Shown here piece after piece: positions 1 through 39,087 of a stretch of 39,087 nt of DNA. Within the stretch, counting starts at the first letter, position 1. Each line of letters opens with the position of its first letter. The stretch lies in assembly GCA_019348495.1 (NCBI GenBank), contig JAHWJI010000012.1, positions 1 to 39,087 of the forward strand, written 5' to 3'. The DNA is from Actinomycetota bacterium (GTDB lineage: Bacteria; Actinomycetota; Acidimicrobiia; Acidimicrobiales; CADCSY01). The notes beneath the pieces were generated by a model. That model ran no database searches and was not told the DNA's origin. It saw only the letters and a list, made by a program, of their open reading frames with translations. Position numbers and translations under genes: made by a program.

Positions 1-33
1 AGCGCCTGCGGCTCTGCCTGGAAGGGACGCCAC

Positions 34-528
34 GTGACCGGTGACGATCGACCGGACACGCGGCTCCCGGTCCTCCTCGACGCCACCGTGGCCGGTCGCA
101 TCGCTGCCATGGCCGTGCCCGAGGTTCCGGCCCGGGTCCTGGCCGATGGCCTGGCCGTCATCCGGCGCGCGTTGGGGGAGCGCCCGGCGGCGTGGGCCAC
201 CGTCGAGGCATCGTCGACGGAGGTGGCCGCAGTGCTGCGGGCCACGACCGGCGCCGTGCTCGTCGATTCTCTGGGGGCGTGGGTCGCCGGTGCCCCCGAT
301 CTCGCCGTCGACACACAGGAGCTGTGCGGTGCCCTTCGCAGCCGTGACGGCGACAGCGTGGTCGTCACCGACGAGGTGGGTCTGGGTGTGCACCCGTCGA
401 GCGAGCTGGCGCGCCGCTTCCGCGACGTCCTGGGGGAGGTCAACCAGGCGGTGGCCCGCGTGGCCGACGAGGTCCTGCTGGTCGTGGCCGGTCGGGTCCT
501 GCCCCTCAGCGACCTGATGCGGTCCTGA
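34..528 (+). CDS. cobU: Adenosylcobinamide kinase/guanylyltransferase-like protein (CobU family); frame is open to the window edge, so the start is uncertain
   Basis: C-terminal CobU signature (AVLVDSLGAWVAG...VVVTDEVGLGVHPSSELARRFRDVLGEVNQAVARVADEVLLVVAGRVLPL); next to cobS. No N-terminal GGxRSGKS P-loop visible. Confidence 0.7.
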   Translation: MTGDDRPDTRLPVLLDATVAGRIAAMAVPEVPARVLADGLAVIRRALGERPAAWATVEASSTEVAAVLRATTGAVLVDSLGAWVAGAPDLAVDTQELCGALRSRDGDSVVVTDEVGLGVHPSSELARRFRDVLGEVNQAVARVADEVLLVVAGRVLPLSDLMRS

Positions 529-1268
529 TGCGCGCCGCCCTGGCCTTCCTCACCTGTCTCGGCGGCCCGGTCACCCCGACACCGAAGGCGCTGCCCTGGT
601 TCCCCGTGGTCGGCGCCGGCCTCGGCTTTGGCGTGGGGGGCATCTGGTGGCTCGCCGAGGGCATCTGGCCCCCGCTGCTCGCCGCCGCCCTGGCCGTCTC
701 CGTCGACCTGGCCATCACCGGCATGCTCCACCTCGACGGGCTGGCCGACAGCGCCGACGGGCTGCTGGCCCACGGCTTGGACCCCGCCCGTCGCCTGGAG
801 GTCATGGCTGAGCCGACCACCGGCGCCTTCGCCCTGGCCACGGTCGCGCTCGTGCTGGTGCTGCGCATCACCGCCCTGGCTGCGCTCACCCCGGCACCGA
901 TGCTCGTGGCCGTGCTGTGGGCGACGTCGCGCGCCGCCATGGCCCTTGCCGTGCAGTCCCAGCCCTACGCCCGCGCCCGAGGGCTGGCCTCGTCGTTTCG
1001 TGACCCGGCGTCGTCAGCCCGGCCGGTCGTGGGTGTGAGCCTGGTGGTGGGCCTGGTGCTGGTCCTGGCCGCAGCACTGGCCTGGGGGGACGGCCAAGGC
1101 GTTGGTGTGGCTGACCTCGCCGCCGGCGTGCTCAGCGCGGCTCTGGCCTTCGGGGGAGTGACCATGCTCGCCCGCCGGCGCATCGGCGGCTACACCGGCG
1201 ACGTGCTGGGAGCGGCCGGCATGGTGGCCGAGACCGCCGGCCTGATCGCCGTCGCCGCCCGATGGTGA
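528..1268 (+). CDS. cobS: Adenosylcobinamide-GDP ribazoletransferase (cobalamin synthase)
   Basis: MLHLDGLADSADGLLAHG and R..EVM....TGAFA motifs; multi-pass membrane protein; in cob cluster. Confidence 0.93.
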   Translation: MRAALAFLTCLGGPVTPTPKALPWFPVVGAGLGFGVGGIWWLAEGIWPPLLAAALAVSVDLAITGMLHLDGLADSADGLLAHGLDPARRLEVMAEPTTGAFALATVALVLVLRITALAALTPAPMLVAVLWATSRAAMALAVQSQPYARARGLASSFRDPASSARPVVGVSLVVGLVLVLAAALAWGDGQGVGVADLAAGVLSAALAFGGVTMLARRRIGGYTGDVLGAAGMVAETAGLIAVAARW

Positions 1269-2160
1269 ACGGCAACGCACTGGGTGCGGCCGCCGGAGTG
1301 GTGCTCGACCGGGTCCTGGGCGAGCCCGACGTCGATCCGCACCCGCTGGTGGTGTTCGGCCGTCTGATGGACGCGCTCGAAGGCCGCCTCTATCGGGACC
1401 ACCGTCTGGCCGGGGCCGTGCACGCCGCCGCAGGGGTGGCCTTCGGTGCCGCCGTCGGGCGCCTGGGGCGCTCCACCGCCATCGCCACCTACGTGGCCGT
1501 GGGGGGCAGGAGCCTGGCCGAGGCCGCCACCGAGGTTGGCGTCGCTCTGGCCGACGACGACCTCGACGCTGCCCGGTGCCTGTTGCCGGCGCTGGTCGGG
1601 CGGGACCCCTCGGCGCTCGACGAGAAGGACATCGCCCGCGCTGCGGTGGAGTCGGTGGCCGAGAACACCGTCGATGCGGTGGTGGCACCGGCGCTGTGGG
1701 GCGCGGCGCTCGGCGGGCCCGGCGCGCTGGGCTACCGGGCCGCCAACACCCTCGACGCCATGGTCGGCCATCGCACACCTCGCCACGAGCGGTTCGGCTG
1801 GGCCGCCGCCCGTGCCGACGACCTCATGGGCTGGCTGCCCGCCCGGGTGACCTCCGTCCTCGTGGTCGCCGCCCGGCCCCAGGCCGCCCGGTCGGTGCTC
1901 CACGCCGTGCGGCGCCAGGCGCCGGCCCACCCCTCGCCCAACGCGGGGGTGTTGCCGAAGCGGCCTTCGCCGCCGCGTTGGGGCTGCGCCTGGGTGGCCA
2001 GAACCGCTACGGCGACCGCATCGAGGTGCGGCCGTCGCTCGGCGACGGGCGACCGGCCGAGGCCGACGACATCGCCGGCGCCGTCGCGCTCTCCCTCGAC
2101 GTGGGCGTGCTGTTGGCCACCACGCTCGCCACCGCCGCCCTCGTCACCCGACGGCGGTGA
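1262..2160 (+). CDS. cbiB: Adenosylcobinamide-phosphate synthase CbiB/CobD, with an apparent frameshift near 1944-1955
   Basis: Frame 2 gives ...ENTVDAVVAPALWGAALGGPGALGYRAANTLDAMVGHR...HPSPNAGV; the family continuation AEAAFAAALGLRLGGQNRYGDRIEVRPSLGDG...LSLDVGVLL is in frame 1, ending at 2160. Confidence 0.88.
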
Positions 2161-3062
2161 TCCCGCCGCCGTCACCCCACGGCGGTGACGGGCCCCGCCT
2201 GGCCGCCGCCCTCGGGGTGGACGTCGCCGCCGTGCTCGACCTGTCGCTGAGCCTCAACCCCCTGGCCCCCGACGTGGCTGCCCTGGCCGCCGATGCCCTC
2301 GACAGCCTGCGGCGCTATCCCGACCCGGCCGGAGCCACCGCCGCCCTGGCCGAGGCGGTGGGCGTGGAGGCGGGCCGGGTGCTGCTCACCAACGGCGGGG
2401 CCGAGGCCATCGCCCTGGTGGCCGCCGACCAGGGCCGGGGGCGGGTCGACGAGCCCGAGTTCTCGCTGTACCGCCGGCACCTGGCCACGGTCGACGCCGA
2501 CGCCCCCCGCTGGCGGTCCAACCCCCACAACCCCACGGGCCGCCTGGCCGGACCGCACGAGCGGGCGGCGGTGTGGGACGAGGCCTTCTACCCGCTGGCC
2601 ACCGGTTGCTGGTCCCGTGCCGACCCCGGCGCGGTCGTGGTCGGCTCGCTCACCAAGCTCTTCGCCTGTCCGGGCCTGCGGATGGGCTACGTCGTGGCCG
2701 ACGACGTCGATCTGGCGGAACGGCTCCGTCGGCGCCAGCCGGCCTGGTCGGTGAGCTCGTTGGCGCTGGCCCTCATACCCCGGTTGCTGGTGCTGGCCGA
2801 CCTGGCTACCTGGGCCCGCGGCATCGCCCTCCTGCGAGAGGAGCTGGCGGCGGTGCTGGCCGCCTTCGACCTGCGCCCGCTGTCGTCCGACGCCAACTGG
2901 CTCCTGGTCGAGGGGGCCGGGGATCTACGCGCCCGCCTGGCTCCCCAAGGCGTCTTGGTACGCGACACCACCACCTTCGGCCTCCCCGGCTGCGCTCGTG
3001 TGGCCGTGCCCGACGAGGCCGGACTCGAGCGTCTGGCCGCCGCCCTGGCCGCCACGTCCTGA
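2157..3062 (+). CDS. cobC: Threonine-phosphate decarboxylase / CobC-type PLP-dependent aminotransferase-fold protein
   Basis: LSLSLNPLAPDV, NPHNPTGRLAG and VVGSLTKLFACPGLRMGYV (PLP lysine); in cob cluster; GTG start overlapping the cbiB stop. Confidence 0.87.
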   Translation: MIPPPSPHGGDGPRLAAALGVDVAAVLDLSLSLNPLAPDVAALAADALDSLRRYPDPAGATAALAEAVGVEAGRVLLTNGGAEAIALVAADQGRGRVDEPEFSLYRRHLATVDADAPRWRSNPHNPTGRLAGPHERAAVWDEAFYPLATGCWSRADPGAVVVGSLTKLFACPGLRMGYVVADDVDLAERLRRRQPAWSVSSLALALIPRLLVLADLATWARGIALLREELAAVLAAFDLRPLSSDANWLLVEGAGDLRARLAPQGVLVRDTTTFGLPGCARVAVPDEAGLERLAAALAATS

Positions 3063-3108
3063 GCAGGCGGCACCGGTGTGCCCGAGGGACGGCACCGGTG
3101 GCCCCGGG

Positions 3109-3369
3109 TCAGAGATCGTCGGTACGGATGTCCAACCCGGCCTCGGCCAGGCCACGCTCCAAGGTGTCGCGTTGGCGAGCCTGCAGCGGCTCGGGGCCGA
3201 CGGGCTCGTCGGGCGAAGACACGTCCAGCATGGCGGCGGCGGCGATGAGCAGTCGGTCGTAGGCCACCAGATCGGCGGCCCAACCCTCCCGGGTGGGCTG
3301 TTCGAAGCCCACCAGCGCCCGCCGCCGGCGCCGAAGGTCGGCTCCCACCTGTTCGATCGACGCCGCCAT
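3109..3369 (-). CDS. Small conserved hypothetical protein downstream of cobO
   Basis: 86-aa ORF starting 2 nt after the cobO stop, same strand; plausible non-biased composition. Confidence 0.6.
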   Translation of the reverse strand: MAASIEQVGADLRRRRRALVGFEQPTREGWAADLVAYDRLLIAAAAMLDVSSPDEPVGPEPLQARQRDTLERGLAEAGLDIRTDDL

Positions 3370-3371
3370 GG

Positions 3372-3896
3372 TCAGTACTCGATGCCCTTCTTGGCCAGGA
3401 TGCCCTGGTCGTAGGCGTGCTTGACCTTGCGCATCTCGGTGACCGTGTCGGCCACCTCGACCAGGGCCTCGTGGGCATCACGGCCGGTGACGACCACGTT
3501 GGTGCACTCGGCTCGGTCCCGGATGCCAGCCACCACGTCGGCGGCGGGCACCCAGCCGTAGGTGATGATGTAGGTGAGCTCATCGAGTATGAGCAGGTCG
3601 TGCTCCCCGGCGGACAGCATGTCCCGGGCCACGTCCCAGGCGTGGCGGGCCTTGGCCGCCGACTCGTCGAGGTCGTCGGACTCCCAGGTGAAGCCGTCGC
3701 CCAGGGTGTGCCACTCGATGCCCAGGTGGTCGGCCAACTTGCGCTCGCCCGTCTGCCAGTTGCCCCCCTTGACGAACTGCACCACGCCGACCCGCCACCC
3801 CCGGGCCCAGCCCCGGCCCATGACGCCGAAGGCGGAGGACGACTTGCCCTTGCCGTGGCCGGTGTTGAGCACCACCACCGATGCCGCCCGTGCCAT
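3372..3896 (-). CDS. cobO: Cob(I)yrinic acid a,c-diamide adenosyltransferase (CobO/BtuR/CobA type)
   Basis: GHGKGKSSSAFG P-loop, FVKGGNW..GE, LLILDELTYIITYGW, VVTGRDAHEALVEVADTVTEM; start set at MARAASVVVLNTG, 174 aa. Confidence 0.95.
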   Translation of the reverse strand: MARAASVVVLNTGHGKGKSSSAFGVMGRGWARGWRVGVVQFVKGGNWQTGERKLADHLGIEWHTLGDGFTWESDDLDESAAKARHAWDVARDMLSAGEHDLLILDELTYIITYGWVPAADVVAGIRDRAECTNVVVTGRDAHEALVEVADTVTEMRKVKHAYDQGILAKKGIEY

Positions 3897-3992
3897 GTCC
3901 GCCCCTTCTACCTGGCCACGACACCGGTTGGCGAAAGGGTCACAGGGCCAGCCTACGCTCGCCACCTTGTCTCCTGGCCCGAGCATGGCGTC

Positions 3993-6644
3993 GTGAGGGG
4001 CGGGCTCATGGTCTGCGGCACGGCCAGCGACGTGGGCAAGAGCCACGTCGTCGCCGGGCTGTGCCGCCTGCTGGCCCGCCAGGGTGTGCGGGTGGCCCCG
4101 TTCAAGGCCCAGAACATGTCGCTCAACTCGTGGGTGACCGATGCCGGCCACGAGATCGGCCGGGCCCAGGGGGTGCAGGCGCTGGCCGCCGGCGTCGAGC
4201 CCGAGGTGGCCATGAACCCCATCCTGCTCAAGCCCACGGGTGAGCGAGCCAGCCAGGTGGTGGTCATGGGACACCCGTGGGCGCAGCTCGACGCCGTGGC
4301 CTACCACGACGAGAAGCCCCAGCTGCGGGGTGTGGTGCTGGAGGCCCTGGCCGACCTGCGGGCCCGCTTCGACGTGGTCGTGGCCGAAGGGGCGGGCGGT
4401 TGCGCCGAGATCAACCTCCTGGCCCACGATCTGGTCAACCTTCCCCTGGCGCACGCCGCCGGTCTGCCGGCGGTGGTCGTGGGCGACATCGACCGTGGCG
4501 GGGTCTTCGCCGCCCTCTACGGCTCGGTGGCGCTGCTGCCCGACGAGTTGCGCACCGTGGTGCGGGGCTTCGTCGTCAACAAGTTCCGGGGCGACCCTGC
4601 CCTGCTGGGCGACGCCACCACCGAGCTGCAACGACGAAGCGGAGTCCCGACTCTCGGGGTGTTGCCCTGGGTCGACGACGTCGCCCTCGACGCCGAGGAC
4701 TCCCTGGCCCTCGCCGGTCCCCGGCCCCGTGCCTCAGGTGCCCCAGTGCCCGACCGCCTCGACATCGCCGTGGTTCGCTTCCCCCACATCGCCAACGTCA
4801 CCGACCTCGACGCCCTCAGCCTCGAACCCGGGGCCGAGGTCCGCCTGGTCGAGCGGGCCTCGGCGTTGGGTCGGCCCGACCTCGTGGTGCTGCCCGGGAC
4901 CAAGGCCACCGTGTCCGACCTGGCCTGGCTGCGGGGGCAGGGCCTCGACCGGGCCGTCCTCGACTCGGGTGCCATGGTGCTCGGCATCTGCGGCGGCCAG
5001 CAGATGATGGGCGGGGTCATCGTCGACCGCTTCGAATCGGGCCGGGGTCGGGTCGAGGGGCTCGGCTGGCTCGACGTCACCACCACCTTCGCCGGGCACA
5101 AGGTCACCCGCAGGCGCCAGGGCGTGGCCTGGGGCCACGGCATCAGCGGCTATGAGATCCATCACGGACGTACGACCAGGGGCCCTGGAGTCAGGCCCTG
5201 GATCGACCTCGACGACACCCACGGGGCCGAGGCCGAGGGGGCGACCGACCTCGCCGGCGGGCGGTTCCTCGGCACCGTCCTTCACGGGCTGTTCGAGTCC
5301 GACGGGTTCCGTGCCGCGTTCCTGGCCGAGGTGGGCCGGCGGGCGGGCAGGGTCTTGGCTCCTGGCGGGGTGAGCTTCGCCGCCGCCCGTGAAGCCCAGC
5401 TCGACCGCCTGGCTGATCTGCTCGAGGCCCACCTCGACCTCGCCGCCCTCGAGGCCATCATCGAGAGAGGGGCGACGCGGTCCCCGGCGGCGACCGGCGT
5501 CAGCGTCGGGCAGGGAAGCCACGTCGAAGTGAGCTGCGGCGCCCCCAGGGGTGCCTTTGCCCGGGCGCTCGCCGCCGTGGTTCCCGTCGATGGCGCTGCC
5601 GGACAGGCCACGGCCGATCACCACGATCGCCTGGCCAAGCCCAAGGGCAGTCTGGGACAGTTGGAGGCCCTGGGGGAGAGGCTCTCGGCCATCGCTGGAG
5701 CGTCGCCCCCGCCCCCACCTGTGCCCGCTGCCGTGGCCGTGTTCGCGGCCGACCACGGGGCCCACGCCCAGGGGGTCTCGCCCTGGCCCCAGGAGGTGAC
5801 GGCCCAGATGGTGGCCACGGTGGTCGCCGGCAAGGCCGCCATCAACGTGCTCGCCCGCCAGGTGGGAGCGTCGGTCACCGTGATCGATGTCGGCGTGGCC
5901 CATCCCATCCCCGAGCCGGCGGTCCCGGCCAGCGTCCTGCTCCGGCGACGGGTGCGAGCCGGGACCGACGACCTCAGCGCCGGTCCGGCCATGCGGATCC
6001 AGGAGGCGGAGCAGGCACTCGACGTGGGTGCCGATGTGGCGGCCCAGCTCGTGAGCGAGGGCGCCCGCTGCCTGGTCACGGGCGAGCTCGGCATCGCCAA
6101 CACCACGTCCGCCGCTGCGGTGGTGGCCGCCCTCACGGGCCGCGCACCGGTCGAGACCACCGGGCGGGGGACCGGCGTCGACGACGTCACCTTGGCCCAC
6201 AAGGTCTCGGTGGTGGAGCGGGCACTGGCCCGCCCGGGCAGGGGCGGTGGCCCCCTCGCCGTGCTGTGCTCGGTGGGCGGGTTGGAGATCGCCGCCCTGG
6301 CCGGCTTCATCGTCGCCGGGGCGGCGGCCGGGGTCCCGGTGGTCGTCGACGGCTTGATCGCCGGCGCCGCCCTCTTGGTGGCGGCCGCGTTGGTTCCCGA
6401 CGTCACCGGCTACTGCGTGGCCGGCCACCGCTCCAGCGAACCGGGGGCGACGGTGGTGCTCGACCACCTCGGCCTCGACCCCGTCCTCGACCTCGGGCTG
6501 CACCTGGGCGAGGGCACCGGTGCCTGCCTGGCCCTGCCGGTGTTGGAGGCCGCCGCTCGGCTGCTGGCCGAGATGGCCACCCTCGACACCGCCGGCGTCA
6601 CCCCCTCTGTCGTCTCCGGCCCGAGACGGCCATCGCCCTCGTGA
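3993..6644 (+). CDS. cobQ: Fused cobyric acid synthase (CobQ/CbiP) and nicotinate-nucleotide--dimethylbenzimidazole phosphoribosyltransferase (CobT)
   Basis: N-terminal half: MVCGTASDVGKSHVVAGLCRLLARQGVRVAPFKAQNMSLNS...VLGICGGQQMMGG...VLHGLFE (CobQ). C-terminal half: KPKGSLGQLEALGERLSAIAG...FAADHGAHAQGVSPWPQEVT...GELGIANTTSAAA...GRGTGVDD...HLGEGTGACLALPVLEAA (CobT). One uninterrupted frame; start GTG 3993 or ATG 4008. Confidence 0.9.
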   Translation: MRGGLMVCGTASDVGKSHVVAGLCRLLARQGVRVAPFKAQNMSLNSWVTDAGHEIGRAQGVQALAAGVEPEVAMNPILLKPTGERASQVVVMGHPWAQLDAVAYHDEKPQLRGVVLEALADLRARFDVVVAEGAGGCAEINLLAHDLVNLPLAHAAGLPAVVVGDIDRGGVFAALYGSVALLPDELRTVVRGFVVNKFRGDPALLGDATTELQRRSGVPTLGVLPWVDDVALDAEDSLALAGPRPRASGAPVPDRLDIAVVRFPHIANVTDLDALSLEPGAEVRLVERASALGRPDLVVLPGTKATVSDLAWLRGQGLDRAVLDSGAMVLGICGGQQMMGGVIVDRFESGRGRVEGLGWLDVTTTFAGHKVTRRRQGVAWGHGISGYEIHHGRTTRGPGVRPWIDLDDTHGAEAEGATDLAGGRFLGTVLHGLFESDGFRAAFLAEVGRRAGRVLAPGGVSFAAAREAQLDRLADLLEAHLDLAALEAIIERGATRSPAATGVSVGQGSHVEVSCGAPRGAFARALAAVVPVDGAAGQATADHHDRLAKPKGSLGQLEALGERLSAIAGASPPPPPVPAAVAVFAADHGAHAQGVSPWPQEVTAQMVATVVAGKAAINVLARQVGASVTVIDVGVAHPIPEPAVPASVLLRRRVRAGTDDLSAGPAMRIQEAEQALDVGADVAAQLVSEGARCLVTGELGIANTTSAAAVVAALTGRAPVETTGRGTGVDDVTLAHKVSVVERALARPGRGGGPLAVLCSVGGLEIAALAGFIVAGAAAGVPVVVDGLIAGAALLVAAALVPDVTGYCVAGHRSSEPGATVVLDHLGLDPVLDLGLHLGEGTGACLALPVLEAAARLLAEMATLDTAGVTPSVVSGPRRPSPS

Positions 6645-6657
6645 AGGTCATCGCTCG

Positions 6658-6685
6658 GCCGACGTCTCCTCGGGGAGCGGTCGGC
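6658..6685. terminator. Hairpin between convergent cobQ-cobT and phoX, terminator-like
   Basis: gccgac-gt-ctcc-tcgg-ggag-cg-gtcggc two-part stem; no clear T-tract. Confidence 0.4.
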
Positions 6686-6686
6686 T

Positions 6687-8057
6687 CTACAGGGCGCCCT
6701 TGCGCCAGGGCCCGGTGATGGCGAAGGTGATGCCCGGGGTCTGGATGTTGGCGAACAGCCACTTGCCCTTGGGCTCGAAGGTGGCGCCGCACCACTCCGA
6801 ATCGGTGAAGTCGTTGGTGCCGCCGTAGCCCCGCGCCGCCATCTCCGCCGGCGGGAGCACCACGTTGTTCCGAGCGAAGGGAAAGATCTCCCCGTCGGCG
6901 CTGAGGCCGTGCAGGAACTCTAGACCGGTGCCGTCCTCGCACAGGACGATGCCGCCCCGGGGACTCACCGTGACGTTGTCGGGGGCGTTCAACACCTCGG
7001 GCGACGGCGAGGCGAACACGCACGTGAAGGTGGACGATGCGGGGTCGTAGGCGAACACCTGGCCTTGGCGGACCGGTCCGCCGTTGGTGGAGATGACATA
7101 GATCACCCCGTTGCCGTACCAGGCGCCCTCGCCCCGGCTGATGCGGGCGGCACCTCGGCCGTAGGCCTGCTGGAAGGTGGTGAGCTGGCCCGGGCCCCAG
7201 TCGGGGTTGTCCACCACGACCCACTCGGCTGTCGCACTCGTCCCCGCGGTCCAACCCACCGTGTCGTTCGTGCCCTCGAGCTTCATGGCTTCGAGCACAC
7301 CGCCGGCAGCCAGGTTGGTGGGATCGACGGGCACATAGCGGTACAGCGCCGAGGCGCCGGCGTCCTCGGTCTCGTAGACGATCCCCGTGGCCGGGTCGGT
7401 GGCTGTGGCCTCGTGGGAGAAACGGCCCATGGCCCGAAGCGGCACGGGGTCGGCCAAGCCGGTGGACGGGACCTCGAAGACGTAACCGTGGCGGGTGGCA
7501 CCATTGACGACGGTGGTCTCCTCGCAGCTCAGCCAAGTGCCGCGGGGGGTCGGGCCTCCGGCGCAGTTGCGGACCGTTCCGCTCAGGCTGGCGTAGTCCT
7601 CGACCAGCCGTCCCTCGTCGGGATCGAACACCAAGGTGGTGGTCCCGCCGCCGGCCAGGGGGTCGTAGGTCGCCCCGGCCGGGGCGAACGGCGTGCCGTT
7701 GTCTCTCTCGTGGTTGCGCACCAGGCGTACGAGGCCGTTACGACGAAAGGCCGCCATGCCGTCATGCCTGCTGGGCGTGGGCCTGCCGTCGGACATGATG
7801 TCATTGCTCCACCCGAAGCTCAGGTACTCGAAGCGGTTCGGCAACAGGAGCAGTTCCAGCCCGGTGGTCTGGTCCTTCACCGGGGCCAGCGGGCCGTAGC
7901 CCGACCCAGCCGACCTCCGGCGTGACCTGGCCGGTGCCGCGCCGGCCGCACGGGCGCCCAAGGCGGAGAAGGGCCCTGAGAGGGCCACCCCCACACCCGC
8001 ACCGAGGGTGCCCTGCAGGAACGAGCGCCGGTTCAACGGGCTCTTGGTGTCGGTCAT
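6687..8057 (-). CDS. PhoX-family (DUF839) phosphatase, Tat-exported
   Basis: Twin-arginine signal LNRRSFLQGTLGAGVGVALSG; RNHERDNGTPF, WLSCEET, GRFSHEATATDP, ALYRYVP, DNVTVSPRGGIVLCEDG motifs. Confidence 0.85.
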   Translation of the reverse strand: MTDTKSPLNRRSFLQGTLGAGVGVALSGPFSALGARAAGAAPARSRRRSAGSGYGPLAPVKDQTTGLELLLLPNRFEYLSFGWSNDIMSDGRPTPSRHDGMAAFRRNGLVRLVRNHERDNGTPFAPAGATYDPLAGGGTTTLVFDPDEGRLVEDYASLSGTVRNCAGGPTPRGTWLSCEETTVVNGATRHGYVFEVPSTGLADPVPLRAMGRFSHEATATDPATGIVYETEDAGASALYRYVPVDPTNLAAGGVLEAMKLEGTNDTVGWTAGTSATAEWVVVDNPDWGPGQLTTFQQAYGRGAARISRGEGAWYGNGVIYVISTNGGPVRQGQVFAYDPASSTFTCVFASPSPEVLNAPDNVTVSPRGGIVLCEDGTGLEFLHGLSADGEIFPFARNNVVLPPAEMAARGYGGTNDFTDSEWCGATFEPKGKWLFANIQTPGITFAITGPWRKGAL

Positions 8058-8544
8058 GTTCTGCCTTCCGGAGGTTGGGGTCGCGAAACCCAATCGGCGC
8101 CGGAACGCGCCGCCTTGAGATCAGGAGGAGATCGTCACGGGATCGACACACCGGATTCGCGCCGGCCGTCCAGGCGCTGGCCACCAGCCTGGCCGCTCGA
8201 ACCGCCTCGTCATCGACGATAAGGACGAGCATCCTTTCGGGCCTTCACCGCCGGCTAGGCGTCAGCCACGCTGCTGGCGGTGTCTCAAGCTGGGTCGCCA
8301 CTCCCTGGGCCTCGACGAAGGCCCGCTACTTCGTGAAGCTGAGTCCCACGCCTACTATCGCCGTCCCGGCCCTGAGAGACCTCAAGAGACCAACCCGCTC
8401 CCACTCGGCCCCGGCGGACGCCGGGTCCTGGCGGCGCCGACGACAGGTCAAGCAGGCTCACGAGGTGGTGAACTTCCTCGAAATTGGTACCGGTGCTGGG
8501 GGCGAGGGCAGGGTGGTGGTACGGAGTACGAGGAGGTCTCCCAC

Positions 8545-9197
8545 ATGGCCAACAGCATCTTCCGAGACGAGGTCGATCGTCTCCTGGAGGAAGGGGGTGC
8601 CCAGCTCGTCGAGGTGCTGCCCCCTGCCGAGTATGCGTGGGCGCATCTGCCCGGCGCCGTCAATCTCCCGCTCAAGGAGCTCGACGCCCACGCCGCCTCG
8701 GTTCTGGACGTGCAGCGTCCGGTCATCGCCTACTGCCACGACTTTCAATGAGACATGAGCCCCCGAGCCGCGTGGCGGCTCGAACGGTTCGGCTTCGAGC
8801 GGGTCTACGACTACGTGCCCGGCAAGATGGAATGGCTGTCGTTCGGACGGGCCCATGAGGGCACCGCCCAGCTGGCCGGCGACATGCTGCACTCCGACGT
8901 GCCCACCTGTTCCGTGGAGTCCCGTCTCGGCGAGATGAAGTCCCGTCTGGACGAGGAAGGGGCCGCCTTCTGTGGGGCCGCCGGCGACGACGGTGTCGTC
9001 GCCGGCATCGTCCAGGGCAAGGCCCTCGACGCCAATCCACCCTCACCATCGAGGAGGTGATGGAGTTTGGCGTGACCACGGTGCGACCCGCCGAGGAAGT
9101 TGGGCCATTGCACGAGCGGATGCGGAGCTCCGGCGTCGAAGGGATCCTGGTCACGAGATCCGATGGCCGCTTCCTGGGCCTGCTGCTCGGCGAATAG
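8545..9197 (+). CDS. Rhodanese-like protein with C-terminal CBS domain; in-frame TGA at 8749-8751 (candidate Sec codon) and an apparent -1 frameshift near 9036-9040
   Basis: AGGAGG RBS at 8531-8536; frame 1 reads MANSIFRDEVDRLL...VIAYCHDFQ[TGA]DMSPRAAWRLERFGFERVYDYVPGKMEWLSFG...DVPTCSVESRLGEM...; CBS tail TLTIEEVMEFGVTTVRPAEEVGPLHERMRSSGVEGILVTRSDGRFLGLLLGE* is in frame 3, ending at 9197. Confidence 0.75.
8764..8782 (+). promoter_or_regulatory. Candidate bacterial SECIS-like hairpin downstream of TGA 8749-8751
   Basis: cgagccgc-gtg-gcggctcg: 8-bp perfect stem, GUG apical loop, 20 nt between the UGA and the loop. Confidence 0.4.
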
Positions 9198-9265
9198 GGC
9201 CCGGGTCTCACCGCTGGTCAGAATGAACGCGAGGAGGTGGGCGAGGAGCAGTCCTTACGAGGTCG

Positions 9266-9685
9266 CTAGACGCTCTTCTGGCGGACGTGTTCGATCAGCC
9301 CGCAGATGCTGCCCTTGGCGCCGGCTGTGTCCTGGGCCCGTCGCTCCAGCGCGGCCAGCTCTTGGCGCAGGCTCTGCAGCTCCTCGAGCCGGCGGTCGAT
9401 GTCAGCGAGCTCCTGGCTGATCAAGTCACGGACGTAGTCACAGGGCGCCTCCCCCCGCTCCCGCAGGGCAAGGATCTCGCGCACCTCGTCCAGCGCCAAG
9501 CCCAGCCGCTGCGCCGACTTGATGAAGACGAGGCGCTCCACGTCGGCCTCCGAGTAGATCCGGTAGCCCGACGACGTGCGCTCAGGCTCGGGCACCAGAC
9601 CGATCGACTCGTAGTAGCGGATGGTCTTGGTGTTGACCCCGAGCCGCTCGCCCAGCTCTCCGATACGCACGCCTACCTCCTCCAA
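9266..9685 (-). CDS. MerR-family metal-responsive transcriptional regulator
   Basis: VRIGELGERLGVNTKTIRYYESIGLVPEPERTSSGYRIYSEADVERLVFIKSAQRLGLALDEVREIL; C-terminal Cys (APCDYVRDLI, SICGLIEH) in the metal-sensor region. Confidence 0.93.
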   Translation of the reverse strand: MEEVGVRIGELGERLGVNTKTIRYYESIGLVPEPERTSSGYRIYSEADVERLVFIKSAQRLGLALDEVREILALRERGEAPCDYVRDLISQELADIDRRLEELQSLRQELAALERRAQDTAGAKGSICGLIEHVRQKSV

Positions 9686-9758
9686 CCTTCTCGTCAGCTA
9701 GAAGCCTAGGCCCTGAGTCCCCCTCATCGGAGGATCGTCAAGAATCCGGCTGAGGGTG

Positions 9759-9789
9759 TTGCCTTCCAGTTGACTGGAATCTCTAGCGT
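9759..9789 (+). promoter_or_regulatory. MerR-type operator/promoter of the downstream metal operon
   Basis: Perfect dyad TTCCAGT-TG-ACTGGAA (9764-9779) between TTGCCT (-35-like, 9759-9764) and TAGCGT (-10-like, 9784-9789; 19-bp spacer). Confidence 0.72.
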
Positions 9790-9862
9790 GGGAAGCAGCA
9801 CCACATCGACGACGCCAGAGGCGCTGGGAACGGCACCCGATTGGCGAACCAGGAGGGACGTA

Positions 9863-10093
9863 ATGACCAACCAACTCGTACTCCAGGTGGGGGGCATGAC
9901 CTGCACCGGCTGCGAGGTCCGGGTGGGCAAGGTGCTGGGCCGCCTCGACGGCGTGCGCACCGCCGCTGCCGATCACCAGGCCGGCGAGGTCCGGGTCCTC
10001 TTCGATTCCGACCAGACATCCCCGGCGTCCATCGGTGCCGCCATCACCGCCGCCGGCTACCAGGTCAATGGCGAAGCGAAGGATTCACGATGA
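9863..10093 (+). CDS. Heavy-metal-associated (HMA) domain metallochaperone, CopZ-like
   Basis: LQVGGMTCTGCEVRVGKVLGRLDGV HMA motif; RBS AGGAGGG just upstream. Confidence 0.9.
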   Translation: MTNQLVLQVGGMTCTGCEVRVGKVLGRLDGVRTAAADHQAGEVRVLFDSDQTSPASIGAAITAAGYQVNGEAKDSR

Positions 10094-12585
10094 CCACGAC
10101 CAACCGGCAGGTCAAGGACGAGGGCGCAGACACCTTGTGGGACGAAGAGCCGAGCAACCTGGAGGGCCACGCCCGCATCCGGGCTCGCATCTCCGGGCTG
10201 CACTGCTCGCTGTGCACCGGCACCATCGAAAAGGCCCTCGGGCGCATCGACGGTATCGACAAGGTGGCCGTGAGCCTCAGCCACGAGCAGGCCCTGGTCG
10301 ACTACGACCCGAAACGGGTCCGCCCCGAGGTGGTGCTCGGCACGCTGCGAGACATCGGCTATGACCTCTACGACCCTCGCAAGGTGCGACCGTTCGAGGA
10401 GGAAGAGGCGGCCCTGGTGCGTGAGGGCCGCCGTCTGCTCACCGCCACTGGTCTCAGCCTGTTGGCCATCGCCCTCATCGTGGTGGTCGACAGCCTCTGG
10501 TCGGCCCTGGTGCCGGCCACCGTGGTGGCCAGCCTTGTCCCGGTGGCCTTCTTCATCTTGCGTCCCTTCGGGATGGGCAAGGCCGTCGGGGGCACACTGG
10601 CCCTGACGGCGCCCCCGGTAGCTGTCCTCATGGTCCGGGCCAACGGCGTGGGCGAGAGCGGCCCCGGCGAGGCCGCCATCCCCTGGATCGTCGCCGCTCT
10701 CGCCTTGGGAGTGGTCTTCGGCGTGGCCGGCCACATCCTGCGCATGGCCTACCAGTCGGCGCGGCGGGGCATCCTCAACCAGCACGTCCTGTTGGAGGTC
10801 GGGGCCTTCGCCGGCATCGCCGGGGGCATCTACGGGCTGGCGGCCGGCGGGGACAACTTCCCCACCGCCCCGTTCTTCGCCGTCACCGTGCTGGTGGCCA
10901 ACTACCACATCTTCTCCGAGTGGCTGTCCCTGCTGGTCAAGACCCGCAGCTCCCAGGCGGTCAAGCGGCTATTGGACCTGCAACCCGACACCGCCCGGGT
11001 GCGCCGGGGTGACGAGGAGCTGGAGGTGCCCATCGCCGAGGTGGCCCTGGGTGACCTGGTGCGGGTGCGCCCGGGCGAGCGCATCCCGGTGGACGGCGAG
11101 GTGGTCAGCGGCCACTCGGCTGTCGACCAAGCCCTCGTCACCGGCGAACCGGTCCCGGTCGAGCGCTCCGAGGGCGACCCGCTCATCGGCGGGTCGATCA
11201 ACACCTCGGGCACCCTTCTGGTGCGGGTCACCGCGGTGGGCACCGAGAGCTTCCTGGCCCAGATCGTGCGCCACGTGGAGGACGCCCGGGCCCTCAAGCC
11301 GGGCATCTTGCACCTGGTCGACCGGGTGCTGCGGGTCTACACCCCCACCGTGCTGGTGGTCGCCGCGGTGGCGGCACTGGGCTGGACCGTTGGTACCGCC
11401 CTCTTCGGCGGTGACGCCGACGTCGAGCGGGCGGTCTTCGCCGGCCTCGGTGTGCTGGTGATGGGCTACCCCTGCGCGGTGGGCATCGCCGCTCCCCTGG
11501 CCATCGTGCGAGGGGCGGGCGAGGCGGCTGACGAGGGCATCATCATGCGCACGGGCGAGGCCTTCCAGGCCTTCCGCTCGATCACCCATGTGGTGTTGGA
11601 CAAGACCGGGACCCTGACCGAGGGACGTCCCACCGTCCGCGAAGTCGAGGCCCTGGGTGACACTGATGAGCTGGTGCGCCTGGCGGCGGCGGCGGAGTCG
11701 TCCTCCGAGCACCCGCTGGGACAGGCCGTGGTGGCATCCGCCTTCGAGCGCAAGCTGGCGTTGCCGACGGTCAGCGACTTCGAGTCGGTCACCGGCTTCG
11801 GCGTGCGGGCGATCGTCGACGGCGAGCACGTCCTGGTCGGGCGTCCCCGCTTCCTGGAGGAGAACGGCGTCGACCTCAGCACCTTGAGTGAGCGCATCGA
11901 GTCGCTGCAAGACGCCGGGCGCACCGTCATCGTCGTCAGCCGCCAGGGTCGGGCCCTCGGCGTGTTGGCCTTGGGTGACGAGCTGCGGGCCGATGCCGTC
12001 GAAGCGGTGGTGGCCATGCGTCAGGCCAAGCTCACGCCGGTGCTGGTCACCGGCGACAACGAGGCCGCCGCGCGCCGGGTTGCCGGCCAGCTTGGCATCG
12101 ACGAGGTCCACGGTGGGGTGTTGCCCGAGGGCAAGGCCGAGATCGTCCGTCGCTTCCAGCACGACGGCAACAAGGTCGCCATGGTGGGCGACGGCATCAA
12201 CGACGCCCCCGCCCTCATGCAGGCCAACGTGGGTGTGGCCATGGGCGGCGGCACCGACATCGCCATGGAGTCGGCCGACATCATCATCGTAGGCAACGAG
12301 GTGGCGTCGGTGCTGCGGGCTCGGGAGATCAGCCGCCGCAGCTACCGCACCACCCGCCAGAACGTGTCGCTCGCCTTCTTGTTCAACGGCATCGGCATCC
12401 CCGCTGCCGCCACCGGGCTGGTCTACCCGGTGTGGGCCATGGTGGCCATGGCGGCCAGCGTGACCACCATCTTCATCAACTCCATCGGAGGCCGTCCGTC
12501 TTTGCTCTTCGACGCCATCACCAGCGTTGGTCGTACGGAGGGGCCGGAGTTCAAGGAGGCCAACACGGTGCACGTGGCCACGTGA
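10090..12585 (+). CDS. P1B-type heavy-metal transporting ATPase with N-terminal HMA domain and YPC transmembrane motif
   Basis: GLHCSLCTGTIEKAL HMA; TGEPVPVE; MGYPCAVGIAAPLAIVRGAGEAADEGIIMRTGE; DKTGTLTEG; SSSEHPLGQA (HP locus); GDGINDAPAL; start overlaps the chaperone stop (ATGA). Confidence 0.93.
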   Translation: MTTTNRQVKDEGADTLWDEEPSNLEGHARIRARISGLHCSLCTGTIEKALGRIDGIDKVAVSLSHEQALVDYDPKRVRPEVVLGTLRDIGYDLYDPRKVRPFEEEEAALVREGRRLLTATGLSLLAIALIVVVDSLWSALVPATVVASLVPVAFFILRPFGMGKAVGGTLALTAPPVAVLMVRANGVGESGPGEAAIPWIVAALALGVVFGVAGHILRMAYQSARRGILNQHVLLEVGAFAGIAGGIYGLAAGGDNFPTAPFFAVTVLVANYHIFSEWLSLLVKTRSSQAVKRLLDLQPDTARVRRGDEELEVPIAEVALGDLVRVRPGERIPVDGEVVSGHSAVDQALVTGEPVPVERSEGDPLIGGSINTSGTLLVRVTAVGTESFLAQIVRHVEDARALKPGILHLVDRVLRVYTPTVLVVAAVAALGWTVGTALFGGDADVERAVFAGLGVLVMGYPCAVGIAAPLAIVRGAGEAADEGIIMRTGEAFQAFRSITHVVLDKTGTLTEGRPTVREVEALGDTDELVRLAAAAESSSEHPLGQAVVASAFERKLALPTVSDFESVTGFGVRAIVDGEHVLVGRPRFLEENGVDLSTLSERIESLQDAGRTVIVVSRQGRALGVLALGDELRADAVEAVVAMRQAKLTPVLVTGDNEAAARRVAGQLGIDEVHGGVLPEGKAEIVRRFQHDGNKVAMVGDGINDAPALMQANVGVAMGGGTDIAMESADIIIVGNEVASVLRAREISRRSYRTTRQNVSLAFLFNGIGIPAAATGLVYPVWAMVAMAASVTTIFINSIGGRPSLLFDAITSVGRTEGPEFKEANTVHVAT

Positions 12586-12941
12586 TGCCGGAGCGGGGGC
12601 CTCGCCCTCGAGGCGACGGCGTTGCCGTCAACTTCTACACCCGTCCAGGGTGCGTCTTCTCCTTCTCTCTCCGGCGAAGATTGCACTGTATGGGGATCCC
12701 TCTGCGAGTGGTCGACATCCGCCAGGACCGGGAGGCCGCCGCTTCCGTGCGCTCGGTTGCGGGGGGTTGCGAAACGGTCCCTACCGTGGCCGTCGGCCTG
12801 CGAACGGCGGTCAACCCTCCGACTGATGCGGTCGTGCGGATGATCGAGCTGGAGGTGCCCCACCTTCTGCCGGAGGGTGGCGGCGCCAGGCTCGACTGGC
12901 TCCGCCAGCTCTTCGGCTCCTCAGCAACCAAAGGCCGATGA
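12585..12941 (+). CDS. Glutaredoxin/mycoredoxin-like protein with CVFS active-site motif
   Basis: VNFYTRPGCVFSFSLRRRLHCMGIPLRVVDIRQD..AAASVRSVAGGCETVPTVAVG thioredoxin-fold pattern with cis-Pro (TVPT); TGATG coupling to the ATPase stop. Confidence 0.75.
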   Translation: MPERGPRPRGDGVAVNFYTRPGCVFSFSLRRRLHCMGIPLRVVDIRQDREAAASVRSVAGGCETVPTVAVGLRTAVNPPTDAVVRMIELEVPHLLPEGGGARLDWLRQLFGSSATKGR

Positions 12942-14155
12942 TGGAGTCCGCAGGCCGCTTCGTCGGGTTCCCGATGCGGATGTCCCGACTCGTAGGTGTG
13001 GTCGTTCTCCTGGCCCTCATGGCCGCCGCCTGCGGGCCGGGCGGGGGGATCGGCGGGGAAGCTGGCCCCGACCCCGTCGTGCTTGACCTGGTGACGTCGA
13101 GCCCGAAGGAGGACGTCACTTCAGCGTTGGGGGATCCCTCGGCCGCCGGCCTGCCCCGTCCGCTCGTCGATCCGCTCGAGTTGCGCTCGGGTGGGCCACC
13201 TCCGGACGGCATCCCGGCCATCGACGATCCCCGGTTCCAGCGGGCCGGGGAGGTGGGGTGGCTGGAGGATGACGAGCCGGTGCTGTCCTTCGAGCTCGGC
13301 GGGGATGCGCGGGCCTATCCGATCCAGATCATGACCTGGCACGAGATCGTGAACGACACCGTCGGCGGGCTGCCGGTGGCGGTGAGCTACTGCCCGCTGT
13401 GCAACTCGGCCATCGCCTATGACCGCCGCGTCGGCGAGCGGGTGCTCGACTTCGGAACCTCGGGGCTGCTGTACCGCTCGGCGCTGGTGATGTACGACCG
13501 CCAGACCGAGTCCCTGTGGAGCCACTTCAGCGGCCAAGCCGTCGCCGGGGTGCTCACCGGCGAAGAAGTTGGCGTCTACCCCGTGGCCACGGTGTCCTGG
13601 AGCGACTTCCGGGCCACCCACCCCGACGGGTGGGTGCTGAGTCGGGAGACCGGCTTCTCACGCGACTACGGCCGCAACCCGTATCCCGGGTACGACGACG
13701 TGGACACCTCGCCGTTCCTGTTCGAAGGGGAAGTCGACGGCCGGTTGGCCGCCAAGGAGCGGGTCCTCGGCGTCGAGCGGGCGGGCGAAGCGGTCGCCAT
13801 CAGGATGGGACCGCTGCTAGAGGCGAGGGTGATCGCCGTGGAGGTGGGGGGCGAGCAGCTGATCGTCTGGCCAAAGCCGGGCACCGCGTCGGCGCTCGAC
13901 GCCCCCTCAGTGGCCGGCGGCCGGGACGTCGGCGCCACCGGCGTTTTCCGCCCGGTCGTCGACGGCCGCGCCCTCACGTTCGCCGCCGAAGGTACCCCGT
14001 TCGTCGACGAGCAGACCGGGTCTCAGTGGGACGTCCTCGGCCGGGCTGTGTCCGGGCCCTTGGCCGGAAGCCAGCTTGAGGCGGTCCCTCACGCGGACAC
14101 GTTTTGGTTCGCCTGGGCCGCCTACCTACCCGACAGCAGGATCATCGGAGGCTGA
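12938..14155 (+). CDS. DUF3179-family protein, predicted lipoprotein
   Basis: SRLVGVVVLLALMAAAC signal; MTWHEIVNDTVGGLPVAVSYCPLCNSAIAYDR...LDFGTSGLLYRSALVMYDRQTESLWSHFSGQAV...FSRDYGRNPYPGY; start overlaps the upstream stop (ATGA). Confidence 0.88.
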   Translation: MMESAGRFVGFPMRMSRLVGVVVLLALMAAACGPGGGIGGEAGPDPVVLDLVTSSPKEDVTSALGDPSAAGLPRPLVDPLELRSGGPPPDGIPAIDDPRFQRAGEVGWLEDDEPVLSFELGGDARAYPIQIMTWHEIVNDTVGGLPVAVSYCPLCNSAIAYDRRVGERVLDFGTSGLLYRSALVMYDRQTESLWSHFSGQAVAGVLTGEEVGVYPVATVSWSDFRATHPDGWVLSRETGFSRDYGRNPYPGYDDVDTSPFLFEGEVDGRLAAKERVLGVERAGEAVAIRMGPLLEARVIAVEVGGEQLIVWPKPGTASALDAPSVAGGRDVGATGVFRPVVDGRALTFAAEGTPFVDEQTGSQWDVLGRAVSGPLAGSQLEAVPHADTFWFAWAAYLPDSRIIGG

Positions 14156-14415
14156 AGCGGGTCGTCCGGTGTCTCAGCTGGCGAGGTCCCGCAGGGCATC
14201 CTCGACAGCGGGGGGAAGGTGGAATGGTCGGCGAACTGCTGCTCCGAGGCGGCCCTGACACCCCTTCGCTTATCCGAAAACCACGTCCGTCGAACCAACC
14301 GCCTGTACTGTCTCCATGGCGGGCCGCTCTGGGGGGATCTCCATGTTCGCGGCGCTCGATGACGCCCGGCCATCGTCACTTGATGGCCTCCGAACGTTTC
14401 CGCACCTCAGAAGGG

Positions 14416-14499
<84 letters not shown>

Positions 14500-14554
14500 G
14501 AGCAACAGCGGGCCAGGCTACCCGAGGGCTGGTCTCCCTCGGCCGGAAAGGGGC

Positions 14555-15232
14555 ATGGGTACACTCCTCGGCGTGGGCCTCAAGGGTTTCGAGCGACGCC
14601 TTGAACGGCTGGTGGAGGGCGCCTTCGCCCGCGCCTTCAAGAGCTCGCTTCGTCCCGTCGAGCTGGGCCGGCGCCTGACCAGGGAGATGGACCACCAACG
14701 TACGGTCAACGTACGGGGCGAGATGGCGGCCCCCAACGACTTCACCGTGACCCTCGGCCCGGAGGACCACAGCCAGTTCGCCGAGATCGGGGACAGCTTG
14801 TCGGCCTCCCTGGCCGACGCTGCCCGGGAGCACGCCCGCGACGAGGGCTACGCCTTCATGGGGCCGGTCGAGGTGCAAATCGAGGTCGATCCCGACCTCG
14901 GTGCCGGCTCCTTCGGGCTGTCAGCGCGCTTCAAGGAGGGCGTGGGCGGCACGGGCGGGGGAGCGCTCGTGCTCTCCGATGGTGCTCGCGTGACCCTGGC
15001 CGACACCCTCATCACCATCGGCCGCTCGCCCGACTCCTCGGTCCACCTGCCTGACTCCAGCGTGAGTCGCCACCACGCCGAGATCCGTCCTGCCGGCGAC
15101 GGGTGGTTGCTGGCTGACAAAGGCTCCACCAACGGCACCCGGGTGAACGGCGCCACCATCACCCAACGCCGGTTGGCCGACGGCGACACCATCACCGTGG
15201 GCGACGTCAAGTTGCGCTTCGAGGCGTCGTAG
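14555..15232 (+). CDS. fhaA: FhaA-like protein (DUF3662 + FHA domain)
   Basis: N-terminal GLKGFERRLERLVEGAFARAFKSSLRPVELGRRLTREMD; C-terminal FHA (IGRSPDSSVHLPDSSVSRHHAEI...DKGSTNGTRVNG). Confidence 0.93.
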   Translation: MGTLLGVGLKGFERRLERLVEGAFARAFKSSLRPVELGRRLTREMDHQRTVNVRGEMAAPNDFTVTLGPEDHSQFAEIGDSLSASLADAAREHARDEGYAFMGPVEVQIEVDPDLGAGSFGLSARFKEGVGGTGGGALVLSDGARVTLADTLITIGRSPDSSVHLPDSSVSRHHAEIRPAGDGWLLADKGSTNGTRVNGATITQRRLADGDTITVGDVKLRFEAS

Positions 15233-15238
15233 CCAGAC

Positions 15239-15715
15239 GTGCCCGAGTCCCTGCTCACCATCCTCAAGCTCTGCGCCCTGGCCCTGCTCTACCTGTTCTT
15301 CCTGCGGGTGCTGCGGGCGGTGTGGGCCGAGGTGTCCTCCACCCGCACCGCCGCCGTGGGCCCCCAGTCGGCTCCGGCCCGAGCCCCGGCCGCTCGGCGA
15401 TCTTCCGGACTGCGCCGGGAGCGCAGCTCGTCCCACCTCACCGTGGTGGAGCCGCCCGAGCTCAAGGGCCGGAGCTTCGGGCTGGCCGAGGAGCTGACCG
15501 TGGGCCGGGCCGCCGGCTGCCAAGTCACCCTCGACGACAACTACGTCTCCCAGCTCCACGCTCGCATCTTCTCGCGCGACGGCACGCTGTTCGTCGAGGA
15601 CCTCGGCTCCACCAACGGTACCTACCTGAACAGCCGGAAGGTCTCCTCCCCGGTGGTCTTCAAGCGGGGCGACCGCCTCAAGATCGGGTCCACCGTCATG
15701 GAGCTGACCTCATGA
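15239..15715 (+). CDS. fhaB: FhaB/FipA-like membrane-anchored FHA protein
   Basis: N-terminal TM segment; FHA motif TVGRAAGCQVTLDDNYVSQLHARIF...EDLGSTNGTYLN. Confidence 0.93.
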   Translation: MPESLLTILKLCALALLYLFFLRVLRAVWAEVSSTRTAAVGPQSAPARAPAARRSSGLRRERSSSHLTVVEPPELKGRSFGLAEELTVGRAAGCQVTLDDNYVSQLHARIFSRDGTLFVEDLGSTNGTYLNSRKVSSPVVFKRGDRLKIGSTVMELTS

Positions 15716-17058
15716 CCAGGCTGCGGGCCGGGGCGGCCACCGACACCGGCCAGGTCCGGGCCAACAACCAGGACGCCATCCTGGTGGCCGAGCCGGTGTT
15801 CGCCGTCGCCGACGGCATGGGCGGCCACGCTGCCGGCGAGATCGCCAGCGAGGTTGCGGTGGAGTCGCTCCAGGCCGACGACGTGTCCTCTCGCCGAGCC
15901 CTGGCCGAGGCCGTGCGCCAGGCCAACCGGGCCGTGTGGGAACGGGCCAAGGGCGACGCCGAGCTGCGGGGCATGGGCACCACCATGTGCGTGGTCGCCC
16001 TGGTCCCCGGCGCCCCAACCGACGGCGAGGCCAGCGGTGATCCCGGTGACGAGCGCATCATCGTGGCCAACGTGGGGGACTCGCGCGTCTACCAGTTCCA
16101 CGACGGCGACCTCATCCAGATCACCGACGACCACAGCCTGGTGGAGGACCTGGTCCGAGAAGGCCGGCTGTCCCACGACGAGGCCCGCACCCACCCCCAG
16201 CGCAACATCTTGACCCGGGTGCTGGGCAACGAGCCCGATGTCGAGGTCGACACCTGGGAGGTGATCCCCCAGCGCGGGGACCGCTACCTGTTGTGCAGTG
16301 ACGGGCTGTTCAACGAGGTCGACGACGACCGCATCGCCTCGGTGCTGCGTCGCCTGGCCGATCCCGAAGACGTCGCCCAGGAGCTGGTGGCGCTGGCCAA
16401 CCGCCACGGTGGGCGCGACAACGTCAGCGTGGTGGTCGTCGACGTCGTCGACGATGACGACCGGGCCGCGGCCGCCTCGGCCACCGTGGCCACGGCCAGC
16501 CAAACCGTCGTCTCCCGCGGCCCCACGACCGCCGGCGGCGGCACCGCCTCCTCCCCGGCGCTGTCGACGGGCGGGACCAGTCCCGTACCGGTGCCCCCGT
16601 CGGCCGGCAACAGCAGCCCCTCGGCTGCCCCGGCGACCAAGGCGGCGAAGCCCCGGAGAGTGACCTGGCGTTCGCTGCTGTTCGTCTGCTGTCTGCTGGT
16701 CGTGCTCGGCGGCGCCGTCGCGGCCGTGGCCTGGTTCGCCCGGAGCACCTACCACGTCGGGCTCGACGACGAGCAGGTGGTCATCTACCGCGGTCGTCCC
16801 GGTGGTTTGCTGTGGATCCAGCCCACGCTGGCCGAGCGCACCGACCTCACCCTCGACGACGTCCCCCCGGCCCGGCGTGCGGCCGTCAGCGACGGCAAGG
16901 AGGAGCCGTCGCTGTCCCGGGCACGCGAGTACGTCGCCACCCTCGAGGAGCAGGCCGAGGCCGAGCGCCGGCGGACCACCACGACCGAGGCCACGACGAC
17001 CACGACGCCGTCTGGCTCCCCCACCACCGGGGCCCTCACCGGGACGGGGCGGCCTTGA
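15712..17058 (+). CDS. pstP: PP2C-type Ser/Thr phosphatase
   Basis: AATDTGQVRANNQDA, VADGMGGHAAGE, ANVGDSRVYQ, TDDHSLVEDLVREG, LLCSDGL, GGRDNVSVVVVDV; C-terminal TM; ATG overlaps the fhaB stop. Confidence 0.95.
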   Translation: MTRLRAGAATDTGQVRANNQDAILVAEPVFAVADGMGGHAAGEIASEVAVESLQADDVSSRRALAEAVRQANRAVWERAKGDAELRGMGTTMCVVALVPGAPTDGEASGDPGDERIIVANVGDSRVYQFHDGDLIQITDDHSLVEDLVREGRLSHDEARTHPQRNILTRVLGNEPDVEVDTWEVIPQRGDRYLLCSDGLFNEVDDDRIASVLRRLADPEDVAQELVALANRHGGRDNVSVVVVDVVDDDDRAAAASATVATASQTVVSRGPTTAGGGTASSPALSTGGTSPVPVPPSAGNSSPSAAPATKAAKPRRVTWRSLLFVCCLLVVLGGAVAAVAWFARSTYHVGLDDEQVVIYRGRPGGLLWIQPTLAERTDLTLDDVPPARRAAVSDGKEEPSLSRAREYVATLEEQAEAERRRTTTTEATTTTTPSGSPTTGALTGTGRP

Positions 17059-18353
17059 TCCAGGTCGTGCGGCGCAACACCGAGCTCGGCCTGATCCTGC
17101 TGGTGATCGTCATCACCGCCGGCACCTACACCCTGGCCAGCCTGGGCACCACCGCGAACCTCCCCGCCAACATCGGGCCCTTCCTCGGCATCGTCCTCGC
17201 CCTCCTCGCCGGCGCCCACGTGGCCACCCGGCACCTCGCGCCCGGCGGCGACGGCGTCCTGCTGCCCATCGCCGGCCTGCTCAACGGCTTGGGCTACGTG
17301 TGGATCGCCCGCCTCAACGGGGATCTGGCCGCGCTGCAGGCCACCTGGACGGCGGTGGGGATCATCGCCTTCGTGGGGACCCTGGCCCTGGTCCCGCGCG
17401 CCCGTGAGCTCGAGCGCTACCGCTACACCTTCATGCTGGTCGGCGTCGTCCTGTTGTTGCTGCCGCTCGTCCCGGTCATCGGCAAGACCGTCAACGGCGC
17501 CCGGATCTGGGTCCAGCTGGGACCGATCAGCTTCCAGCCCGGGGAGTTCGCCAAGATCATCCTGGCGGTGTTCTTCGCCTCCTACCTGGTCGAGAAGCGC
17601 GAGCTGCTGGGCATGGCCGCCAACCGCTTCGGGCCCTTGACCCTGCCCGACCTTCGACACTTCGGCCCCGTGGTGTTGGCCTGGGCGGCCTCCCTCGTGG
17701 TCATGACCGCCCAGCGCGACCTGGGGTCGTCCCTGTTGTTCTTCGCCCTGTTCGTGATCATGTTGTGGGTGGCCACCGAGCGGGCCTCGTACCTGGCGGT
17801 CAGCGGCCTGCTGTTCGCCGGTGGGGCGTTCGCGGCGTGGAGCCTCTTCGACCACGTCCAGCAGCGCATCGCCATCTGGCTCAACCCCTGGTCCGACGTC
17901 ACCGACCAGGGGTTCCAAGTGGTCCAGGCCACCTTCGCCCTGGCGTGGGGGGGCATCGCCGGCACCGGACCGGGCCTGGGCAACCCCGATCGCATCCCCC
18001 TCATCGAGACCGACTTCATCTTCGTCGCCATCGGCGAGGAGCTGGGCCTGTTGGGATCGGTCGGCGTGGTGGTGGCCTACCTGCTCATGGTGGGAACCGG
18101 GCTGCGCATCGCCCTGCGGGCGGAGGCGCCCTTCAACAAGCTGCTGGCCACCGGGCTGACGACCATCCTCGGCGTCCAGTCGTTCATCATCATCGGCGGG
18201 GTCACCCGCCTGGTGCCCCTCACCGGGATCACCCTGCCCTTCGTCTCCTACGGCGGTTCGTCGTTGATCGCCAACTACGTCCTCTTGGCCCTGCTCATCC
18301 GCATCTCCGACGACAACGCCACCGCCGAGGAACGTACGGAGCCGGCCCGGTGA
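17055..18353 (+). CDS. rodA: FtsW/RodA/SpoVE family SEDS protein
   Basis: Multi-TM; NGARIWVQLGPISFQPGEFAKI, QRDLGSSLLFF, IPLIETDFIFVAIGEELGL, GITLPFVSYGGSSLIAN; TTG start overlapping the pstP stop. Confidence 0.94.
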   Translation: MIQVVRRNTELGLILLVIVITAGTYTLASLGTTANLPANIGPFLGIVLALLAGAHVATRHLAPGGDGVLLPIAGLLNGLGYVWIARLNGDLAALQATWTAVGIIAFVGTLALVPRARELERYRYTFMLVGVVLLLLPLVPVIGKTVNGARIWVQLGPISFQPGEFAKIILAVFFASYLVEKRELLGMAANRFGPLTLPDLRHFGPVVLAWAASLVVMTAQRDLGSSLLFFALFVIMLWVATERASYLAVSGLLFAGGAFAAWSLFDHVQQRIAIWLNPWSDVTDQGFQVVQATFALAWGGIAGTGPGLGNPDRIPLIETDFIFVAIGEELGLLGSVGVVVAYLLMVGTGLRIALRAEAPFNKLLATGLTTILGVQSFIIIGGVTRLVPLTGITLPFVSYGGSSLIANYVLLALLIRISDDNATAEERTEPAR

Positions 18354-19807
18354 ACCGCCAGATCCGACGGCTGGGCATCGCCATGCTCGTGCTCTTCGGC
18401 GCCCTGTTCGTCCAGCTCAACGTCATCCAGGTGCTGCGCGCCGACGCCTACAACGACAACCCCAACAACACGCGGGCCATCGTGCGCGACTTCAGCCGAC
18501 CACGGGGCCAGATCGTCGCCGCCGACGGCACCGTGCTGGCTCGCTCGGTGCCGGCCGAGGGGCGCTTCGAGCGCCAGCGGCAGTACCCCGAGGGCGAGCT
18601 CTTCGCCGGGGTGACGGGTTACTTCTCCTTCATCGCCGGGGCCGAGGGCGTGGAGCGGACCTACAACGACGTGCTCGCCGGTCGCACCACCCAGACGGTG
18701 AGCGACATCGGCGAGCTGCTCCTCGGCGAGCCCCGAACCGCCGACGTCACCCTCACCATCCCCACCGACGTGCAGCGGGTGGCCCGCGACGCCCTGGGGG
18801 GGACCCGGGGCTCGGTGGTGGCCCTCGATCCCCGTGACGGGGCGGTGCTGGCCCTGTGGAACTTCCCCAGCTACGACCCGGGCCTGCTCTCCTCGGTCGA
18901 CATCGAGGCGGCCCAGGCCGCTCGTGACCGTCTCCTGGCCGACGAGAACAGCCCGCTGCTGCCCGCCACCTACCGGGAGACCTTCTTCCCCGGGTCCACC
19001 TTCAAGGTGGTCACCGCCGCCGCCGGGCTCTCCAGCGGACGGGTCAGCGTCGCCGCACCGGCGTACCCGTCGAGCTCGGCTTACGTTCCCCCGCTGACGC
19101 GCAACCCCATCAACAACTTCGGGAACAGCACCTGTGGTGGGACGCTGGCGGACATCCTGCGGGTGTCGTGCAACACCGCCTTCGCCCAGATGGGCGTCGA
19201 TCTCGGCGCCGAGGTCCTGGTGGGCCAGGCCGAGGCCTTCGGCTTCAACGACGTCCCGCCCCTCGACCTGCCCGGGGTGGAGCCGTCCCCCATCGGCGAC
19301 GTGGCCTCGTTCGTCCAGAACACGCCGGTGCTGGCCATGACCGCCATCGGCCAGAACGCCGTGCGGTCCACGCCGCTGCAGATGGCCCTGGTGGCCGCCG
19401 GGGTGGCCAACGGCGGCCAGGTGATGGTGCCCCACGTCATGGCCGAGGTGCGTGACGACCGGGGCGAGGTGATCGACCGCTTCGAGCCGCAGCTCTGGAC
19501 CCGGGCCACCAGCCCCGCCGTGGCCGCCACCGTGACCGAGGCCATGGTCCGGGTGGTGGAGGACGGCACCGCCAGCCGCCTGTCCGTGCCGGGGGTGTCC
19601 ACCGCGGGCAAGACGGGCACGGCGCAGCTCGGCAACGGCCTGTCCCACGCCTGGATCGTCGGCTTCGCCCCGGCTGACGCCCCCCGGGTGGCGGTGGCGG
19701 TCATCGTCGAGGCCCAACCCGGCGCCAGCGAGCAGACCGGCGGTCGGGTGGCCGCCCCCATCGCCCAAGCGGTGCTCAGCGCCGCCCTCGACGCGACGTC
19801 GCCATGA
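18350..19807 (+). CDS. pbpA: Penicillin-binding protein (PbpA-type transpeptidase)
   Basis: FSRPRGQIVAADG; STFK (PGSTFKVVTA); SCN motif (VSCNTAF); KTGTAQ; located between rodA and pknB. Confidence 0.94.
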   Translation: MNRQIRRLGIAMLVLFGALFVQLNVIQVLRADAYNDNPNNTRAIVRDFSRPRGQIVAADGTVLARSVPAEGRFERQRQYPEGELFAGVTGYFSFIAGAEGVERTYNDVLAGRTTQTVSDIGELLLGEPRTADVTLTIPTDVQRVARDALGGTRGSVVALDPRDGAVLALWNFPSYDPGLLSSVDIEAAQAARDRLLADENSPLLPATYRETFFPGSTFKVVTAAAGLSSGRVSVAAPAYPSSSAYVPPLTRNPINNFGNSTCGGTLADILRVSCNTAFAQMGVDLGAEVLVGQAEAFGFNDVPPLDLPGVEPSPIGDVASFVQNTPVLAMTAIGQNAVRSTPLQMALVAAGVANGGQVMVPHVMAEVRDDRGEVIDRFEPQLWTRATSPAVAATVTEAMVRVVEDGTASRLSVPGVSTAGKTGTAQLGNGLSHAWIVGFAPADAPRVAVAVIVEAQPGASEQTGGRVAAPIAQAVLSAALDATSP

Positions 19808-19831
19808 GCCGACCCGCCTAGTCTCTGGATC

Positions 19832-21649
19832 ATGGCCGAGGAGGAGCAGCGGGTCTTCAACGCCCGCTACGAGTTGCACCGGCGCATCGCCCGGGGCGGC
19901 ATGGCCGACGTCTTCTTGGCCCGCGACGCGCTGCTCGACCGGCCCGTGGCGGTCAAGGTGCTCTTCCCCGAGTTCGCCACCGACCCCACCTTCGTCCAGC
20001 GCTTCCGCCGGGAGGCCCAGGCCGCCGCCAACCTCAGCCACCCCAACATCGTGTCGGTCTACGACTGGGGGGAGGAAGGCGGGACGTACTTCATCGTCAT
20101 GGAGTACATCGAAGGCCGGAGCCTGGCCCAGATCATCAAGGACGAGGGCCGCTTGCACCCCGACCGGGCCGCCGACATCACCGCCGACGCGGCCGCCGCC
20201 TTGGGCTTCGCCCACCGCAACGGCGTGGTGCACCGCGACGTGAAGCCCGGCAACGTCATCATCTCCCCGAGCGGCCAGGTCAACGTGGCCGACTTCGGGA
20301 TCGCCCGGGCCGTCTCCAACCAGGAGAACCTGACCCAGGCGGGCACCGTCATGGGCACCGCCACCTACTTCTCGCCCGAGCAGGCCCGGGGCGAGTCCGT
20401 CGACCCCCGCAGTGACGTCTACTCCCTGGGCGTGGTCCTCTACGAGATGCTCACCGGAGGTCCGCCGTTCACCGGCGACAGCCCGGTGGCGGTGGCCTAC
20501 AAGCACGTCCAGGAGACGCCGCAGCCCCCCCGCAGCCGCAACCGCGACATCCCCCCCGAGTTGGAGGCGGTGGTGCTCAAGGCCATGGCCAAGGACACCG
20601 CCGACCGCTACGCCTCGGCCGAGGACCTCCGCGCCGACCTGCGCCGCTTCCGTGAGGGCAGCCAGGTGACGGCCGCGGTGGCGGCGCCGCTGGCTGCGGC
20701 CGGCACCGCCACCCGGGCCATCGGCGTGACCCCCGCAGCCGACGTCGGTGCCACCCGGGCCATCCCGGTGGCCGAGGAGACCCGCACGATCAGACGGGAC
20801 GAGGACCTCTACCACGACGAACCGCCCCGTCGCCAGAACACCACCTTCATCGTGGTCCTGGTGGTCCTGTTGGCCATCCTGGCCGCCCTGTTGTTCTGGT
20901 TGGCCTCCAACCTCGGTCTGGGCGGCGACACCGCCGAGGTGGAGGTCCCCCCTCTGGAAGGCCTGACCGAGGTGCAGGCCCGGGCGGCGCTGGAGGAGGC
21001 CGACCTGGCCGTGGGCACGGTCACCACCGAGGAGAACCCCGGGGCCTTGCCCGGCGTGGTCCTGCGCTCCGACCCACCGCCAGGTGAGATGGTGGAGGAG
21101 GGCACCGCCGTCGACCTGGTGGTCAACGCCGCGCCAGAGCTGGTGGTGGTCCCCGAGATCGAGCGCCTGAGCGAGCTGGACGCCCGGGGCCGGCTCGAGG
21201 CCCGCGGGCTGGTCCCGCAGTTCCAGCGCGAGGAGAGCAGCGAGGTGGACGAGGGCGACGTGATCTCCTCGCAGCCGGCGGCGGGCGAGGAGGTGCCGGC
21301 GGGCTCGACGGTGGTGGTGCAGGTCTCCAGCGGCCCGCCCCTGGTGGTCGTCCCCTCTGTGGTCGGCAGCCCCCAGGACGTCGCCCTCAACGTCCTCATC
21401 GACGCCGGCTTCCGCCCCCAGGTCCGCCAGGAGGCGGCCAACCAGGCCGCCGGCACGGTGATCCGCACGGAACCGGGTGCGGGGACCCAGGCGCCCGAGG
21501 ACAGCACCGTGACGGTGATCGTCTCCACCGGGCCGGCGACGACCACGACCACGACCACGACCACCACGACCACGACCCCGCCGGCCACGATCACGATCCC
21601 CAGGCCCACCACGTCGTCGAGCAGCACCAGCACCACCAACTCGAACTGA
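19832..21649 (+). CDS. pknB: PknB-type Ser/Thr kinase with three C-terminal PASTA repeats and a Thr/Ser-rich tail
   Basis: RIARGGMADVFLARD...AVKVL; VVHRDVKPGNVII; DFGIARA; TM at IVVLVVLLAILAALLFWLA; three PASTA units; tail TTTTTTTTTTTTPPATITIPRPTTSSSS. Confidence 0.95.
   Translation: MAEEEQRVFNARYELHRRIARGGMADVFLARDALLDRPVAVKVLFPEFATDPTFVQRFRREAQAAANLSHPNIVSVYDWGEEGGTYFIVMEYIEGRSLAQIIKDEGRLHPDRAADITADAAAALGFAHRNGVVHRDVKPGNVIISPSGQVNVADFGIARAVSNQENLTQAGTVMGTATYFSPEQARGESVDPRSDVYSLGVVLYEMLTGGPPFTGDSPVAVAYKHVQETPQPPRSRNRDIPPELEAVVLKAMAKDTADRYASAEDLRADLRRFREGSQVTAAVAAPLAAAGTATRAIGVTPAADVGATRAIPVAEETRTIRRDEDLYHDEPPRRQNTTFIVVLVVLLAILAALLFWLASNLGLGGDTAEVEVPPLEGLTEVQARAALEEADLAVGTVTTEENPGALPGVVLRSDPPPGEMVEEGTAVDLVVNAAPELVVVPEIERLSELDARGRLEARGLVPQFQREESSEVDEGDVISSQPAAGEEVPAGSTVVVQVSSGPPLVVVPSVVGSPQDVALNVLIDAGFRPQVRQEAANQAAGTVIRTEPGAGTQAPEDSTVTVIVSTGPATTTTTTTTTTTTTPPATITIPRPTTSSSSTSTTNSN
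21539..21576 (+). repeat. ACG/ACC short tandem repeat encoding a poly-Thr tract at the PknB C-terminus
   Basis: acgaccacgaccacgaccacgaccaccacgaccacgacc seen directly. Confidence 0.85.
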
Positions 21650-21682
21650 GAGGGTCGGCGCCGGCCGGGGTGGCGCCCTGCG

Positions 21683-22294
21683 TCAGCTGGACGCGGTGAC
21701 GGCGGGGGCTGTCGTCGTTCGGGACAGGAAGTTCCGCAGCAGGTCATGTCCTGAGCCGGTCAGGATCGACTCGGGGTGGAACTGCACCCCCTCCACGTCC
21801 AGGTGGCGGTGACGCAGGCCCATGACCACGCCGTCGTCGGTCTCGGCGCTCACCTCCAGCACCTCGGGGAGACTGGACCGCTCGACCACCAGAGAGTGGT
21901 AGCGGGTGGCCTCGAAGGGGTTGGCCAACCCGGCGAAGACCCCCCGACCGTCGTGGTGGACCAGCGAGGTCCGCCCGTGCACGACCTGGGGGGCCCGCAC
22001 CACCCGACCCCCGTAGACGGCGCCGATGCACTGATGGCCCAGGCACACGCCGAGCACCGGTACCCGTCCGGCCAGGTGGCGGATGACGGCGTTGGAGACG
22101 CCGGCCTCCTCGGGGCCACCGGGGCCGGGGGAGACGAGCACCGCATCGGGCGCCAGGTGGTCGACCCGGTCGAGGTCGATGGCGTCGTGGCGGTGGACCA
22201 ACGGCGTGGCCCCCAGCTCCCCCACGTACTGGGCCAGGTTGTAGACGAAGGAGTCGTAGTTGTCGACGACCAGCACCCGGGCTCCCACGGTCAC
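21683..22294 (-). CDS. trpG: Glutamine amidotransferase, anthranilate/aminodeoxychorismate synthase component II
   Basis: VLVVDNYDSFVYNLAQYVGELGA; VSPGPGGPEEAG; VLGVCLGHQCIGAVYGG; GVQFHPESILT. Confidence 0.93.
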   Translation of the reverse strand: MTVGARVLVVDNYDSFVYNLAQYVGELGATPLVHRHDAIDLDRVDHLAPDAVLVSPGPGGPEEAGVSNAVIRHLAGRVPVLGVCLGHQCIGAVYGGRVVRAPQVVHGRTSLVHHDGRGVFAGLANPFEATRYHSLVVERSSLPEVLEVSAETDDGVVMGLRHRHLDVEGVQFHPESILTGSGHDLLRNFLSRTTTAPAVTASS

Positions 22295-22343
22295 GAGGCT
22301 AGCGACGGCCTCATGGGCGGGCGCTCGAGATCAGCCGCCCCCA

Positions 22344-22553
22344 TCAGCCGGCACCGGCGCCGGCGTCGGCGTCGGCCAGGAGGTGAGCGGCCTTCTCCAC
22401 CGCTCGCCGAGCCCGGGTGAGGCGCTTCTCGTCGACCGGGAGCTCGGTCCCACCGGCGTCGATGGACTCTCGCAGGCGGATGATGGCCAGGTCGGCCAGC
22501 TCCTCGGCGATGCCCTCCAGGCGGGTGCGGATGTCGTCGAACTCACCGGCCAT
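22344..22553 (-). CDS. Small hypothetical protein
   Basis: 69-aa ORF MAGEFDDIRTRLEGIAEELADLAIIRLRESIDAGG..., balanced composition, precedes trpG on the same strand. Confidence 0.55.
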   Translation of the reverse strand: MAGEFDDIRTRLEGIAEELADLAIIRLRESIDAGGTELPVDEKRLTRARRAVEKAAHLLADADAGAGAG

Positions 22554-22626
22554 GCCGGCGTACCGTACTGCTGCCCCGGGCCGGGGCTGGGACCTTCGCC
22601 GTCCTGTCGGCCCCTATCCTGTCGGC

Positions 22627-22947
22627 GTGACCAAGCGCCGCCCCGGGAAGCAGACGCGCACGGGCGGCCGCACCACCCCGAAGCGGTCCTCGGTGAAGGG
22701 CAGGGCGCCGGCGACCGGGGCCGGGGCCGGGACCGGAACCGGTCGCTACACCCCTCCCGTCCCCCGGGTCCAGAAGGTCAGCCCCCGCTGGGTGCCGGCG
22801 CTGATGTTCGTCCTGCTCATCGCCGGCGCCGTCGTGATCGTCCTGAACTACTTCACCGTGCTGCCCGGAGGCGCCGACAACCGCTACCTCCTCGTCGGCC
22901 TCGCCCTCATCACCGGCGGCTTCATCACCGCCACCCGCTACCACTGA
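22627..22947 (+). CDS. crgA: CrgA-like cell division membrane protein
   Basis: Basic N-terminus (KRRPGKQTRTGGR), then SPRWVPALMFVLLIAGAVVIVLNYFTVLPGG..NRYLLVGLALITGGFITATRYH two-TM pattern. Confidence 0.88.
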   Translation: MTKRRPGKQTRTGGRTTPKRSSVKGRAPATGAGAGTGTGRYTPPVPRVQKVSPRWVPALMFVLLIAGAVVIVLNYFTVLPGGADNRYLLVGLALITGGFITATRYH

Positions 22948-23020
22948 GCGCCGGCGTTCCCGGTCCGTACTTACAGCGCTGTCATTCTCCCCAGGTTCAT
23001 CCCCAGCCTGGGGACAACGC

Positions 23021-23275
23021 TCACTCGGGGGGAGCCACCAGCTCCATCTCGTCCATGCAGTGGCGGGGCGGCACGGGATCCTCGGAGAGGGCCTCGCGCA
23101 CCCGCAGCTCCATGCCGCACAAGGGGCAGCGGTAGGTGAGGTTGACCCGGCGCATCTCACCGGGAGGCGGTGGTTCGGGAGCCGGCCGGGCGAAGGAGCC
23201 CAGCACGGCGAAGCCCACCTTGAAGATCAGGTAGGCCGCCACCGCGGCCACCACCAGGTTGAGCCCGAGCTCCAT
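23021..23275 (-). CDS. Small membrane protein with zinc-ribbon-like CPLC...C motif
   Basis: MELGLNLVVAAVAAYLIFKVGFAVLGSF TM plus YRCPLCGMELRVREA...RHCMDEME. Confidence 0.6.
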   Translation of the reverse strand: MELGLNLVVAAVAAYLIFKVGFAVLGSFARPAPEPPPPGEMRRVNLTYRCPLCGMELRVREALSEDPVPPRHCMDEMELVAPPE

Positions 23276-23370
23276 AGCCGCGGTCAAGCCTAGGGGCAGG
23301 GGTGACCGGACCCTGTCGGCCGAGCTGGTGGCCGCCGGCCAGGTCCTCACGGCGGTGCCTGACCGACGGG

Positions 23371-24231
23371 TCATCCCTCGGCGGCTTGGTCCTGCTCCTC
23401 GCTCTGCCCACCCTCACTCCCCGCCGCGGACCCCTTCGACCTGCCCTGGCGGGCGGCGGCCACGCTCGCCTCCAGGGCAGCCATCAAGTCGACCACCTTG
23501 TCCTCGTCGTCGACGGGGCGCTCGGTGACGATCTGGTCGCCCTCGGCCTTGCGGCCGATGAGCTCGAGCACCCGCTCCCGGTAGGTGTCGTGGTAGCGCT
23601 CGGGCTCCCAGTCGCTGCTCAACGACTCGATGAGCTGGCCGGCGACGCGCCGCTCCCGCTCGCTCAGCTCGACGTCGTCGCCGGGCAGGTCGTCTATGTC
23701 GTGGGCGGGGTCGCGCACCTCGTCGGCGAAGAACATCGTCTCGAGCACCAGCGCCCCCCGGGCCGGGCGGATGGCGGCCAGGTACTGCTTGGAGCGCAAT
23801 ACGAAGCGGGCGATGGCCACCTTGTTGGCCTCCTCCATCGCCCGGCGGAGCAGCGCGTAGGACTTCTCCGCGCCCGCCCCCTTGGCCGGGGCCAGGTAGT
23901 AGGTCTTCTCGAAGTACACGGGGTCGATCTGGTCGAGGTCGACGAAGTCCTCGATCTCGATGGTGTGTGACCGGCCCGGCTCCACCGACTCCAGCTCCTC
24001 GGGCGTGACCAGGACGTGGCGGCCCTTGTCGATCTCGTAGCCCTTGACGATGTCGTCGTAGCCCACCTCCTCGCCCGACTCCTCGGCCACCCGCCGGTAG
24101 CGGATGCGCTGGCCCGTCCCCTCCTGGAACTGGTGGAAGCTCACGTCTTTGGCCTCGGTGGCGCTGAACAGCTTCACCGGCACGTTCACCAGCCCGAAGC
24201 TCACCGCCCCGCTCCAGATCGCCCTCGCCAT
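23371..24231 (-). CDS. ku: Non-homologous end-joining protein Ku
   Basis: MARAIWSGAVSFGLVNVPVKLFSATEAKDVSFHQ...KGYEIDKGRHVLVTPEEL...IDPVYFEKTYYLAP. Confidence 0.96.
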   Translation of the reverse strand: MARAIWSGAVSFGLVNVPVKLFSATEAKDVSFHQFQEGTGQRIRYRRVAEESGEEVGYDDIVKGYEIDKGRHVLVTPEELESVEPGRSHTIEIEDFVDLDQIDPVYFEKTYYLAPAKGAGAEKSYALLRRAMEEANKVAIARFVLRSKQYLAAIRPARGALVLETMFFADEVRDPAHDIDDLPGDDVELSERERRVAGQLIESLSSDWEPERYHDTYRERVLELIGRKAEGDQIVTERPVDDEDKVVDLMAALEASVAAARQGRSKGSAAGSEGGQSEEQDQAAEG

Positions 24232-24240
24232 CGCTCCTCC

Positions 24241-26103
24241 CTACCCCCCGCGCCGCCCGCCCAGGTGCTCGGCCAAGAAGCGCTCCATGGCCCGGTAGAG
24301 GTCGAGGCGGTTCTCGGGGTTGGAGAAGCCATGCCCCTCGTCGTCCTTGCACAGGTACTCGACGTCGACGCCCCGCTCGCGCAGGGCGGCCACGATCTGG
24401 TCGGCCTCCTGCTTGGTGACCCGGGGATCGTTGGCTCCCTGGACGACGAGCAGCGGCGTGCGGATGGCGTCGACGCGCGACAGCGGCGAGCGGGCCCACA
24501 GGTCGGCCACCACCTCCTCGTTGGGCTCCTCCTCGGTGCCGGGGTCGCCCACGAAGCGGTACCACGACCCCTGCAGGAACGGCCGCCAGTAGGCCGGGAA
24601 GGAGCGCACCAGCGTCACCAGGCTGGATGGGCCCACGTAGTCGATGGCGGCGGCGAAGACCTCGGGGGTGAAGGTGACCCCCACCAGGGTGGCGTAGCCC
24701 CCGTAGGAGCCGCCGTAGATGGCCACTCGCTCCCGGTCGGCGATGCCCGCCCCGACGGCCCATTCGACGGCGTCGAGCAGGTCGTCGTGCATCTTGGCCG
24801 CGAACTCGTGCTCGGCCGCGTGCATGAACGCCTTGCCGAAGCCGGTGGAGCCGCGGTAGTTGACCTGGAGCACGGCGTAGCCCCGGTTGGCCAGGAACTG
24901 GGCTTCGGGGTCGTAGCCCCAGGAGTCACGGGCCCAGGGGCCGCCGTGGACGACCAGCACCATGGGCAGGCCGGCCGGCTCGACCCCGAGGGGAAGCGTC
25001 AGGCAGCAGTGCAGCGGGTAGCCGTCGCGGGATTCGATGCGCAGCGTCTGCATGGGGGCCAAGGTGGCCGGGTCGAGCCTGGGGCGGGGCCGGAACAGGA
25101 ACTGGGCCTCGCCCGTGTCGGTGTCCAACAAGAAGGTGGCGCCCGGCTCCCGGTCGTCGTCGAAGGAAACCACCCAGGTCGTCTCGTCGTCGTCCATGGA
25201 CACCCCGGCCAGGTCGCCGTGGTGCAGCTCGCTGGCCCGGCGCCACTTGCGCTCGAAGTCGTCGTCGAAGAAGGCCACCTCCAGGCGGTCGACCATGTAG
25301 AGCACGGCCAGCAGCTCGCCGGTGCGGCTGCGCAGGATGGGCCCGCCCAGGTCCACCTCGTCGTGGGCGTGGACCTCGGTCTCCTCGCCGCTGGCCAGGT
25401 CCAGGCGGACCAGGCGGGTCAGGTCTCGGTCCCGGGCCGAGCCCACCCACAGCGCGGTCCCGTCGGGGGTGAAGCCGTAGACGTCACCGCCGTCCTCGTT
25501 GGCGTAGACGGTGAGGGAGCGGAAGTCCTCGTCCTCGTGCTCACGCACCAGGATCTCGGTGTCACCCGTCTGTGTCTGGGCCGAGGCGGCCAGCAGGCGC
25601 CCGGCGTTGTCGGTGTGCCAGCCGCCGATGTTGCCCGGGTTCTCGGCCACCAGGTCGAGGGCGCCGGTGACCAGGTCGAGGCGGTGCACGTCGAAGCACT
25701 GGGGATCGCGACGGTTCATCGAGACCAGCACGTGGGTGGGGTCGTCGTAGGGCACGTCGACGATCCCGGCGCGGACGTCCTCGAAGGGGGTGAGGTCGAC
25801 CGAGGCGTCGTCGGGCCGGGTGAGATCGGCGGCGTAGACGTGGAAGTTCTCGTTGCCCCCCTGGTCCTGGGGGTAGAGGATGCGAGAGGAGTCCCGGCTC
25901 CAGGAGTGCCCCCGGATGCCCCTGACGTGGTCGTGGGTGACGCAGGTGTCGTCGTCGGCACCCACGGTGCGCACCCACACGTTGAGGCGTCCCTCCTCGG
26001 GAGCGAGGTACGACAGGCGGGTGCCGTCGGGGCTGATCTTGGCGCCGGCCTTCTCGGGGTTGTCGAAGAAGTGCTCGAGGGGGATGAGAGGCGGCAGGGC
26101 CAC
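24241..26103 (-). CDS. S9-family prolyl oligopeptidase / acyl-aminoacyl peptidase-like serine hydrolase
   Basis: N-terminal beta-propeller region; [63 protein letters not shown]. Confidence 0.92.
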
Positions 26104-26117
26104 GCAGATCTCCAGGG

Positions 26118-26432
26118 TCAGGGGGTGAGCAGCTCCCCGAGACTACGGAAGAACCGCGACCGGGGCATGGCCTGGCAGCCTCGGGCCGTGGCCGCCTCGA
26201 GGGTGGATGCGTCGACGTGGGCGGCGAAGCCCACCACCCGGGCGCCGGTGGCCACCACGTCGGCGAGCACGTCGAGCACCCCGGGCCGGTCGAGGTCGAC
26301 CACCACCACCTCGGCCTCGGATGCCGCCGGGACCAGGGCGGCGGGCCGGCCCACGAAGGTGACGTCCGGCGCGGCGGCAGCCAGCTTGGACCGGTCCATG
26401 AGGTCGGGGACGTAGGCGACGACGGTCGTCAT
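26118..26432 (-). CDS. Small receiver-like/hypothetical protein
   Basis: MTTVVAYVPDLMDRSKLAAAAPDVTFVGRP...VVVVDLDRPGVLDVL...GFAAHVDASTLEAATARGCQAM resembles a CheY-like fold. Confidence 0.6.
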   Translation of the reverse strand: MTTVVAYVPDLMDRSKLAAAAPDVTFVGRPAALVPAASEAEVVVVDLDRPGVLDVLADVVATGARVVGFAAHVDASTLEAATARGCQAMPRSRFFRSLGELLTP

Positions 26433-26899
26433 CGCTCCCCGGCGGTCGGCTTGTGCCCGTGGCGGGCCAGGTGGGCGCGGGCCTTGACCACGCCCCAGAG
26501 CAGCCCCACCTCGTGCAGCGAGGGGTCGACGTCGGCGAAGGTCCGCGGGGTCAGGCCGTAGTCGTCGTCGGGGAAGTGGGCCTCGTCGTAGGCATCCCGG
26601 GCCACGGGGGGGACCCGGGCCCGGCGGAGCACCTCGGTGGGATAGCGCACCGCGGCCCGAAGGATGCTGAGCGGGTTGGTCCACTGCTCGTCGATGTCGG
26701 TTTCCAGCAGGCGGCGCAACTCGGCTCCGACCTCCTCCGAGGCCTGCTGCCCGGCGGCGACGGCCTCGGCCATGACGACCGGGCCGGCGGACCCGGACCA
26801 GTCGTACAGACGCCGGCGAACCGACCGCTCGACCCAGGCCGGGAGGGTCCCCTCCACGGCGGAGACCAGGCGCCGGGAGATGTCGTCCACGGCTGCCAT
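26429..26899 (-). CDS. Conserved hypothetical protein
   Basis: MAAVDDISRRLVSAVEGTLPAWVERSVRRRLYDW...ARAHLARHGHKPTAGER; overlaps the start of the downstream ORF. Confidence 0.65.
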   Translation of the reverse strand: MAAVDDISRRLVSAVEGTLPAWVERSVRRRLYDWSGSAGPVVMAEAVAAGQQASEEVGAELRRLLETDIDEQWTNPLSILRAAVRYPTEVLRRARVPPVARDAYDEAHFPDDDYGLTPRTFADVDPSLHEVGLLWGVVKARAHLARHGHKPTAGER

Positions 26900-26965
26900 G
26901 CTTGCCCACATGAAGCCTCGTCCTATCCCTCCCGGAGCGCGCCCCAATGGGCGAGCTGACTTTGG

Positions 26966-27028
26966 CTCGACGGCTTCGCCGCCGAGAGCACCACGCTGGG
27001 CTTTCCCGCTCTTGCCGGCTTCGCCGGC
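26966..27028. repeat. Two UUCG-type hairpins in the divergent intergenic region
   Basis: ctcgacggcttcgccgccgag (26966-26986) and gccggcttcgccggc (27014-27028). Confidence 0.6.
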
Positions 27029-27055
27029 GGGCCGCTCGGGCCACGGCCCCGCCTA

Positions 27056-27541
27056 ATGGCAGAGCCTCTCGGTCCCGATCAGGAGTCGGTGTGGGACTAC
27101 CCCCGACCCCCGGCGGTGGAGCCCGTGGCTCAGCGAGTGCGGGTGGTGCTGGCCGGTACCACCATCGCCGACTCGACCGCGGCGTTGCGGGTGCTCGAGA
27201 CCAGCCACCCGCCCAACTACTACCTGCCCCCTGACGACGTGGACCGGGACCGCCTGCGGGCGAGTGACCGGCGGTCGTTCTGCGAGTTCAAGGGTTTGGC
27301 CCACTACTGGTCCCCGGCCGTCGGCGATCGGATCGAGGTCGACGCCGCCTGGAGCTACCCCCAGCCCAGCCCGCGCTACGAGGCCCTGGCCGACCATGTG
27401 GCCTTCTACGCCGCCCGCATGGACGAGTGCTGGGTGGGCGACGAGCTGGTCACTCCCCAGCCGGGCGGCTTCTATGGCGGCTGGGTCACCTCCTGGGTGG
27501 CGGGCCCGTTCAAGGGCGTCCCCGGCTCCATGGGCTGGTGA
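27056..27541 (+). CDS. DUF427 domain protein
   Basis: ESVWDYPRPPAVEPVAQRVRVVLAGTTIADSTAALRVLETSHPPNYYLPPDDV...FCEFKGLAHYW. Confidence 0.9.
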   Translation: MAEPLGPDQESVWDYPRPPAVEPVAQRVRVVLAGTTIADSTAALRVLETSHPPNYYLPPDDVDRDRLRASDRRSFCEFKGLAHYWSPAVGDRIEVDAAWSYPQPSPRYEALADHVAFYAARMDECWVGDELVTPQPGGFYGGWVTSWVAGPFKGVPGSMGW

Positions 27542-27747
27542 CCGTCGATCGCCGGCGGCGGTCCCTGACCGGAGTCGAGGAGCTCTCCGCAGTGACACCG
27601 CAACGTCACGACCCGCTCGCCCTCGCCGCTCCAGCTGAAGTGGACGATCCGGCGGGTCCCGAGGAGGACCCGGCGACAACACCTGGGGCAATGCGGAGCG
27701 AACACAGCCCCATGCTCCTCCCGGCCGGCTGGTATGTCACGGTCCAA
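27472..27747 (-). CDS. Small zinc-ribbon-like protein
   Basis: HCPRCCRRVLLGTRRIVHFSW...VVTLRCHCGELL, a CxxC...CxC pattern similar to short actinobacterial zinc-ribbon proteins; antisense overlap with the 3' end of the DUF427 gene. Confidence 0.45.
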   Translation of the reverse strand: MDRDIPAGREEHGAVFAPHCPRCCRRVLLGTRRIVHFSWSGEGERVVTLRCHCGELLDSGQGPPPAIDGHQPMEPGTPLNGPATQEVTQPP

Positions 27748-27759
27748 CCCATCATGATT

Positions 27760-27791
27760 GGTCTGTGAATAGGCAGACCATTAGCCAGACC
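27760..27791. promoter_or_regulatory. Candidate MocR autoregulatory operator
   Basis: GGTCTG (27760-27765), CAGACC (27774-27779), CAGACC (27786-27791): inverted repeat plus direct repeat at the start of the mocR ORF. Confidence 0.55.
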
Positions 27792-29201
27792 GATCGGGTC
27801 AGCACTGAGGCGCTCTGTTCCATGCTGGTGGGCTGGACGACCCCTGCACACGGGAGCCTCGCCCAACAGCTCGCCCACGCGCTGCGCCGCGCCATCGCTG
27901 CGGGCACCTTGCCCGACCGGGCCCGCCTCCCGGCCGAGCGAACCATGGCCGCAGCCCTCTCGCTGAGTCGCGCCACGGTCAGCGCTGCGCTCGACGAGCT
28001 ACGGGCCGAGGGGACGGTGGAGTCGCGCCAGGGAAGCGGCACGGTGGTGCGCACCCCTCAGCGCGCCATTGCCGGCAAGAGGATCGCTGAGCACTTCTCC
28101 GTGGTGCCGGGCATCGACCTGGCGGCGGGCAATCCTCCGGACCCCTCGCACCTTCCCCCGGTGAGCTTGGACGTGGCCGCCCTGCTCGCCGGCGGGGGTG
28201 GACCGGGTGTGCAGCCGTTGGGCCTTCCTGCGCTCCGATTGGCGCTAGCCGATCGCCACAGTGCCTCGGGCCGTCTGACCGATGCCAGTCAGATCCACGT
28301 CACCGCTGGGGCCCACCAGGCGATCGCGCTCGTCGTCGGTGCACTCGTCACCCCGAGCTCACCCGTTGGCGTCGAGGATCTCAGCTATCCGGGCATCTTC
28401 GACATCATCGAGATGCTCGGGGCCAGGCCGCTCCCCATCCGCACGGACGGGGCCGGCCTCGTTCCCGAGGAGCTCGACTCGGTGCTCTCCGAGCACCGAC
28501 CTGCGGTCCTCTACCTGCAGACCGGTCCTCACAACCCGACGGGTCGCGTGCCTTCGCCCGGTCGGCTGCGGGCCCTGGCTGAGGTGCTCGACCGCCATGA
28601 CACCACGGTCATCGAGGATTGCGCCTTGGCCGAGCTCACCTTCGCAGGCCGGGTGCGTCCCGAACTGGCCGACCTCTGCCGCCGGGCGGTCGTGGTCAGC
28701 GTCGGCTCGTTCAGCAAGGTGGCCTGGGGTGGGTTGAGGACCGGTTGGCTACGGGCTCCCGGTCCGTTGGTCGAGCGCACCATGCACCTGCGCCTCGCCG
28801 GCGATCTCGGCCCGTCGGTCCCGGCCCAGCTGCTCGCCCTGCAACTTCTTCCCCACCTCGACGACCTGGCGGAGCGACGGCGAGCCACGCTGGCCACGAC
28901 GCTGGCCATGACCTGCGAGCGGCTCCGGAGCGATCTGCCCGAGTGGCGGTTTCGCGAACCGACTGGCGGTTCGGTCCTGTGGGTCGAACTTCCCATCGCC
29001 GACACCAGTGCCTTCGTGCTCCTCGCCGCCCGACACGGTGTCCACGTCGCCCCTGGGAGCATCGCCACTCCCACCCGCGCCCCCAACCCCCACCTCCGGA
29101 TCTGCACCGATCGGCCCTGGCCCACCGTCGAAGCCGGCCTGCACCGCCTCCAACTGGCCTGGCGGGAGCTCACCTCCTCTCCGCCACCCGTCCTCGGCTG
29201 A
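27765..29201 (+). CDS. MocR-type GntR-family regulator with PLP aminotransferase-like domain
   Basis: wHTH SLAQQLAHALRRAIAAGTLPDRARLPAERTMAAALSLSRATVSAALDELRAEGTVESRQGSGTVV; aminotransferase TGPHNPTGRV, VGSFSKVAWGGLRTGW. Confidence 0.93.
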   Translation: MNRQTISQTDRVSTEALCSMLVGWTTPAHGSLAQQLAHALRRAIAAGTLPDRARLPAERTMAAALSLSRATVSAALDELRAEGTVESRQGSGTVVRTPQRAIAGKRIAEHFSVVPGIDLAAGNPPDPSHLPPVSLDVAALLAGGGGPGVQPLGLPALRLALADRHSASGRLTDASQIHVTAGAHQAIALVVGALVTPSSPVGVEDLSYPGIFDIIEMLGARPLPIRTDGAGLVPEELDSVLSEHRPAVLYLQTGPHNPTGRVPSPGRLRALAEVLDRHDTTVIEDCALAELTFAGRVRPELADLCRRAVVVSVGSFSKVAWGGLRTGWLRAPGPLVERTMHLRLAGDLGPSVPAQLLALQLLPHLDDLAERRRATLATTLAMTCERLRSDLPEWRFREPTGGSVLWVELPIADTSAFVLLAARHGVHVAPGSIATPTRAPNPHLRICTDRPWPTVEAGLHRLQLAWRELTSSPPPVLG

Positions 29202-29250
29202 GCAGGCCGGGGACGCTCGGGCACGAGGCCAGGGGCGTACGGTGATCGGC

Positions 29251-29433
29251 ATGGTGACCAAGAAGGTCGCCGTCGCCCTCGACGAGGAGCAGCTGGACCG
29301 GATCCGGGCGCTGGTCGGCTGGCGCGGGCCGCCGAGACGCGTGCTCCGGTGACCGTGCCCGGCCACGGCGCTGCTCAGGCGATCCGACGACCTGCGCCGC
29401 CTCGACCCGGCCATCGAGCTGGTCCCCCTCTGA
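29251..29433 (+). pseudogene. Remnant of a VapBC-like toxin-antitoxin pair (antitoxin N-terminus plus PIN toxin C-terminus)
   Basis: MVTKKVAVALDEEQLDRIRALVG (antitoxin start) breaks down and is followed by LLRRSDDLRRLDPAIELVPL* (PIN-domain tail) at 29371-29433. Confidence 0.5.
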
Positions 29434-29466
29434 TCGGTAGGCCAAAGGACCGGCTGCCGGCACCGG

Positions 29467-30108
29467 TCAGCCGCCGTCGATGCGCCGGAGCAGGTAGTCG
29501 GGCACCCGGTCGAGGGTGCAGCCCAGGCGCACTGCCCCCTTCACCACCTCTCCTTCGAGGGGGCAGGGGAAGAACTCGGGGCCGGGCAGGGCGACCGAGG
29601 CGTCGGGGAGGCGGCCGAGGTCGAAGCGGACCCGGCCGTCGCTCACCTCCACGTCGCTGCCCACCGTCCGGCCGGCGACGGTGGCCTCGGCCCGGCCGGG
29701 GGAGAGCGTGAGGTCGATCCCCGGGACGGGCAACGCCTCTTCCAGGTCGGCCTCGGTGATCACCGCAGAGAGCTCCCCCCGCTCGATGCGCTCCAGGTCG
29801 ACCTCACCGTCGAAGAGGGCCCGGCGGGCGACCTCGATGCCGGTGGTCTCCACCTGGACCCACTCGATGGTGACCTCGGGTAGGTCCACGTCCTCGAGGG
29901 TGACGACCAGGCGCTGCACCTGGCCCGTGGCCAAGCCCCGGGCCACGACGGGGAACGAGTCCAGCTCGGCGCGGACCGAGGAGGCCTCGGGGACCTCCGT
30001 GGCCACCCGCTCGGCGACGACCTCCTCGATGCGGGGAGGCACGACGATCTCGGCGGCCACCACGACGACGGCCACCACCACGACGAGTACGACCAGGAGG
30101 CGGGTCAC
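29467..30108 (-). CDS. DUF2993 (LmeA-like) exported protein
   Basis: N-terminal TM VTRLLVVLVVVVAVVVVAAEIVVPPRIEEVVAERVA; repeated beta-rich region; GPEFFPCPLEGEVVKGAVRLGCTLDRVPDYLL. Confidence 0.82.
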   Translation of the reverse strand: MTRLLVVLVVVVAVVVVAAEIVVPPRIEEVVAERVATEVPEASSVRAELDSFPVVARGLATGQVQRLVVTLEDVDLPEVTIEWVQVETTGIEVARRALFDGEVDLERIERGELSAVITEADLEEALPVPGIDLTLSPGRAEATVAGRTVGSDVEVSDGRVRFDLGRLPDASVALPGPEFFPCPLEGEVVKGAVRLGCTLDRVPDYLLRRIDGG

Positions 30109-30938
30109 AGGGCGCCGTTGAGGTTGCCCGAGCGGAAGCCCTCGAGGTCGAGGGTGACGTAGCGGTAGCCGGCGGCGTGCACGGCCGCCACCACCTCGGC
30201 TCGACGCTGCAGCGCCACGTCCAGGTCGGCGACGGGCAGCTCGATCCGGGCCAGGTCGCCGTAGTGGCGCACCCGGAGCTGGCGAAAGCCGAGCCGGCGC
30301 AGGCCCGATTCGGCCGCCGCCACCTCGGCCAGCACCGCGACGGTGACCGGCGTGCCGTAGGGGACGCGGGAAGCAAGGCAGGCGGCCGCCGGCTTGTCCC
30401 ATGTGCGCAGGCCGAGGGCACGAGACGCCGAGCGCACCTGCTCTTTGGTGAAGCCGGCGTCGACCAACGGGAAGACCGCCCCCGCTCCCGCCGCCGCCGC
30501 CTGGCCGGGTCGATGGTCACCCAGGTCGTCGAGGTTGACACCCAACACCACGGTGGCTCGTTCCGCCGCGGCCACGGGCGCCAGCGCGGCCATGAGTGCC
30601 GACTTGCAGTGGGCGCAGCGCTGGCCGTCGTTGGCGGTGTAGGCGGGGTCGGCCAGCTCGTCGGTCGGCACGGCCTGCCAGCGCAGGCCCCACCCCGCGG
30701 CCAGAGCGGCGCAGTCGTGCTCCTCCTCGGGCGCCAAGGACGGTGACACCGCCGTCACCGCCAGGGTGGCTTCGGCGCCGAGGGTGTCCTGCGCCACCCA
30801 GGCCAGCAAGGCGGAATCGGCTCCTCCACTGAAGGCCACCACCACCCGTTCCAGGCGGCGCAGCCCGTGACGGAGGCCGTCGAGGTCGGGAGGACGGGCG
30901 ATCACACCCTCAGTCTGCCGTGCCCCAGCGGCGCCCAC
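30105..30938 (-). CDS. larE: LarE-family ATP-dependent sulfur transferase (PP-loop)
   Basis: VVVAFSGGADSALLAWVA; GQRCAHCKSALM; GVNLDDLGDHRPGQ; LRTWDKPAAACLASRVPYG. Confidence 0.92.
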   Translation of the reverse strand: MGAAGARQTEGVIARPPDLDGLRHGLRRLERVVVAFSGGADSALLAWVAQDTLGAEATLAVTAVSPSLAPEEEHDCAALAAGWGLRWQAVPTDELADPAYTANDGQRCAHCKSALMAALAPVAAAERATVVLGVNLDDLGDHRPGQAAAAGAGAVFPLVDAGFTKEQVRSASRALGLRTWDKPAAACLASRVPYGTPVTVAVLAEVAAAESGLRRLGFRQLRVRHYGDLARIELPVADLDVALQRRAEVVAAVHAAGYRYVTLDLEGFRSGNLNGAL

Positions 30939-31023
30939 CGCTTCGTCCGCTGTTCATCCGCGGCTACCCTCGGTACACCGACGAACCCGCCCTCCCCCCG
31001 GGCACCCGAGTGGAAGGTGCACG

Positions 31024-32319
31024 ATGCGAACCACACGATCCTCCTGGCGGTTGCTGGCGATCCTCTTGGCCCCGGCCATGGTGGTCGCCGCTTGCGGCGA
31101 CGATGCCGACACCCCACCTGCAGCCGACCCCGCCCCGAGCGAGCCCGGTGACGCCGCCCCTCCTCCCCCCACCAACCAGAGCGACGGGACCCTGAAGATC
31201 GGGACCCTGCTGCCGGAGACGGGCACGCTGGCCGCCCTGGGGCCGCCCGAGGCTGCCGGCGTGGCGCTGGCCGTCCAGGACATCAACGCTGCGGGAGGCG
31301 CGCTCGGGAAGCCCGTCGAGGTCACCGGCGGTGACTCCGGGGACACCTCCACCAACATCGCCAACCAGACCGTCGACCGCCTGCTCAGCCAGAACGTCGA
31401 CGTCATCATCGGCGCGGCGTCGTCGGGCGTGTCCTTCACCGTCATCGACAAGATCACCGGCGCCGGTGTGGTGCAGTACTCCCCGGCCAACACCTCCCCC
31501 GACTTCACCGACTACGACGACGACGGGCTCTACTTCCGCACCGCCCCCTCGGATGTCCTCCAGGGCCGGATCCTCGGTGAGCAGATCATCGAGGAGGGCA
31601 ACGAGACCGTCGGGATCATCGCGCTGCAGGACCCCTACGGCGAGGGCCTGGCCGAGAACGTGGCCTCGACCATCGAGGCCTCGGGCGGCGAGGTGGTGAC
31701 CACCGAGATCTACGACCCCCAGGCCCAGAACTTCGACGCCGAGATCCAGTCTCTCGTCTCCGCCGACCCCGACGCCATCGTGGTCATCGGATTCGTCGAG
31801 TCCGGGCGCATCATCTCGACCATGATCGAGCAGGGCATCGGCCCCGACACCAAGAACGTCTACACCGTCGACGGCAACACCACCAACACCCTGGGCGAGG
31901 GGCTCGAGCCGGGAACCCTCGAGGGGATCTCGGGCACGATCCCCGGGGCGGAGACGACCGAGGAGTTCCGCCAGCGGCTGATGGAGGTCGACCCCAGCCT
32001 GACCGACTTCATCTACGGTGGCGAGGCCTACGACGCGGTCGTCACCACCGCCCTGGCCGCCGAGGTGGCGGGCAGCGACGCCGGTCGTGACATCGCCGCA
32101 GTGCTGGCCGACGTCACCCGGGGGGGCGAGAAGTGCACCGCCTTCGCCGCCTGCAAGGAGTTGGTGGAGGCCGGCACCGACATCGACTACGACGGGGTCA
32201 GCGGGCCCATCGAGCTCAGCGACGCCGGCGACCCCACCGAGGCCAGCATCGGCATCTACACCTTCGGCCCCGACAACCAACTCACCGACGAGGTCATCTA
32301 CCGCTCCGGCAGGCTGTAA
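31024..32319 (+). CDS. Branched-chain amino-acid ABC transporter substrate-binding lipoprotein (LivK-like)
   Basis: Lipobox LAPAMVVAACGDD; LKIGTLLPETGTLAALGPPEAAGVALAVQDINAAGG. Confidence 0.92.
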   Translation: MRTTRSSWRLLAILLAPAMVVAACGDDADTPPAADPAPSEPGDAAPPPPTNQSDGTLKIGTLLPETGTLAALGPPEAAGVALAVQDINAAGGALGKPVEVTGGDSGDTSTNIANQTVDRLLSQNVDVIIGAASSGVSFTVIDKITGAGVVQYSPANTSPDFTDYDDDGLYFRTAPSDVLQGRILGEQIIEEGNETVGIIALQDPYGEGLAENVASTIEASGGEVVTTEIYDPQAQNFDAEIQSLVSADPDAIVVIGFVESGRIISTMIEQGIGPDTKNVYTVDGNTTNTLGEGLEPGTLEGISGTIPGAETTEEFRQRLMEVDPSLTDFIYGGEAYDAVVTTALAAEVAGSDAGRDIAAVLADVTRGGEKCTAFAACKELVEAGTDIDYDGVSGPIELSDAGDPTEASIGIYTFGPDNQLTDEVIYRSGRL

Positions 32320-32337
32320 CGACCCACGCAACACCAA

Positions 32338-32374
32338 CGGGCCCGGCCAACCAGGCCGGGCCCGTCCCGCTTTT
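32338..32374. terminator. Strong intrinsic-type terminator downstream of livK
   Basis: cgggcccggcc-aacca-ggccgggcccg perfect 11-bp stem followed by tcccgctttt. Confidence 0.85.
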
Positions 32375-32552
32375 GAGCAGGGACAGCCAAGGGAAGCGCA
32401 TGAGGTTCGGCAGCCACGAGCGAAAGCGAGGCGGCCGGGGGGGTGGCGCCGAGGGGAGGGGCCCGCCCACCCGAGCGGTAGCGAGGCGTGGGTGGGAGGG
32501 GACCACCTCGGTGACAGGACCCGCCCGGCCGCCGGGAGAACCAGGACGCCGG

Positions 32553-33293
32553 CTAGCGAACCCGGGCGAGGGTCCCCAGGTACAGCTCGATCACCTTGGG
32601 GTCCTCCAGCAACTCCCGGCCGATGCCGGTGTAGGCGTTGGCCCCCTGGTCGAGCACGTAGGCCCGGTCGGAGATCTGCAGGCACCGGCGGGCGTTCTGC
32701 TCGACCATCACGATGGACACGCCCGTGGCATTGATCTGTCGGCAGCGGATGAAGACCTCGTCCTGATAGGCGGGCGACAGCCCGGCCGACGGCTCGTCGA
32801 GGAGCAGGACCCTCGGTTCGGTCATCAGCGCCCGTCCCATGGCCACCATCTGGCGCTCGCCCCCCGACAGCGAACCCGCCCGCTGGCGCCGGCGCGCGCC
32901 CACGAGAGGGAACAGCTCGGACACCACGGCGAAGCGCTCGGCGAAGCGCTTGGGCTGAAGGTACACCCCCATGAGCAGGTTCTCCTCCACCGTCAGGCGG
33001 GGGAAGACGTTGTCGTTCTGGGGGACGTAGCCCACCCCCTTGGCCACCAGGGCGTGGGCCGCCATGCCGGTGATGTCCTCGCCCCGTAGCCGCACCGAAC
33101 CGCTGCGCACCGGGATGAGGCCGAAGAGCGCCTTGAGCAGGGTCGACTTCCCTGCGCCATTGGGGCCGATGACCCCCACCAGCTCCCCGTCGCCCAACGA
33201 GAGATCGCAGCCGTTGAGGATGTCGACCTCGGGGACGTAGCCGGCCGTCACGCCCTCGGCGCTCAGCAGCGGGGGATCTTCGACCGGGCTCAA
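32553..33293 (-). CDS. livF: ABC transporter ATP-binding protein LivF
   Basis: GPNGAGKSTLLKALFG Walker A; SLSGGERQMVAMGRALM; LLLDEPSAGLSP. Confidence 0.93.
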   Translation of the reverse strand: MSPVEDPPLLSAEGVTAGYVPEVDILNGCDLSLGDGELVGVIGPNGAGKSTLLKALFGLIPVRSGSVRLRGEDITGMAAHALVAKGVGYVPQNDNVFPRLTVEENLLMGVYLQPKRFAERFAVVSELFPLVGARRRQRAGSLSGGERQMVAMGRALMTEPRVLLLDEPSAGLSPAYQDEVFIRCRQINATGVSIVMVEQNARRCLQISDRAYVLDQGANAYTGIGRELLEDPKVIELYLGTLARVR

Positions 33294-34258
33294 CGGTCGT
33301 CCCCAGCGGTTCGCGTCGGTGTCGACGTCGACGTCGCCTCGGCCTCCATGCGGGCCTCCGCATCTTCGAGGCGAGCCCTTTCCTCTCCCTCGTCGGCGGG
33401 AGCGTCGTGGTGGGTGCCGAGGTAGGCGTCGATCACCGCCGGGTTGGCACCGACTGCCTCCGGCGGGCCTTCGGCGATCACGCGGCCCTCGGCCATCACC
33501 ACCACCCAGTCGCTGATGTCGTGGACGACGTCCATGTCGTGCTCCACGAACAGCACGCTCGTACCGTCGCCGGGCAGGGTGCGCACGTGGCCGAGCAGTG
33601 ACTGGGCGAGCGCGGGGTTGACGCCGGCCATGGGCTCGTCGAGCAGCACCATGGCTGGCTCGGCCATCAGAGCCCGAGCCATCTCCAGCAGCTTGCGCTG
33701 GCCCCCCGAGAGCGTCCCGGCGAAGTCCTCGGCCAGATGCTCGAGTTGGAAGCGGCGCAACAGGGCCCGGGCCCGTTGCTCGATCTCACGCTCCTGGTCC
33801 CGCCACAGTGGGGAGATCAGGGCGGACAGGAACCCCTCGCCCCGCTGCCCGGTTGCGCCCAGCTTCATGTTCTCGACCACGCTGAGTCGGGACAAGGCCT
33901 TGGTGAGCTGGAAGGTCCGCAACAGCCCCCGGCGAGCCACTTGGTGAGTGGGCAGTCCGGCCAGATCGGACCCGTCGAACGACCAGCTCCCGGCGTCGGC
34001 CTGGTCGAAGCCGGTGAGAAGGTTGAACAGCGTCGTCTTGCCGGCGCCGTTGGGCCCGATGAGGGCGGTGATCATGCCCCGTTGCACCTCCAGGTGCTCG
34101 ACGTCGACTGCGGTCAGGCCGCCGAAGCGTCGGCGGACCCCGTCGAGGACCAGGATGGGGTCGGGCTTGGCCACACCCGGCTGGGGCGCCACCCCCTCGA
34201 GGACGCCACGGCCGGCCGACGTGGAGCCAACGGCGGACGTCGACCTACCGGCGGACAT
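33290..34258 (-). CDS. livG: ABC transporter ATP-binding protein LivG
   Basis: GPNGAGKTTLFNLLTGF; TLSGGQRKLLEMARALMAEPAMVLLDEPMAGVNP; FVEHDMDVV. Confidence 0.93.
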   Translation of the reverse strand: MSAGRSTSAVGSTSAGRGVLEGVAPQPGVAKPDPILVLDGVRRRFGGLTAVDVEHLEVQRGMITALIGPNGAGKTTLFNLLTGFDQADAGSWSFDGSDLAGLPTHQVARRGLLRTFQLTKALSRLSVVENMKLGATGQRGEGFLSALISPLWRDQEREIEQRARALLRRFQLEHLAEDFAGTLSGGQRKLLEMARALMAEPAMVLLDEPMAGVNPALAQSLLGHVRTLPGDGTSVLFVEHDMDVVHDISDWVVVMAEGRVIAEGPPEAVGANPAVIDAYLGTHHDAPADEGEERARLEDAEARMEAEATSTSTPTRTAGDDR

Positions 34259-35240
34259 CGAGCTCGATCTCCCTGCGGTCGCCGAAGATGCCCTGGGGGC
34301 GGTAGGCCATGAGGGCCATGAGGGCCAGGCCCACCAGCATGAAGCGGACCTGGCCGACCTGGACGCCGTCCATGATGGCGGTGGGGATGTACTCCTGGCG
34401 GACCGCCTGGCGCAGCAGGTTGTCGGTGGCCGACAGCAGCATCCAAAAGATCATGGCTCCCACCACCGGTCCGAGCACCCGTGCCGTGCCCCCGAGGATG
34501 AGCACCACGTAGGCGAAGAAGGTGAGATCGGGCGAGAAGGTGTCGGGCTGCACCGACTGGGTGCTGATGGCCAGCACGAAACCGGCGATGCTGCCGAGCA
34601 CGCCGCCGAAGAGCAGGCTCTGCATCTTGTACCAGTAGACGTTCTTGCCCAGGCTGCGGGCGGCGTCCTCGTCCTCGCGGATCGACTTGAGCACTCGGCC
34701 CCAGGGGCTGCGCATGAGCACGAAGACCATGGCGGCGGCGATGGCCACGGCCAGCCAGGCCACGAGGAGGAGCCAGGTCTGGCGCTCGGTGAAGGTGATG
34801 GGGCTGATGCCGTAGCGCCCGGGGGCGAAGGGGTTGATGGCGTAGAAGTCGTCGGCGAACTGGGTGAGGCCCGACGACCCGCCGGTGTACTCCCGCAGCG
34901 AGACGGAGCGGACCATCAACCGCACGATCTCCGATGCGGCGATGGTGACGATGGCCAGGTAGTCGGCCCGCAGCCGCAGCGTGGGCAGGCCGAGGAGCAG
35001 GGCCAGGACCACCGACGCGGCCAGGCCCACGAGCAGTCCCAGCCACAGGGAGGTCCCCAGGTAGGTCACGGCCACGGCGATGCCGTAGGCCCCCACGGCC
35101 ATGAAGCCCACCTGGCCGAAGTTGAGCAGGCCGGTGTAGCCGAAGTGGACGTTGAGCCCGATGGCGGCCAGGGCGAAGACGGCGGCGAAGTCGCCGACGC
35201 CCGCCTTGAGCCCGTTCTCGAAGATCAGCCCCCAGTCCAC
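34245..35240 (-). CDS. livM: ABC transporter permease LivM
   Basis: Multi-TM; AAIGLNVHFGYTGLLNFGQVGFMAVGAYGIAV; AIVTIAASEIVRL; GRVLKSIREDEDAARSLGKN. Confidence 0.92.
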   Translation of the reverse strand: MDWGLIFENGLKAGVGDFAAVFALAAIGLNVHFGYTGLLNFGQVGFMAVGAYGIAVAVTYLGTSLWLGLLVGLAASVVLALLLGLPTLRLRADYLAIVTIAASEIVRLMVRSVSLREYTGGSSGLTQFADDFYAINPFAPGRYGISPITFTERQTWLLLVAWLAVAIAAAMVFVLMRSPWGRVLKSIREDEDAARSLGKNVYWYKMQSLLFGGVLGSIAGFVLAISTQSVQPDTFSPDLTFFAYVVLILGGTARVLGPVVGAMIFWMLLSATDNLLRQAVRQEYIPTAIMDGVQVGQVRFMLVGLALMALMAYRPQGIFGDRREIELDVRR

Positions 35241-35241
35241 G

Positions 35242-36510
35242 TCAGCCCAGCCGCTCGGGTTGGCCCAACAGGCCCTGGGGCCGGACCAACAGGATCAGGA
35301 TGAGGATGGCCAACGCCCCCACGTTCTTGAGCTCAGGGGCCACGACCAGCGTGGAGAGCTGGATGAACAGGCCGACGACGAAGCTGCCCACCAGCGCGCC
35401 GAAGGCGGTGCCCAGGCCGCCCAGGATGACCCCGGCGAACATCAGCAGCAGCAACTGCACACCCATCTGCCAGCTCACCTGCTCGGTGAGCCCGAGCAGG
35501 ACGCCGCCGAAGGCGGCCAGGGCTCCCCCGAAGAACCACACCAACAGGATCACCCGGTCGACGTCGATGCCCGACGATGCGGCCAGATCGGGGTTGTCGG
35601 CCACCGCCCGCATGGCCTTGCCCGCCCTGGTCCGCAGCAGAGCCACACCCACACCGGCCAGCACCACCAGCGACAAGGCGATGGAGATGATGTCCTTGGG
35701 AGCGATGGCGATGGGACCGAGGTCGACCGCCCGCTGCACGGCGTACTGGGCGAAGGGACGGGTGTTGCCCCCGAACTGGTAGAGGAACACGTAGCGCACC
35801 AACAGGCCCAGGCCGATGGAGATCACCAGCAGGGCGATGAGCCCTGTTCCCCGCCGTCGCAGGGGCCGCCACAGCCCCCGGTCGAGGGCGGTGCCGGCGA
35901 GGCCGCCGGCGAGGACGGCCACCGCCGTGGCCGGGATCAGGTGCAGGCCCAAGTTGACGTTGACGTACCAGCCGGCCAGGGCGCCGAAGGTGACCATCTC
36001 GCCGTGGGCGAAGTTGATGAGACCGGTGGTGCCGAAGATCAGCGAGAGCCCCACGGCGGCCATGGCGATGATGAGCCCGAACTTGATCCCCTCCACGAGG
36101 AGCTGGAGGACGCGTCCGAGCGTGCCTCCGACCACCCGGTCACCCTCCCCGAGGGGGAACAACAGGGTCCGCTCCTGGCCCTCTCGAACCGGGAACTCCA
36201 GGGTCGCCCGGTCGGGGTTGCGCAGGGTGAGATCCCCCAGGGTGTCGACGTCGATGGTGGCGGTGTAGTCACCCGGTCCGGGTACCTCCAGCTCGAAGAC
36301 CCCGTCGGCCCCGGTCGTGGCCGTGCCCACCGTCTCGCCGTCGGCGTGCGACACGGTGATCTCCACGCCCTGCACCGGTTCGTCGTCGTCGTCGACGATC
36401 GTTCCTCGCACGCCTTCGGCCTCGTCGCCGGCCTGGGCGGCGACGGGGGTGGCGAGGAGGATCGACACCCCGACCATCGCACCCAGCGCGGGGAGGAGGC
36501 GACGGCGCAC
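35242..36510 (-). CDS. livH: ABC transporter permease LivH with N-terminal signal peptide and carboxypeptidase-regulatory-like beta-sandwich domain
   Basis: GLSLIFGTTGLINFAHGEMVTFGALAGW...GALAAFGGVLLGL (LivH); preceded by a signal peptide and VRGTIVDDDDEPVQGVEITVSHADGETVGTATTGADGVFELEVPGPGDYTATI. Confidence 0.92.
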   Translation of the reverse strand: MRRRLLPALGAMVGVSILLATPVAAQAGDEAEGVRGTIVDDDDEPVQGVEITVSHADGETVGTATTGADGVFELEVPGPGDYTATIDVDTLGDLTLRNPDRATLEFPVREGQERTLLFPLGEGDRVVGGTLGRVLQLLVEGIKFGLIIAMAAVGLSLIFGTTGLINFAHGEMVTFGALAGWYVNVNLGLHLIPATAVAVLAGGLAGTALDRGLWRPLRRRGTGLIALLVISIGLGLLVRYVFLYQFGGNTRPFAQYAVQRAVDLGPIAIAPKDIISIALSLVVLAGVGVALLRTRAGKAMRAVADNPDLAASSGIDVDRVILLVWFFGGALAAFGGVLLGLTEQVSWQMGVQLLLLMFAGVILGGLGTAFGALVGSFVVGLFIQLSTLVVAPELKNVGALAILILILLVRPQGLLGQPERLG

Positions 36511-36520
36511 GCGGCTGGCG

Positions 36521-37213
36521 TCAGGTGAGGCCGACGTGGTCGAGGACCTCGTCGAGGGGGGCGACCAGACCGGTGATGAAGGGGCCGAAGTCGGCGTAGT
36601 GGGCCGATCCGGCGTCGAAGCGCATGGTGTGGACGCACTCCTTGAGGTCGTCGGGGCCCACCCCGAAGAGGGTGACGGCCCATTCGAAGTCGTCGAGGCC
36701 GGTGGAGCCGGTCACGAGCTGCACGACCCGCCCGGCGAAGGCTCGGCCGCTCTTGCCGTGGTCGTACATGAGCTCGAGCCGTTCCTCGTAGGGCAGGGTG
36801 TACCAGTTCTGGCCCACGTTGCGGCGCTTGGACATGGGATAGAAGCACAGCGCCGGCATGCCCGCCGGGGGCAGCGTGGGATAGAGCCGCTCCCGCTTGG
36901 CCCGCTCGGGCACCCCCTGGGCGTACTCCGAGACCTCGGTGAGCGAGACGTAGGAGCCGGCGATCTCCAGGCCGGCCCCCTGCAGGTCACGCTGGAGGCG
37001 CCGCAGCTGCCACAGGTCGGGACCGATGGCCATGAACCCCACGTCGGCCTTGTGGCCGAGCACGGCGAAGGGCACGACCTGGTGCTCGCCTCCCTCGGCC
37101 TGCTTGACGGCCACGGTCACGCCTTGGCGATCGGCGCCGGGGCTCAGCCGGCAGAACAGGTGGAGCACGGCCAGCCCTTCGCCGGGAACGACGGTCTGTT
37201 GCAGCTCGGGCAT
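36521..37213 (-). CDS. hemQ: HemQ (coproheme decarboxylase, chlorite dismutase-like)
   Basis: GHKADVGFMAIGPDLWQL; CFYPMSKRRNVGQNWYTLPYEERLELMYDHGKSGRAFAGRVVQLVTGSTGLDDFEWAVTLF. Confidence 0.95.
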   Translation of the reverse strand: MPELQQTVVPGEGLAVLHLFCRLSPGADRQGVTVAVKQAEGGEHQVVPFAVLGHKADVGFMAIGPDLWQLRRLQRDLQGAGLEIAGSYVSLTEVSEYAQGVPERAKRERLYPTLPPAGMPALCFYPMSKRRNVGQNWYTLPYEERLELMYDHGKSGRAFAGRVVQLVTGSTGLDDFEWAVTLFGVGPDDLKECVHTMRFDAGSAHYADFGPFITGLVAPLDEVLDHVGLT

Positions 37214-37291
37214 CCGGTCACGCTACAACCTGGCGCCGGGGCGGACGTGGCCGCGTGCAGCCCCTGTCTTCGCTTCCGCTGCGTCTGCCCG

Positions 37292-38092
37292 TCACCCCGG
37301 GGCGTACACCGTCATCCGGTTCCCGCGTACGAAGCCGGCCAAGGTCATGCCCGCCGCTCTGGCCGTCTCCACCGCCAAGGAGGTGGGCGCGCTCACGGCC
37401 ACCAAGGCCGCGAAGCCTGCCGCCCACGCCTTCTGCACGATCTCGAACGAGGCCCGGCCGCTCACGTAGAGGCCCAGGCCATCTGCCGGCAGGCGGGCGT
37501 CGAGCAGGAGGCGGCCGACCACCTTGTCGACGGCGTTGTGGCGGCCGACGTCCTCCCGGACGCAGCGCAGCTCGCCGTCCGGCAAGGCCAGCGCCGCGGC
37601 GTGGAGCCCGCCCGTGCGGTCGAACAACCGCTGCCGGTGGCGGAGCCGATCGGGCAGCGTGGCGAGCACGTCGACCGCCACGCGGAGCTGGTCGTCGCCG
37701 ACGTCGGCGACGTGGGTGCGCACGGCGTCGATGCTCGTCGTCCCGCACACCCCGCACGACGACGTCGTGTAGACGTTGCGGCGGAGGCGCTCGTCGGGTG
37801 GCGACGGCACGCGCCGGCGCACGTCGACGATGTTGTACGTGCCCGCCGGCCGATCGTCGCCGCAGTACCGAATGGCGGCCACGTCGTCGGGGCGATCGAC
37901 GATGCCCTCGGTGAGGCAGAACCCGAGCGCCAGCTCGAAGTCGTTGCCCGGCGTGCGCATGGTCACCGACACCGCCGTGCCGTCGACCCGCACCTCCATC
38001 GGCTCCTCGCCGGCGAGGGTGTCGACCGTCGCCCGGCGGCCGTCGGCGCCGAACCGGATGATGCGCCGGCGGGCGGCGACCCGCTCAGCCAT
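37292..38092 (-). CDS. fdhD: Formate dehydrogenase accessory sulfurtransferase FdhD
   Basis: EEPMEVRVDGTAVSVTMRTPGNDFELALGFCLTEGI; TSSCGVCG; REDVGRHNAVDKVVG; GRASFEIVQKAWAAG. Confidence 0.96.
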   Translation of the reverse strand: MAERVAARRRIIRFGADGRRATVDTLAGEEPMEVRVDGTAVSVTMRTPGNDFELALGFCLTEGIVDRPDDVAAIRYCGDDRPAGTYNIVDVRRRVPSPPDERLRRNVYTTSSCGVCGTTSIDAVRTHVADVGDDQLRVAVDVLATLPDRLRHRQRLFDRTGGLHAAALALPDGELRCVREDVGRHNAVDKVVGRLLLDARLPADGLGLYVSGRASFEIVQKAWAAGFAALVAVSAPTSLAVETARAAGMTLAGFVRGNRMTVYAPG

Positions 38093-38714
38093 CGCCGTTC
38101 CCACCGACCACCGGCACGAGACCGGCGTGGCGAAGGTCGGCGGGGGTGTCGACGTCGATCAGGTCGCCGGCCCAGTCCGAGGCGTCGAGCCACTCCACAT
38201 CGTCGGCGTCGTCCACGTCGTCGGCGAGCGCCTGCATCCGGCGCTCGCCCCCGCGCACGAGCGCCGGCGCCCGTCCCACCGCCCGTGGCGACCACCGGGC
38301 CGCCAACCACTGGGGGCGGCCGGCCACGAGGGGCACCACCGACCCGGCTGACGAGTGGGAGGCCAGCGCCTGCACCACGGCGACGCTCAGCCGGGGCAGA
38401 TCGGTGGCCACGACGATCACCGGGCCGACGTGGCCCCGCTCGGCCAGCGCCCGGAAGCCGGCGGCGGCGGCGACCAGCGGCCCCTCCCCCGCCGGCTCCT
38501 CCTCGACCGCCGGCAACGTGGTGCGCCCGGGCCCGACCTCGAGCGCCGGCGCCACCACGGCGGCGAGCACGTTCGCCGTGCGCTGCGCCAGGGACAGGCC
38601 GTCGACCTCCAGCAACGCCTTGTCGACGCCCATGCGCCGGCTGGCCCCACCGGTGAGCAACAGGCCGGCAACCTCGGGGACGTGCCCACCGCGGCCCTCG
38701 GTCACCTGCGTCAC
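38085..38714 (-). CDS. mobA: Molybdenum cofactor guanylyltransferase (MobA-like)
   Basis: VAGLLLTGGASRRMGVDKALLEVDG; VVATDLPRLS; DIDVDTPADL; adjacent to fdhD. Confidence 0.88.
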   Translation of the reverse strand: MTQVTEGRGGHVPEVAGLLLTGGASRRMGVDKALLEVDGLSLAQRTANVLAAVVAPALEVGPGRTTLPAVEEEPAGEGPLVAAAAGFRALAERGHVGPVIVVATDLPRLSVAVVQALASHSSAGSVVPLVAGRPQWLAARWSPRAVGRAPALVRGGERRMQALADDVDDADDVEWLDASDWAGDLIDVDTPADLRHAGLVPVVGGNGDG

Positions 38715-38789
38715 GGTAGCGACCAGCCCGACGGTTGCCCGTCGCCTCCGGGGGTACGCTGCGGCGAGTCGCCGCTGACGAGGAGGCGG

Positions 38790-39087
38790 ATGGACCTGCG
38801 CAGCTGGATCGAGCAGTGGCCTGTCACCCGGCAGCTCACGGGCCACGACCGGCTGGGTCGGGGTGCGGCGGCGATGTCCCCCCGTTCAGCCCAGCTACGA
38901 GCCCGCACCGAGGATGCCGACACGGTGAGCCGGTCGGTGTGCCCCTACTGCGCGGTGGGATGTGGGCAGAAGGTGTACGTCCGCCACGACCGCGTCACAC
39001 AGATCGAGGGAGATCCCGACAGCCCCATCTCCCGAGGACGCCTGTGCCCCAAGGGAGCAGCGAGCAAGGACCTGGTGACCAGCCCGC
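38790..39087 (+). CDS. Formate dehydrogenase / molybdopterin oxidoreductase alpha subunit, 3' truncated by window end
   Basis: RBS AGGAGG 38781-38786; SRSVCPYCAVGCGQKVYVRHDRVTQIEGDPDSPISRGRLCPKGAAS ([4Fe-4S] Mop domain); next to fdhD and mobA. Confidence 0.92.
   Translation, partial: MDLRSWIEQWPVTRQLTGHDRLGRGAAAMSPRSAQLRARTEDADTVSRSVCPYCAVGCGQKVYVRHDRVTQIEGDPDSPISRGRLCPKGAASKDLVTSP

Follow-up and report, generated by a model that had tools for sequence, protein, structure and literature searches.

A predicted selenocysteine-containing rhodanese-CBS protein in Acidimicrobiia and related bacteria, with a possible link to metal defence

Does a TGA codon in the active loop of a rhodanese gene end the protein, or does it specify selenocysteine (Sec)? 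The question is raised by a stretch of 39,087 nucleotides (the window) from an actinomycetote of the class Acidimicrobiia. A gene on its forward strand starts with ATG at position 8545, preceded by a probable ribosome-binding site (purine-rich GAGGAGG, 8530..8536, + strand), and reads ...PVIAYCHDFQ-TGA-DMSPRAAWRLERFGFERVYDYVPGK... in one frame, the rhodanese sequence resuming past the TGA at 8749-8751. A sequence-only reading of the window had proposed a selenocysteine rhodanese, with protein-like sequence beyond the in-frame TGA and the TGA at the second Cys of a CX4C loop. The first point is borne out by the window sequence, the second by Cys homologues, which have Cys in the same column. 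With TGA taken as Sec, the gene as read comprises 171 codons (8545..9060, + strand) and matches the rhodanese domain PF00581 of Pfam with 50 bits (cut-off 22.2), the match spanning the TGA. By alignment, the TGA (8749..8751, + strand) is residue 69 and takes the second CX4C position of the Cys homologues. The first Cys of the resulting CX4U loop, C64 (TGC, 8734..8736, + strand), is the active-loop Cys after the beta-strand; it aligns to the canonical rhodanese nucleophile position, and its column is invariably Cys or Sec in the family. Elsewhere in the window, one long open reading frame at 3417-6644 resembles cobyric acid synthase and CobT-type cobalamin genes (fusion or run-on).

We consider it highly probable that the window gene codes for a selenoprotein, predicted to consist of a rhodanese domain and a pair of CBS domains, Sec occupying the second Cys site of a CX4C-type loop and its UGA at 8749 being decoded by the Sec system of the host via a hairpin at 8764-8782. 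The Sec machinery, the UGA orthologues, the Cys column and the UGA-specific selection of the hairpin all support the selenocysteine rhodanese first proposed.

Selenocysteine machinery of the host and the meaning of UGA

The host genome is a metagenome-assembled genome (MAG) of 2.21 Mb, 98.1% complete with 1.5% contamination (G000). A search for selA, selB, selC and selD, which the sequence-only reading had recommended, found all four: SelA (C117:36532-37572), SelB (C117:35360-36415), a tRNA-Sec (67.8 bits; called tRNA-SeC with anticodon tca (UCA) by ARAGORN) and a SelD with an in-frame TGA of its own (context HGAGUACKLAPG). A formate dehydrogenase, FdhA, on contig C74 (L208) also has an in-frame UGA (ARI-U-HSATVPG). 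Since both SelD and FdhA carry Sec motifs, the host has, on sequence grounds, two or more canonical selenoproteins. The window itself has an fdh-like open reading frame beginning at 38790, as had been noted, but this formate-dehydrogenase-like N terminus (38790-39087), similar to the FdhA of C74, leaves the contig before the Sec position.

That UGA is read as an ordinary amino acid or through general read-through, as the several genes with in-frame TGA might suggest, can be dismissed as having next to no probability, because TGA is the commonest stop of long frames in the window (31 of 48 frames of at least 300 codons in a mechanical count) and ends the ATPase and CopZ genes there, the in-frame TGAs found sit at the Sec positions of SelD, FdhA and the rhodanese-CBS family, and the host has a dedicated tRNA-Sec with the tca anticodon.

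Homologues, hairpin and the integrity of the window copy

Rhodanese matches in the host number seven. Three of them contain one TGA each, all at the same codon, and are paralogues, with the loops YCHDFQ-U-DMSPRAA (C33, the window copy), YCNDLL-U-DMSPRAA (C20) and YCWDGL-U-DMSPRAA (C113). They are divergent and fall into three separate clades of the tree, hence they are not recent duplicates of one accident. The search for the family covered 395 genomes of the class Acidimicrobiia and GTDB species genomes. Further UGA-containing orthologues, which the earlier reading had suggested looking for, are present in about 50 genomes, across families of Acidimicrobiia, in other Actinomycetota and in Chloroflexota/Thermomicrobiota. 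The family comprises CX4U forms, CX4C forms (mainly in Streptosporangiaceae, Streptomycetaceae and Micromonosporaceae) and UX4U forms in which both positions are TGA (e.g. YUHDGLUDMSPRAACRLE). Many of the UGA homologues are of this double-Sec type; their TGAs are 15 nt apart, they occur in Acidimicrobiia genomes (L140-L161) and in a member of the Chloroflexi (L077), and in the tree they lie scattered among CX4U forms. The Sec codon is TGA in each of the three paralogues and in the roughly 45 homologues that were examined, and the Cys/Sec column is nearly invariant in the family alignment. The UGA form is also found, together with the hairpin, on complete plasmids from three strains in culture, namely Pseudonocardia broussonetiae (NZ_CP053565.1), P. 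autotrophica (NZ_AP018921.1) and Rubrobacter marinus (NZ_CP045122.1). A metagenome artefact is therefore no longer a worry.

Of 47 genomes with UGA forms, 40 gave a SelA match, vs 12 of 23 with Cys forms (Fisher p = 0.007, indicative only, since the genomes are not independent). For two of the seven UGA-form genomes without SelA, a tRNA-Sec passes the cut-off, and in another one a partial tRNA-Sec sits at the edge of a contig. Counting this last one, 5 of the 47 thus gave neither SelA nor a complete tRNA-Sec above the cut-off; completeness is 60-73% in four of these genomes and is not stated for the fifth, a Chloroflexi MAG. A homologue in genome G047 (L160) has Ser at the Sec position (YCSDAHSDLSARA) despite SelA and tRNA-Sec in the genome, and a homologue in G107, of the same genus, has no in-frame stop (G107:C25:26829-27488). 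More distant rhodaneses lacking SPRAA also have a CX4U loop with an in-frame TGA in a deltaproteobacterium (YCAKFTUDAS, L127), an acidobacterium (YCASLHUHAS, L128) and a member of the Rubrobacteraceae (YCMNTMUPAS, L129), and SelA is encoded in all three genomes.

Downstream of the TGA, the window contains the SECIS-like hairpin that had been described from the letters (8764..8782, + strand), with a perfect 8-bp stem (8764-8771 and 8775-8782; comparative pairing shows 7 bp to be conserved in the family) and a GUG loop (GTG, 8772-8774). The distance from the TGA is 12 nt to the stem and 20 nt to the first loop base, so that the published bacterial spacing and the loop G are matched, as claimed. 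The local fold of the window region alone is unremarkable (z = -1.28 vs dinucleotide shuffles), its single-sequence energy is not significant, and one hairpin by itself is therefore unconvincing; the comparison across the family is far beyond chance. With the window stem as model, all 7 pairs are formed in 43 of 45 UGA genes vs 3 of 44 Cys/Ser homologues, whereas redrawing synonymous codons from the same genes gave a mean of 2.2 of 45 and a maximum of 8 in 2000 resamplings. The excess of pairing in the UGA forms is due to codon choice: the second Ala codon is GCG in 45/45 UGA forms vs 17/44 Cys/Ser forms, the Leu codon CTC or CTT in 45/45 vs 19/44, and the Arg codon CGA, CGG or AGG in 45/45 vs 14/44. 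One pair switches jointly, being GCC..CGG (C-G) in 39 genes, GCT..CAG (U-A) in 4 and GCA..CTG (A-U) in 2, so that where Arg is replaced by Gln or Leu, a synonymous change of the Ala codon goes with it. The tree places these compensatory changes in three lineages (L025 with the near-identical L027; L105 and L155; L150 and L154). The loop codon is TGG, TGC or TGT in 43 of 45 UGA forms vs 1 of 44 others, and the RNA thus appears to dictate the residue encoded by the loop (Trp or Cys). Sliding the partner strand by 1-3 bases abolished the pairing. As judged from these alignments, the hairpin is selected specifically in the UGA forms. In UX4U genes, a single hairpin would serve both UGAs, which are about 21 and 36 nt away. 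For the window gene, we propose that UGA 8749 would be decoded as Sec by SelA, SelB, tRNA-Sec and SelD of the host, directed by the hairpin, and insertion of selenium at this codon is very likely.

The hairpin also bears on the reading implied by current annotation, in which the UGA is a true stop that separates a 68-residue rhodanese fragment from a CBS protein starting at ATG 8755. RefSeq has two CDSs divided at the TGA, a 'rhodanese-like' fragment and a 'CBS domain-containing protein', on both Pseudonocardia plasmids, and the genes of P. broussonetiae (L204 438-1103), P. autotrophica (L206 8977-9645) and R. marinus (L205 9109-9603) are split or truncated at this codon; an ATG one codon past the TGA is found in most homologues. 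However, a stop would break the rhodanese fold inside its active loop, the Cys homologues are single open reading frames with Cys at the TGA codon, and neither the UGA-specific selection of the hairpin nor the second UGA at the first Cys codon of the UX4U forms would be explained. A true stop is thus very improbable.

The window copy has a defect of its own. Relative to the family, a -1 frameshift lies near 9031-9038 (9031..9038, + strand; one base lost or two gained, by mutation or assembly error), as the sequence-only reading had noticed. Owing to this shift, the TGA at 9058-9060 is out of the family frame, and the second CBS half continues in the shifted frame (9036..9197, + strand) without further stops to a TAG at 9195-9197. 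While the UGA forms continue for 133-220 codons from the loop, the frameshifted copy continues for 109. None of the other paralogues and homologues read share the frameshift, and independent disabling mutations in close relatives, which would have pointed to a plain pseudogene, are not seen in the C20 and C113 copies, both intact through the predicted CBS pair. Because of the frameshift, the window copy may no longer yield a full-length protein, and it may be decaying or mis-assembled. That it is a decaying pseudogene, with a real frameshift, no full-length product and a TGA that is the relic of a functional Sec codon, is possible, though we lean away from it. The shift disrupts the predicted CBS pair and, as two intact paralogues exist, the loss of one copy could be harmless. 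On the other hand, no further disabling change is present, both frames are otherwise open and conserved, ribosome-binding site, Sec codon and hairpin are all intact, and a single base error is common in a MAG of 161 contigs. The concern about a decayed gene or poor assembly therefore stands for the window copy but not for the Sec reading of the family, which is untouched by it; the frameshift affects this copy and not the conclusion on selenocysteine.

Fold, active loop and known selenoproteins

An AlphaFold2 model of an intact paralogue, based on a 65-row alignment, has a mean pLDDT of 96.6. Foldseek matched it to rhodaneses, with BH2092 (3nhv) as the best, and to CBS-pair proteins such as MgtE and AcuB. 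The Pfam CBS score of the paralogue is 15.8 bits, below the cut-off of 24, and in the window copy the second half is out of frame. The family profile aligns with BH2092 (PDB 3nhv/3o3w) without gaps through the loop (YCWGPACNGATKAA vs YCxDxxUDxSPRAA). In this alignment the first Cys takes the canonical nucleophile position and Sec corresponds to the second Cys of CX4C; BH2092 differs in having Cys instead of Sec and in lacking the CBS pair. The CX4U redox or sulfurtransferase site suggested by the first reading fits this alignment with a CX4C rhodanese, and the Cys/Sec pair is likely to be catalytic. The first Cys (or Sec) would act as the rhodanese nucleophile and could form a chalcogen pair with the Sec five residues on. 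Such a pair might accept sulfane sulfur that is then resolved by the selenolate, or it might hold a soft metal between S and Se.

A 2026 inventory lists 119 prokaryotic selenoprotein families and subfamilies, among them five rhodanese forms (UxxS, UxxG, CxU, UxxG and UxxxxU; PMC13188914). A CX4U rhodanese with a CBS pair is not described there (PMC13188914), and no NCBIfam model of June 2026 scores the CX4U/UX4U rhodanese-CBS proteins over its cut-off; known NCBIfam selenoprotein families were rejected, all scores being far below the cut-offs. Our literature search found no selenoprotein combining rhodanese and CBS domains, Haft and Tolstoy 2025, the source of TsoB, lying outside its scope. 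TsoB (NF045694; form 5, PMC13188914) shares with the UX4U subgroup two Sec at the same spacing (UxxxxU), and its profile weakly overlaps the rhodanese-CBS loop (16.9-23.8 bits vs a cut-off of 805). However, it is a rhodanese/DsbD-type fusion of 572 positions, whereas the present family is rhodanese plus CBS and often CX4U. Form 1 (UxxS, WP_010941598.1; PMC13188914) was compared by motif only. The family motif U-D-[LM]-S is compatible with it, and the Sec position may for this reason be common to both, but neither a CBS pair nor CX4U is reported for form 1 in the inventory (PMC13188914). The rhodanese-related (seleno)protein NF041203 (CxU, LYCAU) also has its Sec just past a Cys, two residues and not five, and the present protein reaches 12.8 bits against its cut-off of 115. 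We file the CX4U/UX4U rhodanese-CBS proteins as a new subfamily of rhodanese selenoproteins.

Gene neighbours and possible role

The window gene is followed by a metal-type regulator of the MerR family (9266..9685, - strand; NCBIfam MerR 113.6 and CadR/PbrR 110.7 bits, both below the cut-offs), a CopZ/MerP-like HMA metal-binding protein (9863..10093, + strand) and a heavy-metal P-type ATPase (10090..12585, + strand; TIGR01525, 555 bits, over the cut-off). In a Thermomicrobiales locus (L057) the UGA gene is followed by the same order, MerR-CopZ-ATPase. Across the family, a metal MerR regulator is nearby in 22/49 UGA-form loci vs 0/41 Cys-form loci, a thioredoxin-like gene that belongs or is close to the DF family in 19/49 vs 1/41 and MerB in 6/49 vs 0/41, a contrast that is suggestive and partly phylogenetic, since there is some redundancy among the loci and the Cys set covers a narrow taxonomic range, being dominated by relatives of Nonomuraea and Streptomyces. 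The DF gene, a member or near relative of the DF family (seleno)protein NF049942 (deep-Sep, PMC12013277), lies just upstream in many Sec-form operons and often overlaps or abuts the rhodanese gene. It is a neighbour rather than a rhodanese-CBS protein, and in the loci read no UGA of its own was found, all being Cys forms.

The assignment of MerB is based on Pfam and NCBIfam profile matches and on a visible CxxD catalytic motif (CAWD, CALD). A cluster of MerR, MerB, the DF-family thioredoxin-like protein and the selenorhodanese is present at L166 (3881-5521), L168 (5108-7327) and L206 (7463-9645). The last is on the P. autotrophica plasmid, which comes on top of the six UGA loci with MerB counted above and where the order is MerR, alkylmercury lyase, DF, rhodanese|CBS, a hypothetical protein and MFS; the DF protein there scores 105 bits vs a cut-off of 70. 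A MerA fragment adjoins the rhodanese-CBS gene at G319:C204. Such loci resemble mer operons in that MerR, MerB and sometimes MerA adjoin Sec-form genes. The window copy differs: MerB, MerA and DF are all absent beside it, where only the metal MerR, the CopZ-like protein and the ATPase are found. To our knowledge, rhodanese-CBS proteins have not been described as part of mer systems. Lack of MerA as a reason for having the Sec protein was considered and rejected, as the host has a mercuric reductase MerA over the curated cut-off (G000:C6:634-1995).

Neighbours vary by subgroup, with an F420 LLM oxidoreductase in one clade and none in others. That clade and, separately, the C20 copy of the host are paired with a TIGR03557 F420-dependent LLM oxidoreductase, in Sec and Cys forms alike. 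The pairing is seen in L007, L026, L097, L136, L177 and L178, the last two having a GH15/trehalase-like gene as well. In Nonomuraea loci such as L082 and L089, the Cys form has a small gene next to it that looks like HesB/IscA and runs on the other strand.

Selenolates have a high affinity for Hg(II). Judged from the gene neighbours, the chances that the protein serves in protection against mercury or other thiophilic metals are about evenly balanced. It might receive or clear Hg(II) after MerB, or work with the thioredoxin-like DF protein to repair the damage that Hg(II) does to thiols. It is tempting to speculate, more tentatively, that CX4U/UX4U rhodanese-CBS proteins are a widespread Sec-dependent metal-defence enzyme, encoded on chromosomes and plasmids and in MerR-MerB-DF operons, whose Se/S or Se/Se pair would bind or neutralise Hg(II) or repair its damage while the CBS domains would sense nucleotides. 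A credible alternative, to be held just as tentatively, is a selenoprotein that serves in sulfane-sulfur transfer or thiol redox chemistry of a general kind, perhaps alongside F420 enzymes, and to which the metal genes are incidental neighbours. The rhodanese fold with its CX4C-type loop, the TIGR03557 pairing in one clade including the C20 copy, and a ThiC gene adjoining the L164 gene would fit such a function. However, the association with MerR, DF and MerB recurs in different families, also on a plasmid whose host belongs to another order, and it is almost confined to Sec forms.

Irrespective of the role, a well-supported selenoprotein subfamily is added for Actinomycetota and Chloroflexota, one in which annotation pipelines cut the rhodanese short and list the CBS part as a protein of its own. 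Its UX4U members show, at the level of predicted sequence, a rhodanese with two Sec in its active loop. Finally, selenocysteine would here lie beside organomercurial lyase genes, in one case on a plasmid whose host is in culture, so that the idea of a selenium-based defence against mercury or metals is open to direct test.
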